This document shows positions 1 through 64,000 of a stretch of 64,000 nucleotides of DNA, piece after piece (position 1 is the stretch's first letter; each line of letters begins with the position of its first letter). Made by a program: the position numbers and the translations under genes. Below the pieces are notes generated by a model, which was given only the letters and a program-made list of their open reading frames with translations, was not told the DNA's origin and did not search any database. The stretch lies in the NCBI RefSeq assembly GCF_000482705.1, contig NZ_AXWO01000002.1, forward strand, positions 248,001 to 312,000, in the 5' to 3' direction. The DNA is from Glycomyces arizonensis DSM 44726 (GTDB lineage: Bacteria > Actinomycetota > Actinomycetes > Mycobacteriales > Micromonosporaceae).

Positions 1-1
1 C

Positions 2-832
2 AAATACAAGCCGACGACGCCCGGGCGTCGCGGTTCCAGCGTCTCCGATTTCTCCGAGATCACGCGCTCCACGCCAGAGAAGTCGCTGGTCCGCCCGATC
101 ACCAAGACCGGCGGCCGCAACAACTCGGGCAAGATCTCGACCCGTCACCGCGGCGGCGGCCACAAGCGCCGTTACCGCGTGATCGACTTCCGCCGCCACG
201 ACAAGGACGGCGTGCCGGCGAAGGTCGCGGAGATCGAGTACGACCCGAACCGCACCGCGAACATCGCGCTGCTGCACTACGCCGATGGCGAGAAGCGCTA
301 CATCCTCGCGCCGAAGGGCGTCAAGCAGGGCGACCGGATCGAGAACGGCCCCGAGGCCGACATCAAGCCGGGCAACTCGCTGGAGCTGCGCCACATCCCG
401 GTCGGTACCACCGTCCACGCCGTGGAGCTCAAGCCCGGCGGCGGCGCGGCCCTCGGCCGCAGTGCCGGCGCCTCGATCCAGCTGCTCGCCCGCGAAGGCA
501 AGTACGCGCACCTGCGCATGCCCTCCGGTGAGATCCGCCTGGTCCAGGTGACCTGCCGCGCCACCGTCGGCGAGGTCGGCAACGCCGAGCAGGGCAACAT
601 CAACTGGGGCAAGGCCGGCCGCATGCGCTGGAAGGGCTGGCGCCCGACCGTCCGCGGTGTCGTCATGAACCCGGTCGACCACCCGCACGGCGGCGGCGAG
701 GGCCGGACCTCCGGTGGTCGCCACCCGGTGAACCCGCAGGGCAAGCCCGAGGGTCGCACCCGGAAGAAGAACCACCCGAACGACAGGCTCATCGTCCGTC
801 GTCGCAAGGCCAGCCGGAAGCGGGGTAAGTAA
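2..832 (+). CDS. rplB: 50S ribosomal protein L2 (5' end outside window)
   Basis: L2 of the large subunit, which supports 23S rRNA folding and peptidyl transfer. The open frame runs from base 2; only about four N-terminal codons are missing, because the visible protein begins [11 protein letters not shown], as L2 does just after its first residues. An internal GTG at 179 is not the start, since the family N-terminus lies upstream of it in the same frame. The conserved HPHGGGEGR loop (bases about 682-708) and the basic tail are present. rpsS follows after 3 nt, the normal S10-operon order. Confidence 0.98.
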
Positions 833-835
833 GCC

Positions 836-1117
836 ATGGGTCGCAGCCTGAAGAAGGGGCCCTTCGTCGACGACCACCTCCAGAAGAAGGTGGACGCCTC
901 GATCGAGTCCAAGTCCAAGACCGTCATCAAGACCTGGTCGCGTCGCTCCACGATCACGCCCGACTTCATCGGGCTGACCTTCGGGGTCCACGACGGGCGG
1001 AAGCACGTTCCGGTGTACGTCACCGAGAACATGGTGGGGCACAAACTCGGCGAGTTCGCGCCCACCCGCACGTTCCGCGGCCACGAGAAGGACGACCGCA
1101 AGAGCCGTCGCCGCTAG
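836..1117 (+). CDS. rpsS: 30S ribosomal protein S19
   Basis: S19, 93 aa, binds 16S rRNA in the 30S head with S13. It shows the family signature from the [12 protein letters not shown] start to [13 protein letters not shown] near the C-terminus, and has normal length. The ATG lies 3 nt after the rplB stop, so it is cotranscribed and probably translationally coupled. Nothing unusual is seen. Confidence 0.98.
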
Positions 1118-1153
1118 GCCACGGGCTTCAAGAACGAACGAAGGAATAGAACG

Positions 1154-1639
1154 ATGGCAACACTGGAGCAGGAGGCTCCGCAGGCGCGCGCGGTGGCGCG
1201 GTACGTCCGCGTCGCTCCGCGCAAGGCGCGCCGCGTCGTCGACCTCGTGCGTGGCCTGCCCGTGGACGAGGCCCTGACGACCCTCGAGTTCGCGCCCTAC
1301 AGCGCGGCCGAGGTCGTGTACAAGGTCATCGCGTCGGCCTCGGCCAACGCGGAGAACAACCTGGGTCTGGACCCCGAGTCGCTCTTGATCGCCGAGATCA
1401 AGGTCGACGAAGGCCCGACGATGCGCCGCTACCGCCCTCGGGCTCACGGCCGCGCCTACCGGATCAACAAGCGCACCAGCCACATCACCGTGGTGGTGGA
1501 GTCCGTGCAGGCCGCCCCGGTCGACGCGGGTTCGATCCGCCGGCCCAAGGCCGCCGCCCCCAAGGCGGAGCCCAAGACCGAGCAGCCGGCCCAGACCGAC
1601 GAGAAGTCCGAGTCCGCTGAAAAGGAGGAGACCGAGTAA
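1154..1639 (+). CDS. rplV: 50S ribosomal protein L22
   Basis: L22, 161 aa, lines the peptide exit tunnel. The core (residues about 10-125) contains the [16 protein letters not shown] start (here [12 protein letters not shown]) and the [15 protein letters not shown] beta-hairpin region. After residue 130 comes a low-complexity Ala/Pro/Lys/Glu tail of about 35 residues, a common actinobacterial extension. The start is supported by a GAAGGAA Shine-Dalgarno 9 nt upstream. The stop TAA overlaps the rpsC ATG (TAATG). Confidence 0.97.
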
Positions 1640-2472
1640 TGGGTCAAAAGGTTCACCCGCACGGGTACCGCCTCGGCATCAGCAGTGACTGGACGTCGCG
1701 CTGGTACGCCGACAAGGAATACGCCGACTACGTCGGTGAGGACGTGAAGATCCGCAAGCTCATGACCGAGGGTCTCGAGCGCGCCGGCATCAGCAAGGTC
1801 GACATCGAGCGCACCCGCGAGCGGGTCCGCGTCGACATCCACACCGCCCGCCCGGGCATCGTCATCGGCCGCAAGGGCGCCGAGGCGGACCGGCTTCGCG
1901 GACGCCTGGAGAAGCTGACCGGCAAGCAGGTCCAGCTGAACATCATCGAGGTCAAGAACCCCGACGTCGACGCCCAGCTCGTCGCCCAGGGCGTGGCCGA
2001 GCAGCTCGCCAGCCGCGTCAACTTCCGCCGTGCCATGCGCAAGGCCATCCAGTCGGCCATGCGCAATCCGACGGTCAAGGGCATCAAGGTCCAGTGCGCC
2101 GGCCGCCTCGGCGGCGCCGAGATGAGCCGTTCGGAGCAGTACCGCGAGGGCCAGGTCCCGCTGCACACGCTCCGCGCGAACATCGACTACGGCCTGTTCG
2201 AGGCCCACACGACCTTCGGCCGCATCGGCGTGAAGGTGTGGATCTACAAGGGCGAGGCCACGCTCAAGGAGCAGGCCGAGCAGGTGCAGCGCCGCCGCGA
2301 CACCGGCGACCGCGGGGGCCGTCCCGGCCGCAGCCGCGGTGGCCGCGGGAACCGGGGCCGCACCGCGAACACGGGCACGCCGCAGGGCGCCCAGCCTTCG
2401 GGCGAGTCGGCCGCTCCGGCGACCGACGTCGGTGCCGCCGGCCCCGTCGAGACGAAGAAGCAGGAGGGCTAA
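1639..2472 (+). CDS. rpsC: 30S ribosomal protein S3
   Basis: S3, 277 aa, has a KH domain near the N-terminal third ([11 protein letters not shown] around residues 77-87) and guards mRNA entry on the 30S head. It starts [13 protein letters not shown], the family N-terminus, and overlaps the rplV stop by one base. The last 60 residues are an Arg/Gly-rich then Ala/Thr-rich tail that is longer than in E. coli S3 but typical of actinomycetes. Confidence 0.98.
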
Positions 2473-2477
2473 GCGAC

Positions 2478-2903
2478 ATGCTCATGCCACGGAAACCGCC
2501 GCGCGGCTACCGCAAGCCACACGTGCCGGGGCGCAAGGGCAAGGCGACTCGCGGCACCCGAGTGACGTTCGGCGAGTACGGCATCCAGGCGCTGGAGCAC
2601 AGCTATGTGACCAACCGCCAGATCGAGGCGGCCCGTATCGCGATGACCCGCCACATCAAGCGTGGCGGCAAGGTCTGGATCAACATCTTCCCCGACCGCG
2701 CCATCACGAAGAAGCCGGCCGAGACCCGTCAGGGCTCCGGCAAGGGCTCGCCCGAGTTTTGGGTGGCCAACGTCAAGCCCGGCCGGGTGATGTTCGAACT
2801 GTCGTTCCCGACCGAGACCATCGCCCACGAGGCGCTCATGCGGGCGATCCACAAGCTGCCCATGAAGTGCCGCATCGTGACGCGTGAAGGCGCAGGTGAG
2901 TAG
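2478..2903 (+). CDS. rplP: 50S ribosomal protein L16
   Basis: L16, 141 aa, helps position A-site tRNA. The frame is open further upstream, but the family start ([15 protein letters not shown]) and the spacing to rpsC place the ATG at 2478, just after the S3 stop. A second ATG at 2484 is possible. The [16 protein letters not shown] segment is diagnostic. It is followed immediately by rpmC. Confidence 0.97.
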
Positions 2904-2905
2904 TG

Positions 2906-3139
2906 ATGGCGACTGGTATCGACGCCGGTGAGCTCCGCGAGCTCAGCGACAAGGAGCTCCAGGCGAAACTCCTGGACAAGAAGGAAGAGCTGTTCAACCT
3001 GCGCGTCCGGGGTGCCACCGGGCAGCTGGAGAACAACCACATGCTCGGCCTGGTCCGCAAGGAGATCGCGCGGATCTACACCGTCATGAACGAGCGCCGG
3101 TTGGGCCTCAGCGCCACGCCGGAAGGGGATGAGGAATGA
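2906..3139 (+). CDS. rpmC: 50S ribosomal protein L29
   Basis: L29, 77 aa, a two-helix protein at the exit-tunnel rim and part of the SRP/trigger-factor docking site. The core [25 protein letters not shown] is diagnostic. A GTG at 2903 overlapping the L16 stop is possible, but the ATG at 2906 fits the AGGTG Shine-Dalgarno (about 2894-2898) better. The end overlaps rpsQ by 4 nt (ATGA). Confidence 0.95.
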
Positions 3140-3408
3140 GCGAGGAGACTGTAGAGACTCGCGGCCGGCGCAAGGTGCTCGAGGGCGTCATCGTCGGCGA
3201 CAAGATGGACAAGACCGCTGTGGTCGAAGTCGAGGACCGCAAGAAGCACCCGCTGTACGGCAAGGTGCTCCGGTCCACCAAGAAGTACAAGGCCCACGAC
3301 GAGAACAACCAGTGCGGCGTCGGCGACCGCGTCTCCATCATGGAGACCCGGCCGCTGTCGAAGACGAAGCGCTGGCGCGTCGTGGAGATCCTTGAGAAGG
3401 CCAAGTAG
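3136..3408 (+). CDS. rpsQ: 30S ribosomal protein S17
   Basis: S17, 90 aa, an OB-fold primary 16S rRNA-binding protein. It shows the family pattern [17 protein letters not shown] followed by KHPLYGKVL and a [10 protein letters not shown] end. The start overlaps the rpmC stop, which implies translational coupling. Length and context are normal. Confidence 0.97.
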
Positions 3409-3420
3409 GGAGATCGGGAC

Positions 3421-3786
3421 GTGATTCAGCAAGAGTCGCGGCTGAAGGTCGCCGACAACACCGGTGCGCGGGAGATCCTGTGCATCCGGGTGCTGGGCGG
3501 CTCGGGCCGACGCTATGCCGGTATCGGCGACACGATCGTGGCCTCCGTCAAGGACGCCATCCCGGGTGCCGGTGTCAAGAAGGGCGATGTCGTCAAGGCC
3601 GTCATCGTGCGCACCGTCAAGGAGCGCCGCCGCCCGGACGGCTCGTACATCAAGTTCGACGAGAACGCCGCGGTCCTCGTCAAGGACGGCGAACCGCGAG
3701 GGACCCGCATCTTCGGGCCGGTCGCCCGTGAACTGCGCGACAAGCAGTACATGAAGATCATCTCCCTCGCACCGGAGGTGTTGTAG
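3421..3786 (+). CDS. rplN: 50S ribosomal protein L14
   Basis: L14, 121 aa, starts with GTG and begins [15 protein letters not shown], the family N-terminus. It sits at the subunit interface next to L19 and is the docking site of the silencing factor RsfS. The AGGGAG 5' of the GTG is the ribosome-binding site. It is separated from rpsQ by only 12 nt and from rplX by 2 nt. Confidence 0.98.
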
Positions 3787-3788
3787 AG

Positions 3789-4103
3789 ATGAAGGTGAAG
3801 AAAGGCGACCGCGTCCGCGTCATCGCGGGCAAGGACAAGGGAGCCGAGGGCCTGGTGCTGGAGGCGTACCCGACCCGCGAGCGCGTGCTCGTGGAGGGCG
3901 TCAACCGGATCACCAAGCACACCAAGGCCGGACAGACGGCGCGCGGTTCGCGCACCGGCGGGATCGTCACCCAGGAGTCGTCGATCCACGTGTCCAACGT
4001 GATGGTGCTCGACGCCGACAACCAGCCCACCCGCGTGGGCTACCGGGTCGGCGACGACGGCCGCAAGGTCCGCGTCTCGAGGCGGACGGGTAAGGACCTG
4101 TGA
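3789..4103 (+). CDS. rplX: 50S ribosomal protein L24
   Basis: L24, 104 aa, an assembly-initiating protein of the 50S subunit. The KOW motif is visible as [15 protein letters not shown] near the N-terminus, followed by [12 protein letters not shown]. The TGA stop shares a base with the rplE ATG, so the pair is coupled. Confidence 0.97.
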
Positions 4104-4672
4104 TGACTGACGTTGCAGAGAAGATCGCTCCGCGCCTGAAGGAGACCTACAAGTCCGACATCAGGCCGAAGCTGACCGACGAGTTCAAGTACGTGAACCT
4201 CCACCAGGTCCCCGGTCTGACGAAGATCGTGGTGAACATGGGTGTGGGCGAGGCCGCTCGCGACTCCAAGCTCATCAACGGCGCTCTGGAGGACCTGGCG
4301 ACGATCACCGGGCAGAAGCCCATCGTGCGTCGCGCCAAGAAGTCGATCGCGCAGTTCAAGCTGCGCGAGGGCCAGGCCATCGGCGCGAAGGTGACCCTCC
4401 GCGGCGACCGCATGTGGGAGTTCCTCGACCGGCTGCTGTCGATCGCGCTGCCCCGCATCCGCGACTTCCGCGGCCTGTCGGACCGGCAGTTCGACGGGAA
4501 CGGCAACTACACGTTCGGCCTGACCGAGCAGGCGGTGTTCCCCGAGATCGACCAGGACAAGATCGACCGGGTGCGCGGCATGGACATCACGGTGGTGACC
4601 ACCGCGAAGACCGACGACGAAGGTCGGGCGCTGCTCAAGCACCTCGGCTTCCCGTTCAAGGAGAACGACTAA
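4103..4672 (+). CDS. rplE: 50S ribosomal protein L5
   Basis: L5, 189 aa, binds 5S rRNA and forms the central intersubunit bridge. The VNMGVGEA and [18 protein letters not shown] segments are family hallmarks. The ATG at 4103 is preferred to the overlapping GTG at 4100 because the AAGGA at 4092-4096 gives a 6-nt spacer to it. The stop overlaps the rpsN start (TAATG). Confidence 0.97.
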
Positions 4673-4857
4673 TGGCGAAGAAAGCGCTCATCGCGAAGGC
4701 CAAGAGCAAGCCGAAGTTCGCAGTGCAGGCCTACAGCCGCTGCCAGAAGTGCGGTCGCCCCCGGGCGGTCTACCGCAAGTTCGGGCTCTGCCGTGTGTGC
4801 GTGCGCGAGATGGCCCACGCCGGCGAACTCCCAGGCGTCCACAAGGCCAGCTGGTAA
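4672..4857 (+). CDS. rpsN: 30S ribosomal protein S14, zinc-binding type Z
   Basis: Small (61 aa) type-Z S14. Four zinc-ligand cysteines are visible as C24-x2-C27 and C40-x2-C43. Actinobacteria often carry a zinc-free paralogue elsewhere under Zur control; none is in this window. The gene overlaps the rplE stop by one base. It is followed by a 220-nt gap with a large inverted repeat before rpsH, while every other junction in this half-operon is 40 nt or less. Confidence 0.97.
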
Positions 4858-4980
4858 CTGGAGCCGCCCCAGAACGAATCTGAGCTGCGGTTCTCTCGTC
4901 GCAAGTCCGCTCCGCTGGCGCTCCGCCTAAGGACTAGCTCCTGCGAGAACCTTGTCAGATTCGCCCTGGAACGGCTCCAG
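4858..4980 (+). repeat. Large imperfect inverted repeat between rpsN and rpsH
   Basis: The outer arms are 4858-4883 and 4955-4980: 22 of 26 positions are complementary, and the arms begin directly after the rpsN stop. An inner 7-bp pair (GGTTCTC near 4889 with GAGAACC near 4945) and a 5-bp pair (AGTCC with GGACT) continue the fold, giving one hairpin of about 123 nt. The right arm can alternatively pair locally (CTCCAGCC...TTGGAG, 4976-4997), so two exclusive folds exist. It could be a transcription attenuator or processing site inside the spc operon, or a palindromic (REP/MITE-like) insertion. The remaining 97 nt to rpsH show only a ribosome-binding site. Confidence 0.7.
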
Positions 4981-5077
4981 CCACCAGCTGTTGGAGCCGG
5001 GCTTCAAAATCCATATCGATCGCCACAGGCCCCCTTCCATCGCGGGGGAACCGGGGTGAGAAAGGTACATCAAGAGC

Positions 5078-5485
5078 ATGACAATGACCGACCCGATCGC
5101 AGACATGCTGACGCGTCTGCGGAACGCCAACCAGGCCTACCACGACACCACGTCGATGCCGCACTCCAAGATGAAGGCCTCCATCGCCGAGGTCCTCAAG
5201 CAGGAGGGCTACATCGCCGACTGGCGCGTCGAGGACCCCGAGGAAGGCAAAGTCGGCAAGAAACTCGTCGTCGACCTGAAGTTCGGCGAGCACCGCGAGC
5301 GGTCCCTGGCGGGCGTGCGCCGTGTCTCGAAGCCGGGCCTGCGGGTCTACGCCAAGTCCACTGAGCTGCCGCGCGTGCTCGGCGGTCTGGGTGTGGCCAT
5401 CGTGTCCACCTCCCACGGCCTGCTGACCGACCGCCAGGCTCGCAAGCGCGGCGTGGGCGGCGAAGTCATCGCCTACGTCTGGTAG
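5078..5485 (+). CDS. rpsH: 30S ribosomal protein S8
   Basis: S8, 135 aa, a primary binder of 16S rRNA helix 21 and, in E. coli, the translational repressor of the spc operon. It shows [14 protein letters not shown] at the start and [21 protein letters not shown] at the end, both diagnostic. A second in-frame ATG lies at 5084. It follows the 220-nt inverted-repeat gap, a natural place for autogenous control, though no S8-site copy can be proven by eye. Confidence 0.97.
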
Positions 5486-5503
5486 TCAAGGAGGGTATGA
5501 AGC

Positions 5504-6043
5504 ATGTCCCGCATTGGGAAGCAGCCGATCCAGGTGCCCTCCGGCGTCGACGTGAAGATCGACGGCGCGACGGTCACCGTGAAGGGCCCCAAGGGCCAGC
5601 TCGTCCGCGAGCTGCCCGAGCCCATCGGCATCGAGAAGAACGAGGACGGTTCGCTCCAGGTGACCCGCCCGAACGACGAGCGCAAGTCGCGGGCCCTGCA
5701 CGGCCTGGCGCGCAGCCTCGTCAACAACATGGTCGTCGGCGTCTCCGAGGGGTACAAGAAGTCCCTGGAGATCAACGGCACCGGTTACCGCGCGCAGGCC
5801 AAGGGCAAGGGCGTGGAGATGAGCCTCGGCTTCTCCCACACCATCCAGGTCGACGCGCCGGAGGGCATCTCGTTCCAGGTCGAGCGGCCGACCCTGCTGC
5901 ACGTCGAGGGCATCGACAAGCAGCTCGTCGGTCAGGTCGCGTCGAACATCCGCCGACTGCGTCCGCCGGAGCCCTACAAGGGCAAGGGCGTGAAGTACGT
6001 CGACGAGCGCATCCGCCGCAAGGCCGGGAAGGCAGGTAAGTAA
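5504..6043 (+). CDS. rplF: 50S ribosomal protein L6
   Basis: L6, 179 aa, binds near the sarcin-ricin loop. It starts MSRIGKQPI behind a perfect AAGGAGG ribosome-binding site (5488-5494). The C-terminal [16 protein letters not shown] signature is intact. The stop overlaps the rplR ATG by one base. Confidence 0.98.
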
Positions 6044-6438
6044 TGGCGAGCAAACTCGAGCGCCGTCGCCCGTCAGGGTCGGTCTCCCAGCGCCGTCGGA
6101 TCGCGAAGAACCGGCGCCACTTCCGTGGCCGCAAGAAGGTCACCGGCACGGCCGAGCAGCCGCGCCTGGCGGTGTTCCGCTCCTCGAAGCACATCGTGGC
6201 CCAGGTCATCGACGACGTGAAGGGCCACACGCTGGCCGCCGCGTCGACGGTCGAGCCCGACCTGCGCGCCTTCGAGGGCGACAAGACCGCGAAGGCCAAG
6301 GAGGTCGGCAAGCTCGTCGCCGAGCGCGCGAAGGAAGCCGGCGTCGAAGCGGTCGTGTTCGACCGCGGCGGACTCCAGTACCACGGCCGCATCGCGGCCC
6401 TGGCCGACGCCGCCCGCGACAACGGCCTGAAGTTCTAA
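6043..6438 (+). CDS. rplR: 50S ribosomal protein L18
   Basis: L18, 131 aa, the central 5S rRNA-binding protein. A basic N-terminal tail precedes the [19 protein letters not shown] core, and it ends [26 protein letters not shown], the canonical C-terminus. In nearly all bacteria rpsE follows directly. Here a terminator hairpin and about 10.7 kb of unrelated genes intervene before rpsE at 17211. Confidence 0.98.
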
Positions 6439-6457
6439 CCGCATAGCACGGCTCGAA

Positions 6458-6488
6458 AGCCGGGAGGGAGCCTTGCTCCTTCCCGGCT
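6458..6488 (+). terminator. Hairpin terminator after rplR
   Basis: Arms 6458-6471 and 6475-6488 pair over 14 positions with one mismatch and a 3-nt loop, 20 nt after the rplR stop. No long T tract follows, as is usual in high-GC actinomycetes. It closes the upstream half of the spc operon and so separates it from the inserted cluster. Confidence 0.8.
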
Positions 6489-6577
6489 CTTCCGTTCGTG
6501 CCGGGGTTCGGTGTGGATGGTGAACGACACGGCCGACCTGCCTTGAACGCCCGATGGGCGTAAGGAAGACTGGTCCG

Positions 6578-8389
6578 GTGCGATCCCCGAAGATGACCCG
6601 CAAGGCGGTGCTCGCCTCCGGCGTGGCCGCCTCCCTGGCGGCCGCCGGATGCTCCAAGGACGAGTCCGGATCCGATGACCCGACCGATCCGAGCACCGGG
6701 CAGGATGAGGCCATCGACGAAGCGAAGGAGTACGCGACCGACCGGCTGGCGTCCATGACCATCGAGGAGAAGGTCGGCCAGCTGTTCATGGTGTACGTCA
6801 ACGGCTCCAGCGCCGACACCGATGATCCCGACGACGTCGCCGCCAACCAGGACCGCTTCGGCGTCGACAACGCCGCGCAGCTCATCGAGGCCCACCGGCC
6901 CGGCGGGATCATCTACTTCACGTGGGCGGGCAACGTCGACGATCCCGAGCAGACCGCGAAACTCTCCAACGGCCTCCAGGAGGCCGCGGGCGACGGCGTG
7001 CCGCTGTTCGTCGCCGTCGACCAGGAGTACGGCGTCGTCGCCCGCATCGGCGAGCCCGCCACGCAGTTCCCCGGCGCCATGCCGCTCGGGGCCACCCGGG
7101 ACGCCGAGGCCGCCTCGCGGGCCGCCGAGATCGCCGGAGCCGAGCTGCGGGCCATGGGCCTGAACCTGAACTTCGCCCCCGACGCCGACGTCAACGTCAA
7201 CCCCGCGAACCCGGTCATCGGCGTCCGCTCGTTCTCCTCCGACCCCGCGCTCACCGCCGAGCTGACGGCCGCGCAGGTCACCGGCTACCAGACCGGCGGC
7301 GTCGCGGCCTCGGCGAAGCACTTCCCCGGCCACGGCGACACCGACGTCGACAGCCACGTCGGCCTGCCGGTGATCACCCACTCCGCCGACGAGTGGGCCG
7401 AGATCGACGCGCCGCCGTTCAAGGCCGCGATCGAGGCCGGCGTCGACATGATCATGTCGGCGCACCTCCAGTTCCCCGCGCTCGACGACTCCCTCAAGCC
7501 CGCGACGCTCTCGAAGCCGATCCTCACCGGCCTGCTGCGCGACGAGCTCGGCTTCGACGGCGTGGTCATCACCGACTCCCTGGAGATGGAGGGCGTGCGC
7601 ACCGAGTTCGGCGACGAGCGCGTGCCGGTCATGGCGCTCCTGGCCGGGGTCGACATGCTGCTCATGCCGCCGGACTTCGTGCTGGCCCGCGACGCGGTGC
7701 TGGCGGCGGTCGAATCCGGCGAGCTGACCGAGGACCGCGTCGACGCCTCGGTGCGGCGGCTCCTGGAGCTCAAGTACCGGCGCGGCATCGTCACCGGTCC
7801 GATGACCGACGCGGGCGCCGCGCCCGACGTCGTCGGCACCGACGAGCACCTCGCGGCGGCCGACGACATCTCGGACCGCGCCATCACGCTGCTGCAGAAC
7901 GACGGCGTGCTCCCGCTCGCGGCCGACGGCGCGTCGGTGCTCGTGACCGGCTGGGGCGAGAACACGACCGCCGTCATCGCCGACGAGCTGAACCGCCTCG
8001 GCGCCCAGGCCGAGGTGCTCCTGACCGGCGACGAGCCGGGCGGCGACGCCATCGCCTCGGCGGTGTCCGCGGCTGGCGGCAAGGACCTCGTCGTGGTGTC
8101 GACGTTCTCGGTCGCCGCGGGCTCGCCGCAGATCGACCTCGTCGACGCCCTTTTGGACTCGGGCGTCCCGGTGGTCGCGGCGGCGGTCGGCACTCCCTAC
8201 GACATCGCGCACCTCACCGGCGTCAACGCGTACCTGGCGACGTACTCCTACACCGATGGCGCGCTGCGGTCGCTGGCGGAGGCCGTCCGCGGTGAGATCA
8301 CGCCGCAGGGCCGCCTCCCGGTGGACGTTCCCGCAGGTGACGGCTCCGGCAACGTCCTGTTCGAGTTCGGTTCCGGTTCGGGCTGGTAG
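6578..8389 (+). CDS. GH3 beta-N-acetylhexosaminidase-like lipoprotein (NagZ family)
   Basis: Predicted exported glycosidase of about 603 aa. NagZ-type GH3 enzymes remove GlcNAc from muropeptides or chito-oligomers. An N-terminal signal ends in a lipobox (AAGC, Cys about 25), so it is probably a membrane-anchored lipoprotein. The NagZ signature KHFPGHGDTDVDSH (about residues 247-260) provides the His/Asp acid-base pair, and VITDSLEMEG holds the likely nucleophile (Asp about 333). A C-terminal Rossmann-like domain (about 440-600) completes a two-domain GH3. The GTG at 6578 is chosen because AAGGAAG lies 11 nt upstream; ATG 6554 and 6593 are in frame too. It is the first gene of the salvage cluster inside the spc operon. 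Confidence 0.85.
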   Translation: MRSPKMTRKAVLASGVAASLAAAGCSKDESGSDDPTDPSTGQDEAIDEAKEYATDRLASMTIEEKVGQLFMVYVNGSSADTDDPDDVAANQDRFGVDNAAQLIEAHRPGGIIYFTWAGNVDDPEQTAKLSNGLQEAAGDGVPLFVAVDQEYGVVARIGEPATQFPGAMPLGATRDAEAASRAAEIAGAELRAMGLNLNFAPDADVNVNPANPVIGVRSFSSDPALTAELTAAQVTGYQTGGVAASAKHFPGHGDTDVDSHVGLPVITHSADEWAEIDAPPFKAAIEAGVDMIMSAHLQFPALDDSLKPATLSKPILTGLLRDELGFDGVVITDSLEMEGVRTEFGDERVPVMALLAGVDMLLMPPDFVLARDAVLAAVESGELTEDRVDASVRRLLELKYRRGIVTGPMTDAGAAPDVVGTDEHLAAADDISDRAITLLQNDGVLPLAADGASVLVTGWGENTTAVIADELNRLGAQAEVLLTGDEPGGDAIASAVSAAGGKDLVVVSTFSVAAGSPQIDLVDALLDSGVPVVAAAVGTPYDIAHLTGVNAYLATYSYTDGALRSLAEAVRGEITPQGRLPVDVPAGDGSGNVLFEFGSGSGW

Positions 8390-8423
8390 CGCCGGGTCAT
8401 CCCGATTTTCCCGAGAAGTCGAA

Positions 8424-8437
8424 GAAAGTTATTTTCA
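8424..8437 (+). promoter_or_regulatory. Operator-like site 1 upstream of GH25 gene
   Basis: GAAAGTTATTTTCA, a partly palindromic A+T-rich word just upstream of the -35 of the GH25 gene. It matches 12 of 14 positions of a site in front of murQ (10303) and resembles one in front of the kinase (12371, other strand). Two RpiR regulators are encoded in the same cluster, so an RpiR operator is the simplest reading; this is inferred. Confidence 0.5.
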
Positions 8438-8442
8438 CACGC

Positions 8443-8472
8443 TTGACGCCGTATGGAACTTCTCTCCATACT
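8443..8472 (+). promoter_or_regulatory. Promoter of the GH25 gene with internal palindrome
   Basis: TTGACG (8443-8448), 18-nt spacer, CATACT (8467-8472). The spacer and -10 contain a perfect 7-bp inverted repeat, GTATGGA-N7-TCCATAC (8451-8471). A dimeric repressor bound there would block RNA polymerase. Confidence 0.55.
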
Positions 8473-8539
8473 GGGTCCGAGTGCGATACCTCGCACTCTC
8501 CCCCAATCGGTAGATCTCCTTACAAGCAGGGAGTCTCGT

Positions 8540-9316
8540 GTGAACCACTTCTCAAGCGACGAAATCCGCCCAAGACGCCGCGGCCTCAAGGCGCTCATCG
8601 GCCTGCTCGCCTCGGCGGCGCTCACCGCGGCGCTCATGGCCGTGGCGAGCCCGGCCTCGGCCCAGTCCAGCCCGACCGGCGTCGACGTCTCGAACTGGCA
8701 GGGCTCGATCAACTGGACCTCGGTCAAGAACGCCGGGATCGACTTCGCCTACATCAAGGCCACCGAGGGCACCTCCTATCGGGACCCCCGATTCGACGAC
8801 AACTATCCGGGCGCCTACTACGCGGGCGTCATCCGCGGCGCCTACCACTTCGCCCGGCCCTCGTACTCGTCCGGCTCGACGCAGGCGAACTTCTTCGCCT
8901 CCAACGGCGGGGCCTGGTCGGCCGACAACCTGACCCTCCCCGGCGCCGTCGACCTCGAGGCCCCGCCCTCGGGCGCGCGGTGCTACGGCCTCTCCACCAC
9001 CCAGATGCGCAACTGGATCTCCGACTTCTACAACACGTACAAGTCCCGGACCGGCCGCGACGTCGTCATCTACACCACCGCCTCATGGTGGAACTCCTGT
9101 ACCGGCTCATGGACCGGCATGGCCGCCAAGAGCCCGCTGTGGGTGGCCCACTGGGGCGCCTCCAGTCCGGCCCTCCCCGCCGGCTGGAGCAACACCACCT
9201 GGACGTTCTGGCAGTACACCTCGAGCGGATCGGTCTCGGGCATCGCCGGCAACGTCGACCGCGACCACTTCAACGGCTCGCAGGCGCGCCTGCTGGCCCT
9301 GGCGAACAACACGTAG
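8540..9316 (+). CDS. Secreted GH25 muramidase (lysozyme)
   Basis: GH25 N,O-diacetylmuramidase of 258 aa, which cuts the MurNAc-GlcNAc bond of peptidoglycan outside the cell. A Sec signal peptide (basic RPRRR, hydrophobic stretch, cleavage after ASA at about residue 41) is followed by the GH25 barrel. It begins GVDVSNWQG (catalytic-site Asp about 49) and has DLEAP (Asp 138/Glu 140) as the acid motif. The start GTG at 8540 has AGGGAG 6 nt upstream; the ATG at 8453 lies within the promoter. No cell-wall-binding repeat is seen. Phage endolysins share the fold, but the signal peptide and the neighbours favour a host enzyme feeding MurNAc salvage. Confidence 0.9.
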   Translation: MNHFSSDEIRPRRRGLKALIGLLASAALTAALMAVASPASAQSSPTGVDVSNWQGSINWTSVKNAGIDFAYIKATEGTSYRDPRFDDNYPGAYYAGVIRGAYHFARPSYSSGSTQANFFASNGGAWSADNLTLPGAVDLEAPPSGARCYGLSTTQMRNWISDFYNTYKSRTGRDVVIYTTASWWNSCTGSWTGMAAKSPLWVAHWGASSPALPAGWSNTTWTFWQYTSSGSVSGIAGNVDRDHFNGSQARLLALANNT

Positions 9317-9358
9317 TCCCCGTCCCGGAGGCCGGGCCCGCCGCGGTCCGGTCTCCGG

Positions 9359-10246
9359 CTACTGCGCCGCCCGCTGGCGGCCGGAGACGGCCGCGGCGGT
9401 GGCGGCCAGCGCCTTGACGCTGCGCCGCCGCAGCCGCGCGGCGACGCCGACGAACAGGCAGTCGACCACCATGAGCTGGGCGATGCGGCTCACCGTCGCC
9501 CCCGAGCGGTACGTCGTCTCGCGCGCGGCGGTGGTGAGCACGTGGTCGGCCACCGAGGCCAGCGGCGAGCGGGCGTGGTTGGTGATCGCCACCGTCGCCG
9601 AGCCGCGGGCCCGCGCCGCCTCCAGGAACTCGACGGTCTCCGTCGTCGCCCCCGAGTGCGAGATCCCCACGGCCGCGTCGTGGCTTCCCGCGAGCGCCGT
9701 GGCCACGAGCGCCGAGTGGACGTCGGGCCAGCAGAACGCGGTGCAGCCGATGCGGTGGAGCTTCTTGGTCAGGTCCGCGCCCACGATCCCGGAGGCCTCG
9801 ACGCCGAAGACGTCGACGCGCCCGGCCGCGGCGAGCGCGGCGACGGCCGCTTCGCAGGCGTCGGTGTCGAGCGCGTCGGCGGTGTCGGTGATGGCGCCGA
9901 CGTCGGCGTAGCTGACGGTGGCGATGACGCGGGCCATGTCGGCGCCGGTGGGGATGTCGCCCCCGGCGATCTCCCGGTCGGGGCCCTCGTCGGTCGAGAT
10001 GACGGCCTGCGCGGCCCGCATCCGCAGCTCGCGGTGACCGGCCAGCCCGAGGGAGCGGCAGAACCGGACGACGGTGGCCTCCGAGGTCCCGGCGGCGCGC
10101 GCCAGCTCGGTGATGGTGCGCGTCGCGGTTGCCTCGGGTTCGCGGATGATCTCCTGGGCGACCTTCGTCTCGGCCTTCGACAGCGAGGGGAGGAGGGATT
10201 TGATGAGCACCAGGAGGTTCGGCGTGTCGGTGCGGCTGGCAGGCAT
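9359..10246 (-). CDS. RpiR-family transcriptional regulator (MurR-like)
   Basis: About 295 aa. An N-terminal HTH_6 domain (ITELARAAGTSEATVVRFCRSLG) is joined to a C-terminal SIS domain (VFGVEASGIVGADLTKKL, ISHSGATTETVEFLEAAR) that binds phosphosugars. It is divergent from murQ, with the operator-like site at 10303-10316 in the shared region. By analogy with MurR it probably senses MurNAc-6-P or GlcNAc-6-P. The ATG at 10246 is preferred; a TTG at 10270 is possible. This is one of two RpiR proteins in the cluster, and they are only distantly alike. Confidence 0.88.
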   Translation of the reverse strand: MPASRTDTPNLLVLIKSLLPSLSKAETKVAQEIIREPEATATRTITELARAAGTSEATVVRFCRSLGLAGHRELRMRAAQAVISTDEGPDREIAGGDIPTGADMARVIATVSYADVGAITDTADALDTDACEAAVAALAAAGRVDVFGVEASGIVGADLTKKLHRIGCTAFCWPDVHSALVATALAGSHDAAVGISHSGATTETVEFLEAARARGSATVAITNHARSPLASVADHVLTTAARETTYRSGATVSRIAQLMVVDCLFVGVAARLRRRSVKALAATAAAVSGRQRAAQ

Positions 10247-10302
10247 GTGCTCACGGTACACCCGAAGCAACGGTACAATTCTTCACAAATCATGACTGCG
10301 AT

Positions 10303-10328
10303 GAAATTTATCTTCACCGAGCTAGGCT
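10303..10328 (+). promoter_or_regulatory. murQ promoter region with operator-like site 2
   Basis: GAAATTTATCTTCA (10303-10316) matches site 1 at 12 of 14 positions. The -10 hexamer TAGGCT (10323-10328) ends 7 nt before the murQ GTG, so the mRNA is probably leaderless. The operator would sit between -35 and -10. Confidence 0.5.
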
Positions 10329-10335
10329 CGCAACT

Positions 10336-11286
10336 GTGAGTGAGACGAGCGAGGACCGCGACGCGCACGCCGCATTGGCGACGCTGTCGACCGAACGAGC
10401 CGACCCCAGGTACGCCGCGATCGACCGGCTCGGGACCCTGGAATTGGCGCGGACCATGAACGAGGCCGACGCTACCGTGCCCGACGCGGTCGCCGCCGTC
10501 CTCCCCGAACTGGCCGACGCGATCGACGCCGTCGTCGAGCGCCTCGCCTCCGGCGGGCGCCTGCGCTACGTCGGCGCGGGCACCGCCGGGAGGGTCGCGG
10601 TCATGGACGCCGCCGAGTGCCCGCCGACGTTCTCCACTCCGCCCGAGCTCGTGGCGGCCATCCTCGCCGGCGGCAGGGCCGCCGAGGGCGGCGCCGTCGA
10701 GGGCACCGAGGACGACGCCGAGGCCGGGGCCGCCGCGATCGCGGCCGACGGCATCGGGCCCGCCGACGTCGTCGTCGGCCTGGCCGCCAGCGGCCGCACC
10801 CCGTTCGTCGTGGCCGCCGTCCGCGAGGCCCGCCGCCGCGGCGCCCTCACCGTCGGCCTGTCGTGCAACGCGGGGACCGTCCTGTCGGCCGAGGCCGAGC
10901 ACGCGATCGAGGTCCGGGTCGGCACGGAGGTCGTCGCCGGGTCGACCCGGCTCAAGTCCGGGACGGCCCAGAAGCTCGTGCTCAACATGATCTCGACGAT
11001 CACCATGGTCAGGCTCGGCAAGGTCTACCGCAACTACATGGTGGACATGCGGGTGCTCAACTCCAAGCTCGCCGACCGCGCCGTGCGCATGATCGGCGAG
11101 ATCACCGGCGCCGACCGCCCCGCCGCCCAGGCGGCGCTCGCGTCGGCCGGGAACCGCATCAAGACCGCCGTGGTCATGATCGAGCTCGGCGTCGACGCGG
11201 CCGAGGCCGACCGGCGCCTGACCGAGGCCGACGGCCGCCTCGCCGCCGCGCTGACCGCCGACTCGGTGCAGCGGCACAGCGCCTGA
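10336..11286 (+). CDS. murQ: N-acetylmuramic acid 6-phosphate etherase
   Basis: MurQ, 316 aa, cleaves the lactyl ether of MurNAc-6-P to give GlcNAc-6-P and D-lactate in the cytoplasm. The signature GGRLRYVGAGTAGRVAVMDAAECPPTF (about residues 74-100) contains the SIS fold phosphosugar loop and the catalytic Glu. A second conserved stretch (KSGTAQKLVLNMISTITM) and the C-terminal helical region are intact. The GTG start coincides with the predicted transcription start. Next to a MurK-like kinase and muramidases it defines a MurNAc salvage route that needs no PTS. Confidence 0.95.
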   Translation: MSETSEDRDAHAALATLSTERADPRYAAIDRLGTLELARTMNEADATVPDAVAAVLPELADAIDAVVERLASGGRLRYVGAGTAGRVAVMDAAECPPTFSTPPELVAAILAGGRAAEGGAVEGTEDDAEAGAAAIAADGIGPADVVVGLAASGRTPFVVAAVREARRRGALTVGLSCNAGTVLSAEAEHAIEVRVGTEVVAGSTRLKSGTAQKLVLNMISTITMVRLGKVYRNYMVDMRVLNSKLADRAVRMIGEITGADRPAAQAALASAGNRIKTAVVMIELGVDAAEADRRLTEADGRLAAALTADSVQRHSA

Positions 11287-11311
11287 GCGGCCACACATCT
11301 ACACTGACGAG

Positions 11312-11356
11312 GTTATATCCTATAACTTATATCTATAATTTATATGCTATAGATTC
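11312..11356. repeat. A+T-rich modular island 1
   Basis: About 45 nt made almost wholly of A and T between the convergent murQ and kinase genes, in DNA otherwise about 70% G+C. It contains TATATCCTATAA (11314-11325), a 12-mer also found in islands 2, 3 (twice) and 4, and TATAACTTATA (11321-11331), shared with islands 2 and 3. The 3' part runs up to the kinase stop codon. No hairpin with a GC stem is present here. Confidence 0.75.
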
Positions 11357-11362
11357 CAAGGC

Positions 11363-12328
11363 TCAAGCGCCGGTGAGCCGCCGGTGCAGCTCCCGCCTCG
11401 CCGCCGCGTCGCGGGCGAAGCCGCGCCCGGCCAGCCACGCCGCGCCGCACACCGGCTCGGCCGCTGGCGCGACCGGCGTGCCGGGGAGGTCCTCGGCCAA
11501 GCGCTCCCGCAGGCCCAGCGCCACCGGCGTCGCCTCGATCAAGAGGCTCCCGGCCAGCACGATCGGGCGGCCCCGCTCGGCCACGGCCCCGGCCGTCGCC
11601 GCCAGGTGCCCGACCGCCCGGTCCACGATGTCCCGCGCGAGCGCGTCCCCGCCCTCGGCCGCCTCGCACACCACCGGGGCGAACCGCGCCAAGCGGACCG
11701 GCGACTCGGCCATGCAGCGCCCGATGACCGCCGCCGACGTGCGGTTCGGCGCCCCGATCGCGGCGATGACGGCCTGCGCCATCCAGCCGCCCGGCCCGTT
11801 TCCGTCCAAGTGCCGCAGCGTCGCCGCCACCGCCTCGCGCCCGAGCCAGAAGCCCGAGCCCTCGTCGCCCAGCAGCCACCCGTAGCCGTCCGACCGCCCG
11901 GCGATCTCGGTGTGCCCGCGCACCGCCAGCGCGACCGCGCCGGTCCCGGCGACGACGACCGCGCCGTCGGCCTCGTCCGTGCCCGCCGCGAAGGCGGTCA
12001 CGGCGTCTGAGACGAACGACACCGGCGCCCCGACGCCGAGCGCGGCCCGCAGTTCGCCGCCGAAGTGCTCGGCGGCGCCGGGCATCGACAGCATCCCGGC
12101 CGCCCCCGCGCAGACCGCGCCGACCGCCTCGGGCCCGACCGGGCCGAGCGCGGCCGCGGCCGCATCGGCCATGCGCCGCAGCGCCGTGTCGGACTCCACG
12201 CCGACCATGTTGGCCGGGCCGGACTCGCCGGTGCCGAGGACCGCGCCGCCGGAGTCGGCGAGCAGCGCGCGCGTGCGCGTGCCTCCGGCGTCGATGCCGA
12301 GGAACAGAGGTGAATGCATGGGGGCCAT
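11363..12328 (-). CDS. BadF/BadG-type sugar kinase (MurNAc/GlcNAc kinase, MurK/NagK-like)
   Basis: About 321 aa, ASKHA-fold kinase of the BadF/BadG/BcrA/BcrD family, which includes MurK and eukaryotic-type GlcNAc kinase. The phosphate-1 loop GIDAGGTRTRALL lies at the N-terminus, the adenosine/phosphate-2 region AGTGAVALAV in the middle, and GDEGSGFWLGREAV is typical of this family. It is expected to phosphorylate imported MurNAc and/or GlcNAc to the 6-phosphate, the MurQ substrate. The ATG at 12328 follows a GGAG Shine-Dalgarno; the frame continues upstream into the promoter and is not used. It is convergent with murQ and divergent from the second RpiR gene. Confidence 0.85.
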   Translation of the reverse strand: MAPMHSPLFLGIDAGGTRTRALLADSGGAVLGTGESGPANMVGVESDTALRRMADAAAAALGPVGPEAVGAVCAGAAGMLSMPGAAEHFGGELRAALGVGAPVSFVSDAVTAFAAGTDEADGAVVVAGTGAVALAVRGHTEIAGRSDGYGWLLGDEGSGFWLGREAVAATLRHLDGNGPGGWMAQAVIAAIGAPNRTSAAVIGRCMAESPVRLARFAPVVCEAAEGGDALARDIVDRAVGHLAATAGAVAERGRPIVLAGSLLIEATPVALGLRERLAEDLPGTPVAPAAEPVCGAAWLAGRGFARDAAARRELHRRLTGA

Positions 12329-12370
12329 TCTCTCCAAGAGCGGCGTGCCGGAGTGCGCGGCCCGGCCGCC

Positions 12371-12386
12371 TGTAAAAATAATTCTT
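12371..12386 (-). promoter_or_regulatory. Operator-like site 3 between kinase and RpiR/ABC operon
   Basis: Read on the minus strand this 16-mer (AAGAATTATTTTTACA) matches site 1 with its two flanking bases at 12 of 16 positions. It lies 42 nt upstream of the kinase start and 7 nt from the -35 of the divergent operon, so one regulator could control both directions. Confidence 0.4.
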
Positions 12387-12392
12387 GAGACC

Positions 12393-12422
12393 TTGACATT
12401 CTCGTCTTTCGAATAATAGTTT
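12393..12422 (+). promoter_or_regulatory. Promoter of RpiR/ABC operon
   Basis: Consensus TTGACA (12393-12398). Candidate -10 elements are TAATAG (12414-12419, 15-nt spacer) or TAGTTT (12417-12422, 18-nt spacer). The region is A+T-rich compared with its surroundings. Confidence 0.5.
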
Positions 12423-12453
12423 TTGTTCATACCCTTCGTGAGGGAGACCACAC

Positions 12454-13383
12454 ATGAGCCGAAGCATCGCCGACACGCCCGACGACGCCGTCCTCGTGCC
12501 GTCGGCCGCCGGTGTGCTCGACCGCATCCGCAGCCAGGCCGGCGAGTTCTCCGAGGCCCTGTCCAGAGTCGCCGAGCAGGTCCTCGCCGACCCCGAGGCC
12601 GCGGCGCACGCCACCATCATGGACCTCGCCGAACTCTCCGGCACCTCACCGGGCACCATCACCCGCTTCTGCCGCCACCTCGGCTACGACGGCTACGCGG
12701 CCCTGCGCGTCGCCATCGCCACCGAGACCGGCCGCGCCTCCGCCCGCTCAGAGACCGGCTGGGACGTCAACATCGGCCAGGAGATCGCCCCCGGCGACTC
12801 CCTCGACCGCGTCCTCAAGCAGCTCGTCACCGTCGACGCCGCCATGCTGCGCGACACCGTCGACACCCTCGACCTCGACGCCGTCGAACGCGTCGCCGCC
12901 AAGGTCGCATCGGCCCGGCGCGTCGACGTCTACGGCGTCGGCTCGAGCGCCATCGTCGCCCGCGAACTCCAGATGGGCTTCTACCGCACCGGCGTCGCCG
13001 CCTGGGCCTGGACCGAGGTCCACGACGCCCTCGCCAGCGCCGCCCTGCTCGGCGGCGACGACGTCGCCATCGCCGTCTCGCACTCCGGGGCCACCGCCGA
13101 GACGATCGAGATGCTCACCGAGGCCGCCAGCCGCGGCGCCTTGACCGTCGCCGTCACCGCCTGCCCCGACTCGCCCATCGCCGAGGTCGCCGACGTCGAA
13201 CTGCTCTCGGCCGCCCGCCGCACCGGGTTCCGCGCCGACATGCTCGCCACCCGGCACTCGCAGCTGCTCGTCGCCGACCTGGTCCACATCGCCGTCGCGC
13301 AGCTGCGGTTCCCCGAGACGATGGAGGCGCTGGAATCACGCGCCAGGGCGGTCGTGGGCCACCGGCCCGCGCCACGAACCTGA
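12454..13383 (+). CDS. RpiR-family transcriptional regulator
   Basis: 309 aa, HTH_6 domain (MDLAELSGTSPGTITRFCRHLGYDG) plus SIS domain (VYGVGSSAIVARELQMGF, VSHSGATAETIEMLTEAA). The ATG has AGGGAG 7 nt upstream. It is the first gene of a probable operon with the ABC importer that begins 67 nt downstream, so it probably controls uptake. The HTH helix differs from the first RpiR protein at many positions, so the two may read different effectors or share operators. Confidence 0.9.
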   Translation: MSRSIADTPDDAVLVPSAAGVLDRIRSQAGEFSEALSRVAEQVLADPEAAAHATIMDLAELSGTSPGTITRFCRHLGYDGYAALRVAIATETGRASARSETGWDVNIGQEIAPGDSLDRVLKQLVTVDAAMLRDTVDTLDLDAVERVAAKVASARRVDVYGVGSSAIVARELQMGFYRTGVAAWAWTEVHDALASAALLGGDDVAIAVSHSGATAETIEMLTEAASRGALTVAVTACPDSPIAEVADVELLSAARRTGFRADMLATRHSQLLVADLVHIAVAQLRFPETMEALESRARAVVGHRPAPRT

Positions 13384-13450
13384 CGGAACACGGATCCGCC
13401 GTTCCGCAGGACCACACCGATCCACAAGAGAGCCCGAGGAGCAAGATCCC

Positions 13451-14851
13451 ATGAGGAAGCCACCCACAACCCCCAACGTCAGCCGCCGCCGCCTCCTGGG
13501 GACCACCGCGGCCGGACTGGCGGCGACCTCGCTCGGCGCCTGCGCCACCAGCGGTGGCGACGACGACACCGAGGACGTCAGCGTCGGCGACGACGCCGAG
13601 AACCCCTTCGGCGTCGACGGCTCGGCACCGCTCGAAGTCGTCATCTTCGACGGCGGCTTCGGCAACGAGTACGCCGTCCAGCACGAGGAGATCTACAACC
13701 GCGCCTTCCCCGACGCCGAGATCAAGCACACGGCCACGCAGGCCATCGCCGAGACCCAGCAGCCGCGCTTCTCCCAGGGCGAGCCCTGCGACGTGCTCGA
13801 CAACTCCGGCGCCCAGCAGATCCCGATGGACGCCCTCGTCACCGACGGCGAGCTCGCCGAGCTCACCCCGCTGCTGGAGGCCCCCTCCTATGACGACCCG
13901 AACGTCACCGTCCTCGACACCCTCCGCGACGGCGTTTTGACCGCCGGCACCTTCAACGGCAAGGTCTACGCGCTCAACTACGTGTTCTCCGCGTGGACGA
14001 TCTGGTACGACGCGGCCCTGTTCCGCGAGAAGGGATGGACCCCGCCCGAGACGTGGGACCAGATGCTCGCCCTGTGCCCCGACATCCAGGCCGAGGGCAT
14101 CGCGCCGTGGACCTACGCCGGGCAGCACCCGGTGTACCTCTACGACATGTTCCTCATGCTCGCCGGGCGCCACGGAGGCGTCCAGGTCCTCAAGGACATC
14201 GACGAACTCAAGCCCGACGCGTGGCACAACGCCTCGGTCGTGGCCGCCGCCGAGGCCATGTACGGGCTCTGGGAGGCCGGCTACATCCTCGACGGCACGC
14301 CGGGCATCGACCACATCCAGTCGCAGACGGCGTTCAACAACCACGAGGCCGCGTTCATCCCCGTCGGCTCCTGGCTCCCCAACGAGCAGAAGGGCATCGC
14401 GCCCGACGGCTTCGAGTACGCGCCGATGGGCGTGCCCTACCTCGAAGGCAGCGCGCAGCCCGGGCTCATCAGCGCCGGCGGCGACGAGCCGTTCGTGGTG
14501 CCCGAGAAGGCCGCCAACAAGCCCGGCGCCTACGAGTACCTGCGCATCATGCTCTCCCAGGAGGGCGCGCAGATCTTCGGCGACACCGTGCAGGCCGCGA
14601 CCGTGGTCAAGGGCGTCGAGCTCGACAACCCGGCGGCGAAGATGACCGACGAGCTCGTCTCCAACCCCGAGGACCTGTTCCAGCCGCGGTTCCGCTTCTG
14701 GTACACGAAGATGAACGATGAGGTGCGGCCCGCGCTTGGGGCGCTCATGTCCGGTGAGAACACCCCCGAGGAGTTCATCGAGCGGATGCAGACCGTCGCG
14801 GACGAGACCGCCGCCGACGACAGCATCGAGAAGTTCCACCACGACGCGTAG
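13451..14851 (+). CDS. ABC transporter sugar-binding lipoprotein (NgcE-like)
   Basis: 466 aa. A twin-arginine-type N-terminus (SRRRLLG) and a lipobox (LGAC, about residue 35) indicate an exported lipoprotein. The body is a family-1 solute-binding protein and resembles the Streptomyces NgcE GlcNAc/chitobiose receptor in layout (KVYALNYVFSAWTIWYD; FIPVGSWLPNE). With the two permeases downstream it would import GlcNAc- or MurNAc-containing sugars released outside by the GH3 and GH25 enzymes. Substrate is inferred from context. Confidence 0.85.
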   Translation: MRKPPTTPNVSRRRLLGTTAAGLAATSLGACATSGGDDDTEDVSVGDDAENPFGVDGSAPLEVVIFDGGFGNEYAVQHEEIYNRAFPDAEIKHTATQAIAETQQPRFSQGEPCDVLDNSGAQQIPMDALVTDGELAELTPLLEAPSYDDPNVTVLDTLRDGVLTAGTFNGKVYALNYVFSAWTIWYDAALFREKGWTPPETWDQMLALCPDIQAEGIAPWTYAGQHPVYLYDMFLMLAGRHGGVQVLKDIDELKPDAWHNASVVAAAEAMYGLWEAGYILDGTPGIDHIQSQTAFNNHEAAFIPVGSWLPNEQKGIAPDGFEYAPMGVPYLEGSAQPGLISAGGDEPFVVPEKAANKPGAYEYLRIMLSQEGAQIFGDTVQAATVVKGVELDNPAAKMTDELVSNPEDLFQPRFRFWYTKMNDEVRPALGALMSGENTPEEFIERMQTVADETAADDSIEKFHHDA

Positions 14852-14880
14852 GAGGAGGGCCTGAGGAGAGCGGACCGATC

Positions 14881-15804
14881 ATGAGACACGGCAAGTACCC
14901 GTTCATCCTGAGCTTTCTGGCACTGCCGGTCGGGCTGTACGCCTGGCTGGTGCTGCTGCCGTTCGCCCAGGCCTTCCAGATCTCGTTCACCGACTGGAGC
15001 GGATCGTCGAACCAGTTCGAGTACATCGGGTTCGACAACTACGTCAATCTGTTCAAGGACGACCGCCTCGTCCTGCCGGCCCTGCGCAACACCGGGATCA
15101 TCCTGGTGGTGCTGCCGGTCGTCACCATCGCGCTGGGCCTGTTCTTCGCGTTCATGCTCAACATCGGCGGGCGCTCGCGGCAGGGCCGCATCGAGGGCGT
15201 GCGCGGCTCGCGCTTCCACAAGATCGTCTTCTTCTTCCCGCAGGTGCTGTCGCTGGCGATCATCGGCATCCTCTGGAAGCAGGTGTACGCGCCCGAGAAC
15301 TTCGGCGGACTCATCACCGGCGGGCTCGAGGCGTTCGGGCTGCCCTCGCCGGTCAACGGCTTCCTGGCGGACAAGCGCTTCGTCCTCGCCAGCGTCATCG
15401 CCGTCCTGGTGTGGAGCGCCGTCGGCTTCTACCTCGTGTTCTTCTCCTCGGCGATGGCCTCCATCCCGAGGGACCTCTACGAGGCGGGCATCGTCGACGG
15501 CGCCGGGCGCTTCCAGACGTTCTTCAGGATCACCCTGCCGCTGCTGTGGGAGTCGGTCCAGACCGCCTGGATCTACCTGTCGATCATCGCGCTCGACGTG
15601 TTCGTCCTGGTCTACATGATGACGCCCGGGAAGGGCGGCCCCGACGGCGCCAGCGAGGTCGTCGGCGGCGTCATCTGGAAGTACGCGTTCACCCACGGCG
15701 AGCAGGCCTTCGCCTCGGCGCTCGGCGTCGTCCTGTTCTTCGCCGCCCTGTCCCTGGCCGTCGTCTCGCTGCGGTTCGGGCGCCGCGAGCGGATCGAATT
15801 CTGA
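14881..15804 (+). CDS. ABC sugar transporter permease 1 (NgcF-like)
   Basis: 307 aa, six predicted membrane segments, MalF/UgpA type. The EAA loop that docks the ATPase reads YEAGIVDGAGRFQTFFRITLP (about residues 200-220). It is 29 nt downstream of the binding protein and 11 nt upstream of the second permease. Confidence 0.88.
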   Translation: MRHGKYPFILSFLALPVGLYAWLVLLPFAQAFQISFTDWSGSSNQFEYIGFDNYVNLFKDDRLVLPALRNTGIILVVLPVVTIALGLFFAFMLNIGGRSRQGRIEGVRGSRFHKIVFFFPQVLSLAIIGILWKQVYAPENFGGLITGGLEAFGLPSPVNGFLADKRFVLASVIAVLVWSAVGFYLVFFSSAMASIPRDLYEAGIVDGAGRFQTFFRITLPLLWESVQTAWIYLSIIALDVFVLVYMMTPGKGGPDGASEVVGGVIWKYAFTHGEQAFASALGVVLFFAALSLAVVSLRFGRRERIEF

Positions 15805-15815
15805 GGAGCGACCCC

Positions 15816-16712
15816 ATGGCCACCCAGACCTCCATCGAGACCCGGAAGCCCCCCGCTCCGGCCGCGCCGACCCGCGAGCCCCGCCGCGAGGGCGCGGTCA
15901 TGAACGTCTTCTCCCACGCCTTCCTGTGGCTGTGGGGGCTGATGGTCATCATCCCCGTCGTGTGGATCGTCCTGAGCTCGTTCAAGACGACCCGGGAGAT
16001 CGCCGGCGACCCGCTCGGCCTGCCCGCGGCGCCGCAGTGGGACAACTACGCCAGCGCCTGGACGAACGGCAACATCGGCACCTACTTCATCAACACGCTC
16101 CAGGTCATGGTGTTCTCCATCAGCGGCACGATGCTGCTGGGCGCGATGGCCGCCTACGTCCTGGCGCGCTACGAGTTCCGCGGCAACCGGCTCGTCTACT
16201 TCGCCTTCGCCGGCGGCATGATGTTCCCGGTCTTCCTGGCGCTGTTCCCGCTGTTCAAGATCCTCGACAACGTCGGCATGCTCAACACCTACCCGGGCCT
16301 GATCCTCGTCTACATCGCCTATTCGCTGCCGTTCACGGTGTTCTTCCTGACCGCGTTCTTCCGGACGCTCCCCACCGGCGTGGCCGAGGCCGCCCTCATC
16401 GACGGCGCCGGGCACTACCGGCTGTTCTTCCAGGTCATGCTGCCTATGGCCAAACCCGGCCTGATCGCGATCACCATCTTCAACATCATCGGCCAGTGGA
16501 ACCAGTTCCTGCTGCCGCTGGTGCTGATGAGCGACCCCGAGGACGCGGTGATCTCCCAGGGCCTGGCGAACCTGGCACTGCGCCAGGGCTACGAGGGCGA
16601 TCAGGGAGCCCTGTTCGCCGGGACGGTGCTGGCGATGGTGCCGATCTTCATCGCCTACGTCATCTTCCAGCGCCAGATCCAGGCGGGACTGACCGCCGGA
16701 GCCATCAAGTGA
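15816..16712 (+). CDS. ABC sugar transporter permease 2 (NgcG-like)
   Basis: 298 aa, MalG/UgpE type with six membrane segments and an EAA loop AEAALIDGAGHYRLFFQVMLP. The ATG at 15816 has GAGGAG upstream; the reading frame extends upstream only by chance. No ATP-binding subunit follows. In actinomycetes such importers typically share the multipurpose ATPase MsiK encoded elsewhere. It is the last gene of the inserted cluster. Confidence 0.88.
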   Translation: MATQTSIETRKPPAPAAPTREPRREGAVMNVFSHAFLWLWGLMVIIPVVWIVLSSFKTTREIAGDPLGLPAAPQWDNYASAWTNGNIGTYFINTLQVMVFSISGTMLLGAMAAYVLARYEFRGNRLVYFAFAGGMMFPVFLALFPLFKILDNVGMLNTYPGLILVYIAYSLPFTVFFLTAFFRTLPTGVAEAALIDGAGHYRLFFQVMLPMAKPGLIAITIFNIIGQWNQFLLPLVLMSDPEDAVISQGLANLALRQGYEGDQGALFAGTVLAMVPIFIAYVIFQRQIQAGLTAGAIK

Positions 16713-16737
16713 GTCGCGCGGCATGAAAACCAAGTAC

Positions 16738-16824
16738 TCGCTATAGCATATAGCTTATATCATATAATCTATACTGGATAAAATATAACTTATAACATAT
16801 ATTTTATATTCTATATCCTATAAG
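16738..16824. repeat. A+T-rich modular island 2
   Basis: About 87 nt, over 85% A+T, directly downstream of the last transporter gene. It holds TATATCCTATAA (16812-16823), TATAACTTATA (16784-16794) and CTTATATCATATAATCTA (16754-16771); the last is an 18-mer identical to the reverse complement of part of island 3. With island 1 it brackets the kinase-RpiR-ABC block. Confidence 0.75.
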
Positions 16825-16825
16825 G

Positions 16826-16877
16826 TTCAGGTCACCGACCTGAATGAGCGGCGGCCGCCAGCCGGTGGCCGCCGCTC
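16826..16877 (+). terminator. Double hairpin after the ABC operon
   Basis: Two adjacent perfect inverted repeats: 16826-16833 with 16837-16844 (8 bp, 3-nt loop), then 16846-16856 with 16867-16877 (11 bp, GC-only, 10-nt loop). They abut the 3' side of island 2 and would end transcription of the transporter operon before the rpsE promoter. Confidence 0.65.
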
Positions 16878-17210
16878 GTGCGCATGCTCCGCGCGTCCGG
16901 TCGCGCGGCGGGATCGCGGCGCCGAAATCGAAGTCGCCGTCGGTCTCCTCCGTGCGCCCGACGGCGCGCCGCCGCCAGGAGCGTTCGACCGTGTGCAGCG
17001 GCCACCGCCTCGTGTATTCGCCGCACGCGCGCTGCGGCGATTCGCTGTGTCCGCTGCCTCACCTCCACCCCGCCGTTGGGCGCACCGGGCACTAGCAGGC
17101 ATAATCGAGAGGTTGCGCCCAGGCGCAGCGTTCTGCCGGGCTCAGACCCGGGCATGCAAAGCGAGTCGGCCCCAAGCGGCCGGCGTTGAGCAGTGAAAGG
17201 AATCAGTCTC
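16878..17210 (+). promoter_or_regulatory. Gene-free stretch with the promoter of the distal spc operon
   Basis: No convincing gene. The best promoter is TTGGGC (17076-17081), 18-nt spacer, CATAAT (17100-17105), giving a leader of about 100 nt that contains a CCGGG/CCCGG hairpin (about 17138-17153). It would let rpsE-rpmD-rplO be transcribed independently after being cut off from rplB-rplR. Confidence 0.5.
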
Positions 17211-17846
17211 GTGGCTGATCAACAGCAACAAGGCGGCAGGGACGGCGGTGACCGCGGCGGACGTGGCGGTCGCGGCGGTCGCGGTGGCCGTGACGGTCGC
17301 GGTCGCGACCGCGCGGAGAAGTCGCCGCACATCGAGCGCGTCGTCACCATCAACCGCGTGGCCAAGGTCGTCAAGGGCGGCCGCCGCTTCGCGTTCACCG
17401 CGCTCGTCGTCGTCGGCGACGGCGAAGGCAAGGTCGGCGTCGGCTACGGCAAGGCCAAGGAAGTCCCCGCGGCGATCGCCAAGGGCGTCGAAGAGGCCAA
17501 GAAGGCCTTCTTCGAGGTCCCGCGCATCGGCGGGACCATCCCGCACGAGGTCCTCGGCGAGGACGCCGCGGGCCAGGTGCTCCTCAAGCCCGCCTCCGCC
17601 GGTACCGGCGTCATCGCGGGCGGCCCCGTCCGCGCCGTCCTCGAGTGCGCCGGCGTGCACGACGTCCTGTCGAAGTCGCTCGGCTCGTCGAACGCGATCA
17701 ACATCGTCCACGCGACGGTGGCCGCGCTCAAGCAGCTCGAGAGCCCGGAGGCCGTCGCGGCCCGCCGCGGCATGCCGCTGGAGGACATCGCTCCCCAGGG
17801 CCTGCTGCGCGCCCGCGCCGAGGCCGCTCAGGCCGCGCAGGCGTAA
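17211..17846 (+). CDS. rpsE: 30S ribosomal protein S5
   Basis: S5, 211 aa, at the mRNA channel and decoding-fidelity centre. The KH-like double-stranded RNA domain begins at [19 protein letters not shown], and [13 protein letters not shown] and [12 protein letters not shown] follow. A Gly/Arg/Asp-rich tail of about 35 residues precedes it. The GTG at 17211 has AAAGGA 9 nt upstream; an upstream GTG at 17193 overlaps that site. Its normal partner rplR lies 10.7 kb away. Confidence 0.97.
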
Positions 17847-17862
17847 GGGGGATCGAAGACTC

Positions 17863-18045
17863 ATGGCACGTTTGAAGATCACCCAGGTGAAGTCGGTGAT
17901 CGGCGCCAAGCCGAAGCACCGGGCCACCATGCAGACGCTCGGTCTGCGCAAGATCCGCCAGACGGTCGTCAAGGACGACCGCCCGGAGTTCCGCGGCATG
18001 GTCCACAGTGTCCGCCACCTGGTCGAAGTCGAGGAGGTCGAGTAG
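17863..18045 (+). CDS. rpmD: 50S ribosomal protein L30
   Basis: L30, 60 aa, [29 protein letters not shown], complete family length. The ATG follows a GGGGGA ribosome-binding site. It lies between rpsE (16 nt gap) and rplO (2 nt gap), the standard order. Confidence 0.96.
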
Positions 18046-18047
18046 TC

Positions 18048-18521
18048 ATGGCGATCCGCATTCATGACCTGCAGCCCGCCCCCGGCGCCAAGAAGGCCAA
18101 GACCCGCGTCGGTCGCGGTGAAGGCTCCAAGGGCAAGACCGCCGGGCGCGGCACCAAGGGCACCAAGGCCCGCAAGAACGTCAAGCCCGGCTTCGAGGGC
18201 GGCCAGATGCCGCTCCAGGTGCGACTGCCGAAGCTCAAGGGCTTCAAGCCGCACAACCGGACCGTCTACCAGGTGGTGAACCTCGACCGTCTCGTCGAGC
18301 TCTTCCCCGACGGCGGCGAGATCGGCCCGGAGCGGCTCATCGAGGCCGGTGTGCTCAACAAGAAGGAGCTCATCAAGGTCCTCGGCTCCGGCGAGGTCGA
18401 AGGGGTCAAATTCGACCTCAAGGCCCACGCGTTCTCCGCCTCGGCCACCACCAAGGTCACCGCCGCCGGCGGCACGACCACGGTCGTGGACAAGAAGACC
18501 GGTGAGGCGCTCGGCGAGTAG
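18048..18521 (+). CDS. rplO: 50S ribosomal protein L15
   Basis: L15, 157 aa, a Gly/Lys-rich N-terminal tail ([17 protein letters not shown]) threads the 50S core, and the C-terminal domain ends in a typical V/T-rich strand. It is the last gene before a terminator hairpin, so secY is likely transcribed separately. Confidence 0.97.
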
Positions 18522-18593
18522 CCTGCGCTGGGACCGAGCATACGGCCCCAGTGACGTCGGTCAATACGATCGGGACCGAACACGCGATCGGTG

Positions 18594-18623
18594 AAGCGGG
18601 CCGGAGGGAACTCCGGCCCGCTT
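18594..18623 (+). terminator. Terminator after rplO
   Basis: Perfect 13-bp GC-rich stem (18594-18606 with 18611-18623) and a GGAA loop, 72 nt downstream of the rplO stop. No T tract, as usual here. Confidence 0.75.
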
Positions 18624-18666
18624 CGTCATGGTGAATGCCGAATACTCAGCGTCCGTGCCCGCCTGC

Positions 18667-18812
18667 TAGGCTCCCGTAGCGGGGATCACCGTCTACCTCG
18701 GCGTGTGACCCTCGCTTGGAACTCAACACGCCCACTGGTAACCACGTCAGGTCCCGCCTCCAGCGGTCCTGCCGGGAGGCCCCTCCAAGGGGCTTGTTCA
18801 GGAGGAACTGCT
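18667..18812 (+). promoter_or_regulatory. secY promoter and leader
   Basis: TAGGCT (18667-18672) is the likely -10 for secY; no good -35 is seen. A small hairpin, GCCCCT/AGGGGC (18779-18793), sits 7 nt before the GGAGGA ribosome-binding site (18801-18806). Confidence 0.4.
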
Positions 18813-20150
18813 TTGCTCTCCGCCTTCATAAGCGCGTTTCGGACCCCCGATCTGCGCAAGAAGATCCTGTTCACCTTGATGATCATCGCGCTGTATCGTC
18901 TGGGTGCGCAGATGCCGAGTCCCGGTGTCGACTACGCCGCGGTGCAGAGCTGCCTGAACGCCGCCCCCGACGACAGCTCGGGCGTGTTCGGCCTGTTGAA
19001 CCTGTTCACCGGTGGAGCGCTCCTACAGCTGTCGGTCTTCGCCCTCGGCGTGATGCCCTACATCACCGCCTCGATCATCATGCAGCTGCTGACGGTCGTG
19101 ATCCCGCGCCTGGAGCAGTTGCGCAAGGAAGGCCAGCCCGGCCAGGTCAAGATCACCCAGTACACCCGCTACCTGACGCTCGGCCTGGCGCTGCTCCAGG
19201 CCTCCGGGTACATCGCGCTCGCCCGCTCGGGCATCCTGTTCAACACCGAATGCCCCCAGCCGATCCTGCCCGACCTGTCCACCGGCGAGGCCGGGGCGCC
19301 GTACTGGCTCTCGGTCGTCACCGTCGTGGCCGTCATGGTCGCGGGCACCGCCATGATCATGTGGTTCGGCGAGCAGATCACCGAGCACGGCGTCGGCAAC
19401 GGCATGAGCCTGCTGATCTTCGCCTCGATCGCCGCGCAGATGCCCGGCCAGTTCTGGGCCCTGAAGGAGTCCGAAGGCTGGTTCATGTTCGTCGCGATCC
19501 TCGCGGTCGGCCTGGCGATCATGGTCGCGGTCATCTTCATCGAGCAGTCCCAGCGGCGCATCCCCGTCCAGTACGCCAAGAAGATGATCGGGCGCCGCTC
19601 CTACGGCGGCACCTCCACCTACATCCCGCTCAAGGTCAACCAGGCCGGCATCATCCCGGTCATCTTCGGCTCGTCGCTGCTGTACATCCCGACGCTGTTC
19701 CTCCAGCTCAACCAGAACACCGACTCGTGGTGGGCGCAGTTCGTCGACCGGTACCTGATCAACCAGGGCTCGTGGGTCTACATCCTCGTCTACGCCACGC
19801 TCATCATCTTCTTCACCTACTTCTACGTGTCGATCACCTTCAAGGTCGACGACGTCGCCGAGAACATGAAGAAGGCCGGCGGCTTCATCCCCGGCGTGCG
19901 CCCGGGCAAGCCCACCGCCACCTACCTGGCGCGAGTCCTGTCACGCCTGACCTTCCCGGGCTCGCTCTACCTCGCCACGATCGCTATCCTTCCCAACCTG
20001 GCCATCATCGCGTTCGGCAACACACAGCTGTTCGCCCAGTTCCCACTGGGCGGCACCTCCGTGCTGATCATGGTCGGAGTCGGACTGGAGTCGGTCAAGC
20101 AGATCGAGTCCCAGCTGATGCAGCGCCATTACGAGGGCTTCCTGCGCTGA
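18813..20150 (+). CDS. secY: Preprotein translocase subunit SecY
   Basis: Channel-forming subunit of SecYEG, 445 aa, ten membrane helices. The protein begins (M)LSAFISAFRTPDLRKKILFTL. The plug region, the EQITEHGVGNGMSLLIFA cytosolic motif and QQSQRRIPVQYAKK-like loop (here EQSQRRIPVQYAKK) are present. A TTG start at 18813 is chosen because GGAGGA ends 6 nt upstream; the open frame reaches 18591, but that part overlaps the terminator. Confidence 0.97.
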   Translation: MLSAFISAFRTPDLRKKILFTLMIIALYRLGAQMPSPGVDYAAVQSCLNAAPDDSSGVFGLLNLFTGGALLQLSVFALGVMPYITASIIMQLLTVVIPRLEQLRKEGQPGQVKITQYTRYLTLGLALLQASGYIALARSGILFNTECPQPILPDLSTGEAGAPYWLSVVTVVAVMVAGTAMIMWFGEQITEHGVGNGMSLLIFASIAAQMPGQFWALKESEGWFMFVAILAVGLAIMVAVIFIEQSQRRIPVQYAKKMIGRRSYGGTSTYIPLKVNQAGIIPVIFGSSLLYIPTLFLQLNQNTDSWWAQFVDRYLINQGSWVYILVYATLIIFFTYFYVSITFKVDDVAENMKKAGGFIPGVRPGKPTATYLARVLSRLTFPGSLYLATIAILPNLAIIAFGNTQLFAQFPLGGTSVLIMVGVGLESVKQIESQLMQRHYEGFLR

Positions 20151-20187
20151 CGCGGGCAGTGCCTCTGCGAAACACTGAGGAGCACAC

Positions 20188-20829
20188 TTGCGACTGGTAC
20201 TGGTTGGCCCGCCCGGGGCCGGTAAGGGAACCCAGGCGGAGGTCATCGCCGACGAGCTCGGCGTCCCGAAGATCTCCACCGGCGACATCTTCCGCGCCAA
20301 CGTCTCCGGCGGCACGCCGCTCGGCCTGGAGGCCAAGCGCTACATGGACGCCGGCGACCTCGTGCCCGACGAGGTCACCAACAGGATGGTCGCCGACCGC
20401 CTGGCCCAGGACGACGCCCAGGGCGGCTTCCTGCTCGACGGCTACCCCCGCAACACCGAGCAGGCCGAAGTCCTCGACCGCCTGCTCGCCGAGCAGGGGC
20501 ACGCACTCGACCTCGCCCTCGAGCTGACCGTCGCCGACGACGAGGTCGTCCGCCGCCTCTCGGGCCGCCGCGTCTCCAAGTCCACCGGCAAGGTCTACCA
20601 CCTCGAATTCGACCCGCCCGAAGATCCCGAATCGCCGGACCTGTACCAGCGCTCGGACGACCAGCCCGAGACGATCAAGAACCGCCTCAAGGTCTACGCC
20701 GAGCAGACCGAGCCGATCATCGGCCACTACGAGGCGCAGGGCAAGCTCGTGCGCATCGACGCCGTCGGCGAGGTCGGCTCGGTCACCGATCGGGCCATGG
20801 CCGCCATCCGCGACCGCACCGCCGAGTAG
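20188..20829 (+). CDS. adk: Adenylate kinase
   Basis: 213 aa, converts AMP + ATP to 2 ADP. The P-loop GPPGAGKGT lies at residues 7-15, the NMP-binding [10 protein letters not shown] segment follows, and [11 protein letters not shown] and a LID domain are visible. The LID lacks zinc cysteines. TTG start with TGAGGAG upstream; it lies 37 nt after secY, the conserved order. Confidence 0.97.
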
Positions 20830-20834
20830 CCGCC

Positions 20835-21674
20835 GTGTTCCGCCGTCGCCGCCAGAGCATCCAGTACAAGACCCCCGAGCAGATCGCCAAGATGCGCGAG
20901 GCGGGTCTGGTCGTCGCCGCGGTCCACCAGGCCATGCGCGAGGCCGCGAAGGCCGGGGTGTCGACGGCGGAACTCGACCGGATCGCCGAGGACGTCATCC
21001 GCTCCTCGGGCGCGGTCCCCTCGTTCAAGGGCTACGACATCGGCTTCGGCCCCTACCCGGCCTCGATCTGCTCCTCGGTCAACGAGCAGGTCGTCCACGC
21101 CATCCCCAGCGAGGACGCCGTCCTCGCCGAAGGCGACCTGATCTCGGTGGACGTCGGCGCCATCGTCGACGGCTGGCACGGCGACGCGGCCATCACCATC
21201 GAGGTCGGCCAGGTGGCCCCCGAACGCACCGCTCTCCGTGAGGCCTGCGAGGCGTCGATGTGGGCGGGGATCCGCGCCGCGGCCACCGTCCGGCGCCTCG
21301 GCGGCGTCTCCAACGCCATCGAGCGCGCCGTCGACGCCGCGGGGGAGTACGGAATCGTCACCGGCTTCGGCGGGCACGGCATCGGCACCGAGATGCACCA
21401 GGATCCGCACATCCTCAACTACGGGCCCCCGAACGAGGGGCCGAAGCTCCGCGCGGGCATGGCCCTGGCCATCGAGCCGATGATCACCCTCGGCGAGCCG
21501 GACACCGCCGAACTCGAGGACGGCTGGACCATCGTCACCGACGACGGCTCGGCCGCGGCCCACACTGAGCACACGATCGCGCTGTGCGAGGACGGCGTGT
21601 GGGTTCTGACGGCGCCCGACGGCGGCGTGGAGCAGCTCGGTGAGCTGGCCGCGAGCGCGGCTCGCAATGGTTGA
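20835..21674 (+). CDS. map: Type I methionine aminopeptidase
   Basis: 279 aa, removes the initiator Met. The metal ligands are visible in SVDVGA, GDAAIT, GHGIGTEMHQ, AIEPM and HTEHT. GTG start 6 nt after adk. In most actinobacteria infA-rpmJ-rpsM-rpsK-rpsD-rpoA-rplQ follow; here the cluster stops and DUF1707 genes begin. Confidence 0.96.
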   Translation: MFRRRRQSIQYKTPEQIAKMREAGLVVAAVHQAMREAAKAGVSTAELDRIAEDVIRSSGAVPSFKGYDIGFGPYPASICSSVNEQVVHAIPSEDAVLAEGDLISVDVGAIVDGWHGDAAITIEVGQVAPERTALREACEASMWAGIRAAATVRRLGGVSNAIERAVDAAGEYGIVTGFGGHGIGTEMHQDPHILNYGPPNEGPKLRAGMALAIEPMITLGEPDTAELEDGWTIVTDDGSAAAHTEHTIALCEDGVWVLTAPDGGVEQLGELAASAARNG

Positions 21675-21697
21675 CGGCACGATGCCATAATGACGTC

Positions 21698-22189
21698 ATG
21701 AATGACGACCGGGGCAGGCTGCGGATCTCGAACGACGACCGCGACAACGCGATCGAGCAGCTCCAGAGCGCACTCGACGAGGGGCGCATCGACCTCGCCG
21801 AATTCGACGAGCGCTCCAAGACGGCCTATGAGGCGAAGACCAACGCCGAACTCGACCTGATCTTCGAGGACCTCCCGGTCGGCCGCGACGACGGCAAGGC
21901 CGTCCAGCAGGCCGAGCCGGCCCCCGCCGATGGCACCGCGTCCGCCGAAGAGGACGACGACCACCGCATATCCGGTCTGTCGCGCGCCATGATCTGGGTC
22001 GCCTGCACGACCATCCCGGTCTGGTTGTACGTCATGATCGAAACGGGCGAGACGCAGGGATTCTGGCCGCTGTGGCCGCTGCTGACCCTCGGAGGGGTCA
22101 CGATGGCCCGGAGACTGACCGGCGACGACGGGCGCCCCCGACGTCGGGACCGCCGCCGAGATCGCCGCCGGGATCGCCGCCGCTACTGA
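21698..22189 (+). CDS. DUF1707 membrane protein 1
   Basis: 163 aa. An N-terminal DUF1707 domain (RLRISNDDRDNAIEQLQSALDEGRIDLAEFDER...AELDLIFEDLP, about residues 7-60) precedes an acidic linker, two membrane helices (about 88-130) and an Arg/Asp-repeat tail. The function of DUF1707 is unknown; it is common in actinobacterial membrane proteins. CATAAT ends 6 nt before the ATG, so the transcript is probably leaderless. First of three tandem paralogues. Confidence 0.85.
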   Translation: MNDDRGRLRISNDDRDNAIEQLQSALDEGRIDLAEFDERSKTAYEAKTNAELDLIFEDLPVGRDDGKAVQQAEPAPADGTASAEEDDDHRISGLSRAMIWVACTTIPVWLYVMIETGETQGFWPLWPLLTLGGVTMARRLTGDDGRPRRRDRRRDRRRDRRRY

Positions 22190-22215
22190 TCGAGTGCGAA
22201 TGACATACTGATTCC

Positions 22216-22689
22216 GTGAGTGAAGACCAAGGAAAGCTTCGGATCTCGAACGCCGATCGGGACGAAGCGGTTGCCCTCCTCAAGCAGGCCCTCGACGAAG
22301 GACGCCTCGATCTGTCCGAGTTCGACAGCCGCTCGCAGGCGGTATACGAGGCGAAGACCAACGCCGAGCTCGACCTGATCTTCGAGGACCTCCCGGTGAC
22401 CCGGGATCTCGGCCGGACGCTGGAGCGCACCCAGGCGGCCGCCCAGCCCGCCGCCTACACCGGTGAGCGGAGCGCGGAGGAGCGCGAAGCCGACGGGCAG
22501 CGACACGGCGCACCGGCCATCGCCCACTGGCTGATCTGGGTCGGCACCATCACCATGACGGTCTACGTCGTCTCGAACCTCACCTCCGACGACCCGGAAT
22601 GGGGCAACTTCTGGCCCGCGTTCCCGATCGGCATCCTCCTCGCCATCACGATCGCCTCCTGGCTGTCCGACCGCATCAGCCGCGATTGA
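22216..22689 (+). CDS. DUF1707 membrane protein 2
   Basis: 157 aa, GTG start. The DUF1707 domain is nearly the same as in the preceding gene (KLRISNADRDEAVALLKQALDEGRLDLSEFDSR, then an identical AYEAKTNAELDLIFEDLPV-like stretch), followed by a linker and two membrane helices. CATACT ends 6 nt before the GTG, again leaderless. The near-identity of the domain and the shared layout point to a recent tandem duplication. Confidence 0.85.
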   Translation: MSEDQGKLRISNADRDEAVALLKQALDEGRLDLSEFDSRSQAVYEAKTNAELDLIFEDLPVTRDLGRTLERTQAAAQPAAYTGERSAEEREADGQRHGAPAIAHWLIWVGTITMTVYVVSNLTSDDPEWGNFWPAFPIGILLAITIASWLSDRISRD

Positions 22690-22718
22690 CCGACACCCAT
22701 CCCGAATTAGGAGCCCAC

Positions 22719-23192
22719 ATGTCCGCTCTGGAGCGTTACGGCGATCGCAGCCTGCGGATCGGCGACGCCGAACGCACCGCGCTGTCCGAGCTGCTCAGGT
22801 CCTCCGTCGACCGCGGCTATCTGACCCTTGAGGAGTACGAGAAGCGCGTCGGCGTCCTCATGGAGGCCAAGACCCTCGGCGACGCCGAGGAGGTGCTCGA
22901 CGACCTGCCGACCTACCAGCAGATCCTCGACGCCAACGAGCCCGATTCGCTCGGCACGCCGCCGTGGGTCAAGTGGCTGTGGTTCGGCATCTCGATCCCG
23001 ATCGGCATCAACCTCGGCGTGTGGCTGATCCTGCTGGGGACCGTGGGGCCGGTGTACTTCTGGCCGGTGTGGGTCATCGTGCCGCTGCTGGTGGTCGCTG
23101 GATCGCTGACCGTGGCGGAGCGCACGATCATGCGCCCGGCCGAAGAGAAGCGCCGCCGCGAGCGCAGGCAGCGCCAAAGGTACCGCCGGTGA
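22719..23192 (+). CDS. DUF1707 membrane protein 3
   Basis: 157 aa, more diverged third copy (LRIGDAERTALSELLRSSVDRGYLTLEEYEKRV) with two membrane segments and a strongly basic C-terminus (EEKRRRERRQRQRYRR). Unlike copies 1 and 2 it has a conventional AGGAG ribosome-binding site 5 nt before the ATG. Function unknown. Confidence 0.85.
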   Translation: MSALERYGDRSLRIGDAERTALSELLRSSVDRGYLTLEEYEKRVGVLMEAKTLGDAEEVLDDLPTYQQILDANEPDSLGTPPWVKWLWFGISIPIGINLGVWLILLGTVGPVYFWPVWVIVPLLVVAGSLTVAERTIMRPAEEKRRRERRQRQRYRR

Positions 23193-23242
23193 CCCGTGGA
23201 TCGCACCGGCCCGGACCGTAAGCGGAGCATGAAGCTCCTTTC

Positions 23243-23393
23243 ATGAAGAAGATCGGCATGTACCTACCGGACGAGCTCGACGCCGCGCTCCGAGAGGCTG
23301 GCGACTCGTACGGGCAAGAGCCGTTCGGCATTCGTGCGCGAGGCCATCGCCCGTTACACCGAAAGGCATAGGGGCGCCAAGGGCGCCGAATGA
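23243..23393 (+). pseudogene. Frameshifted ribbon-helix-helix (CopG-like) antitoxin remnant
   Basis: Starting at ATG 23243 the frame reads MKKIGMYLPDELDAALREAGDSY, a typical RHH strand and first helix. The second helix, KSRSAFVREAIARYTERH, appears only in the next frame (to the TGA at 23391-23393), after a shift at the GGG near 23311. In the original frame a stop follows at 23368. It is therefore a one-base frameshift of a small DNA-binding gene, either real decay or a sequencing error. No toxin gene is beside it. Confidence 0.7.
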
Positions 23394-23395
23394 AT

Positions 23396-23430
23396 CGGCG
23401 GTCGCCCGATCCCGCATCGGGCGACCGCCG
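23396..23430. terminator. Bidirectional hairpin terminator
   Basis: Perfect 15-bp stem (23396-23410 with 23416-23430) and a 5-nt loop between the convergent RHH remnant and VOC gene. Confidence 0.8.
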
Positions 23431-23451
23431 GCTCTCAACGGGTGTTGAGTC

Positions 23452-23871
23452 CTATGCGGGCCGAAGCCCAGCCAGCACCTCGGCGTAGTGCGGGTTGCGC
23501 ATGACGCCGAGGGCGTTCCCGAACGGGTCGCGGACGGCGGCGCCGACGAAGCCCTCGCCGAAGTCGCGCGGCGCGTGGAGTTCCTTCGCGCCCAAGGCGA
23601 GCAGCCGCTCGAAGGCGGCTTCGACGTCGTCGACGTGGCAGTAGACGATCGGGCCGGAAGGCGGGCTGTCGGGGGAGGGGTCGAGACCGAGCTGCGGTGC
23701 GAACCTGGCGTCGAGGATGCCCAGCTCGTGCTGGTAGTCGCCGAAGCGGAACTCGACATAGACGCCGTCGCGATCGAAGTACGGCTCGGTACCGAGGACC
23801 TCGGTGTACCACGCCTTGGCGGCGGGCACGTCGGCGGCGATGAGCGTAGTGGTCGTGAAACCGTGCAGCAT
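23452..23871 (-). CDS. VOC (glyoxalase/bleomycin-resistance fold) protein
   Basis: 139 aa, two beta-alpha-beta-beta-beta modules. Motifs are TTTTLIAADVPAAKAWYTEVLG, YVEFRFGDYQHELGILD and VRDPFGNALGVMRNPHY. Metal-ligand-like His/Glu residues are present, but the substrate cannot be told. The ATG at 23871 has AGGAG upstream; the frame continues upstream only because it reads through the tRNA-His gene. Confidence 0.85.
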   Translation of the reverse strand: MLHGFTTTTLIAADVPAAKAWYTEVLGTEPYFDRDGVYVEFRFGDYQHELGILDARFAPQLGLDPSPDSPPSGPIVYCHVDDVEAAFERLLALGAKELHAPRDFGEGFVGAAVRDPFGNALGVMRNPHYAEVLAGLRPA

Positions 23872-23965
23872 GGTTCTCCTTGAAGTGGTGCGTTGTCGCG
23901 CGTCCAACACTATTGCCCGCCTCCGACAAGACAGGTCGGCCGGCTCAACGGACCTCAACGCCGGA

Positions 23966-24088
23966 CGCCTGGAAATGCAGAAGGCCCACGGGAGTCCCCT
24001 GGGGCCTTGAGGACTGGGGTGGTCGACGGGGCTTGCCCTGCCAAGGGCGCTTCGCGCGGCGACCTCCTGGACCACGGTCAGGCGCTTG
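23966..24088 (-). pseudogene. Decayed tandem copy of tRNA-His and its terminator
   Basis: The stretch repeats the tRNA-His 3' half and downstream hairpin at an offset of 117 bp (CTGGGGTGGTCGACGGGGCT at 24014 against the tRNA 3' end at 24131). The T-arm carries an insertion of about 18 nt, and the D-arm and 5' acceptor strand are lost, so it cannot fold as a tRNA. Its hairpin (near 23981-24008) may still terminate transcription. Confidence 0.65.
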
Positions 24089-24101
24089 GAGACGCAGAAA
24101 A

Positions 24102-24121
24102 CCCCGCAGTCTCCTGCGGGG
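24102..24121 (-). terminator. Terminator of tRNA-His
   Basis: Read on the minus strand: 8-bp stem CCCCGCAG/CTGCGGGG, 4-nt loop and a TTTT run, just downstream of the tRNA CCA end. A canonical intrinsic terminator. Confidence 0.8.
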
Positions 24122-24131
24122 CTTCCTTCAC

Positions 24132-24208
24132 TGGGGTGATCGACGGGGCTTGAACCCGCGACCTCCTGGACCACAACCAAGCGCTCTACCAGCTGAGCTA
24201 CGACCACC
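24132..24208 (-). tRNA. tRNA-His (GTG)
   Basis: Cloverleaf on the minus strand. Acceptor GTGGTCG pairs with CGATCAC; anticodon stem CTTGG/CCAGG with loop TTGTGGT gives anticodon GTG. The T-arm (GGGTTCAAGCCC) and an encoded CCA are present. The extra G at -1 and the C at the discriminator position, the His identity elements, are both visible. It is the source of the 117-bp tandem duplicate to its left. Confidence 0.95.
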
Positions 24209-24305
24209 ATGTCGGTTCTGAAGGCAATCTCCTTCAACCGCCGACAATCATAGCCAGAGCCGGGCCCATTCCGTCAACCGGGTTCGGTGTTCGCCGTCTC
24301 AGCCG

Positions 24306-24920
24306 CTATGCCGCGTCGCCGACATCGCCGATGTCCGCCGCGGCCTGCTTCGCCTCGTCCGATGACGGGCCGGGCAGCGGTACGAACACCGTCCGGCGGT
24401 AGTACTCGAGTTCCCCGATGCTCTCCTTGATGTCCGCCAGCGCCCGGTGCGCGAGGCCCTTCGGCGGCTGGTTGTAGTACACGCGCGGGTACCACCGCCG
24501 GGCCAGCTCCTTGATCGAGGAGACGTCGATCATCCGGTAGTGCAGGTGGTCGTCCAGCCGCGGCATGTACTTGGTGATGAACGTCCGGTCGGTCGCGATC
24601 GAGTTCCCGCACAGCGGTGCCGTGCGCGCCTCGGGCACATACTGCTTGACGTACTCCAGCACCGCGTCCTCGGCCTGCTCCAGCGTCGTCTTCGAGGCCC
24701 TGACCTCTTCGGTGAGCCCGGACTTGGCGTGCATGTCGGTCACCACGGGTCCCATGGCGTCGAGCAGGGCCGGATCGCAGCCGATGACGATGTCGAGCCC
24801 GCCGTCCAGAGGGGTGAGGTCCGGCTCGGTGACGAGTGCGGCGATTTCGATGAGGGCTTCGGTCTCCGGGTCGAGGCCGGTCATTTCGCAGTCGACCCAC
24901 ACTAGGCGTTCTCCAGTCAC
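24306..24920 (-). CDS. orn: Oligoribonuclease
   Basis: 204 aa, DEDDh 3'-5' exonuclease that finishes RNA decay and hydrolyses pGpG. The first Asp/Glu pair lies in [11 protein letters not shown], and NSIATDRTF and [10 protein letters not shown] supply the remaining Asp and His residues. A 25-residue acidic/Ala tail extends the core. The GTG start has no ribosome-binding site, but TAGAGT lies 7 nt upstream, suggesting a leaderless mRNA. Confidence 0.95.
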
Positions 24921-25547
24921 CAGGACAACTCTACGCGCAACCGACCCGGATAGTGATCTTCGTCGAGACGGGGCCCACCGGCCCGCATGGGGTCCGTGTC
25001 CGGATCACGAGTCGAACACTCGTAGCGACGAATGGAGAACGCTCTGTGCCGGACATCCGACCCCTGGTGGCCCGAAAAGGTGTTGCTCGTCACGGCTACG
25101 GTCCGCTATGGTGCAGGCATCAGAGCGTCGTCGCCTGTGCGGTCGACATCGCAGTGATAGGGACCGCATTGAGATTATCTCTCAACGTTTTCCAGGTAAC
25201 GCGCGTGTACCCCTATAGATTGAAGGTTTGCGATGAAGCAGGCCGGGAAATACCGTGACCAGGGCCAAGGGCCATACGGCCTCACCTGAGGCAAAGTGAT
25301 CCGCGTCTCACAGGCATCATGAACGGTCCGTACCCCCGTATCGGGAACAGGAGCCGTGAACGAGACCTTCTGAGGAGGGCCAGGTTACCGGGTCGGTGCG
25401 GCGGCCCTCCAAGGGCCTCCGGCGAGCATCGGTTTTGTAACCGTGGTGTATCGAACACTTGGACACGGAATTCCACGCAACGAAGCGGTCGTTGTAACTG
25501 GTACACCGTTCACGCGGTGTCGGGGGACGAGGAAGCTGGAGGAGACC
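24921..25547. other. Gene-free stretch upstream of the sigma factor
   Basis: 627 nt with no convincing gene. Visible elements are a perfect TTGAGA-N5-TCTCAA inverted repeat (25169-25185), a TATAGAT -10 candidate (25214-25220) and a GGCCCT/AGGGCC hairpin (about 25401-25414). A GGGAAC word near 25341 may be an ECF-type -35. A long regulated leader for the sigma gene is likely, but the true promoter cannot be fixed by eye. Confidence 0.4.
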
Positions 25548-26504
25548 TTGAGCGTGGAGACTACGACTACACCCACCCTCACCACCGAAGAGGTCGCTGA
25601 GGAGCGAGATCTGGTAGGTGTGTACCTGCACGAGATCTCGAAGACGCCGTTGCTTGACGCGGCCGCAGAGGTCGACCTGGCCAAGGCCGTCGAGGCCGGC
25701 CTGTTCGCCAAGCACCTGCTCGGCGAAGGCGAGACCATTTCGGGGGCGAGCGAGAAGGATCTGAAGCGCCTGGTGGAGGACGGCGCACGAGCCAAGGAGC
25801 AGTTCATCAAAGCGAACCTGCGCCTGGTCGTGTCGATCGCCCGCCGCTACGTCCGCTCCGGGATGCCCATGCTGGACCTGATCCAGGAGGGCAACACCGG
25901 CCTGGTCCGCGCCGTCGAGAAATTCGACTACCAGCGCGGATTCAAGTTCTCGACCTATGCGACCTGGTGGATCCGCCAAGCCATCAGCCGCGCGATCGCG
26001 CAGCAGGAGCGGACGGTCCGCCTGCCGGTCCACCTGGTCGAGGACGTCAACCGGATGCGCAACGTCACCCGTCAGCTCACCCGTGAGCTGGGCGGCGACC
26101 CCGAGCCCGATCAAGTTGCGAAGGCACTCGGCGTCACCGTCGAGCGGGTCAACGAGCTCATCCGATGGAGCCAGGACACGGTCTCTCTCGACACGCCGAT
26201 CGGCGACGACGGCGACACCAACCTCGGCGACCTGGTCGCCGATTCCGACGAGCCGAGCCCTGAGGACGTCGTGCTCGCCGGTATGGAGCGTCAGCGCATC
26301 GAGATGATGCTCAACCACCTCGACGAGCGCTCGGCGGGGATCGTCAAGGCCCGATACGGGCTCGAAGACGGCCGCGAGCACTCGCTGACCGAGGTCGCCC
26401 ACCGGTTCCACCTGTCGCGCGAACGCATCCGGCAGCTGGAGATCCAGGCGCTGGCTCGCCTGAAGGAGCTGGCCAACGACCAAGTCATGGCGGAAGCGGC
26501 TTGA
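25548..26504 (+). CDS. sigB: RNA polymerase sigma factor, SigB/Hrd (group 1/2) type
   Basis: About 318 aa, lacks the long N-terminal region of the primary sigma. Region 1.2 (RDLVGVYLHEISKTPLL), region 2 (NLRLVVSIARRYVRSGMPMLDLIQEGNTGLVRAVEKFDYQRGFKFSTYATWWIRQAI), region 3 and region 4 with its HTH (LTEVAHRFHLSRERIRQLE) are complete. Size and layout fit mycobacterial SigB or Streptomyces HrdA/D. The start is TTG 25548 or GTG 25554, both close to GGAGGAG (25538-25544). Confidence 0.9.
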   Translation: MSVETTTTPTLTTEEVAEERDLVGVYLHEISKTPLLDAAAEVDLAKAVEAGLFAKHLLGEGETISGASEKDLKRLVEDGARAKEQFIKANLRLVVSIARRYVRSGMPMLDLIQEGNTGLVRAVEKFDYQRGFKFSTYATWWIRQAISRAIAQQERTVRLPVHLVEDVNRMRNVTRQLTRELGGDPEPDQVAKALGVTVERVNELIRWSQDTVSLDTPIGDDGDTNLGDLVADSDEPSPEDVVLAGMERQRIEMMLNHLDERSAGIVKARYGLEDGREHSLTEVAHRFHLSRERIRQLEIQALARLKELANDQVMAEAA

Positions 26505-26529
26505 CTGCGTAGGCGATAGGGACGACAAA

Positions 26530-26573
26530 CGCGAACGGCGGGCCGGGGCGAAAGCCCCGGCCCGCCGTTCGCG
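26530..26573. terminator. Strong bidirectional terminator after sigma gene
   Basis: Perfect 20-bp GC-rich stem (26530-26549 with 26554-26573), GAAA tetraloop, 25 nt after the sigma stop and between convergent genes. Confidence 0.9.
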
Positions 26574-26593
26574 TGCCGCCGTGCCGCGACAAT

Positions 26594-26697
26594 CTTATAT
26601 TATATATCCTATAAGGGGGGAAGTGTGTAGAGTATATCTTATAGGATATAAAATATACCTGCTTGTAGATTATATGATATAAGTTATAGAATATATG
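26594..26697. repeat. A+T-rich modular island 3
   Basis: About 104 nt. It contains TATATCCTATAA on the plus strand (26603-26614) and again on the minus strand (26639-26650). On the minus strand it also has CTTATATCATATAATCTA (26666-26683) and TATAACTTATA (26678-26688), both shared with island 2. It lies between the sigma terminator and the stop of the convergent NlpC/P60 gene. Confidence 0.75.
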
Positions 26698-26703
26698 GCT
26701 CGG

Positions 26704-27699
26704 TCAAACCCTGCGGTAGCCGTCTATGGACATCATGTCGATGTCGGAGATCTTCACGACGTCGCCGGTGTGCGGGGCGTGGATGACCTGGCCCTCGCCT
26801 ATGTAGATGGCCACGTGGCCGATTCCGGCGTAGAACACCAGGTCGCCGGGGCGCAGGTCGTCGCGGCCGATCTCGGCGGTCTCGCTCCAGATCGCCGACG
26901 TCGAGTGGGTCACCGACACCCCCGAGACGGCGTAGGCGCCCTGGACCAGGCCCGAGCAGTCCCACGTGTCGGGGCCCGCCGCGCCGAAGACGTACGACTC
27001 GCCGAGCTGGTCGTAGGCGAACTCGACGGCCGCAGTGGCCGCGTCGGAGCTGTAGTTCGCGGTCGCGGAGCCGCCGGACCCACTGGAGCCGCTCGAATCC
27101 GTTTCCGCCTCGGCCTCCGCCTCCGCGGCAGCCGCCGCGGCGGCCTCCTCTTCCTCGGCGGCCTCCTGCGCCGCGTCCTCGGCCTCGCCGATCCGCTCGT
27201 CGAGCTCGGCGATGTCCGCCTCGGCGGCGTCGATCTCGGTCCCGAGCGCCTCGGCCTCCGCGGAGGCCGCCTGCGCCCGGTCGAAGGACTCGGACTGCTC
27301 TCTGGCGAAGCCGACCAGCGACGACATCTTCGCCCCCAGGTTCTCCTCGGCCGCGTCGACGACCAAGGTCACCTGGTCGAGCTGCGCGTCGGTGGAGCCG
27401 TACTCGGTCTCTGCCGCGTCGACGACCGCCTGCGCGGAGACGAGCCGCCGCTCGAGCACCGCGAGGCGGTCGGCGGTGTCGTCGCGCTCGGACTCGAGCT
27501 CCTCGACGTGGTCCTCGATCTCAGCCGAGGTCGCCTCGTCGAGGTCGATGTCGTCCGTCTCGGCCGCCTCCGCGGGTGAGGCCGCGAAGACGGCCGCGGC
27601 TCCGGCCGTGACGACACTGACGCCCGCGTAGACGGCGGTGCGGCGGATGACAGCGCTTGTGCGTGAAGGTTGTTCAATTGCTGAGCACGCTCGATGCAC
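26704..27699 (-). CDS. Secreted NlpC/P60 cell-wall hydrolase with coiled coil (RipA-like)
   Basis: 331 aa endopeptidase that cuts peptidoglycan stem peptides. A Sec signal peptide ends at AEA (about residue 46). A long coiled coil (about 50-190) and a Glu/Ala then Gly/Ser linker lead to the NlpC/P60 domain (about 220-331). Catalytic Cys lies in DTWDCSGLVQ, His in GIGHVAIYIG, with VIHAPHTGD following. The GTG has AAAGG 6 nt upstream. It is preceded by a c-di-AMP riboswitch, a known arrangement for actinobacterial wall hydrolases. Confidence 0.92.
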   Translation of the reverse strand: MHRACSAIEQPSRTSAVIRRTAVYAGVSVVTAGAAAVFAASPAEAAETDDIDLDEATSAEIEDHVEELESERDDTADRLAVLERRLVSAQAVVDAAETEYGSTDAQLDQVTLVVDAAEENLGAKMSSLVGFAREQSESFDRAQAASAEAEALGTEIDAAEADIAELDERIGEAEDAAQEAAEEEEAAAAAAAEAEAEAETDSSGSSGSGGSATANYSSDAATAAVEFAYDQLGESYVFGAAGPDTWDCSGLVQGAYAVSGVSVTHSTSAIWSETAEIGRDDLRPGDLVFYAGIGHVAIYIGEGQVIHAPHTGDVVKISDIDMMSIDGYRRV

Positions 27700-27713
27700 G
27701 AGTGGCCTTTCTT

Positions 27714-27885
27714 CCTCGGCCGCCTACCGGGTTAGCTGTCGGGTTCGGGCTGGGAAGGGCGCCCTACCCGTCCAGGACAGGGCCCTGGGCGGGATTCACC
27801 CCGGCGTCGAGAGGAAGGAAGGGGGCGGCGTCATGCGCGCCCCCGGACGCGGTGGGTTCCCGGTCTGCGCAGTGGCGAGGACGGA
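27714..27885 (-). ncRNA. ydaO-yuaA (cyclic di-AMP) riboswitch
   Basis: On the minus strand, 5' to 3', the leader carries the conserved blocks of this riboswitch: GACCGGGAACCC (about 27855-27866), CGGGGTGAATCC (27793-27804), the TAGGGC internal element and GAACCCGACAGCTAACCCGG (about 27729-27748). A terminal stem can form between CCTCG (27876-27880) and CGAGG (27714-27718). It ends about 15 nt before the NlpC/P60 GTG, whose ribosome-binding site follows directly. In this class c-di-AMP turns expression off. Confidence 0.85.
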
Positions 27886-27985
27886 ACCGGAGGGAGCAGG
27901 CTCGACGCTCACGTGCGCGCAGTTCGGCGGTCCGGTCGGGTGGGCCTCTGGGGGAGGCCCTGACGTCCCGTCCGGAACGGCCACG

Positions 27986-28014
27986 ACGCTAGCCGACCGC
28001 GCCACCACTGCCAA
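27986..28014 (-). promoter_or_regulatory. Promoter of the riboswitch-NlpC/P60 transcript
   Basis: TTGGCA (28009-28014) and TAGCGT (27986-27991) with a 17-nt spacer on the minus strand, which would give a leader of about 280 nt that includes the riboswitch. The rest of the gap to 28112 holds only a short GGATAG/CTATCC inverted repeat near 28069. Confidence 0.55.
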
Positions 28015-28112
28015 GCGCCCTGTGAAATGTTCCATAAACCGGTAACGGACAGCGAGGACGCCCTGGCGGATAGGGTCTCTATCCTGCGGTTCCGTGTGCG
28101 AGGCCGGTGCGG

Positions 28113-28922
28113 TCAGAAACTGCGCAGCGACGCCGGAGGCGGCGGCGAGGCGCTCGCCTTCGCGTCGGTGGCGGGCACGGCGCCCCCGATGTACTCCTCG
28201 AGTTCGGAGCCTTCGAGGACGCGGCACGGGAACGGCGCCCCCGCGCAGCGGCGGCGCAGCCGGTCGACCGGCAGCTCCACGTCGGCCGCCACCGCCACGA
28301 CGTTGCCGAAGCGGCGCCCGCGCAGCACCGCGGGCTCGGCCATGACCGCGACGTGGTCCCACACCGAGCCCATCGCCGCCAGTGCGGGCTTGAGGAACCG
28401 CATCCGGCCCCCGTCGCACAGGTTCACCGCGTAGTGCCCGCCCGCGCGCAGCACCCGCCGCGCGTGGCCGAGGAACTCGACGGTCGTGACGTGCGCGGGC
28501 ACGCGGGCCCGGTCGTAGACGTCGGTGACGATGAGCTCGTAGCTCCCATCGGGCGCGGCCTCGAGCGCCTCCCGGGCGTCGGCGTGGCGGATCTTGACCT
28601 TCACGCGCCGCGGCAGCGGCGCCTCGGCGCGCACGAGCGCCACCAGCTCGGTGTTGGTCTCCACCGCCTGCTGGTACGACCCGGGTCGCGTCGCGGCGAC
28701 GTAGCGGGCCATCGCCAGAGCGCCGGCCCCCAAGTGCAGCACCCGCAGCGGCCGTCTCGGCTCGGCGGCCGCGTCGACGAGGTAGGAGATGCGCTGCATG
28801 TACTCGGCGTCGAGGTGCGAGGGGTCGTCGAGGTCGATGGTGGCCTGGACGACCTCGTCGGCCACCAGGTGCAGCAGGCTCGGGCGGTCGGGGTCGGCGT
28901 CGAAGCGGATCGCGTCCGGCAC
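28113..28922 (-). CDS. Spermidine synthase-like methyltransferase-fold protein
   Basis: 269 aa. A Rossmann-fold aminopropyl/methyltransferase core starts VLHLGAGALAMARYVAATRPG and continues through KVKIRHADAREAL and YELIVTDVYDRARVPAHVTTVEF. The family is often annotated as fused-MFS/spermidine synthase, but there is no membrane part here. A spermidine-synthase product is doubtful because the canonical substrate Asp motif is only partly kept. GTG start; it ends in a Ser/Pro-rich tail. Confidence 0.75.
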   Translation of the reverse strand: MPDAIRFDADPDRPSLLHLVADEVVQATIDLDDPSHLDAEYMQRISYLVDAAAEPRRPLRVLHLGAGALAMARYVAATRPGSYQQAVETNTELVALVRAEAPLPRRVKVKIRHADAREALEAAPDGSYELIVTDVYDRARVPAHVTTVEFLGHARRVLRAGGHYAVNLCDGGRMRFLKPALAAMGSVWDHVAVMAEPAVLRGRRFGNVVAVAADVELPVDRLRRRCAGAPFPCRVLEGSELEEYIGGAVPATDAKASASPPPPASLRSF

Positions 28923-28956
28923 GGCTAGGCCGTCCCGGTTCGGGGGAGTGCGGATT

Positions 28957-29619
28957 TCACGGCCCTATTGTGCCCGACGGCCCCCGCTCGGCCTGGAACC
29001 GCGCGGAGGCGGCGATGTGCGCGATGCGCCGCAGCGTCGCGACCACGGTCTCTCCCAGGAGCGTGGTGACCACGGTCTGCTCGACGTCGACGCCGCCGTC
29101 TCCGGCGGCCTCGACGATCGACTCCATGTCCGCCGACGCGAGCTGCGTGGCCGCGTCGGCCCAGTGGGTCAGCACCTCGCCCAGATCGGAGTTCCCGAGC
29201 CGGAAGTAGGCCGTCAGCGACGTGATGAGCGCGTCGCGGTACATGGGCGGCGTGACCTCGGCCCAGTCGTAGGCGGCGAGCAGCCGGTCGACGGCCCGCT
29301 CCGCCCGCTCGACGGCGTCCTCGCTGGCCAGCGAGAACTTCGGCTCCCGGTGCGTGGCGGCCAGCGTGGCGCCCATCGCCTGGAACGCCGACTCGGAGTG
29401 TCGCGACAGGACGGTGAGGACCTCGCCGATCTGGGCCACCGACAGGCCCGCCGTCTCTGAGAGCGCGCGGATGAGCATGAGCCGGTGGACGTGCAGCGGC
29501 CCGTACTCCACGACGTTGCCCTCGCCGTGCTCGCCCGGCGGGAGCAGGCGCTCGCGCAGGTAGAACTTGATCGTGGCGGCAGGTACGCCCGTCCGCTCCG
29601 CCAGTTCCCCGATTCGCAT
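28957..29619 (-). CDS. MerR-family transcriptional regulator
   Basis: 220 aa. The MerR winged-helix starts MRIGELAERTGVPAATIKFYLRERLLPPGE and is followed by the helix pair and a coiled coil. The C-terminal 130 residues are alpha-helical without metal-binding cysteines, so a small organic ligand is more likely than a metal. It is encoded just upstream of the spermidine-synthase-like gene, on the same strand, and divergent from the heparinase-like gene. Confidence 0.85.
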   Translation of the reverse strand: MRIGELAERTGVPAATIKFYLRERLLPPGEHGEGNVVEYGPLHVHRLMLIRALSETAGLSVAQIGEVLTVLSRHSESAFQAMGATLAATHREPKFSLASEDAVERAERAVDRLLAAYDWAEVTPPMYRDALITSLTAYFRLGNSDLGEVLTHWADAATQLASADMESIVEAAGDGGVDVEQTVVTTLLGETVVATLRRIAHIAASARFQAERGPSGTIGP

Positions 29620-29722
29620 AAGACGGAGTCTAGGACGGAATGGGCCCGCGCGTTACCGTTGAGCCACGGCAGGATGCCCCATCCGCCCCACCACTGGCCC
29701 CGACGCGGAAAGGCGCAGGTCC

Positions 29723-31261
29723 ATGACCGACCCCCGGATCGCATTGATGGGCGAACTGCGCGAGCTCGCCGCCGGGCCCCTGCCCGACTTCGACCCCGCC
29801 CTCGCCGACGACTTCGCCGCCACCGGCCGCCGCCTGCCCTACGAGACCCAGTACTTCGCGCGCCGCCGCCACCTCGCGGCGGTCGCCATCGCCGGGGACG
29901 CCCGCGCCCTCGACGAGGTCCTCACCGCAGTCTGCGACGAGCGCTCCTGGGCGCTGCCCGCCCACTGGGGCGAAGACGACCCGCTGCGCTGCGTCGACCT
30001 GTTCGCCTGCGAGACCGCCCAGACCCTCGCCGAGATCCTCGCACTGCGCCACGACATCACCGAAGGCGACAACGTCCGCGCCGAGATCGAGGGCCGCGTC
30101 ATCGCGCCGCTGTTCGATTCCGAGTCCCCGTTCTGGTGGGAGGAGCGCATCTCGAACTGGACGGCCGTGTGCGCCGGCGCCGCCGGGACGGCCGCGCTCG
30201 CCCTCGGCGTCGACCACGACCGGATCCGCGCCCGCATCATCCCGGCCCTCCAGAGCTACCTGTTCTCCTTCGGGCCCGACGGCGGCTGCGTCGAAGGCGT
30301 CGACTACTGGGTCTACGGCTTCGGCTACTTCACCTACTTCGCCGAGGCCTGGCGCGACGCCACCGGCGAGGACCTCCTGGCCGGCAACGAGGCGATCGCG
30401 TCGTTCCCGGCCGCCGTCCAGCTGGCGCCGGGCTCCTTCGCGACCTTCGGCGACTCCGGCCCCGACCCGGTGCTCCCGCCCGGGCTCCTGGCCCGCCTGG
30501 CCGACCGGCTCGGCGTGGCGCTGCCCGCGATCGAACGCACGCCGTCCTTCGCCGACGACCACACCGCGCGCTGGGCCCACCTCACCCGCACCCTCGAATG
30601 GGGACGGGAGCTCGGCGGGCGGATCGCACCCGGCCGCACCCTCCTGCCCGATGTCGGCTGGTTCGTCGAGCGCCGCCGGATCGACGGCCGCATGTGGGCC
30701 CTCGCCGTCAAGGGCGGCTACAACGAGGAGCCGCACAACCACCTCGACCTCGGCTCGTTCATCATCGCCGTCGACGGCGAGCAGCTGCTGTGCGACCCGG
30801 GCGCGGGGGAGTACACCGCCGCCTACTTCGGGCCCGAGCGCTACGAGCAGACCCACCCGTCGGCCGCCTGGCACTCGGTGCCCGTCCTCGAAGGCGCCGA
30901 GCAGCAGCCGGGGGAGGACTCGCGGGCCGAGCTGACCGACACCGGCGACGGCGTCGCGGTCGCCATCGACGCCTACGGCGACGGCGCGCTCGGCCGCGCC
31001 TTCACCTGGACCGACGGCGGCATCGCCCTGGACGACTCGGGGCCGGAGATCACCGAGTCCTTCGTCAGCCGCCTCAGGCCCGAGATCGACGGCGACAGGG
31101 CCGTCTGGACCGGCGAGCGCGGCACCGTCGTCCTCCACGGCGTCGACGCCGCGGCCGCGACGGTCGAGCACGTCGACGCCGCCGCTCACGACGGCGCGCC
31201 CGACCGGCTATGGGCGCTCCGCTTCCCCTTGGGCGGCGCGCTCCGCTTCGAGCTGCTCTAG
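29723..31261 (+). CDS. Heparinase II/III-family protein
   Basis: 512 aa. An alpha/alpha-toroid domain (about 1-300, with NWTAVCAGAAGTAALAL and VDYWVYGFGYFTYFAEA) is followed by a beta-sandwich domain beginning near KGGYNEEPHNHLDLGSFII, where His residues of the active site lie. It has no signal peptide, so a cytoplasmic role on oligouronides or similar sugars is likely. Its last 54 nt overlap the convergent SulP gene tail to tail. Confidence 0.8.
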   Translation: MTDPRIALMGELRELAAGPLPDFDPALADDFAATGRRLPYETQYFARRRHLAAVAIAGDARALDEVLTAVCDERSWALPAHWGEDDPLRCVDLFACETAQTLAEILALRHDITEGDNVRAEIEGRVIAPLFDSESPFWWEERISNWTAVCAGAAGTAALALGVDHDRIRARIIPALQSYLFSFGPDGGCVEGVDYWVYGFGYFTYFAEAWRDATGEDLLAGNEAIASFPAAVQLAPGSFATFGDSGPDPVLPPGLLARLADRLGVALPAIERTPSFADDHTARWAHLTRTLEWGRELGGRIAPGRTLLPDVGWFVERRRIDGRMWALAVKGGYNEEPHNHLDLGSFIIAVDGEQLLCDPGAGEYTAAYFGPERYEQTHPSAAWHSVPVLEGAEQQPGEDSRAELTDTGDGVAVAIDAYGDGALGRAFTWTDGGIALDDSGPEITESFVSRLRPEIDGDRAVWTGERGTVVLHGVDAAAATVEHVDAAAHDGAPDRLWALRFPLGGALRFELL

Positions 31262-32932
31262 CAGCCCGTCCGCCTTGAGCCGCTGCCGCGCGGCCTCGAT
31301 GGCCTCGCCGGTGTGCTCGAACAGCCGGCCCTGCTGCCACAGCGGCTCCAGCACGCCGAGGGCCTTCAGCGGCCTGGCGTGGATCGGCTCCAGGCCCGAG
31401 AGGTAGACGGCGATGCCGCGGTGCTCCAGCCGCTTGATCGCGTCGGCCAGCACCAGCGCCCCCGACGCGTCCAACGTCGACACCCGGCTCATCCGCAGCA
31501 CCACCACCCGCACGTCCGCCACCTCCAGCAGCTGGAGCAGGAACCGGTGCGCCGCCGCGAAGAACAGCGGCCCCTCCAGCCGGTAGGCCACGATGTGCTC
31601 GTGCAGCAGCGCCGCCTCCTCGTCGTGGTGGTCGCCGGTGTCGATCGGCTCGCGTTCGACGCTGGTGGCCCTGGAGATGCGCCCGAGCGCGAGCATGCCC
31701 GCCAGGGCGATGCCCACCGCGACGGCCCACACCAGGTTGAACAGCACCGCCGCGGCCAAGGTGATGGCCATGACCGCCGCGTCGGCCCTCGTCGAGCGGG
31801 CCAGCGCCAAGAGCGAGCTGACCTCGATCATGCGCACCGAGGTCGCGATGAGCACCCCGGCCAGCGCGGCCAGCGGCACGTGGGCGACGACCGGCGCGAG
31901 CGTGAGCATGATGAGCGCCAGGATCGCCGCGTGCGACAGGGAGGCGAGGCGTCCGGCCGCCCCGGCCCGCACGTTCACGGCGGTGCGCGCCAGCGCCCCC
32001 GAGGCGGGCATCGCCCCGACCATCGGCGCCACCAGGTTCGCCACGCCCTGCCCGAAGAGCTCCCGGTCCGGGTGGTGGTGCTGGTCGACGGTCATGTTGT
32101 CGGCGACCGTGGCCGACAGGAGCGACTCGAGCGCGCACAGCGCGCAGATCGCCACCGCGGCGGCCGCGAGGTCCGGCACCTCGCCCAGGTCCAGGAAATC
32201 GAGGCTGGGTGCGGGCGGAGTCGACGGCAGGGCCCCGATGACGTCGACGCCCGCGCTCAGGTACCAGGTCGCGAACGTGGCGATCGTGACGGCGATGAGC
32301 GGCAGCGGGATGACCGGCCGCAGCCGGAACCCGAGCAGGATCACCGCCGCCACGCCCGTCGAGACGCCGACCGCGGCCCAGTCGGGGTCGGCGGCGAAGC
32401 CGCGGACGGCCTCCCACGCGCCGCCGACGACCCGCCCGCCCGAGACGTGCACGCCGAGCACCGCCGGGACCTGCTGGAGGATCATCACCACCGCGACTCC
32501 GGCGGTGAAGCCCTCGACCACCGGCACCGGCACGTACCGCACGTACCGGCCCGCGCCCGTGACCGCGAGCGCGACCAGTCCGATCCCGGCGAGGAAGCCG
32601 ACGATGAGGACGGCGCCCGGGCTGTGGGCGGCCGCCACCGGCACCAGCACCACCGCCATCGTCCCGGTCGGGCCCGTGATCTGGAGGTTCGAGCCGCCGA
32701 GGATCGCCGCGAGCGCGCCGGCCACGATGGACGAGACGAGCCCGGCGGCGGCGCCGAGTCCCGACGCCATGCCGAAGCCGAGCGCCAGCGGCAGCGCCAC
32801 GACCGCGACCGTGGCCCCGGCGAGCAGGTCGGTGTGCCAGTGGCGCCGCGCGGGCGCGAAGTCGGCCCGGTCCGGCAGCAGCTGTCTTATATGTCGTATC
32901 CTCGCCGTCGTTGTTGCCCGCACCGCAGTCAT
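31208..32932 (-). CDS. SulP-family inorganic anion transporter with STAS domain
   Basis: 574 aa. About 10-12 membrane segments start with TDLLAGATVAVVALPLALGFGMASG, the SulP signature. GSNLQITGPTGTMAVVL is the anion-pore motif, and a C-terminal STAS domain holds VVLRMSRVSTLDASGALVL. Members move sulfate, bicarbonate or other anions; which one is unclear and no carbonic anhydrase lies nearby. The ATG at 32932 is preferred to 32995; GACAAT lies 6 nt upstream, a leaderless pattern. Confidence 0.88.
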   Translation of the reverse strand: MTAVRATTTARIRHIRQLLPDRADFAPARRHWHTDLLAGATVAVVALPLALGFGMASGLGAAAGLVSSIVAGALAAILGGSNLQITGPTGTMAVVLVPVAAAHSPGAVLIVGFLAGIGLVALAVTGAGRYVRYVPVPVVEGFTAGVAVVMILQQVPAVLGVHVSGGRVVGGAWEAVRGFAADPDWAAVGVSTGVAAVILLGFRLRPVIPLPLIAVTIATFATWYLSAGVDVIGALPSTPPAPSLDFLDLGEVPDLAAAAVAICALCALESLLSATVADNMTVDQHHHPDRELFGQGVANLVAPMVGAMPASGALARTAVNVRAGAAGRLASLSHAAILALIMLTLAPVVAHVPLAALAGVLIATSVRMIEVSSLLALARSTRADAAVMAITLAAAVLFNLVWAVAVGIALAGMLALGRISRATSVEREPIDTGDHHDEEAALLHEHIVAYRLEGPLFFAAAHRFLLQLLEVADVRVVVLRMSRVSTLDASGALVLADAIKRLEHRGIAVYLSGLEPIHARPLKALGVLEPLWQQGRLFEHTGEAIEAARQRLKADGLLEQLEAERAAQGEAERP

Positions 32933-33040
32933 GGGCGTATTGTCCCAAGCCGGAGCGGCCGAACCCCGCTCTGCCGCGCCGCCCGCGGCGACCAATGCCG
33001 CCGCCGCTCGCCCGAGTGGCGCTGCCGTAGGATCGCATCC

Positions 33041-33460
33041 GTGCGAGAGCGAGGAGCCGAGACGGCCATCCGCGTCGGCGGCGCGATCGTCGCCGTCGCC
33101 GCGGCGGTGCTCGCCGCCGTCATCGAGTCGTTCCTGGTGCCCTTCTACATCGGCGCCACCGCCGTACCGCTCGCCGGAGCGCTCGCCTTCGCCCTCAACT
33201 GGGCGCTGGCCGCGCTGGCCGTGTGGTGGGTGCGGGCCCGCTCGGCGGTGCTGCTGACCGCGTTCGCCTGGTTCGCCGTCGTGCTGACCGCCTCGATGCC
33301 CTCCGACGGCGGATCGCTGGTGATCGTCAGCAGCACGAACGGCTACGCGCTGCTGCTGGCGGGGACCGCCGGTATCGCGGTCTCGCTGTGGCGGTATTTT
33401 CGTCCGGTACGGGCAAAGGCGTACACCCCTGACGAACCCGCGAAGGAGACCCGGCCGTGA
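33041..33460 (+). CDS. Small four-helix membrane protein
   Basis: 139 aa, four predicted membrane segments and a polar C-terminus; no family recognised. The GTG at 33041 lies 7 nt after TAGGAT (33028-33033), so the mRNA is probably leaderless. The stop overlaps the next gene by 4 nt, making a two-gene operon of membrane proteins. Confidence 0.7.
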   Translation: MRERGAETAIRVGGAIVAVAAAVLAAVIESFLVPFYIGATAVPLAGALAFALNWALAALAVWWVRARSAVLLTAFAWFAVVLTASMPSDGGSLVIVSSTNGYALLLAGTAGIAVSLWRYFRPVRAKAYTPDEPAKETRP

Positions 33461-33942
33461 ACCTCTTCAAACGGCTCCTCATCCCGCACTGGCCCTCGAT
33501 CTACGGCTTCGCGCTGGCGCTCATCGCCGCGAACCTCGTCGGCCGCATCATCGCGGTGCGGATCTACGACGAGGCCGAAGTGGTGACCGACGCCTTCGAC
33601 CTCGTCGCGACGGCCACGTACCTGTCGATGGTCGCCGTGGCGCTGGCGGCCGGCATCTGGTGGGGCGTGCGCCGCCGCCGCCAGGAGATCGTGCCCGAGC
33701 TGCTGCCGGTCTTCGTGGCCACCACGCTGTTCTCGGTGCTGGTCAACCCGGTCATCGCCCGTGACGACTACCCCACGCTCGACGCGGTCTTCTCGCAGGT
33801 GCTGCTCTACTTCGTGTCGCTCATCGTCGGCGCGTTCGTCGGCTACCTCATCGTCATGGCCCTCGGCGTCGACCACTACGGCCGCGAGCTCAAGGCCACG
33901 AAGATCGCCTTTGAGAAGAAGGCGAACCCCGCTCGCGCCTGA
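33457..33942 (+). CDS. Membrane protein of unknown function
   Basis: 161 aa, four predicted membrane helices, a WWGVRRRRQE cytosolic loop and a basic tail. No family is recognised. GTG start overlapping the upstream stop (GTGA), so both are translated together. It ends 6 nt from the convergent GNAT gene with no hairpin between them. Confidence 0.72.
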   Translation: MNLFKRLLIPHWPSIYGFALALIAANLVGRIIAVRIYDEAEVVTDAFDLVATATYLSMVAVALAAGIWWGVRRRRQEIVPELLPVFVATTLFSVLVNPVIARDDYPTLDAVFSQVLLYFVSLIVGAFVGYLIVMALGVDHYGRELKATKIAFEKKANPARA

Positions 33943-33948
33943 CCGGGC

Positions 33949-34899
33949 TCACCGACCGCGGTAGTGGTACCGGTAGCGCTCGGTGAAGCCGAGCCGCGCA
34001 TACAGGGCGAGCGCGGCGGCGTTGTCGGTCTCGACCTGCAAGGCGATCCGCCTCGCCCCCGCATCCGCGGCCCACGCCGTCAGCGCCTCCAAGACCTCTC
34101 CGCCCAGTCCGCGGCGCCGGTAGGCCGGAAGCGTGCCGATCCCCGTGACCGCCGCGGTGCCGCCCTCGATCGCGGCCCTGCCGCGTGCGACCAAGGCGCC
34201 GTCTCGCCTGATCTCGGCGTATGCCCGATTCGGTCCCGAGCCGAGGACCTTCGCCGCCACGTCCGGTCGCCCGCGCCCCATCTGCTCCAACAGGTCATCA
34301 CTTATGATATGTGTGATGACTGCGTCGCTCGTGTAGTCGCCGCCTTCGGCGTCCTTGGTGAGCACCGCGGTCTCGCCCTCGGCCTTCCAGCCGCGCGCGG
34401 CGAGCGCCTTGTCGAGCCGCCTGGACAGCGGCAGCGCCACCGATACCAGCGCCCTGGCGCCTCGCTCGGCGTACCAGCGCTCGACCCGGGCAAGCGCCGC
34501 GTCCAGCCCCGCGTCGGGCTGCGTCAAAGCGCCCACGGCGACGCTTGCGGAGCCGTAAATCGGCAGAGCCGAGTTCGCGCGCCGGGAGTACCCCTCGGAG
34601 TACCGTAGGAGCCAGCCGCCCGCCTCCGCCGTCTCCACGGCGGGCCAGGTGGCGGCCAGCAGCCGCTCCAGTTCCAGGATCTGGGAGAAGGGGGTGGGCC
34701 TCGGCCCGACGGCCCGCGCCGCCACGACGTCCGCGGCGTCCACGGTGACGACAGTCCCCTCGGGAGGCAGCACCCGCAGCCGGTTCCCGCCGACGTCGAT
34801 AAGCTCGCCGATGACATCGCGGAACCGGCGACCGGGAGCGGCGTCAGCCAGGCGCACCCTGACCACCACCCGACGACCCACGTGTTCTGGTCCCAGCAT
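33949..34899 (-). CDS. GNAT N-acetyltransferase, cg3035/Rv0428c-like
   Basis: About 316 aa. An SH3-like N-terminal part (GRRVVVRVRLADAAPG...DVIGELIDVGG) precedes an acetyltransferase domain whose acetyl-CoA loop is LPAYRRRGLGGEVLEAL. It ends IALQVETDNAAALALYARLGFTERYRYHYR. The layout fits the cg3035/Rv0428c family, one member of which acts as N-acetylglutamate synthase in Corynebacterium. The ATG at 34899 has AAGGGG 8 nt upstream; a GTG at 34908 is possible. Divergent from fdxA. Confidence 0.75.
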   Translation of the reverse strand: MLGPEHVGRRVVVRVRLADAAPGRRFRDVIGELIDVGGNRLRVLPPEGTVVTVDAADVVAARAVGPRPTPFSQILELERLLAATWPAVETAEAGGWLLRYSEGYSRRANSALPIYGSASVAVGALTQPDAGLDAALARVERWYAERGARALVSVALPLSRRLDKALAARGWKAEGETAVLTKDAEGGDYTSDAVITHIISDDLLEQMGRGRPDVAAKVLGSGPNRAYAEIRRDGALVARGRAAIEGGTAAVTGIGTLPAYRRRGLGGEVLEALTAWAADAGARRIALQVETDNAAALALYARLGFTERYRYHYRGR

Positions 34900-34996
34900 C
34901 TGGCGCACCCCTTACCTTCGGGTTTACTACAACGAATACGCTTTACGCTCATCGCAGCGCAGTCCGCCCGATTGCGCGCCGTAGGAAGGACGACTC

Positions 34997-35317
34997 GTGA
35001 CTTACATCATCGCTGAGCCGTGCGTGGACGTGCTCGACAGGGCCTGCATCGAAGAATGCCCCGTCGACTGCATCTACGAAGGCAACCGGATGCTCTACAT
35101 CCACCCCGACGAGTGCGTCGACTGCGGGGCGTGCGAGCCGGTGTGCCCGGTGGAGGCGATCTTCTACGAAGACGACGTCCCCAGCGAATGGGACGGCTAC
35201 ACCAAGGCCAACTACGACTTCTTCGACGAGCTCGGCAGCCCCGGCGGGGCCTCCAAGGTCGGCAAGATCGACCGCGACGACCCATTCGTGGCCAAGCAGC
35301 CGAAGAACGAGGGCTAG
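34997..35317 (+). CDS. fdxA: 7Fe ferredoxin
   Basis: 106 aa electron carrier. Cysteines at 9, 17, 21 and 25 and the C40-x2-C43-x2-C46-x3-C50-P motif provide one 3Fe-4S and one 4Fe-4S cluster. GTG start with AGGAAGGA upstream. The fdxA-dapC order is conserved in actinobacteria. Confidence 0.95.
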
Positions 35318-35322
35318 CCGCT

Positions 35323-36471
35323 TTGGCCTACCGCCGTCTCCACAGCGCCTCCCCGGCGAGGCGCCTCCCCGAGTTCCCGTGGGACCGGCTGGCCCCGTTC
35401 AAGGAACGCGCGGCGGCCTGCGCCGACGGCCTGGTCGACCTGTCGGTCGGCGCGCCCGTCGACGAGGTCGCGCCCGCCATCCGGCGGGCGCTGTGCGAGG
35501 CGGCGGCCCGGCCCGGCTACCCGACCGTGGCGGGCCCGCCCGAACTGCGCGAGGCGATCCGGTCGTGGCTGCACCGCCACACCGGCGTCGGCCCCGAGGT
35601 GGCGGTCCTGCCCACCGTCGGCTCCAAGGAGCTCGTCGCGAACCTGCCCGCCCAGCTCGGCGTCGGCCCCGGCGACGCGGTCTCGTTCCCCGAGATCGCC
35701 TACCCGACGTACGAGATCGGCGCACTGCTGGTGCGGGCCGAGGCGCTGCCGGTGGCCGACCCGCGCGACGCCGCCGACCCGGTGAAGCTCGCGAACGGGA
35801 CGACGCGGTCAGGCCGTCTGCGCCTGGCCTGGATCAACTACCCGGCCAACCCCACCGGCGCGGTCGCCACCGCCCGGCACCTGCGCGGCCTGGTGCGCTG
35901 GGCCCGTGAGAACAGCGTCGTGCTCGCCTCCGACGAGTGCTACCACACGCTCGGCTGGGACCAGGCCCGCCCGCCGGTGTCGATCCTCGACCCCGCGGTC
36001 AACGACGGCGACCTCACCGGGCTGCTCGCCGCGCATTCGCTCTCGAAGCGGTCGAACCTCGCCGGGTACCGCTCGGCGTTCCTCGCCGGTGACCCCGCGA
36101 TCATCGCCGACCTGCTCGAGATCCGCCGCCACGCGGGCTTCATGGTCCCCTGGGCGGTCCAGCTGGCCACGATCGCGGCCCTCCAGGACGAGGAGCACGC
36201 GATCGAACAGCGGGCGCGCTACGAGGCGCGGCGCGCGGTCCTGCGCGGGGCGCTCGAGGCCGCCGGGTTCCGCATCGACGACTCCCACGCGGGCCTGTAC
36301 CTGTGGGCCACCAGAGGCGAGGACTGCTGGGCGACGGTCGCGTGGCTGGCCGAGCGCGGCATCCTGGCCGCCCCGGGCGAGTTCTACGGTGCGAAGGGCG
36401 CCGAGCACGTGCGTGTGGCGCTGACGGCCACCGACGAAGCCGTGGCGGGCGCCGCCAAACGCCTCTCCTGA
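35323..36471 (+). CDS. dapC: Succinyldiaminopimelate transaminase
   Basis: 382 aa, class I/II PLP aminotransferase of lysine/diaminopimelate synthesis. The Schiff-base Lys lies in AHSLSKRSNLAGYRSAF, and NYPANPTGAV and the C-terminal phosphate-binding Arg region are present. TTG at 35323 follows GAGGG; the frame is open upstream through fdxA by chance. Its position directly behind fdxA supports DapC over other aminotransferases. Confidence 0.9.
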   Translation: MAYRRLHSASPARRLPEFPWDRLAPFKERAAACADGLVDLSVGAPVDEVAPAIRRALCEAAARPGYPTVAGPPELREAIRSWLHRHTGVGPEVAVLPTVGSKELVANLPAQLGVGPGDAVSFPEIAYPTYEIGALLVRAEALPVADPRDAADPVKLANGTTRSGRLRLAWINYPANPTGAVATARHLRGLVRWARENSVVLASDECYHTLGWDQARPPVSILDPAVNDGDLTGLLAAHSLSKRSNLAGYRSAFLAGDPAIIADLLEIRRHAGFMVPWAVQLATIAALQDEEHAIEQRARYEARRAVLRGALEAAGFRIDDSHAGLYLWATRGEDCWATVAWLAERGILAAPGEFYGAKGAEHVRVALTATDEAVAGAAKRLS

Positions 36472-36483
36472 GCGCAGCGAAAA

Positions 36484-36505
36484 GCCCGCGGCCGTAGCCG
36501 CGGGC
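36484..36505 (+). terminator. Terminator after dapC
   Basis: 9-bp stem GCCCGCGGC/GCCGCGGGC with a 4-nt loop, 13 nt after the stop, and a short CCTTCC following. Confidence 0.75.
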
Positions 36506-36542
36506 CCTTCCGATCCGTCGCGCGCCTGCGACGGCGTCTCGT

Positions 36543-36944
36543 CTATCCGGCCGGTGCCGGGGTCCCCGGTGCGGGCGGTGCCGTGCCCTGCAAGGTGGCC
36601 AGGATCGACTCGCACGTGTCGAGCAGCGCGTTGACGTCCGGCACCTGCGTCGGCGGTGCCGGTGGCGCCTGCTCGGTCTCGCTCGCGGGAGCCGGCGGCG
36701 TGCCCGGAACGGGCGCGGGAGTGCCCACGAGTTCCTGGACCTCCGTCAGGCACGTCTGGAGGTCCAGCAGCGCGGTCGGGTCAGGAGCGCCCGGCGCGGG
36801 CGGCAGCTGCTCGGCGCTCGCGGCCGGTGCCGCCTCGGCCGCCCCCACGGCCGGAGAGGCGGCGAGCGCGATCGGGACGGCGGCCGCCGCCGCGAGGACG
36901 ATTCGCCGGATCTTTCGTGACTTGCTCGTTGTGGACTGTGTCAT
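36543..36944 (-). CDS. Secreted Pro/Ala-rich small protein
   Basis: 133 aa. The signal peptide is clear: basic KSRKIRR, hydrophobic stretch, Ala-rich cleavage region ending near AAEA (about residue 38). The mature part is about one-third Pro and Ala, with two cysteines in similar settings (DLQTCLTEVQELVG and LLDTCESILATLQG), suggesting two repeats joined by a disulfide or a dimer. Family unknown; it is probably a cell-wall or surface protein. Confidence 0.7.
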   Translation of the reverse strand: MTQSTTSKSRKIRRIVLAAAAAVPIALAASPAVGAAEAAPAASAEQLPPAPGAPDPTALLDLQTCLTEVQELVGTPAPVPGTPPAPASETEQAPPAPPTQVPDVNALLDTCESILATLQGTAPPAPGTPAPAG

Positions 36945-37320
36945 TCGGACTTCCCCCGTGTGTGTTCGGTGTCCCGGCGCAGGGGCGGCCGTGTGTGTGC
37001 GGGCCGCGGCGTGCGGCCCGGCCGCCCGAGCATTGCCGAGGTGTCTCCTCCGACTGGACTATATGCACCGCCTCAGGCCCGTGTGGAGATTCACCGAAAC
37101 GACTCGGGGTAATACGGCGTGTACCACCCGTTAAGGCTCTATCACGCCATACGTGACACCGAGTTGCAAACCGGACGGTGGCTCGAGCGCCGAGGTCGCC
37201 TCCGCTCGGTCACCGGCTCTCGTCCGCCGGTGCGGGAACGCCCCGCCTCAGACGGCGTGGCGCTTGGACGCCCGCGGCGGCCGTGAGGTCGGCGGCGAAA
37301 CCGGGTGCGGGGACACCGCC
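36945..37320. other. Gene-free stretch with a 25-bp direct repeat
   Basis: No gene is seen. The right part carries CCGCCTCAGACGGCGTGGCG (part of a 25-bp word) at 37244-37268, repeated at 37316-37340, where it is the 3' end and stop of the P-ATPase gene. The 72-bp offset suggests a partial tandem duplication of that gene's end. The left part is the upstream region of the secreted protein. Confidence 0.6.
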
Positions 37321-39684
37321 TCAGACGGCGTGGCGCTTGGGGCGGACCACCAGCCACAGGATCAGGGCCGCTATGCCCGAGGCGATCGCGATGAGCGCCG
37401 CGGTCGTGTTCCACACGCCCGGCAGGCGCAGGTCGTAGAAATCGGCCAGGATCGGCACGGACAGGACCGTCACGAACGCGACCCCGCAGGCCACCACCAG
37501 TGCGAACTTCCACAGCGTGTACGGCTTCGCCACGATCGCCAGCGCCGCCAGGGCGATCGAGAACAGCGTGATCCCCGCCGTCGTCTGCGTGTCGATGTGC
37601 GGCCCGCCGTGGCTCAGCGACAAGAGGTAGACGATGAACGTCGGAATCGCGCACGCCAACCCTGCGGGGACCGCGAAATGCAGCACCCGGTTGATGAAGC
37701 CCGGCCTGGCCCGGTCGAACGTCGGCGCCAGCGCCAGGAAGAACGCGGGAATGCCGATCGTGAACATGTTCAGCAGGCTCTGGTGCAGCGGGTTGAACGG
37801 GTACGGCAGCGGGTCGCCCCCGGCGATCCACGCGATGATCGCGCCGACGGCCACCAGCAGCGCCAGCGAGATCGCGTACACCGTCTTGGTCAAGAACAGG
37901 TTCGAGACCCGCTCGATGTTCCCCAGCACGCGCCGGCCCTCCGCCACCACGTGCGGCAGCGTCGCGAACTCGTCGTCGAGCAGCACCACCTGCGCCACCG
38001 AGCGCGCCGCCGGCGAGCCCGAGCCCATCGCGATGCCGAGGTCGGCGTCCTTGAGCGCCAGGACGTCGTTGACGCCGTCGCCGGTCATCGCGACCGTGCG
38101 GCCCCGAGCCTGGAGCGCCTTGACGAAGTCCCGCTTCTGGTGCGGCTTGACCCGCCCGAAGATCGTGTTGTTCTCCAGGACCTCGGCGAGCGCGTCCGGG
38201 TCGTCGGGCAGCCGCCTCGCGTCGACCGTGTCGCCGGCGCCCTCGACGCCCAGCTGCGCCGCCACCGCGCCCACCGCGGCGGGGGAGTCGCCGGAGATGA
38301 TCTTGATCGCGACGCCCTGCTCCTTGAAGTACTCCAGCGTCGCCGCCGCGGTCGAGCGCAGCCGCTGCCGCAGCACCACGAGCGCCTTCGGTTCGATGCC
38401 CTCGGCGCCGCCGGTCGTCGACGCGGACTCGGCCGTCGCCAGCACCAGCACCCGCAGGCCCTGCGCCGCGAGCATGTCCGCCTCCAGCGCCACCGGGTCC
38501 TCCGAGGCGAGCAGGACGTCCGGCGCGCCCAGCAGCCACGTGCCGTGGTCGGTGAACCGCACCCCGCTCCACTTGCGGGCCGAGGAGAACGGCATCGACT
38601 CGATGACCCGCCACCCCGGGTCGCCCCCGCCGCGCTCGGCGAGGTGGTCGGCCACGGCCTGCATCGTCGGGTTCGGGCTGTCGTCGGCCGCGGCGAGCGC
38701 CGCGAGCGCGTCGTGGGCGTCCTCGCTCAGCGGCCGGATCTCCTCGACGTCCATTCCGCCCTCGGTGAGCGTCCCGGTCTTGTCCAGGCACAGCACGTCG
38801 GTGCGGGCCAGGCCCTCGATGGCGGGCAGCTCCTGGACGAGGCACTGCCGCCGCCCGAGCCGGATGATGCCGACGGCGAACGCGACGGAGGTGAGCAGGA
38901 CCAGGCCCTCGGGGATCATCGGCACGATCCCGGCCACGGTCGAGACGATCGAGTCCTGCCAGTTCTCGTTGTCGGCCAGCTGGCTGACGATGAGCAGGGC
39001 GGCGACGGGGACGATCAGCCACGAGATGAGCTTGATGAAGCGGTTGATGGCCGTCTGGAGCTGCGAGTTCGTCCGCTTGAACCGGCTGGCCTCCTCCACG
39101 AGCCTGGCGGCGTAGGAGTCGGCGCCGATCTGGTCGGCCCGGAACACGCCGGTCCCGGCGACGACGAACGAGCCCGACTGCACCTCGTCGCCCGTCGCCT
39201 TCGCCACCGGGTCGGCCTCGCCGGTCAGGAGCGACTCGTCGATCTCCAGGTTCCTGGACTCCACCACGGGCCCGTCGACGACGATGCGGTCGCCGGGCAC
39301 GACCGCGACCAGGTCGTCGCGCACGATCTGGGCCGGGTCGATCTCGATCGTCTCGCCGTCGCGGATGACCCTCGCGTTCGCCTGGTTGACCAGCGACAGC
39401 TTGTCGAGGGTGCGCTTGGCGCGCAGCTCCTGGACGGTCCCGATCGCGATGTTCGCGAGGATGACCCCCGCGAACAGCGTCTGCTTCAAGTCGCTGAAGG
39501 TGAGGGCGATGACCGCGAGCACGCCGATGAGTCCGTTGACGGGCGTGAAGAAGTTCGCGCGCAGGATCGCCGACAGCGGCCGGCTGGTGTGCCGCTTGGC
39601 CTGGTTCACGGCTCCTGCTTCGACGCGCTCGGCCACCTCGGCGGCGGTCAGGCCGCGGTTACCGGCGAGCATGGGTGTTGTCAC
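37321..39684 (-). CDS. ctpE: P-type cation ATPase, CtpE family
   Basis: 787 aa. It shows the phosphorylation motif DKTGTLT, the TGEADPVAK actuator loop, KWSGV in the nucleotide domain, GDGVNDVLALKDADLGIAMGSGS in the hinge, and PEGL in membrane helix 4. The sequence follows mycobacterial CtpE, a calcium-uptake ATPase, along its whole length. About ten membrane segments. No metal-binding N-terminal domain, as in CtpE. Single gene; the 3' end is partly duplicated downstream. Confidence 0.88.
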   Translation of the reverse strand: MTTPMLAGNRGLTAAEVAERVEAGAVNQAKRHTSRPLSAILRANFFTPVNGLIGVLAVIALTFSDLKQTLFAGVILANIAIGTVQELRAKRTLDKLSLVNQANARVIRDGETIEIDPAQIVRDDLVAVVPGDRIVVDGPVVESRNLEIDESLLTGEADPVAKATGDEVQSGSFVVAGTGVFRADQIGADSYAARLVEEASRFKRTNSQLQTAINRFIKLISWLIVPVAALLIVSQLADNENWQDSIVSTVAGIVPMIPEGLVLLTSVAFAVGIIRLGRRQCLVQELPAIEGLARTDVLCLDKTGTLTEGGMDVEEIRPLSEDAHDALAALAAADDSPNPTMQAVADHLAERGGGDPGWRVIESMPFSSARKWSGVRFTDHGTWLLGAPDVLLASEDPVALEADMLAAQGLRVLVLATAESASTTGGAEGIEPKALVVLRQRLRSTAAATLEYFKEQGVAIKIISGDSPAAVGAVAAQLGVEGAGDTVDARRLPDDPDALAEVLENNTIFGRVKPHQKRDFVKALQARGRTVAMTGDGVNDVLALKDADLGIAMGSGSPAARSVAQVVLLDDEFATLPHVVAEGRRVLGNIERVSNLFLTKTVYAISLALLVAVGAIIAWIAGGDPLPYPFNPLHQSLLNMFTIGIPAFFLALAPTFDRARPGFINRVLHFAVPAGLACAIPTFIVYLLSLSHGGPHIDTQTTAGITLFSIALAALAIVAKPYTLWKFALVVACGVAFVTVLSVPILADFYDLRLPGVWNTTAALIAIASGIAALILWLVVRPKRHAV

Positions 39685-39841
39685 GCCGCCAGCTTATGCG
39701 ATGGCGGCCCATCCGGAGTTCCGCCGTAAGACCGGTTCGGCGGTGTCGCCTCTCCTTCGGCCGGACGAGTTCGACCCGGCCGAATTGCCGGGAAAACCGC
39801 ATGGAAACCCCCGCCGGGCAGCCCGTAGAATCCGTCAACTA

Positions 39842-41126
39842 CTACCGGCGTTCAGCCGGCGGTTTGTCGCTCGTGTCCGCCGCCGGCTGCGGTGTATCGG
39901 CGACAATAGGCTGGTTGGCGACAGCCCAGATCATGCGTGCGCGGGCACGAACGTTGACCGCGGCCACCTGGTCGGCGGGCCCAGCGAGTCCGCAGCCGAC
40001 ACAGGCGAAGTGATCACGAGCGGGCCGATTGGCCTTCGCAGTGCGCCCGCACCGCGAGCACCGCCGCGACGTGTACCGGGCATCGATGGTCGCCACCGGC
40101 ACGCCGGCCCGCTTCGCCTTGCAGGCGATGAACGCCTGGAGTTGGTGGAAGGACCATGCGTTGAGCTCGCCTCGCCGGGCGGCTGGGAGCCGTACCCGGT
40201 CGCGGATACCGGCAAGGTCTTCCATGCCGATGCCGCGCTCACATGGCTTGCGGCCGCGCAGCGGCCTCCGGTTCGGGTGGCGGTGGGAGACGGGCGGGGG
40301 CGTTCAGCCTGTGTGACGGGCTGTTTCGATATGCGGTGGTTGACGTCTTCAACCGCACGCGCCTCCCGGCGAGCGCGGGCCTTGAGTTTCCTCTTCGCTG
40401 ATTTCGTGGCTTTGGCCTGGAGTTCGGCACGGACCTTGGCCATGCGTTTGCGGTAGCGGCGCAGGCTGGCGCCGGAGTAGTTGTCGCCATCGGAGCTGGT
40501 GGCGATGTTCACGATGCCCATGTCCACACCGAGAAAATCGACCGAGTCGGTGTTGGCCTCGGCGTCGGCGACTTCGACGGTCGCCATGAGATACCAGTTC
40601 CCGTCGCGGAAGACCAGGTCGGATTCGCCCTGGCGGTACTGCTCCACGACCTTGAGGTGGTCACGGTGGCCGGTGAAGGCGAGATTCCGCATACGACCGG
40701 TGACGGTCCAGATCGAGACCGTGCCCGCGTCGTGCTGCCAGGACAGGCACCGGTCGTCGAATGCCTGCGCCGCATCAGGCCGGAAGACCACCGGTTTCGC
40801 CGTCGCCTTCGCTGCGCGTTCGCCTTGCGGTCGTCCGGCCTTGACCAGGCCGGCGAGAGTGGCGTAGGCATGGCAGGTCTTCTTGATGAGCAGCTGCGCG
40901 ACCTGAGAGCCCAGACCGCGGTCCTTCAGCTCGGTGTAGGTGTGCTGACGCAACGCATACTCACGCGGTATCTCGTGAGTGAAAGCGACATATGAGCCCA
41001 GTTCGCCGCTTCGTTGGCGCAGCGAAGCGTCGCTGCCAATGCCCGCGCCTGATCCGGCGTCGGTAGCAGCTTCACCTGCACGGTCTGCTTGCCCGCGATT
41101 CCAACGCTAGAGGCACGGTATGACAA
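39842..41126 (-). pseudogene. tnpB: Frameshifted TnpB (IS200/IS605-IS607 OrfB) nuclease
   Basis: The pieces add up to one TnpB in three frames. The N-terminus (QTVQVKLLPTPDQARALAATL...NEAANWA) is in the first frame. After a one-base loss near 40996 the second frame gives the bulk, with the RuvC-I Asp in FLGVDMGIVNIATSSDG. Around 40230-40310 the frame changes again to the RuvC-II Glu (GIGMEDLAGI), the zinc finger (CSRCG...CVGCG) and RuvC-III Asp (ADQVAAVN). All catalytic residues survive but the gene cannot make one protein. No TnpA transposase is beside it. An omega RNA would be expected across its 3' end (about 39700-39850). Confidence 0.85.
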
Positions 41127-41128
41127 GA

Positions 41129-41158
41129 ACTTCGGCTTGGACTCCGGCTAGCCGAAGT
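41129..41158. repeat. Hairpin between tnpB remnant and proS
   Basis: Perfect 9-bp inverted repeat ACTTCGGCT/AGCCGAAGT with a 12-nt loop, 3 nt from the tnpB start. It could be the subterminal hairpin typical of an IS200/IS605 end or a structure in the proS leader. No second copy was recognised at the other end. Confidence 0.5.
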
Positions 41159-41269
41159 GATAGGCACCACTTGCAGTTCGCGGTCCGTTCCTTGGGGACG
41201 TGAGTGAGCACTCGGCCTGCGTTCCTCCCGAAACCAAAGCCCCGAGAATCCTGTGGGAAACTGCTGAAC

Positions 41270-42676
41270 ATGGCCAAAGTACTCACACCGCAGAGCGAGG
41301 ACTTCCCTCGCTGGTATCAGGACGTCATCACCAAGGCCCAGCTGGCCGAGAACGGCCCGGCGAAGGGCTCGCAGGTGATCCGACCGTCCGGGTACGCGCT
41401 GTGGGAGCGCATGGTCGACGAGCTCGACGCGCGCATCAAGGAGACCGGCACCGAGAACGCCTCCTTCCCCCTGCTCATCCCCGAGTCCTACTTCCAGCGG
41501 GAGGCCAACCACGTCGAGGGCTTCGCCCCCGAGCTGTGGATGGTCACCCACGGCGGCGGCAAGGAGCTCGAGGAGCCCCTCGCGGTCCGCCCCACCTCCG
41601 AGACCGTCATCGGCGAGTACATGTCGAAGTGGGTCAACTCCTACCGGGACCTGCCGCTGCTGCTCAACCAGTGGTGCAACGTCCTGCGCTACGAGCTGCG
41701 CACCCGCCTGTTCCTGCGCTCCTCGGAGTTCCTGTGGCAGGAGGGCCACACCGTCCACGAGACCTATGAGGACGCCCACGCGTTCACGCTGCGCATCCTC
41801 CACGACGTCTACGCCGACTTCATGGAGAACGTACTGGCCCTGCCGGTCCTGCGCGGCATCAAGACCGAGGCCGAGCGCTTCGCGGGCGCGCTGAACACGT
41901 ACACGTGCGAAGCGCTCATGCGCGACGGCAAGGCCCTCCAGATGGGCACCTCGCACGAGCTGGGCCAGAACTTCGCCAAGGCCTTCGACATCCAGTTCCA
42001 GGGCAAGGACGGCAAGCAGCAGTTCGGCTGGACCACCTCGTGGGGCGTCTCGACCCGCATGGTCGGCGGCCTCATCATGGGCCACGGCGACGACGCCGGG
42101 CTCCGCGTCCCGCCGAACCTCGCGCCCGTGCAGGTCTGCGTCATGGTCGTCAAGGACACCGACGAGGTCCAGTCCGCCGCCAGGAAGGTCTACGAGGAGC
42201 TCAAGGCCGACGGCCTGCGCGTCAAGCTCGACCACCGCGGCGACGTGGCCTTCGGGCGCCGCGCGGTCGACGCCGAGCTCAAGGGCTACCCCGTCCGCAT
42301 CGAGATCGGTCCCCGCGACCTCAAGAACGGCGAGGCCACGCTCGTCAGCCGCGTCGAGGGCACCAAGGAGACCGTCCCGCTCGGGATGCTCGCCGAGGCC
42401 GTCGCCACCGCGCTCGAAGCGGCCCAGCAGGAGCTGTGGGACGAGGCGCTCCGGCACCGCGAGGAGCGCATCGCCGACGTCGCGAGCGTCGAGGAGGCCG
42501 TCGAGGCCGCCCAGACCGGCTACGGGCGCCTGCCGTGGGACGCCTGCGGCGTCGAGGGCGAGACGAAGGCCGCCGAGTCGGGCGTGACGGTCCGCGCCCT
42601 CCAGCGCGCCGACGGCTCCGTGCCGGACTCGCTGGATGAGGACGGTCTCATCGCCTACCTCGCCCGGTCGTACTGA
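41270..42676 (+). CDS. proS: Prolyl-tRNA synthetase, short archaeal/eukaryote-like type
   Basis: 468 aa, class II synthetase without the bacterial editing insertion. The core begins MAKVLTPQSEDFPRWYQDVI. Motif 2 (RYELRTRLFLRSSEFLWQEGHTVH), the GTSHELGQNFAKAFDIQF strand and motif 3 (LIMGHGDDAGLRVPPNLAP) are intact. The ATG at 41270 matches the family start; a GTG at 41204 is in frame. It lies next to the tnpB remnant and upstream of the rpsP operon. Confidence 0.95.
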   Translation: MAKVLTPQSEDFPRWYQDVITKAQLAENGPAKGSQVIRPSGYALWERMVDELDARIKETGTENASFPLLIPESYFQREANHVEGFAPELWMVTHGGGKELEEPLAVRPTSETVIGEYMSKWVNSYRDLPLLLNQWCNVLRYELRTRLFLRSSEFLWQEGHTVHETYEDAHAFTLRILHDVYADFMENVLALPVLRGIKTEAERFAGALNTYTCEALMRDGKALQMGTSHELGQNFAKAFDIQFQGKDGKQQFGWTTSWGVSTRMVGGLIMGHGDDAGLRVPPNLAPVQVCVMVVKDTDEVQSAARKVYEELKADGLRVKLDHRGDVAFGRRAVDAELKGYPVRIEIGPRDLKNGEATLVSRVEGTKETVPLGMLAEAVATALEAAQQELWDEALRHREERIADVASVEEAVEAAQTGYGRLPWDACGVEGETKAAESGVTVRALQRADGSVPDSLDEDGLIAYLARSY

Positions 42677-42836
42677 ACGCCCGGTGCGATACACTTCGAC
42701 GCTGTAATGAGCTTTGGGACGGGTGCCCTCTCAACAACCGTGACGCAAAGCCAGGTTTTGGCGCCGCAGCAATCCAGCTTCTCCACTTGGAACGCGGCTG
42801 CGCCGACGTGATCCTTACAACAGGAGTTACAAGAAC

Positions 42837-43370
42837 GTGGCAGTAAAGATTCGACTCACGCGGATGGGGAAGATTCGTACCCCCCAGTACCGCATCGTCG
42901 TCGCCGACTCGCGCGTCAAGCGCGACGGCAAGGTCATCGAGAACGTCGGGATCTACCACCCGAAGGAGAACCCGTCCCGCATCGAGGTCAAGTCGGAGCG
43001 CGTCCAGCACTGGCTCTCGGTCGGCGCCCAGCCCTCCGAGCCGGTCAAGCGCCTGCTGTGCAAGACCGGTGACTGGCAGCAGTTCAAGGGCCTGCCGGCC
43101 CCCGCGCCGCTGAAGACCGCCGAGGGCCGCGCCGACAAGGCCGACCTCTACAACGGCGCGCTCAAGGAGGCCGGGATCGACCCGGCGAAGGCCGCCGAGG
43201 AGGCCGAGGCCAAGAAGTCCGCGAAGAAGACGGCCTCGAAGTCCAAGAAGTCCGCCGAGAAGAAGGACGAGTCGGCTAAGACTGAAGAGGTCAAGGCCGA
43301 GGAGACCGCCGAGGCTCCCGCCGCGGCGGAGGGCACCGAGGCCCCCGCTTCTGAAGACAAAGGGGAGTAA
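42837..43370 (+). CDS. rpsP: 30S ribosomal protein S16
   Basis: 177 aa. Residues 1-85 are S16 ([25 protein letters not shown]). The C-terminal half is a Lys/Ala/Glu tail ([18 protein letters not shown], then acidic), about 70 residues longer than E. coli S16 though such tails occur in actinomycetes. GTG start with AGGAG upstream. Confidence 0.96.
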
Positions 43371-43372
43371 CC

Positions 43373-43603
43373 GTGTTGCGGCCAGCGCTTGAACACCTTG
43401 TGAAGGGCATCGTCGACCACCCCGACGACGTCCGGGTCCGTCTGGTCGACTCCCGTCGCGGTAAACGGCTCGAGGTCCGGGTCAATCCCGACGACCTCGG
43501 GACGGTCATCGGCCGGGGTGGTCGGACCGTCAACGCCCTGCGGCAGGTCATCGGCTCGATCGGTGGCCGCGGCATCCGCGTTGAGGTCGTCGATTCCTAT
43601 TAG
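43373..43603 (+). CDS. khpA: KH-domain RNA-binding protein KhpA
   Basis: 76 aa, one KH domain with the GRGG loop (GTVIGRGGRTVNALR). In other bacteria it pairs with KhpB/EloR. It lies 2 nt after rpsP and before rimM, the conserved order. Confidence 0.93.
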   Translation: MLRPALEHLVKGIVDHPDDVRVRLVDSRRGKRLEVRVNPDDLGTVIGRGGRTVNALRQVIGSIGGRGIRVEVVDSY

Positions 43604-43693
43604 GTTCAACGGCACGGCCCCGGGGTTCGCCTCGGGGCCGTTGCGTTGCCCGCCGCGGGCGGCTCCGCGCGCCCCACTCGAGAGGGAGTTCCA

Positions 43694-44194
43694 TTGGTAC
43701 AGGTCGTGGTCGGCCGGATCGTGCGCCCGCACGGCGTGCGCGGCGAGGTGATCGTCGAGGTCCGCACCGACGACCCCGACGAGCGGTTCCAGCCCGGCAC
43801 CGAATACGACACGCCGAAAGGCGCGCTGCGCGCCGAGACGGTGCGCTGGCACCAGGGCCGCCCCATGCTCACCTTCGCAGGGGTGCGCGGCCGCGACGCC
43901 GCCGAGGCGCTGCGCGGCACCCTGCTGAGCCTCGACGTGGACCCCGAGGAGGAACTCGACTCCGACGAGTTCCACGACACCGACCTGATCGGCCTGGCGG
44001 TCGTCACCGCTGACGGCGAGCCGGTCGGGACGGTCACGGCGGTCGACCACGGCCCGGCCTACGAGTCGATCGTGGTCAAGCGGCGCGGCACGCACCCGCT
44101 GCTGATCCCGTTCGTCGACGAGATGATCGCGGGCGTCGACCTCGACGCCGAGACGATCACCGTCGACCCGCCCTCGGGCCTGTTGGAGCTGTGA
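43694..44194 (+). CDS. rimM: 16S rRNA processing protein RimM
   Basis: 166 aa. An N-terminal beta-barrel ([18 protein letters not shown]) and a PRC barrel ([33 protein letters not shown], then [10 protein letters not shown]) are complete. TTG start at 43694 with AGGGAG 6 nt upstream. The stop overlaps trmD (TGATG). Confidence 0.94.
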
Positions 44195-44979
44195 TGCGCA
44201 TCGACATCGTCACCGTCTTCCCCGAGTACCTCCAGCCCCTCGAGCTGTCCCTGATCGGCCGGGCCCGCGCTCGCGGCCTGCTCGACCTCGACGTGCACGA
44301 CCTGCGCCGCTGGACCCACGACGTGCACCACTCCGTCGACGACAGCCCGGCCGGGGGCGGCGCGGGCATGGTCATGAAGCCACAGCCCTGGGGCGAGTGC
44401 TTCGACGAACTGGTGTTCGACAAGCAGGGACCGGGCGAGGCGAAGCCGCGCCTGCTGGTGACCAGCCCCGCCGGGAAGCCGTTCACGCAGGCGATGGCCC
44501 ACGAGCTCGCGGCCGAGCCGTGGCTGATGTTCGCCTGCGGCCGCTACGAGGGCATCGACCAGCGCGTGGTCGACTACGCCGCCGAGCGCATGGAGGTCAC
44601 CGAGGTCTCCATCGGCGACTACGTCCTCTTCGGCGGCGAAGTGGCCGTCCTGGCGATCGTCGAGGCCGTCGCGCGACTGCTCCCCGGCGTGCTCGGCAAC
44701 GCCGCCTCGCTCGCCGACGAGTCCCACAACGACGGCCTCCTGGAGGCCCCGGCGTACACCAAGCCCGCCTCCTGGCGCGGCCACGACGTCCCGCCGGTCC
44801 TCCTTTCGGGCGACCACGGCAGAGTCGAGCGCTGGCGCCGTGACCAGGCGCTCCTGCGCACCGCGCGCACCCGTCCCGATTTGCTCGGGCCCGAGGGCCG
44901 CGATAACCTCGACGAACGTGACCGGCGCCTACTTCGCGAGGCCGGCGTCGCACTGCCCGACGAAGATGTGGCAGAGTAG
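44194..44979 (+). CDS. trmD: tRNA (guanine-37-N1)-methyltransferase
   Basis: 261 aa, SPOUT-fold enzyme that methylates G37. It shows [13 protein letters not shown], the trefoil-knot stretch [12 protein letters not shown] and [20 protein letters not shown] at 44191 in frame is also possible. Confidence 0.96.
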
Positions 44980-45067
44980 TGAAGTTGCCGTGATGTGCCG
45001 TCCGTTCAACCGGTACCTCTCCCGGCGAAAAGCCGCTGAGCACTGTTATTCAACGAGGTTGTAGACC

Positions 45068-45418
45068 ATGAACGTTCTGGATGAGCTGAACGCTGCTTCC
45101 ATGCGGGCCGACGTGCCCGACTTCCGCCCCGGCGACACCGTCCGCGTCCACGTGCGCGTGCAGGAAGGCGCCCGGTCGCGCGTCCAGGTGTTCCAGGGCG
45201 TCGTGATCCGCCGCCACGGCGCGGGCCTCGGCGAGACCTTCACCGTCCGCAAGCTGAGCTTCGGCGTCGGCGTCGAGCGCACCTTCCCGGTCCACGGCCC
45301 GATGGTCGACAAGATCGAGGTCGCCTCCCGAGGCAAGGTCCGCCGCGCGAAGCTGTACTACCTGCGCGAGCGCAAGGGCAAGCGGGCCACCAAGATCAAG
45401 GAGAAGCGCGACATCTAG
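45068..45418 (+). CDS. rplS: 50S ribosomal protein L19
   Basis: 116 aa, at the subunit interface. [28 protein letters not shown] and [22 protein letters not shown] are diagnostic. It lies 88 nt after trmD, longer than other gaps here; the leader can form a CCGGCGAAAAGCCG hairpin-like element, but no known leader class was identified. Confidence 0.96.
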
Positions 45419-45436
45419 TCGGCGCCAAGAGCTTTC

Positions 45437-45463
45437 AGCCCCGGACCGATCCGGTCCGGGGCT
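45437..45463 (+). terminator. Terminator after rplS
   Basis: 11-bp stem (45437-45447 with 45453-45463), 5-nt loop, followed by a pyrimidine-rich run ending CCCCTTTT. It ends the rpsP-rplS operon. Confidence 0.85.
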
Positions 45464-45499
45464 TCCGCTTTCCTCCCCTTTTCGGTTAGGCTCGGCTGC

Positions 45500-46909
45500 A
45501 TGAGTCCTGGTTCCCCCGACGACCGCGGGTCCAAAGGGCCTCGTCGCATCGATTGGAGCCGACTCCCCGGTCCAGGCAACGGTTCGGACGAGCCCCTGTC
45601 CTCGCAGAGCCGCCCGCGGCGCGGCCCCGACACGCCGCCCGAAGGCACGCCCGGCCGCCCCTCGACGCCCTCCGGCGGCATCCCCAGGCGGGACGCCACC
45701 CCGTCGGGCGGCATCCCGCGGCGCGGCGCCCCGTCGGCCGGAGGCCGTCCCCGACGCGCCTCGACGCCCTCCGGCGGCATCCCGAGACGGTCTCGGCAAC
45801 GCGACAGTGGCCAGCGCCCCGAGACGCCCCCGCGCGGAGGCATGCCACGCGCCGGCAGTGCCAATGGACGGCTCGCAAGCGTCGCCGAAGCTGGCCGCAC
45901 CGGCTCCCACCCGCAGGTGACCGGCGCCTACAACAGCGTGACCGGCGCCCACGAGCAGGTCGACCCGGCCTCGGCGCGCCGGTCCGGGAAGCGCCGCACC
46001 GGCAAGGACGGCGAGCCCGAGAGCCGCCTGTCGCAGCCGCACAAGCGCCACTACCTGTCGCTGTGGGTCGAGCTGCCGCTGCTGCTGGTGGTCGCCTTCT
46101 CCGCGGCGGTCCTGCTGCGCACCTTCGCCGTCCAGCCGTTCTACATCCCCTCGGGCTCGATGGAGCACACCCTCAACGTCGGCGACAAGGTCCTCGTCCT
46201 CAAGCTCACCGCCTCGCTGCGGACCCCGCAGCGCGGCGAGATCGTCGTCTTCCGCGGCACCGACGAGTGGGACCCCGAGTACCGGCCCAAGAGCGGCGGC
46301 ACGTTCCTGTCCGACTTCGGCACCGCCGTGCTCGACCTGATCGGCCTGGCCGAACCCGACGAGAAGGACTTCATCAAGCGGGTCATCGCGATCGGCGGCG
46401 ACACCGTCTCCTGCTGCGACGCCGACGGCAACGTCCAGGTGAACGGCGTCTCCCTGCACGAGGAGGAGTACGTCTACGACAACGCGCCGCTCGACGTCGA
46501 GCCCGGCAACTGCCATTCCAGGCGCTTCGATCCGGTGACCATCCCCGAAGGACACGTGTGGGTCATGGGCGACCACCGCGGCAATTCGCAGGACTCGCGC
46601 TGCCAGGGGCCGGTCCCGATCGAGAACATCATCGGTAGGGCGATCGCCCTGGTGTGGCCGACCGACCGCGCAAGGGAACTCGAGATTCCCTCGTCATTCG
46701 ATCCGGTGCAGGGCACCACCGGGCAGGACCCCGGCGGGGGCGGTGAGTCCACGGGGAACGAAGCGGCGGACGTGGCGTTCGACCACTGGCCCGGCCTGGG
46801 GCTCCAGGACCGCTCGACGCCCGCGGCCGTCCTGGCCCGGCGCAGGAAAGTCTCACCGCGCGTGGGCGTCCGGGCGGCCGCAGTGCGACCGCGTAGACTC
46901 GCACCGTGA
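45500..46909 (+). CDS. lepB: Signal peptidase I with long repetitive N-terminus
   Basis: 469 aa. The first 170 residues are disordered, with four copies of a TPSGGIPRR-like unit (about residues 54-97). Then come one membrane helix and the S26 peptidase domain. Catalytic Ser lies in IPSGSMEHTL, Lys in DFIKRVIAIGGD, and the VMGDHRGNSQDSR box D/E is intact. A second disordered tail of about 90 residues follows, ending at the start of the next lepB. The repeats are cytoplasmic by topology. Confidence 0.9.
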   Translation: MSPGSPDDRGSKGPRRIDWSRLPGPGNGSDEPLSSQSRPRRGPDTPPEGTPGRPSTPSGGIPRRDATPSGGIPRRGAPSAGGRPRRASTPSGGIPRRSRQRDSGQRPETPPRGGMPRAGSANGRLASVAEAGRTGSHPQVTGAYNSVTGAHEQVDPASARRSGKRRTGKDGEPESRLSQPHKRHYLSLWVELPLLLVVAFSAAVLLRTFAVQPFYIPSGSMEHTLNVGDKVLVLKLTASLRTPQRGEIVVFRGTDEWDPEYRPKSGGTFLSDFGTAVLDLIGLAEPDEKDFIKRVIAIGGDTVSCCDADGNVQVNGVSLHEEEYVYDNAPLDVEPGNCHSRRFDPVTIPEGHVWVMGDHRGNSQDSRCQGPVPIENIIGRAIALVWPTDRARELEIPSSFDPVQGTTGQDPGGGGESTGNEAADVAFDHWPGLGLQDRSTPAAVLARRRKVSPRVGVRAAAVRPRRLAP

Positions 46910-47604
46910 TCGAAGAAGGGCAAGCACCCGGCGCGGACAGCGGTGACGCCGAGGACTCATCCGAACAGCAGCCCGACCAGAAGAAGGGATCGTTCTGGAA
47001 AGAACTGCCGATCCTGCTCGGCGTGGCCATCCTGGTGGCCGTCGTGGTGCGGACGTTCGTCATCCAGACCTATTACATCCCTTCGGGTTCGATGGAGACC
47101 ACGCTCGATCTCGACGACCGGGTGCTGGTCAACAAGCTCGTCTACGACTTCTCGGAGCCCGAGCGCGGTGAGATCATCGTGTTCACCGCCCCCGAGTCCT
47201 GGCGCTCCGATCCCGACGAGGACGAGTTCATCAAGCGGGTCATCGCCACCGGCGGCGATCACATAGTGTGCTGCGACGACTCCGGAAGGATCACCGTCAA
47301 CGGCGAGCCGCTCGACGAGGACGGCTACATCTACGTCAATCCGCTGACCGGCGAGCAGGACGTGCCCTCGAAGGACGCCTTCGACGTCGTGGTGCCCGAA
47401 GGGCGCCTGTGGGTCATGGGGGACCACCGGCAGGCCTCCGGGGACTCGCGCGAGCGCTACATCCGCACCGGCGGCGACGTCGAGGCCTCCACGATCTCGG
47501 TGGACGCCGTGATCGGCAAGGCCTTCCTGCTGTTCTGGCCGTTCGACCACGGCAACTGGTTCACGATCCCCGAGACCTTCGAGGACGTCCCCGACCCGTC
47601 CTGA
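46906..47604 (+). CDS. lepB: Signal peptidase I (second copy)
   Basis: 232 aa. Short acidic N-terminus, one membrane anchor, then the S26 domain: Ser in IPSGSMETTL, Lys in FIKRVIATGGD, and VMGDHRQASGDSR. GTG start overlaps the first lepB stop by 4 nt; TAGACT 6 nt upstream suggests an internal leaderless promoter too. The two copies share the core but differ in insertions, a common actinomycete arrangement. Confidence 0.92.
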   Translation: MIEEGQAPGADSGDAEDSSEQQPDQKKGSFWKELPILLGVAILVAVVVRTFVIQTYYIPSGSMETTLDLDDRVLVNKLVYDFSEPERGEIIVFTAPESWRSDPDEDEFIKRVIATGGDHIVCCDDSGRITVNGEPLDEDGYIYVNPLTGEQDVPSKDAFDVVVPEGRLWVMGDHRQASGDSRERYIRTGGDVEASTISVDAVIGKAFLLFWPFDHGNWFTIPETFEDVPDPS

Positions 47605-47606
47605 CC

Positions 47607-48251
47607 GTGCTGCGCCCCACCGCTTCCCCGATGCGCCGCGACGGCGACCTGTACGCGCTCGAGGCGGCCCTGGAACGGCGCGGCCTCGGACCCGTCGCCG
47701 GCGTCGACGAGGCCGGGCGCGGCGCCTGCGCCGGCCCGCTCGTGGTGGCCGCGGTGCGCCTGCCGCCGAACGCGCGCCTCGCCGAGCTCGGCGATTCCAA
47801 GCTGCTGACCGAGGCCGCCCGCGAGCGCGTCTTCGAGCGGCTGCGCCGCAGCCGCGCCGAGACCGCCGTCGTCGCCTACGGCCCGGACGAGATCGACCGG
47901 CGCGGCGTCGGGGTGTGCAACCTCGAAGGGATGCGCCTGGCCGTCGCGAGGCTCGCTACGAGGCCCGGTTACGTCCTCACTGACGGCTTCCCCGTCGCCG
48001 GGATGCCCGCCGCCGGCCTCGGCGTGGTGAAGGGCGACCGGACCGCCGCGTGCGTCGCCGCCGCGGGGGTGGTCGCGAAGGTCACTCGCGATCGCCTCAT
48101 GGGGGAGTTGGACGAGCGTTATCCCCGCTACGGTTTCGCCGTGCACAAGGGTTACGGGACGGCCGCGCACGAGGCGGCGCTGCGCCGGTGGGGCCCGTGC
48201 GAGCAGCACCGGATGTCGTATGCGAACGTGGCGGCGCACCGTGCGGCGTGA
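47607..48251 (+). CDS. rnhB: Ribonuclease HII
   Basis: 214 aa, removes RNA from RNA-DNA hybrids. Catalytic Asp/Glu occur in GVDEAGRGACAG, another Asp in VLTDGFP, with the YPRYGFAVHKGYGTAAH C-terminal motif. GTG at 47607 follows the lepB stop by 2 nt; ATG 47631 is an alternative. The following 227 nt to DUF2469 show nothing else. Confidence 0.94.
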   Translation: MLRPTASPMRRDGDLYALEAALERRGLGPVAGVDEAGRGACAGPLVVAAVRLPPNARLAELGDSKLLTEAARERVFERLRRSRAETAVVAYGPDEIDRRGVGVCNLEGMRLAVARLATRPGYVLTDGFPVAGMPAAGLGVVKGDRTAACVAAAGVVAKVTRDRLMGELDERYPRYGFAVHKGYGTAAHEAALRRWGPCEQHRMSYANVAAHRAA

Positions 48252-48481
48252 GAGGCGGATCGAGACCGCGGCGCCCAATGAGGCCGTTGCCGGAGGCGGC
48301 GGCGCGAACGAGGTGGTCGCCGCGCCCGCATCGACCACCGAGGCGCCGTCTGCGGACACCCGCGTTCGCCGGCCCGTCGCCGCACGTGGGGACATGCCTT
48401 GGCCGTCATGTCGACGCCTGCGGGGACAGGCTTTCCCGCTCGCACTATCGTGGGAATGGCCGTTGAGACGAAGGAGCAGTG

Positions 48482-48784
48482 TTGAGCGCCGAGGACCTCG
48501 AGAAGTACGAGACCGACATGGAACTCCAGCTGTACCGCGAGTACCGCGACATCGTGCGGCAGTTCACCTACGTCGTCGAGACCGAGCGGCGGTTCTACCT
48601 GGCCAACGCGGTGGAGGTCAACGTCAGGGGCGCGGACGCCGAGACCTACTTCGAGGTCGAGATGACCGACGCGTGGGTGTGGGACATGTACCGCCCGGCC
48701 CGTTTCGTCAAGCACGTGCGCGTCCTGACCTTCAAGGACGTCAACGTCGAAGAACTCGACAAACCGGACATGACGCTGCCTTAA
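48482..48784 (+). CDS. DUF2469 protein
   Basis: 100 aa, (M)SAEDLEKYETDMELQLYREYRDIVRQFTYVVETERRFYLANAVEVNV. A very conserved actinobacterial protein of unknown function, always near rnhB. TTG at 48482 gives a 5-nt spacer to AAGGAG (48471-48476); a GTG at 48479 is too close. Confidence 0.9.
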   Translation: MSAEDLEKYETDMELQLYREYRDIVRQFTYVVETERRFYLANAVEVNVRGADAETYFEVEMTDAWVWDMYRPARFVKHVRVLTFKDVNVEELDKPDMTLP

Positions 48785-48796
48785 CAGCGCCTGCTT

Positions 48797-48919
48797 CAAA
48801 TCCTATAGGATATATTGTATAGGAAATATCTATCGCACTCATAATTATAGGACATACTCTATATTCTATAAGATATAGCGAGAATGAACTTATAGATTAT
48901 AAAATATATCCTATAATCT
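48797..48919. repeat. A+T-rich modular island 4
   Basis: About 123 nt, the longest of four islands. It has TATATCCTATAA (48905-48916) and a 12-bp perfect palindrome ATCCTATAGGAT (48800-48811) built from the same words in both orientations. It lies after the DUF2469 stop and before pdtaS, whose own -10 lies outside it (48980 region). No terminator hairpin with GC stem is seen at this junction. Confidence 0.75.
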
Positions 48920-48990
48920 CCTGGAGTGCGCCGTTTCGGCGGCGAAAACCGTCTACGGGCCTCGGCCGGGTGCGCGGCTAATATTGTCCG

Positions 48991-50472
48991 GTGTCAACAC
49001 TCCGTGATGTCGTCAGTGCCCACACCGACCTGTCGTCGAACTCCGCCGCCCACCTCCAGCGGCTCGTGGCCGAATGGCAGCTGCTCGCCGACCTCTCCTT
49101 CGCGGACTTCCTGCTGTGGGGCGCGGTCAAGGACCACCCGGGCCGGTTCGTCTGCCTCGCCCAGGTCCGGCCCACCACGGGCCCCACCGCCTACGAGGAG
49201 GACCAGGTCGGCCGCCTCCTCGAAGGCGAGGACGCGGCGCACCTGAACGTCGCCTTCACCGAAGGCCGCATCTTCCGCGAAGGCGACCCGGTCTGGCGCG
49301 GCGACGTCGCCGCCCGCCACGAGGCCATCCCGGTCCGCCGCCGCGACCGCAGCCAGATCATCGCCGTCGCCGCCCGCGACACCAACCTCTCCGACACGCG
49401 CAGCCCCTCCCACCTCGAACTCAACTACCTCAAGACCGCCGACTACCTCGTCCAGATGCTCACCGACGGCGGCTTCCCGCCGCCGCTCCTGCCCGGCGAG
49501 CCGACCACGGCGCCGCGCATCGGCGACGGCCTGGTCCGCATCGGCGCCGACGGCCTGGTCCGCTACGCCTCCCCGAACGCCCTCTCGGCGTATCGCCGCA
49601 TGGGCGTCACCGGTCACCTGAGGGACCGCGACCTCGCCGAGCTCACCCGCAGCCTCCCGGCCGACCCCGAGGCCGGTGCGGATGCGGCCCGCCGCATCGC
49701 GGGCGCCCTCGCGGGCGGCACGCCCCGCCGCAAGGAGATCGAGGCCAAAGGCGCGACGGTGCTCATGCGCGCCCTGCCGCTGCGCCCCGGCGGCAAGGCC
49801 GCCGGGGCGCTCGTCCTCGTGCGCGACATCACCGAGGTCCGGCGCCTCGACCGCGAGCTGGTCACCAAGGACGCCACGATCCGCGAGATCCACCACCGCG
49901 TCAAGAACAACCTCCAGACCGTCGCCGCGCTGCTGCGCCTCCAGGCGCGCCGCGTCGGCTCGCCGCAGGCGCGCGTCTCCCTTGAGGAGTCGGTACGCCG
50001 CGTCGCCTCGATCGCACTGGTCCACGAGACGCTCGCCCAGTCCTCCGATGAGTCGGTCGGCTTCGACCAGATCGTCGACCGCGTCGCGTCCATGGCCGTC
50101 GAGGTCTCCGTCGCCGAGTCGAAGGTCACGCTCCGGCGCGAGGGCACCTTCGGGGTGCTGCCGAGCGAGTACGCCACGCCGCTGGTCATGGTCGTCAACG
50201 AGCTCATCCAGAACGCCGTCGAGCACGCCTACCCGCCCGGGCAGGAGGGCGAGGTCGTCATCGGCGTCGCCCGCGACGGCGACCGCTTCCGCGTCACCGT
50301 CTCCGACCAGGGTAAAGGCCTGCCCGAAGGCTTCAGGATCGCGGGCTCGAACCGCCTCGGCCTCCAGATCGTCCACACCCTCGTCACGGGGGAGTTGCGC
50401 GGCACCATCGACATGCATCCGAGGGCGGACGGCGGCGGCACTGAGGCCGTCGTCGACTTCGCTCTCCAGTGA
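48991..50472 (+). CDS. pdtaS: Two-component sensor histidine kinase PdtaS
   Basis: 493 aa, cytosolic. The GAF domain (about 1-150), PAS domain (about 170-280), HisKA_2 dimerisation domain (REIHHRVKNNLQTVAALLRLQARR, phospho-acceptor His) and HATPase (NELIQNAVEHAYPP, DQGKGLPEGF) are complete. In mycobacteria it signals to the antiterminator PdtaR. GTG start; TAATAT ends 6 nt upstream, so probably leaderless. The stop codon lies inside the first unit of a 45-bp tandem repeat, so expansions do not alter this protein unless the stop mutates. Confidence 0.93.
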   Translation: MSTLRDVVSAHTDLSSNSAAHLQRLVAEWQLLADLSFADFLLWGAVKDHPGRFVCLAQVRPTTGPTAYEEDQVGRLLEGEDAAHLNVAFTEGRIFREGDPVWRGDVAARHEAIPVRRRDRSQIIAVAARDTNLSDTRSPSHLELNYLKTADYLVQMLTDGGFPPPLLPGEPTTAPRIGDGLVRIGADGLVRYASPNALSAYRRMGVTGHLRDRDLAELTRSLPADPEAGADAARRIAGALAGGTPRRKEIEAKGATVLMRALPLRPGGKAAGALVLVRDITEVRRLDRELVTKDATIREIHHRVKNNLQTVAALLRLQARRVGSPQARVSLEESVRRVASIALVHETLAQSSDESVGFDQIVDRVASMAVEVSVAESKVTLRREGTFGVLPSEYATPLVMVVNELIQNAVEHAYPPGQEGEVVIGVARDGDRFRVTVSDQGKGLPEGFRIAGSNRLGLQIVHTLVTGELRGTIDMHPRADGGGTEAVVDFALQ

Positions 50473-50645
50473 CGGAGGAGCGGAGGGCGAAGCAGAGGGC
50501 GCAGTGCTCTCCAGTGGCGAAGGAGCGGAGGGCGAAGCAGAGGGCGCAGTGCTCTCCAGTGGCGAAGGAGCGGAGGGCGAAGCAGAGGGCGCGGCGCTCT
50601 CCAGTGACGGAGGAGCGGAGGGCACAGTGCCCTCCAGCGGCGAAG
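50462..50645 (+). repeat. 45-bp minisatellite over the pdtaS stop
   Basis: Three full 45-bp units (50462-50506, 50507-50551, 50552-50596), a 33-bp unit lacking 12 bp (50597-50629) and a partial unit (to 50645). Units 2 and 3 differ at four positions or fewer. The unit is a multiple of three, and in units 2 and 3 the pdtaS stop TGA is TGG. No spacers of differing sequence are present, so this is not CRISPR. Confidence 0.9.
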
Positions 50646-50870
50646 AACGAATCGGGGCGCCGTGCCCTCCCGGGGAAGATCGCGGCGGGTGCGGCACCCT
50701 TCGCTGAGCTCACCACGCCAAGATCGACGGCTCTCTATCCACTGCACGGCGTCCGCAGTGCTCGCGACCGGCGTGTCCTCGGACACAAGCCCGGTGCCCG
50801 TTCGTCGCGCCGTGTCCAGTAACCGGGACAGCGGGTGCTCTTCGCCGGGAACTATGTCATGCTTGCAGGC
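50646..50870. other. Gene-free stretch before the leader peptide
   Basis: No gene found. CATGCT (about 50859-50864) ends 6-7 nt before the leader-peptide ATG and is the likely -10 of the sulfite-reduction operon. Confidence 0.35.
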
Positions 50871-50960
50871 ATGTCTCGCGCACACGGACTCCGACTGGTG
50901 GCACGTCGCCACGTCGACTTCTGCCGTGTGTTCAGCGCCGCCTGTCTGATGCGCGCTTAA
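50871..50960 (+). CDS. Cysteine-containing leader peptide upstream of sulfite reductase
   Basis: 29 aa, MSRAHGLRLVARRHVDFCRV, then FSAACLMRA. Actinomycetes often have short leader peptides of the form R-(R/S)-H-(V/I)-D-(L/F)-x-R-x-x-S-A-x-C ahead of sulfur-assimilation genes, where cysteine supply is sensed by translation. RRHVDFCRVFSAAC fits that pattern. The ATG is probably also the transcription start. It ends 60 nt before the sulfite reductase GTG. Confidence 0.8.
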   Translation: MSRAHGLRLVARRHVDFCRVFSAACLMRA

Positions 50961-51020
50961 ACCGCTTCCGGCTTTCCGCCGTCGAACCGTGCCACACCCG
51001 TGTCTGCATTCAGGAGTACT

Positions 51021-52682
51021 GTGCCAACCTCAACGCGCAAACCCAGCCGCCCGAAAGGCCAGGGCCAATGGGCCATGGGCCACCGGGAGCCGCTCAACAA
51101 GAATGAGCAGTCCAAAAAGGACGACCACCCGCTCAACGTGCGGCAGCGCATCGAGGGCATCTACGCACACGGCGGCTTCGACTCGATCGACCCGGCCGAC
51201 ATGCGCGGCCGCTTCCGCTGGTGGGGCCTGTACACGCAGCGCCGTCCCGGCATCGAGGGCGGCAGGACCGCCATGCTCGAAGACGAGGAGCTCGAAGACC
51301 GCTACTTCATGATGCGCGTGCGCATCGACGGCGGCCAGCTCACCGCCGAGCAGCTGCGCGTCATCGCCGGGATCTCCCAGGAGTTCGCTCGCGACACCGC
51401 CGACCTCACCAACCGCCAGAACATCCAGTTCCACTGGGTCCGCATCGAGGACGTCCCTGAGATCTGGCGCCGCCTCGAAGCGGTCGGCCTGGACACCCAG
51501 GAGGCCTGCGGCGACTGCCCGCGCGTCATCATCGGTTCTCCCGTAGCGGGGGTCTCGGCCGACGAGGTCATCGACCCGACCGAGCAGATCCGCGAGCTCC
51601 ACGACCGCTACATCGGCGACAAGAGCCTGGCGAACCTGCCGCGCAAGTACAAGACCTCGATCTCCTGGCTGCCGGACAACCCTTACGAGACCAACGACTT
51701 CTCGCTGGTCGGCGCCCACCATCCCGAGCATGGGCCGGGCTTCGACCTGTGGGTCGGCGGCGGCCTGTCGACCAACCCGATCTTCGCCCAGCGTCTCGGC
51801 GTGTGGGTCGCGCAAGAGGACATCGTCGACGTCTGGCTCGGGGTCACGAGCATCTTCCGCGACTGGGGCTACCGGCGCATGCGCAACCGCGCCCGCCTGA
51901 AGTTCCTCGTCCAGGACTGGGGCGTGGAGAAGTTCCGTGAGGTCCTCGAGTCCGAGGCCTACCTCGGACGCAAGCTCCCCGACCTCGACGCCCCGCCGCT
52001 GCCCGAGAAGCTCATCGACCACATCGGCGTCCACAAGCAGCGCGACGGCAACTACTACATCGGCACCGCCCCGGTCGTCGGGCGCGTCAGCGGCACCCTC
52101 CTCGGGCAGTTCGCCGACATCGCCGAGAAGTACGGCTCCGACCGCATCGGCACCACGTCGCTGCAGAAGCTCCTGCTGCTCGACGTGCCCGCCGACCGCG
52201 TCGACGAGGCCGTGGCCGACCTCGACGGCATCGGGCTGACCGCCAACCCGTCGCCCTGGCGCCAGTCCACCATGGCCTGCACCGGCATCCAGTTCTGCAA
52301 ACTGGCCATCGTCGACACCAAGGAGCGCTCGCGGGAGCTCGTCGCCGAGCTCGAGAAGCGCGTCCCCGAACTCGACGTGCCGATCTCGGTCCACTTCAAC
52401 GGCTGCCCCAACGCCTGCGCCCGCACCCAGACCGGTGACATCGGCCTCAAGGGCCAGCTGGTCATGGTCGACGGCCGCCAGGTCGAGGGCTTCCAGGTCC
52501 ACCTCGGCGGCGGGCACGCCGTCGACGCGGCCCTGGGACGCAAGCCCCGCGGCCTCAAGGTGGCCTCCGCCGACCTCGGCGAGTACATCGAGCGCATCAC
52601 CCGCCGTTTCCTCGCAGGGAGGACCGAAGGCGAGACGTTCGCGCACTGGGCCAATCGAGCTGAAGAAGCGGAACTGAAATGA
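51021..52682 (+). CDS. sir: Ferredoxin-dependent sulfite (nitrite/sulfite) reductase
   Basis: 553 aa, reduces sulfite to sulfide with siroheme and a 4Fe-4S cluster. The cluster cysteines are in ACTGIQFC and NGCPNAC, the repeats of the two reductase modules are visible, and WGLYTQRR lies near the start where the Tyr of a Tyr-Cys crosslink is found in sulfite reductases. AGGAG lies 4 nt before the GTG. In an operon with cysH, so sulfite rather than nitrite is the likely substrate. Confidence 0.93.
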   Translation: MPTSTRKPSRPKGQGQWAMGHREPLNKNEQSKKDDHPLNVRQRIEGIYAHGGFDSIDPADMRGRFRWWGLYTQRRPGIEGGRTAMLEDEELEDRYFMMRVRIDGGQLTAEQLRVIAGISQEFARDTADLTNRQNIQFHWVRIEDVPEIWRRLEAVGLDTQEACGDCPRVIIGSPVAGVSADEVIDPTEQIRELHDRYIGDKSLANLPRKYKTSISWLPDNPYETNDFSLVGAHHPEHGPGFDLWVGGGLSTNPIFAQRLGVWVAQEDIVDVWLGVTSIFRDWGYRRMRNRARLKFLVQDWGVEKFREVLESEAYLGRKLPDLDAPPLPEKLIDHIGVHKQRDGNYYIGTAPVVGRVSGTLLGQFADIAEKYGSDRIGTTSLQKLLLLDVPADRVDEAVADLDGIGLTANPSPWRQSTMACTGIQFCKLAIVDTKERSRELVAELEKRVPELDVPISVHFNGCPNACARTQTGDIGLKGQLVMVDGRQVEGFQVHLGGGHAVDAALGRKPRGLKVASADLGEYIERITRRFLAGRTEGETFAHWANRAEEAELK

Positions 52683-52924
52683 GCGGCCGGGTCGTCCCCT
52701 ACCAGTGCCCCTACTGCGGCGAGGAAGACCTCAGGCCTTACGAACCAGAGGGCGATGAAGACGTCGTAAGCGGCGCCTGGCACTGCCGGGGCTGCACCCG
52801 CGTCTTCACGCTCGAATACCGCGGAATGGCCGCACCGCGGGCCATGGCAGCGCCGCCATCGCCCTCCGCGACCGACCCGCACCACCCAGGCGGCCACCAG
52901 CCGCCCGACCCCGAACCGGAGTAA
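52679..52924 (+). CDS. Small zinc-ribbon protein of the sulfite-reduction operon
   Basis: 81 aa. C10-x2-C13 and C36-x2-C39 form a probable zinc ribbon or rubredoxin-like metal site in the first 45 residues; the rest is a Pro/Ala/His tail. ATG overlaps the sir stop by 4 nt and cysH follows after 3 nt, so it is coupled to both. Function unknown; an electron-transfer or assembly role with Sir/CysH is only inferred. Confidence 0.8.
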   Translation: MSGRVVPYQCPYCGEEDLRPYEPEGDEDVVSGAWHCRGCTRVFTLEYRGMAAPRAMAAPPSPSATDPHHPGGHQPPDPEPE

Positions 52925-52927
52925 AGC

Positions 52928-53635
52928 ATGACTGTTACGACGAACCGGGACCCCTTTGAGCTCCGCGACCTCGCCACCGACGCGGGCAAGCGGCTCGAAG
53001 ACGCCTCAGCGACCGACATTCTCGAATGGGCCGTCGGCGAGTTCGGCGAGCGCTTCTGTGTGACCTCGTCGATGGCCGACGCCGCCGTCGTCCACCTCGC
53101 CTCGAAAGTCGCCCCCGGCATCGACGTGGTCTTCCTCGACACCGGGCTGCACTTCCCCGAGACCCTCCAGGTCCGCGACTTCGTGGCCTCGACCATGGAC
53201 GTCAACGTGCGCTCGATCCAGCCCGACCAGTCGGTGCTGTCCCAGGACGGCGAGTTCGGACCCAGGCTGTTCGAGCGCGCCCCCGACGAGTGCTGCGCGC
53301 TGCGCAAGGTGCTGCCGCTGAACACCGCGCTGGCCGACTACGACGCCTGGGCCACCGGCCTGCGGCGCGACGAGGGTCCGACCCGGGCGAGCACCCGCGT
53401 CGTCGACTTCGACGTGACCCGCAGGAAGGTCAAGGTCTCCCCGATCGCCAGGTGGACCGAGGCCGACCAGCTCGCCTACATCGAGCGCTACGACATCCCG
53501 GTCAACCCGCTGCTGAAGGACGGCTACCGCTCCGTCGGCTGCTGGCCGTGCACGCGGCGCACCGCCCCGGGGGAGGACCCGCGGGCGGGCCGTTGGGCCG
53601 CGTTCGACAAGACCGAGTGCGGACTGCATGTCTGA
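52928..53635 (+). CDS. cysH: Adenylyl-sulfate reductase (thioredoxin-dependent, CysH)
   Basis: 235 aa. The cluster-binding pairs C122-C123 and C204-x2-C207 mark the 4Fe-4S type that uses APS rather than PAPS. VTSSMADAAVVHLA is the P-loop-like site, DTGLHFPET follows, and the C-terminal ECGLH (C230) is the thiosulfonate Cys. Overlaps the chelatase gene by 8 nt. Confidence 0.94.
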   Translation: MTVTTNRDPFELRDLATDAGKRLEDASATDILEWAVGEFGERFCVTSSMADAAVVHLASKVAPGIDVVFLDTGLHFPETLQVRDFVASTMDVNVRSIQPDQSVLSQDGEFGPRLFERAPDECCALRKVLPLNTALADYDAWATGLRRDEGPTRASTRVVDFDVTRRKVKVSPIARWTEADQLAYIERYDIPVNPLLKDGYRSVGCWPCTRRTAPGEDPRAGRWAAFDKTECGLHV

Positions 53636-54743
53636 CCAGGCCGTGGTCCTGGTCGCGCATGGCAGCCCCGATCCCCGATCGGCGGCGGCCGTGCGCGCGA
53701 TCGCCGAGGCCGCCGGCGCCCGCGTCGGCTTCCTCGAGTTCAACGACCCCCACCCGGTCGACGTCCTGTGCGCTCTGGCCGACGAGGGCGCCACGCGGGC
53801 CGTGGCGCTGCCGCTGCTGCTGACCGACGCCTACCACTCCCGGACCGATCTGCCCGAGGTCGCCGGGCGCGCCGCCGCGGCTCGCCCCGGCCTGACGGTG
53901 GACGTGGCCCGGCCCGTCGGCGACGAGTCGCTGGCGGCGGCGCTCCTCCGCGGTCTTCCGGGCGGCGTCGACGGCCTCGCCGTCCTCGCGGCGGGCACCC
54001 GCGTCGACGCCGGGCGCGCCCATGTCGAGGCCGTCGCCGCCGAGGCCGGCAGGCGCCTCGGCGTCCCCGCCCGCGCGGGTTTCGCGTCCGGGCCCGGACG
54101 CAGCGGCGCCGAAGCCGTGGCCGAACTCCGGGCCGCGGGCGGCGAACGCATCGCCGCAGTCTGCTACTTCATCGCCCCGGGCAAGCTCTGCGACGCGGCG
54201 GTCGGCTCGGCCCGCTCGGCCGGTGTCGTCCATGTGGGTGATCCGCTCGGTGTCGCACCCGAACTGCTCGCCTCCATAGCGGCCAGGATCACTGAGGTCT
54301 AACCCGCCGAACGGGCGTCCCTCACCGAAGCCGACGGCCCGGCGCGTCGGCGGCGCCAGAATCATGGCCAGCATCACCGCGGCCAGTCCCCACGCGGCCA
54401 GCCCCATGGCCGGATGCGCGGCCTCCCGCAAGTAGTACCCGACCGGCAGCCACAGCAGCGACTGGAACACCGCTTGGGCGATCACGTTGCGACTCTGAAG
54501 GAACCGCCGTCCGATGAGCCAGTAGTACGCGGCCAGGAGCCAGGCGACCACCGACACCCCGATTGCCGCTCTTGCCGAGTCGACCCCGCCGGTGACCACT
54601 TGCGCGATCCCCCAGGCACCGGCCGCCACCAGTGCGGTTGCGAGGAGCCAGAACAGTCCCGCGGCCGCGACCGCAGTCCAAGGCCGGTAGTCGTCGCCCG
54701 GCGTTTCGGTGACGGCGCCCATGTCCGCGTCGGATTCGTTCAC
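53502..54743 (-). CDS. Four-helix membrane protein ORF with an unexplained antisense tail
   Basis: The first about 145 residues (54743 to about 54305) look real: start codon, MNESDADMGAVTETPGDDYRPWT and four membrane segments ending near MLAMILAPPTRRAVGFG. The frame has no stop there and stays open, antisense to the whole chelatase gene, to 53502. The tail is of the sort random GC-rich antisense frames give. Either the gene has lost its stop by a small indel near 54310, or it is not expressed as drawn. An adjacent frame has a stop at 54322. Confidence 0.4.
   Translation of the reverse strand: MNESDADMGAVTETPGDDYRPWTAVAAAGLFWLLATALVAAGAWGIAQVVTGGVDSARAAIGVSVVAWLLAAYYWLIGRRFLQSRNVIAQAVFQSLLWLPVGYYLREAAHPAMGLAAWGLAAVMLAMILAPPTRRAVGFGEGRPFGGLDLSDPGRYGGEQFGCDTERITHMDDTGRAGRADRRVAELARGDEVADCGDAFAARGPEFGHGFGAAASGPGRETRAGGDAEAPAGLGGDGLDMGAPGVDAGARREDGEAVDAARKTAEERRRQRLVADGPGHVHRQAGASRGGAPGDLGQIGPGVVGVGQQQRQRHGPRGALVGQSAQDVDRVGVVELEEADAGAGGLGDRAHGRRRSGIGAAMRDQDHGLVRHAVRTRSCRTRPNGPPAGPPPGRCAACTASSRRSGSRPSAAG
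53628..54302 (+). CDS. Sirohydrochlorin chelatase-like protein (CbiX/SirB)
   Basis: 224 aa, two tandem halves. VLVAHGSPDP and LLTDAYHSRTDLPE carry the metal-site His residues; the second half (LAVLAAGTRVDAGRA) is degenerate. It would insert iron to make siroheme for Sir. It overlaps cysH, which places it in the same operon. No cysG methyltransferase is nearby. Confidence 0.88.
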   Translation: MSDQAVVLVAHGSPDPRSAAAVRAIAEAAGARVGFLEFNDPHPVDVLCALADEGATRAVALPLLLTDAYHSRTDLPEVAGRAAAARPGLTVDVARPVGDESLAAALLRGLPGGVDGLAVLAAGTRVDAGRAHVEAVAAEAGRRLGVPARAGFASGPGRSGAEAVAELRAAGGERIAAVCYFIAPGKLCDAAVGSARSAGVVHVGDPLGVAPELLASIAARITEV

Positions 54744-54775
54744 ACATCAACCGTATCCCGGGCTACGCTGCGCTT

Positions 54776-55732
54776 ATGCACGCCCTGCAACCGGCGCCAC
54801 AGCGTGGATTGGTCATAGCGAATCCGAAGGCATCGAGCACGTCTCGACGCCGGCTCAAACGCGTTGTGAAGAAGCTCGAAGAAGTGCTCGAGGTGACGGT
54901 CCGGAAGACCGACTCGCGCGGCCACGCCGAGGAACTCGCCAGACGCGGCGCCGACGAGGGCTTCGAGGTGGTCTTGAGCCTCGGTGGCGACGGCACGGTC
55001 AACGAGGTCGTGAACGGCCTGCTCGCCGACGGCCGCACCGCCGCCGAGGCGCCCGTCTTCGTCCCCATCCCCGGCGGGTCCACCAACGTCTTCGCCAGGG
55101 CCCTGGGACTGCCCTGGGACCGCCGCAAGGCCGTCAAGGAGATCGTCGAGGCGCTGCGGACCCGCCGCCCCCGGACGGTGAGCCTCGGGCGCGTCGCCGA
55201 CGAGAAGGAGGAGCGATTGTTCACCTTCTGCGCCGGACTCGGCTGGGACGCCTCGGTCATCAAGCGGGTCGAGTCGTACCGCCGCAACGGCCGCAACATC
55301 GGGGCGCATTACGCCAGGGCCGTCATGGCCGAGGTGAACGAGCATGGCGTGGAAGGCGAGTCGATGGAAGTCGAGTTGTCCTCGGGTGAGGTCGACTCCT
55401 CGACCGGCATGGTCGTGGTCCAGAACTGCGCGCCGTGGACCTATCTCGGCACCCTTCCGGTGAATCTCAACTCGCGGGCGTCCTTTAATGCTGGACTTGA
55501 CGTCCTGGTTCTGCGTAAACTTGGGTTGTCGGCTGCAGCCCGAACCGCCGCCTCGCTCCTAGTGGGCCGGGAAGGTCCGGACGGTAAGCACGCGATCACG
55601 CATCACGATCTCTCTTGGATTCGTCTGCGCGCATCGCTCCCGCAGGCGTTCCAGCTCGACGGCGACTATCTCGGAGAGCGAACGGAACTCGAATTGACTT
55701 CGGTTCCCGGAGCATTGCGGGTGGCCTGCTAA
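54776..55732 (+). CDS. Diacylglycerol/lipid kinase family protein
   Basis: 318 aa. The ATP-binding GGDGTVNEVVNGLL loop and VPIPGGSTNVFARALG mark the DAGK catalytic domain; a beta-sandwich C-terminal domain follows (FNAGLDVLVLRKLG; QLDGDYLGERTELELTSVPGALRV). TACGCT ends 6 nt before the ATG (leaderless). Substrate may be diacylglycerol or another lipid alcohol. Confidence 0.88.
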   Translation: MHALQPAPQRGLVIANPKASSTSRRRLKRVVKKLEEVLEVTVRKTDSRGHAEELARRGADEGFEVVLSLGGDGTVNEVVNGLLADGRTAAEAPVFVPIPGGSTNVFARALGLPWDRRKAVKEIVEALRTRRPRTVSLGRVADEKEERLFTFCAGLGWDASVIKRVESYRRNGRNIGAHYARAVMAEVNEHGVEGESMEVELSSGEVDSSTGMVVVQNCAPWTYLGTLPVNLNSRASFNAGLDVLVLRKLGLSAAARTAASLLVGREGPDGKHAITHHDLSWIRLRASLPQAFQLDGDYLGERTELELTSVPGALRVAC

Positions 55733-56560
55733 CAACTTGGGAAAACCTGAGCGCGGGTGTTGACAAGTCGACGCGGAGCGGGCAAGGTTGATTTCGCCGC
55801 CTTACCCGGCCAATTTATGGCTCGCGGGCTTCGCCGAGGAAGGTAGCGTGAGACTTCACAAACGAATATTGTGTTTTCGGTGCGTTCTGACCGGACATCG
55901 GACGAGTGCTTTTTGCCGAGTGCTCACTCTTGGCGCCGCTTGCGGGCCATGATTCCGTCCAGTCTGAGTACCAGTGTGTCAAACCGGTTCGACTCGCTGT
56001 CATCGCCCCCCAGTCAACGGCCAGGCCCGCAAGCCGCGCCAGAGCTGAGAGGCGCAATGGGAGCCGCCCCGCGGATCCGCGGTAGGGATCCCGGCGGCGT
56101 CCGGAAGGTGGAACTCGACCACTCACGGCTCACGGTGTTGAGTCTTCGTCGAGGTAGCGCGGTGAGTTCACTCACTTCGAGCTGATTTCCGGAGTCGAAC
56201 TCTTGACAAATCCCATCCTTGTGAAAGTATTCACAAGGTAGTCGGGTCAAAGTGCGGGCCGTCGATTGTCGACCGGCCGACCCAGTGCACGGCGGATGCT
56301 CTCCACCTGTGCCCAGGCGTTGGCAATGACGCTGATGCCAAGAGCGCAGCCGCGCACTCGCGGTGACAACGGTTCCCCAGTCGGGTTCCCGGCACTCACC
56401 GCGAAGGGTCGACGCGATCGCGCGCGAGGGTGCAACCGTCCTCAGTGCATTGCAGGACGAGATTGCGCGCGTTGGCGATCGAGCCGCATTTCACTCGAAC
56501 CGCAAACTGTTCATAACACCGTGTAAGCAACCGCTTTGAGTTCAGCAAGGAGAAGTTTTG
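55733..56560. promoter_or_regulatory. Long gene-free leader region of whiB1
   Basis: About 828 nt without a convincing gene. It contains TTGACA at 55760 and at 56203-56208, the CRP-type palindrome described separately, a GTGAGT-TC-ACTCAC palindrome (56162-56175) and CATAAC near 56514. whiB1 genes are known for long leaders; the transcription start cannot be fixed by eye. Confidence 0.5.
56217..56238. promoter_or_regulatory. CRP/FNR-type palindrome upstream of whiB1
   Basis: Perfect 9-bp arms CCTTGTGAA-N4-TTCACAAGG. It contains TGTGA-N6-TCACA, the CRP consensus. It begins 9 nt after a TTGACA (56203-56208), so it covers the -35/-10 spacer. In M. tuberculosis whiB1 is controlled by the cAMP receptor Rv3676, which makes a CRP homologue the likely binder. 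Confidence 0.7.
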
Positions 56561-56827
56561 ATGGATTGGCGCCACGAGGCCATTTGCCGTGACGAGGACC
56601 CCGAACTGTTCTTCCCGATCGGGGACACCGGCCCGGCTTTGACGCAGATCGAGCAGGCCAAGAACGTCTGCCGGCGCTGCCCTGTGACCGAGGAGTGCCT
56701 GCGGTGGGCGCTCGAGACCGGTCAGGACGCCGGCGTATGGGGTGGAATGAGCGAGCTGGAGCGCCGCGAGCTCAAGCGCCGCTCGGGGGCCCTGCGCCCG
56801 CTGGTCGCCCAGGCGGCCGCCGGCTAG
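56561..56827 (+). CDS. whiB1: WhiB1-type redox regulator
   Basis: 88 aa. Four cluster cysteines at 9, 37, 40 and 46, the GVWGG turn and the basic ELERRELKRR DNA-contact region. MDWRHEAICRDEDPELFFP matches WhiB1/WblE, which binds the primary sigma factor and responds to NO. ATG at 56561 has AGGAG 8 nt upstream. The pdtaS-whiB1 neighbourhood is conserved in actinobacteria. Confidence 0.96.
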   Translation: MDWRHEAICRDEDPELFFPIGDTGPALTQIEQAKNVCRRCPVTEECLRWALETGQDAGVWGGMSELERRELKRRSGALRPLVAQAAAG

Positions 56828-56888
56828 CACCGGGCCGCCCGGCTCGCAGTCCCTTGAAGCCAGACCATCCCTCGAATTGAACACGGAA

Positions 56889-56928
56889 AAGCTTGACAGG
56901 CCCGGCCATGAGCCGGGCCTTCAAGCTG
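56889..56928 (+). terminator. Terminator after whiB1
   Basis: Two-part stem: inner 9 bp AGGCCCGGC/GCCGGGCCT (56898-56920) extended by AGCTTGA/TCAAGCT on the outside. It is followed by 190 nt without a gene up to the convergent RsbW-like gene. Confidence 0.8.
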
Positions 56929-57117
56929 TCCGGGGAGCAATGCGCACCCCGAATGCCGCTCGAACGGTCATTGCAATGGTCCGCATTGCCGCTCCGAGAG
57001 CGTGACGCATATCGCCCGAGACGTCGCGAACCCGGCGATCAGGTCGGCGGGGCTTCGGTGGCGCGGTGCGAGCAGGAAGCGGCCGGGGCCGGGAAGGACA
57101 CGGCGCCGTTCGCGGGT

Positions 57118-57567
57118 TCAGCGGATGCGGTAGGCCTCCGTCTCGGCGTCCGTCTCCGAGGACGGGCGCCGCTGGCGGATCCTGATCGTCGACAGCGCGC
57201 CCTCGATGTCCGATTCCACCTCGTCGGTCAGCGCCCTGAGCACCTGCCACTGGTAGTTGCCCTGTTCGGGGAGCGGATCGCCCTTCGGGCGGCTGAGCAC
57301 GATCTGGAGGACCTCATCGCGCACCTCCAGACGGCAGTGCAGCGAGTCCTCGCCCGCGCGCCTGCGCGGCGCCCGCCCGCGGCCCGACTCGGGCAGCAGC
57401 AGGGTCACGGCGGCATTGACCGCCGCTCGAAGGTCCTCGATCGCGTCGAGCGAGAAGCCGAGGCGGGTCGCCACCGCGGCGGTGGCGGTGGGCAGCACCG
57501 AGAGGTAGTCGCCCGCCGTCGGGACATCGAGCAGCAGCACGTCCTCGCGTTCTTCGCTCACCGGCAT
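57118..57567 (-). CDS. RsbW-like ATP-binding protein (anti-sigma/kinase fold)
   Basis: 149 aa. A GHKL-fold protein with a conserved N-box-like AIEDLRAAVNAAVTLLLPE and a short later ATP-lid. It is encoded opposite whiB1 as in other actinomycetes. The G-box is weak, so kinase activity is uncertain; anti-sigma binding is a family-based guess. ATG at 57567 has GGGAG upstream. Confidence 0.75.
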   Translation of the reverse strand: MPVSEEREDVLLLDVPTAGDYLSVLPTATAAVATRLGFSLDAIEDLRAAVNAAVTLLLPESGRGRAPRRRAGEDSLHCRLEVRDEVLQIVLSRPKGDPLPEQGNYQWQVLRALTDEVESDIEGALSTIRIRQRRPSSETDAETEAYRIR

Positions 57568-57691
57568 AGCCGCTCCCTGTGACGTTGTGCAGACCGCTTG
57601 ATCCGCCTCCAGGTGCAAAGAATAGTGGGAGCGTCCCACGAACGGGGACCGCCCCGTCCGATTGGCCCCTTCCGGCCGCCGTCATCGCCGC

Positions 57692-57751
57692 ACACGACGG
57701 AGCGCCCGTCCGCGCTGGTGATGTCCAGGCCGGACGGGCGCTCCGTCGTGT
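57692..57751. repeat. Perfect 21-bp inverted repeat
   Basis: Arms 57692-57712 and 57731-57751 are fully complementary with an 18-nt loop. It lies between the sodN 3' side and the RsbW-like gene, and can terminate transcription coming from sodN (minus strand). Confidence 0.8.
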
Positions 57752-57781
57752 CGGATGGGACCCGGCGGTCCACCGTTTCGC

Positions 57782-57804
57782 GAGCGCGCGTCGCCGACGC
57801 GCGC
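57782..57804 (-). terminator. Terminator after sodN
   Basis: Perfect 10-bp stem AGCGCGCGTC/GACGCGCGCT with a GCC loop, 22 nt downstream of the sodN stop on the minus strand. A second, larger hairpin follows. Confidence 0.75.
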
Positions 57805-57826
57805 TGGCGGTGAACCGGTGGGCGCC

Positions 57827-58237
57827 CTACTTCTTGGTCTCCCAGAAGATCTCGGCGATCTGGTCGATCTTCGCCAGGAGCTCCTCGGCCACCTTCGGGT
57901 CGGTGCTCGCCTTGGAGCCGCCGCCACCGCCGGCGAGCTTCGTCGCCTCGTTGACCAGCGTGTGCAGCTGCGGGTACTTCTCGAAGTGCGGCGGCTTGAA
58001 GTAGTCCGTCCACAGCACCCAGAGGTGTTCCTTCACCAGCTGGGCGCGCTGCTCTTTGATGATGAGTGCGCGAGTGCGGAATTCAGGGTCATCGCTTGCC
58101 TGGTACTTCTCGCAGATCGCCTTGACCGACTCCGCTTCAATGCGCGCCTGGGCCGGGTCGTAGACCCCGCACGGCAGGTCGCAGTGAGCCGAAGCCGAGA
58201 TCTGCGGCAGCAGCCGCTTGAACAGAGGCTTCAACAT
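57827..58237 (-). CDS. sodN: Nickel superoxide dismutase
   Basis: 136 aa. A 17-residue propeptide precedes the nickel hook H18-C-D-L-P-C-G-V-Y, which becomes the N-terminus after processing; the four-helix body follows. The processing peptidase sodX is not next to it as it is in Streptomyces; none of the nearby genes encodes it. GGAGGGG is the ribosome-binding site. Nickel-dependent activation and Nur control are family knowledge. Confidence 0.96.
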   Translation of the reverse strand: MLKPLFKRLLPQISASAHCDLPCGVYDPAQARIEAESVKAICEKYQASDDPEFRTRALIIKEQRAQLVKEHLWVLWTDYFKPPHFEKYPQLHTLVNEATKLAGGGGGSKASTDPKVAEELLAKIDQIAEIFWETKK

Positions 58238-58428
58238 TGCCCCTCCAGCTTCTTTCCAGTGGGTGTGATTCCAACGCCGACCCTACCTCTCGCAGGGCCC
58301 ATTCCGTGGGTACCCCTACAGTTAGAGACGCAACACCAACCACTCTGACAACCATGATGGACAGCGTGTTCACCGGCCCGAGCCGCGTTGCGGCAGGCCG
58401 GATCCGCCAAGACGGAGGTCGATACCCG

Positions 58429-59391
58429 ATGCTCGCCGCTTACGCCCGCAACGTGAATCCAGACGATCCATTCTCGGCGCTCACCGTGGGCGAGACGGAC
58501 CCGCCCGAGGTCCCCGAGGACTGGGCGAGGATCTCGCTCACCGCCGCCTCGGTCAACCACCACGAACTGTGGTCGCTCGCCGGGGTCGGTCTCCGCGCCG
58601 ACCAGTGCCCGATGATCCTCGGCACCGACGCCGTCGGCACCACCGCCGACGGCGAGGAGGTCGTCGTCTACCCCGTCATCGCCGATCCCTCCCTCGACGA
58701 CGAGACCCTCGACCCGAAGCGCACCCTCCTGTCGGAGTACTACCCCGGCACGCTCGCGCAAACCGTCGCCGTCCCGGCCCGCAACCTCCTGCCCAAGCCG
58801 AAGGGCTGGAGCGCCGCCGAGGCCGCCTGCCTGCCCACCGCCTACCTGACCGCCTGGCGGATGCTCACCACCCGCGGCCGCCTCCCCGAAGGCGGCGCGG
58901 TCCTCGTCCAAGGCACCGGCGGCGGCGTCGCCACCGCCGCGATCGTGCTGGCGAAGGCCCTGGGCGCCCGCGTCTACGCCACCGGCCGGGCCGCCGACCG
59001 CCGCGAGAAGGCCGCCGCGCTCGGCGCCGAGGCCGTCGAGGCGGGCGCGCGCCTGCCCGAGCGCGTCGACGTCGTGGTCGACTCGGTCGGCGAGCCGGTC
59101 ATGGAGCACTCGATCCGGTCCCTCAAGCCCGGCGGACGCCTGGTCATCTGCGGCACCACCGGCGGCCATGTGCCGAAGGGCGACCTGCGGCACGTGTTCT
59201 TCAGGCAACTGGAGATCATCGGCTCGACCATGGGCACCAGGGACGAGCTGGCCGAACTCATCGCGTTCTGCGAGGAACACGACATACGGCCGGTCATCGA
59301 CTCGAGCCACGAGCTGGCCGACGTCGAGGCGGCGCTGCGGCGCCTGGCCTCGGGGGAGGCCTTCGGCAAGGTCGTGGTCACAGCGTCGTAA
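58429..59391 (+). CDS. Zinc-independent alcohol dehydrogenase/quinone oxidoreductase family
   Basis: About 320 aa, MDR fold. A GroES-like domain (SVNHHELWSLAGVG) is followed by the nucleotide loop VLVQGTGGGVATAAIVLAKALGA. No structural zinc cysteines, so QOR-like. Substrate unknown. ATG 58429 with GGAGG 10 nt upstream; the frame is open to 58237, but that would overlap sodN. Confidence 0.82.
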   Translation: MLAAYARNVNPDDPFSALTVGETDPPEVPEDWARISLTAASVNHHELWSLAGVGLRADQCPMILGTDAVGTTADGEEVVVYPVIADPSLDDETLDPKRTLLSEYYPGTLAQTVAVPARNLLPKPKGWSAAEAACLPTAYLTAWRMLTTRGRLPEGGAVLVQGTGGGVATAAIVLAKALGARVYATGRAADRREKAAALGAEAVEAGARLPERVDVVVDSVGEPVMEHSIRSLKPGGRLVICGTTGGHVPKGDLRHVFFRQLEIIGSTMGTRDELAELIAFCEEHDIRPVIDSSHELADVEAALRRLASGEAFGKVVVTAS

Positions 59392-59542
59392 GCAGGACGA
59401 CGGAATCGCCGCCGATTCCCCTCGCCGGCCCGCACTTTGTCGCCCGTTTCCCCGCCGGCCGGACCGCGGGCCCGCACTCTGGAGATGAGTCGGGCTCACG
59501 GCCGTGAGCGCCGAGGTCCGAGGCGTCCGGAGGGGGAGGGCC

Positions 59543-60028
59543 ATGGGACGGTGCAGAGACGGGGTGCGATTCGGCGCCCGCAGCGCGTGGTCGGCCGTGA
59601 AGCGGGCCGTGGCCAGGCTCGCGATAGCGGCGGCGATCGTGGTCCTGACCGTGGCGGTGATCGGGCACGGCGAAGGCGCCGCCTCCGAACCGCCCGGATC
59701 GGAGGCCGACGTGTACCAGCCGCACCTCATCGAGGTGATCCCGGCGGTGCTGCCCGTCGAGCGGGCCCGCGAGCAGGCGATGCAGTGCCACTACGAGGTC
59801 CACGCGACCTTCGGGGTCTCGATCTTCACCGACCGGCAGATGAGCGCGGGGCTCCTGGCGCGCATGGACGAGGGCGACGAGCTCTCCGGCTCCTGCTTCG
59901 CCTACGACGGCGGCGACACGATCGGATGCTCGGGCCTGTCGTGGGAGCACGAGTGGATCAGGGTCCGCTCGGGGACCACTCTGGGCTGGAGTCCGGTCTC
60001 GTGCTTCGAGCGGCTCGGCGAGCTGTGA
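59543..60028 (+). CDS. Membrane-anchored or secreted Cys-containing protein
   Basis: About 161 aa. One hydrophobic segment (about 22-40) is followed by an extracytoplasmic domain with four cysteines (C82, C118, C129, C155 approx.) and a closing beta-rich part (WEHEWIRVRSGTTLGWSPVSCF). ATG 59543 follows GGGGGAGG; GTG 59504 is possible. No family recognised. Confidence 0.6.
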   Translation: MGRCRDGVRFGARSAWSAVKRAVARLAIAAAIVVLTVAVIGHGEGAASEPPGSEADVYQPHLIEVIPAVLPVERAREQAMQCHYEVHATFGVSIFTDRQMSAGLLARMDEGDELSGSCFAYDGGDTIGCSGLSWEHEWIRVRSGTTLGWSPVSCFERLGEL

Positions 60029-60145
60029 GCCGGTGCGGAGGCGGAGCGGACGGAGGCGCGGCGCGGTTCGGCGGCACTGGACGCTGCGGCCGGTGCGGAA
60101 GCGGGACGCCCCGCTCCCGCACCGGCGCGACAGCGTCGGTCGGTG

Positions 60146-61036
60146 TCAGCGGCTGAGGCCGACGCCCGCGACGCCCTTGACGATCTGCTTCTGGAACAGC
60201 ATGAACACGATGAGCAGCGGCAGCGCGCCGAGGACGGCGGCGGCCATGTTCTGGGCGTAGAGCAGGCCGTAGCCCCCGGCCACGACGCCGAGCCCGACGG
60301 GCAGGGTCATGATCGAGGGATCGTTGCCGACCAGCAGCGGCCACAGGAAGTTGTTCCACGAGCCGATGAAGGTGAAGATGCCGACGGCGGCCAGGATGGG
60401 GCCGGACAGCGGCAGGATGACGCTCCACAGGATGCGCAGGTGGTTCGCGCCGTCGAGCGTGGCGGCCTCCTCGTAGTCGCGCGGGATGGCGTCGAAGAAG
60501 CGCTTGAGGATGAAGATCATCACCGGCGCGACGACCTGCGGCAGCGCCAGGCCCCAGTAGGTGTCGACCATCTTCAGGTCGCTGACGACGTCGAACAGCG
60601 GGATGATCAGGGCCTGCGGCGGGATCATGATCCCGGCCACGATCACGCCGTAGACGACCTTCTTGCCCGGGAAGTCCAGGCGCGAGAAGCCGTAGGCGGC
60701 CAGGACGCACAGCGCCAGGGTCAGGACGGTGACGATCGTGGAGACCACGGTGGAGTTGAGCATCCACGTGACGTGGTCGCCGCGTTCGAACAGGACCCGG
60801 TAGCCCTCCAGGGACCAGTCCTGGGGCAGCCAGTGGATCGGCTGGCCGAGGCTGGCCTCGGTCTCGGCCTTGAACGAGGTCGACAGGGCCCACAGGAACG
60901 GCACGAGCCACAGCAGGGCCAGGAAGAAGGCGGCGAAGTAGACCAGGGCGCCCCCGGCGGTGATCCGCCCGCGCTTCCTGGCGATGGTGCGGGGCTTGCT
61001 CTCGGAGGCCGGCGGCCTCTCCTGCACGGTGGTCAC
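60146..61036 (-). CDS. ABC sugar transporter permease 2 (MalG type)
   Basis: 296 aa, six membrane segments, EAA loop YEEAATLDGANHLRILWSVILP. GTG start 1 nt after the upstream permease gene. Last gene of an importer operon without ATPase; a shared MsiK-type ATPase is expected elsewhere. Confidence 0.88.
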   Translation of the reverse strand: MTTVQERPPASESKPRTIARKRGRITAGGALVYFAAFFLALLWLVPFLWALSTSFKAETEASLGQPIHWLPQDWSLEGYRVLFERGDHVTWMLNSTVVSTIVTVLTLALCVLAAYGFSRLDFPGKKVVYGVIVAGIMIPPQALIIPLFDVVSDLKMVDTYWGLALPQVVAPVMIFILKRFFDAIPRDYEEAATLDGANHLRILWSVILPLSGPILAAVGIFTFIGSWNNFLWPLLVGNDPSIMTLPVGLGVVAGGYGLLYAQNMAAAVLGALPLLIVFMLFQKQIVKGVAGVGLSR

Positions 61037-61037
61037 G

Positions 61038-61979
61038 TCAGTCCTCCTTTCTCGACAGCAGTCGGAGTTGGACGAAGGCGATGAGGAGGATGAAGACGAA
61101 CAGGATGTACGACAGGGCCGAGGCGTAGCCGACCCGGAACCCCACGAAGCCGGAGTTGTACATGTACTGGATGAAGACGTTCTCCGGCGAGAGGTTCATG
61201 CCGCCGCCGGCCATGAGGTAGTACTGGTCGAAGATCCGCAGCGAGGCGATCATCTGGAGCACGATCACCAGCACGGTGGTCCGCCTGAGCAGCGGGAGCG
61301 TGATGCTCCACAGCTTCTGGAGCCAGTTCGCGCCGTCGATGTCGGCCGCCTCGTAGACCTCGGGCGGGATGGTCTGGAGCGCGGCCAGGTACAGCAGGAA
61401 GTTGAAGCCCATCGTCCACCACACCGTGGTGATGACGACCGAGCCCATCGCGTCCTCCTGGAAGATCCACAGGCGGTCGCCGCCCAGGCCCCATTCGGCG
61501 AGGTAGTGGTTGATCAGGCCGCCGTCGGGCTGGTACATCCAGACCCAGATCATGGTCACGACGGACACGGGGATGACGAACGGCGCGAAGAACGACAGGC
61601 GCAGGAACCAGCCCATCTTGCGGGCGCGGTGCGCCAGGAGGGCGAACACGAGGCCGAGGATCACCAGCGGCGGGGTGCTGAGGATGGTGAACCACGCCGT
61701 GTTCCACAGCGAGTCCCAGGCCTTCTCGTCGGCGAAGGCCTCGGCCCAGTTCGCCAGGCCGATCCAGGAGACGGGGCGGCCGGTGAGGCTCTTGTCGGTG
61801 AAGGAGTAGTAGAGGCCGAGCACCATCGGCCACAGCAGGAAGACCGCGTAGACGGCGGTGAACGGCAGGACGAACCAGAGTCCGGTCCAGGAGCGGCGTT
61901 TCGGCGCGCGGGCCGTTGTGCGGGACGGCGGCTGCTCCGCCGTGGGCGCCTGGTCGGGCGCCTTGATGTCAGTAGTCAT
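61038..61979 (-). CDS. ABC sugar transporter permease 1 (MalF type)
   Basis: 313 aa, six membrane segments, EAA loop YEAADIDGANWLQKLWSITLP. N-terminal 30 residues are a polar Pro/Thr/Arg tail. 22 nt downstream of the binding-protein gene. Confidence 0.88.
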   Translation of the reverse strand: MTTDIKAPDQAPTAEQPPSRTTARAPKRRSWTGLWFVLPFTAVYAVFLLWPMVLGLYYSFTDKSLTGRPVSWIGLANWAEAFADEKAWDSLWNTAWFTILSTPPLVILGLVFALLAHRARKMGWFLRLSFFAPFVIPVSVVTMIWVWMYQPDGGLINHYLAEWGLGGDRLWIFQEDAMGSVVITTVWWTMGFNFLLYLAALQTIPPEVYEAADIDGANWLQKLWSITLPLLRRTTVLVIVLQMIASLRIFDQYYLMAGGGMNLSPENVFIQYMYNSGFVGFRVGYASALSYILFVFILLIAFVQLRLLSRKED

Positions 61980-62001
61980 CGGAGAGGTCCCTTAAATCGT
62001 T

Positions 62002-63324
62002 TCAATCGATCGGGTTGGGGAGTTCGACCAGCGTCTGCGTCCGCCCCTTGATGTCTTCGAGCGCCTGCTCGGGGGTGGTGCGGCCGCCGTAGACGCCGGC
62101 GAGGACCAGGGAGACCTCATTGGCCAGCCGCGCCGCCGATCCGGAGAACCAGACCGCCGGGTCGAACTGGACGTTGTCGACCACGCCGGAGTACTCGGCG
62201 TTCGGCTCGAGCTCCTGGTACTCCTGGCTCTGCGTCACCGGCAGGTAGGCCGGGGTGTGGCCGCCTCCGGCCCCCCATTCGAGGCTGTGCTTGATCATCC
62301 AGGCGGCGTACTGGATGGTGGCGGCCCGGCTCTCGGCGGACCAGGTGTTGTGGCGGGGCAGCACGAAGGAGTGGCTGTCGCCCTGCGTGCGGCGGTTGCC
62401 GAAGAAGTCGGGCATCTCGGTGGCCGAGAAGTCGAGGCCCTGCGCCTCGTTGAAGGCCCGGAAGCGGGTGACCTCCCAGTTCCCCACCTGGACGAGCCCG
62501 CCGGAGCCGTTCTCGAAGTTGGCCGCGCACTGCGCGCCGTCGGCGATGCGCGGGCACAGGCCCTCGTCGGCCATGCGGTACATGACGTCGATGGCCGCCA
62601 GCGCCTTGTCGTCGTCGAGCTCGTAGCCGTCCTCGTGGAAGATCCACTCGCCGTCCTGCTGGCGGTACCAGGCCCAGAACTGGCGCCAGCCGGCGTTGGT
62701 GTCCAGGGAGGTGCCGTATTCGCCGGTGACCTCCTTGACGGCCCGCAGCAGGTCGAAATACTCCTCGACGCCGTGGGTCTCCAGGAGCGTCCGGTCGGGA
62801 TTGAGGACGCCCGCCTGCTCGCAGACGGTGCGGTTGTAGAAGTTGATCAGCGCGTGGGTGTCGAGCGGCAGCGCGTAGAGCTCGTCGTGGGAGAAGCACT
62901 TCTCCCAGACGTCGGCGGGGAAGTCCTCGGGTTTGAGGCCGAACTCGGCGATCTCGTCGAGCCCGTAGGGCTCCATCAGGGTCCACGGCGAGAGGCTTTC
63001 GAGCCGTGAGAGGTGGGCGGTGGCGACGTCGGCGGCGTTGCCGCCCGAGGCGCCCATGACCAGCTTCGTGTAGAACGGCGTGCCCCAGGCGAAGGTGGTG
63101 GCCTGGAGGTCGATGCCGGTCTCGGCCGTGAACTCCTCGTGCATCGCGGTCATGACCGCGCCGTCGGAGCCGGCCAGGAGGTTCCACTGCTTCACGGTGG
63201 TCTTGCCGCCGAAGGCTTCCGAGGCCGCGCCGCAGCCGGCCAGGCCCAGGCCCGCGAGCGCTGCCGAGCCCGCGAGGAGTGTCCGCCGGGGGAGGACTCC
63301 CGGGGGTGAGGGATTGTTCATCAT
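62002..63324 (-). CDS. ABC transporter sugar-binding lipoprotein
   Basis: 440 aa. Twin-arginine-like PRRTLLAGSAALAGLG and a lipobox LAGC (about residue 31) export and anchor it. The solute-binding body includes YALPLDTHALINFYNRTVC and AAWMIKHSLEWGAGGG. Substrate unclear; sugar oligomers are likely. A LacI-type operator in its promoter indicates repression by a LacI regulator not in this window. Confidence 0.85.
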   Translation of the reverse strand: MMNNPSPPGVLPRRTLLAGSAALAGLGLAGCGAASEAFGGKTTVKQWNLLAGSDGAVMTAMHEEFTAETGIDLQATTFAWGTPFYTKLVMGASGGNAADVATAHLSRLESLSPWTLMEPYGLDEIAEFGLKPEDFPADVWEKCFSHDELYALPLDTHALINFYNRTVCEQAGVLNPDRTLLETHGVEEYFDLLRAVKEVTGEYGTSLDTNAGWRQFWAWYRQQDGEWIFHEDGYELDDDKALAAIDVMYRMADEGLCPRIADGAQCAANFENGSGGLVQVGNWEVTRFRAFNEAQGLDFSATEMPDFFGNRRTQGDSHSFVLPRHNTWSAESRAATIQYAAWMIKHSLEWGAGGGHTPAYLPVTQSQEYQELEPNAEYSGVVDNVQFDPAVWFSGSAARLANEVSLVLAGVYGGRTTPEQALEDIKGRTQTLVELPNPID

Positions 63325-63386
63325 CGATGTGTCACTCCAATGTGATGTGATGTCGCGGCCGCGCTACTCGCGTGACCATGACAACA

Positions 63387-63414
63387 TTGTTATCGCTAAC
63401 GCGCGAGCCGTCAA
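63387..63414 (-). promoter_or_regulatory. Promoter and LacI-type operator of the second sugar importer
   Basis: On the minus strand TTGACG (63409-63414), 16-nt spacer, TAACAA (63387-63392). The palindrome TGTTATCGCTAACG on the plus strand (63388-63401) fits the LacI-family half-site pattern with a central CG and overlaps the -10, a repressor position. Confidence 0.65.
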
Positions 63415-63486
63415 GAGAGTCCGCGCTTATAGTTGTCAATCCATGATTCGATTGATTCGCATGGTGCGAAAGTGATGCACGAGAAA

Positions 63487-63514
63487 AAGGGGGAGGCCGT
63501 ACGGCCTCCCCCTT
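63487..63514 (-). terminator. Terminator downstream of kgd
   Basis: A perfect 28-nt palindrome (63487-63514), stem of G/C runs, with an A/T-rich flank (GAAAAA before it on the plus strand gives T-rich after it on the minus strand). It ends kgd transcription before the ABC operon. Confidence 0.8.
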
Positions 63515-63604
63515 CGATGCTGAAGCGCGCTCCTCAGGCGCGCCCGAACCGTCCGCCCGCAGGCGGCGTATCCGGCGTCGCGCTCCTCAGCGCGGGCCGC
63601 GCCC

Positions 63605-64000
63605 CTACGGACGCGGCACGGCCACGTCGATGAGCGCCTGCTGCTCGACCTCGTGGACCTTCGGCGAGCCCGTCGAGGGCGCCGCGGCCGCCGGACGCGA
63701 GATGCGCCGCAGGTGCACCCCGCCGAGCTCCTCGAGCAGGTTGAGCGCGATGTGCGACCAGGCGCCCTGGTTCGCCGGCTCCTCCTGCACCCACGCGATG
63801 TCCTCGGCGGCCCCGAACGCGCCCAGCGCCGCGCGCAGCTCCTCGGCCGGCAGCGGGTAGAGCTGCTCGACCCGCAGGATCGCGATGTCGGTGACGCCCC
63901 GCTGGTCCCGCGCCGCGGCCAGGTCGTAGTACACCTTGCCCGAGCACAGCAGCACCTTGCGCACGTCCTCGGCGCGGATCTGCCCCGAGGCGATCGCCGG
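63605..64000 (-). CDS. kgd: 2-oxoglutarate decarboxylase/dehydrogenase E1 C-terminus (partial)
   Basis: The last about 131 residues of a multifunctional Kgd/SucA. VLLCSGKVYYDLAAARDQRG, ILRVEQLYPLPAEELRAAL and WVQEEPANQGAWSHIALNL are diagnostic of the C-terminal transketolase domain. The stop is a TAG at 63605-63607. The 5' part lies beyond the window. Confidence 0.93.
   Translation of the reverse strand, partial: PAIASGQIRAEDVRKVLLCSGKVYYDLAAARDQRGVTDIAILRVEQLYPLPAEELRAALGAFGAAEDIAWVQEEPANQGAWSHIALNLLEELGGVHLRRISRPAAAAPSTGSPKVHEVEQQALIDVAVPRP

Follow-up and report, generated by a model that had tools for sequence, protein, structure and literature searches.

Few bacterial gene orders are as conserved as rplR-rpsE-rpmD-rplO-secY. 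In the 64,000-nucleotide stretch of Glycomyces arizonensis DSM 44726 analyzed here (the window), amino-sugar salvage genes stand between rplR and rpsE. How did a catabolic cluster come to lie inside the spc ribosomal operon, and how might the ribosomal genes beyond it be expressed and controlled?

A salvage cluster inside the spc operon

Profile matches confirmed that salvage genes part rplR from rpsE, as a preliminary description of this DNA had noted. That description counted ten intruding genes; there are nine, namely, those for a GH3 protein, a GH25 protein, an RpiR regulator, MurQ, a BadF-type kinase, a further RpiR regulator, and NgcEFG. Seven of the nine are codirectional with the operon, and the genes at 9359-10270 and 11363-12451 run opposite. 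Downstream of rpsE are rpmD, rplO, secY, and adk. The locus comprises the following features.

6043-6438, plus strand: rplR (uL18; PF00861, 164 bits), closing the proximal half of spc
6458-6488, plus strand: long hairpin 3' of rplR, probable terminator between the ribosomal genes and the cluster, with equivalents in relatives
~6578-8389, plus strand: GH3 NagZ-like beta-N-acetylhexosaminidase, probable lipoprotein (PF00933, 311 bits; start codon uncertain)
8453-9316, plus strand: GH25 muramidase (PF01183, 191 bits; start codon uncertain, promoter-like site at 8443-8472)
9359-10270, minus strand: RpiR/MurR-type regulator 1 (HTH_6 and SIS; below the NCBIfam MurR equivalog cutoff)
10336-11286, plus strand: murQ, MurNAc-6-phosphate etherase (TIGR00274)
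11363-12451, minus strand: BadF-family amino-sugar kinase, NagK/MurK-like (PF01869; NagK_SO3507, below cutoff)
12454-13383, plus strand: RpiR/MurR-type regulator 2 (HTH_6 and SIS)
13451-14851, plus strand: ngcE, GlcNAc/chitobiose-binding protein (TIGR03851, 522 bits; cutoff, 399.65)
14881-15804, plus strand: ngcF permease (PF00528)
15816-16712, plus strand: ngcG permease (PF00528)
17076-17105, plus strand: probable rpsE promoter, TTGGGC-18-CATAAT (-10 block conservation)
17161-17191, plus strand: structured RNA element GC-GA-GUC-[hairpin]-GGC-GUUGA-GC (31 instances, covariation model R1)
17211-17846, plus strand: rpsE (uS5; PF00333 match at 17334-17522), opening the distal half of spc

The view that these genes form a coherent MurNAc/GlcNAc salvage module, with no PTS gene, interrupting spc was supported. 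The murQ product scored above the curated cutoff for MurNAc-6-phosphate etherases (343 versus 302 bits), and for the NgcEFG assignment, an NgcE above the TIGR03851 cutoff is accompanied by two permease genes, and the cluster has no gene for an ATPase. For the remaining proteins with equivalog models, the family was clear and the score was below the equivalog cutoff: the GH3 protein against NagZ (NF003740, 180 versus 207 bits), the BadF-family kinase against MurNAc/GlcNAc kinases (NF046058, 109 versus 370 bits), and the two RpiR-family regulators against MurR (NF012026, 102 and 99 versus 408 bits). A signal-like AAAGC was noticed by eye in the GH3 protein. On these assignments, GH25 and the lipoprotein-like GH3 protein would release GlcNAc and MurNAc, the presumed substrates, which NgcEFG would import; the BadF kinase would phosphorylate the imported sugars, and MurQ would turn MurNAc-6P into GlcNAc-6P. 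A scan of viral contigs with ngcG returned a single weak relative.

The peptidoglycan recycling cluster described for Bacillus subtilis, murQ-murR-murP-amiE-nagZ-ybbC, likewise has MurQ, a MurR-type regulator, and a NagZ-type GH3 protein; however, B. subtilis uses the PTS protein MurP where Glycomyces has an ABC importer and a cytosolic kinase, and the GH25 gene sets the Glycomyces cluster apart (PMC5061867). Streptomyces coelicolor resembles Glycomyces in having an actinobacterial MurQ without MurP (PMC5061867). Its murQ (SCO4307) and murR are reported within SCO4305-4308, and ngcEFG, which works with MsiK, is reported at SCO6005-6007 (PMC5061867, PMC6167110); NgcE of this species has a Kd of 1.9 uM for GlcNAc and binds MurNAc less tightly (25 uM) (PMC6167110). 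In S. coelicolor, murQ has also been deleted and MurNAc-6P measured (PMC5061867). The two sets thus occupy separate loci in S. coelicolor, whereas they form one cluster inside spc in Glycomyces.

The interruption is common to Glycomyces

The arrangement is neither restricted to a single genome nor recent: cluster genes followed rplR in all 22 Glycomyces genomes examined (only matches over more than 40% of the query were counted, and contig C29 of G163 was examined up to its last 6.5 kb). The stretch from rplR to rpsE was unbroken on one contig in 12 genomes, spanning 10.8 to 65 kb. An assembly artifact could be imagined, as the Glycomyces assemblies are drafts in some 20 contigs or more and 10 of the 22 have rplR and rpsE on separate contigs. 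It is nevertheless extremely unlikely, because 12 assemblies carry rplR, the cluster, and rpsE in the same order on one contig; in G139, moreover, ngcG and the RNA element before rpsE share a contig.

Outside the genus, with rpsE starts estimated by projection, 42 of 45 other family genomes had an rplR-rpsE gap of at most 194 nt, and the other three had one of 0.9 to 1.3 kb (this count excludes G002, G038, and G039, where rplR, rpsE, or both escaped detection). Among 68 named loci outside the genus, with starts projected in the same way, the distance was at most 119 nt in 67, and the 68th (L142) gave a negative estimate. The near-contiguity outside Glycomyces supports the earlier supposition that the interruption of spc is derived.

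Published insertions into the conserved ribosomal cluster, as far as the sources describe them, are also small gene sets retained within a clade. However, they lie between operons (rpoBC-str and str-S10) or at rplL-rsmC, in Gammaproteobacteria and Bacilli, whereas the Glycomyces cluster lies within spc; the changes reported within spc are losses or replacements of single genes (rpmJ, rpsN, and secY).

Probable relocation of an apparently native cluster

A tree with support of 1.0 at both nodes placed the genera as ((Glycomyces,G013),G014). The sister genus G014 keeps the order of the cluster genes it shares with Glycomyces, at a site about 195 kb away from its rplR and rpsE, and the eight-gene block to the right of its cluster is ordered and cluster-free in all four Glycomyces genomes checked. 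Six of the eight shared cluster proteins (MurQ, both regulators, and NgcEFG) are 69 to 83% identical between the window and G014, and the ribosomal proteins, at 66 to 93%, span that range; the GH3 protein (56%) and the kinase (49%) are less similar. The contents of the two clusters differ in part. Like the B. subtilis cluster as described, that of G014 adds NamZ, a beta-lactamase-fold protein, and an amidase; searches of Glycomyces loci turned up no match to the NamZ and beta-lactamase-fold genes, and GH25 had none in the G014 region examined.

Because G014 has the cluster elsewhere and the genes to its right are cluster-free in Glycomyces, the cluster was probably relocated once, ahead of the Glycomyces radiation. 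We consider it quite probable that a native salvage cluster moved into the rplR|rpsE junction in the Glycomyces ancestor, at a time when the operon was already partly two transcription units. It would have traveled about 160 to 195 kb and reversed its orientation, and it appears to have been retained at the junction since, in 22 genomes. The choice of the older of the two cluster positions would follow from the contiguity of rplR and rpsE in outgroups. For the left flank of the G014 cluster, nothing convincingly equivalent lies beside the empty Glycomyces site, so that a scar is visible on one side only. A loss must also be assumed in G013, the closest sister, which lacks both murQ and ngcE.

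The cluster might instead have come from another lineage directly into the operon. Its position is seen in Glycomyces only, the GH3 protein and kinase depart most from those of G014, and the adjacent interval receives mobile DNA, with T4SS-type ATPases and a recombinase in G154, where the distance from ngcG to rpsE reaches 53.7 kb. Yet the gene order at the other site in G014 and its high identities speak against such an acquisition, as do the lower identities (39 to 63% for murQ, rpiR1, and ngcEFG) in seven other genera with murQ near ngcEFG; no mobile-element family appeared among the profile matches of the nine genes in the window. We regard direct acquisition as unlikely, and a foreign island was set aside once the cluster turned up in G014. 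Of the insertion or rearrangement envisaged in the preliminary description, the interruption of spc stands, but the cluster looks native rather than an intruder from outside.

Probable transcription boundaries at the junction

The operon had probably already become two transcription units, at least in part, and the junction could therefore accept the relocated cluster. Relatives that lack the inserted cluster have hairpins after rplR, spacers as long as 1.3 kb, the RNA element before rpsE, and, in G013, a box resembling a promoter, which suggests that part of the separation of rplR from rpsE preceded the arrival of the cluster. A hairpin equivalent to that at 6458-6488 follows rplR in all 22 Glycomyces genomes and in G014 (folds judged by eye). 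The hairpin proposed earlier as a terminator is thus conserved, but the terminator scan, which showed no excess of terminators (3 found versus 3.6 expected), did not list it, its T run being weak. Similarly, the consensus promoter scan did not flag the site at 17076-17105, but all 22 Glycomyces genomes have the same -10 block, GGCATAATCGAG, and this identity supports a promoter there. It had been read as a later rescue of the distal ribosomal genes. Because G013 has a matching box inside its 1-kb rplR-rpsE spacer, the promoter probably predates the relocation, to judge from sequence comparison; the RNA element in nine relatives agrees with this order of events.

We infer that the rplN-rplR transcript probably stops at the hairpin, that the cluster is probably transcribed from promoters of its own under the two RpiR regulators, and that rpsE and the following genes would be transcribed from 17076-17105 through the RNA element. 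Two promoter-like sites were found before genes inside the cluster by the consensus scan. Nothing indicates that the cluster gains from the highly expressed locus in which the preliminary description placed it: the hairpin parts it from rplR, and it has these sites and the two regulators. Co-transcription of the whole region at high expression, with hairpin and promoter incidental, would fit the silence of both consensus scans and the seven genes in operon direction. We think it decidedly improbable, given the two genes pointing the other way, the hairpin and identical -10 block in all 22 genomes, and an interval before rpsE as long as that of G154.

A structured RNA element and candidate leader before rpsE

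New here is a conserved hairpin RNA before rpsE that is absent from Rfam, searches of which returned nothing at 17161-17191. Its end is 3 nt from a purine-rich ribosome-binding site and 19 nt from the GTG start codon, both of which follow it. In the genomes searched, its occurrences are confined to Glycomyces and certain related genera, always ahead of rpsE. All 31 instances, from 31 genomes, are upstream of rpsE, including those in nine relatives of Glycomyces with rplR-rpsE gaps of 79 to 1,270 nt. Searching whole genomes with the model, without any assumption about rpsE, also recovered 29 of the 31; G066 and G083, with long hairpins, were missed at rpsE by the model and are counted by pattern only, and the G139 instance, outside the first pattern search, was added from contig C136.

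When 200 genomes of the family were scanned under strict filters, with 30 candidates scored per genome, there were 29 strong matches (E <= 1.9e-7), every one at rpsE among the matches listed. Weaker matches among those listed (at most 27.4 bits) were scattered and included G018 and G072 of genus g18 (E ~1e-5). A scan of 394 genomes of the class (15 candidates each, E <= 1e-5) recovered the copy in the window itself and, beyond it, only a match in G375 (31.7 bits); the 3-kb locus of G375 matches no ribosomal or cluster protein and lacks GCGAGTC.

In the alignment of 25 rows, 200 of 200 cells were paired, against 13 to 53% in slid controls, a score that relatedness inflates. Double changes occurred in three of the eight pairs and five were invariant (6 of the 31 instances are outside the alignment). 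The whole 5' leader had a modest folding z-score of -1.84, with 11 of 200 shuffles as stable, and the leader pattern, taken alone, is no rarity (2 occurrences in the window versus 0.93 expected).

Both strands of the element match 23S rRNA helices H31/H32 in G013 and G046, with patterns chosen post hoc that 17 to 85 of 1,000 shuffles match too; the GUC/GGC helix with its U.G pair also appears in Rfam's 23S model, subject to the same post hoc choice. Because of this resemblance, we propose by analogy that the element is an autoregulatory ribosomal leader of the distal half-operon, with hypothetical ligand and regulation. Its position just before the ribosome-binding site would suit translational feedback by a ribosomal protein. 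A more specific version, which we hold tentatively and think rather less than evenly probable, is that the leader mimics the junction of H31 and H32 in 23S domain II and that a ribosomal protein encoded just downstream binds it; this second control point would have made the operon two and the junction a safe landing site. The candidate ligand is presumably uL15. Sites of the uS8 and uL10 type did not appear to fit as templates. Evidence for uL15 at H31/H32 was not found in the literature consulted, including passages of PMC9687910. If the proposal is true, feedback acts on the distal half of spc through a loop of its own, and the landing site took the salvage cluster first and then up to ~54 kb of further DNA in single species.

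The element could also be an RNase III-like processing site, a translational enhancer, or the site of another RNA-binding protein, a serious contender to which we give somewhat less than an even chance. Its hairpin can be as short as 16 nt (G097) or as long as 58 nt (G124), a range that a processing stem might show. Kink-turns follow a rule of a three-nucleotide bulge and then tandem G.A/A.G, and the GA step is present in 16 of the 31 instances (GUUGA in 15, GCUGA in 1), the other 15 having UA. On the other side, the strong family matches all precede rpsE, and GCGAGUC, GGC, and the U.G pair are invariant in all 31, letters that the collecting pattern itself demands, whereas the stem is variable (30 distinct inserts among 31). 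Fixed loop letters with a variable stem speak for recognition of the loop.

For an autoregulatory leader, the uS8-regulated spc operon of Escherichia coli offers an analogy, with RNA-element feedback on the same ribosomal operon; however, in E. coli the operator has another place in the operon and uS8 as its ligand, whereas the Glycomyces candidate stands before rpsE and has a different structure (PMC10931766). A set of 20 predicted ribosomal leader candidates likewise consists of lineage-restricted structured RNAs before ribosomal genes (PMC7247131); uS5, rpsE, uL18, and uS8 were not found in the main text of that paper, and the table rows listed include no rpsE leader. Our literature search, within the portions of text available, found no description of an rpsE leader or of a split Glycomyces spc operon.

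Living relatives may preserve intermediates of the break-up, from gaps of 79 to 194 nt with the leader, through spacers of 0.9 to 1.3 kb with the leader, to the inserted cluster and later insertions. Regulation of spc in B. subtilis or in other species, apart from E. coli and, presumably, Vibrio, is called unknown in a review (PMC10931766). With the ligand hypothesis, the leader provides a defined 31-nt target for the study of spc control.

Disruption of the spc operon in the Glycomyces genomes examined

Nine genes of predicted MurNAc/GlcNAc salvage separate rplR, which ends at 6438, from rpsE, with its start at 17211. The placement reported in the preliminary description was borne out, with a gene count of nine rather than ten.

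6043-6438, rplR
between rplR and rpsE, in order: GH3; GH25; RpiR regulator, rpiR1 (-); murQ; BadF-family kinase (-); second RpiR regulator, rpiR2; ngcE; ngcF; ngcG
8443-8472, promoter-like site before GH25 (consensus scan)
12393-12420, promoter-like site before rpiR2 (consensus scan)
17076-17105, promoter-like site of rpsE
17161-17191, conserved hairpin RNA
17211-17846, rpsE

A search of the 22 Glycomyces genomes recovered both ribosomal genes in each, and in none of them are the two adjacent. Where the two genes share a contig (12 of 22), they are 10.8 to ~64.8 kb apart. Using tblastn with the window genes, we found cluster genes downstream of rplR in 22/22 genomes; the order rplR-GH3-GH25-rpiR1-murQ-kinase-rpiR2-ngcEFG was kept to the extent that contigs permit. 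The same searches yielded no GH3 match in one genome (G148) and no GH25 match in another (G135); in a third (G145), murQ and the kinase gene are on separate contigs, with other DNA past the kinase gene. At the distal end, ngcG lies upstream of rpsE on the same contig in 15 genomes and on a separate contig in the other 7. An amidase gene resembling that of the sister genus G014 occurs between GH25 and rpiR1 in 15/22 genomes and is missing from the window. The split is old within the genus. In G. lechevalierae (G166), ngcE is split between residues 130 and 131, with the halves on two long contigs (L085, 11023-11418; L086, 9109-10113); the cause may be rearrangement, insertion of a large segment, or an assembly error.

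The preliminary description had called for a synteny comparison with relatives, and its outcome agreed with a split. Of 48 outgroup genomes from 43 genera of the family, 45 contained both genes, and the rplR-rpsE gap was -4 to 194 nt in 42 of these; the longer gaps were 874 nt (G026), 1,001 nt (G013, a sister genus), and 1,270 nt (G014). Among 80 named loci with rplR, rpsE was not reached within 10 kb in the 12 of Glycomyces type (one a metagenome-assembled genome). The estimated gap was 4 to 119 nt in 67 of the remaining 68 and negative in L142.

Predicted functions of the cluster

MurQ and NgcE passed curated cutoffs. GH3, the kinase, and the regulators showed clear family membership, yet scored below the equivalog cutoffs for NagZ, NagK, and MurR. 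From family knowledge, GH25 and GH3 are predicted to cut peptidoglycan fragments, NgcEFG to import amino sugars, the kinase to phosphorylate them, and MurQ to yield GlcNAc-6P and D-lactate. These are the MurQ products given in PMC5061867, and PMC6167110 reports Kd values of 1.9 µM for GlcNAc and 25 µM for MurNAc for NgcE of Streptomyces coelicolor. The cluster in the window contains no importer ATPase gene. Similar sites, GAAANTTATNTTCAC, at 8424-8438 (before GH25) and 10303-10317 (between rpiR1 and murQ) are possible RpiR operators.

Probable origin of the split

In a midpoint-rooted tree of five ribosomal-operon proteins, Glycomyces branched with G013, followed by G014 and then genus g5, one of whose genomes we take to be Stackebrandtia nassauensis. 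G014 carries the cluster (in order, GH3, NamZ, beta-lactamase-fold protein, Amidase_2, rpiR1, murQ, kinase, rpiR2, ngcEFG) with murQ/ngcE 194 to 198 kb from rpsE. The murQ, regulator (both), and ngcEFG products of the window are 69 to 83% identical to their G014 counterparts, and lower values were obtained for GH3 (56%) and the kinase (49%); in seven other genera with murQ near ngcEFG, the range for murQ, rpiR1, and ngcEFG was 39 to 63%. The right flank of the G014 cluster (flavodoxin, PfkB kinase, and six further genes) was present in order, and free of the cluster within the fetched stretches, in all four Glycomyces genomes checked (G069, G. paridis, G. artemisiae, and the window's genome). 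In the three that have both genes on one contig, PfkB is 160 to 176 kb from rplR, with side and relative orientation matching those in G014. Matches between the G014 left flank and the Glycomyces empty-site region were weak (25 to 37%). The cluster itself is oriented oppositely relative to rplR in G014 and in Glycomyces, a reversal that two overlapping inversions would produce. The preliminary reading of an insertion or rearrangement holds in part: given the G014 cluster, the split was probably built from native parts. For the exo-muramidase gene of the G014 cluster, namZ (L217, 11045-12433), the Glycomyces loci searched gave no match.

Among 31 sequences folded and read by eye, a long hairpin follows rplR in 22/22 Glycomyces genomes and G014, and different hairpins do so in G007, G004, and G097, among others. 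The block GGCATAATCGAG upstream of rpsE is invariant in 22/22 Glycomyces genomes. G013, in which murQ and ngcE were not found, has AGGCATAATGGTGAGGTTGC at a comparable position; the match in G014 is weaker. Consensus scans flagged neither the hairpin nor the rpsE site, and found four promoter-like sites in 12 kb, with 0.4 expected. The similar box in G013, which has no inserted cluster, speaks against the proposal that a promoter at this site rescued the distal ribosomal genes. Hairpins and a promoter-like box are present in insertion-free relatives, and it is from these that we infer the order of events.

A candidate ribosomal leader

Just 5' of the rpsE ribosome-binding site lies an element of the form GC-GA-GUC-[hairpin]-GGC-GYU-(GA, UA, AUA, or UUA)-GC. 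Its 31 carriers were the 22 Glycomyces genomes, G013, G014, five g5 genomes, G007, and G026; the pattern used to gather them fixed the core letters, and core constancy is to be read from the matching of 31 group genomes and from the model search. The instances comprise 30 distinct hairpin inserts with 4 to 9 uninterrupted pairs, the seven hairpins measured spanning 16 to 58 nt, and 16 of the 31 have a GA step of kink-turn type under the kink-turn rule. In a 25-row alignment, 200 of 200 pair cells were standard pairs (slid controls, 13 to 53%), with three pairs changed on both sides and five invariant. A loose pattern matched twice in the window (0.93 expected) and so is not rare alone. A covariance model gave 29 matches in 200 family genomes (E ≤ 1.9e-7), every one before rpsE; in 394 class genomes, with 15 candidates scored per genome and a limit of E ≤ 1e-5, it found the window's own copy and one match in an unrelated context, and nothing else. 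The element is not listed in Rfam. We regard it as a new candidate ribosomal leader accompanying the spc split.

By pattern, the element was present in 9 and absent from 36 of 45 outgroup loci. Because midpoint rooting separates G007 and G026 from Glycomyces and g5 and places them among the remaining family members, the element may be of greater age with losses elsewhere, or the true root may lie at another position. Matches to the leader model (27 bits) away from rpsE were seen in two species of genus g18 (G018:C23:24857-24905 and G072:C54:30248-30296).

The strands of the element recur in 23S rRNA of G013 and G046 as GCGAGUC-7 nt-GGCG, with GUC/GGC within a helix of the Rfam 23S structure; the E. 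coli counterpart is CCGAGUC...GGGCGUUAAGU. We take this site to be helices H31/H32. Mimicry of 23S rRNA by the element is suggestive at most, because shuffled rRNA operons matched in 17 to 85 of 1,000 cases, with patterns picked after the match was seen. The candidate ligand of such an RNA would be uL15 (rplO, distal half of spc), for which a literature search found no confirmation.

The ngcG-rpsE junction and other window features

The ngcG-rpsE interval is 0.2 to 0.5 kb in the window and in G069, G085, and G160. In other genomes, it holds extra genes, among them those of a related protein group in 12 genomes (GH43 and ricin-type lectin in the one scanned) as well as GSDH/PKD and glycosyltransferase genes. 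G. buryatensis (G154; L077 to L080) has 53.7 kb here, with T4SS-type ATPases, a resolvase-type recombinase, a DddA-like deaminase-domain protein, and other accessory genes, apparently an integrative element inside spc. The junction has stayed open to insertions.

Palindromic units resembling TATAGGATATA are present in AT-rich stretches of the window (69% GC) at 11313-11351, 16741-16823, 26591-26700, and 48796-48930; two of these stretches coincide with the ends of genes in the region, one at murQ/kinase and one after ngcG. The window also contains a tRNA at 24135-24207 (-) and a c-di-AMP riboswitch (RF00379, 58 bits) at 27706-27887 (-).
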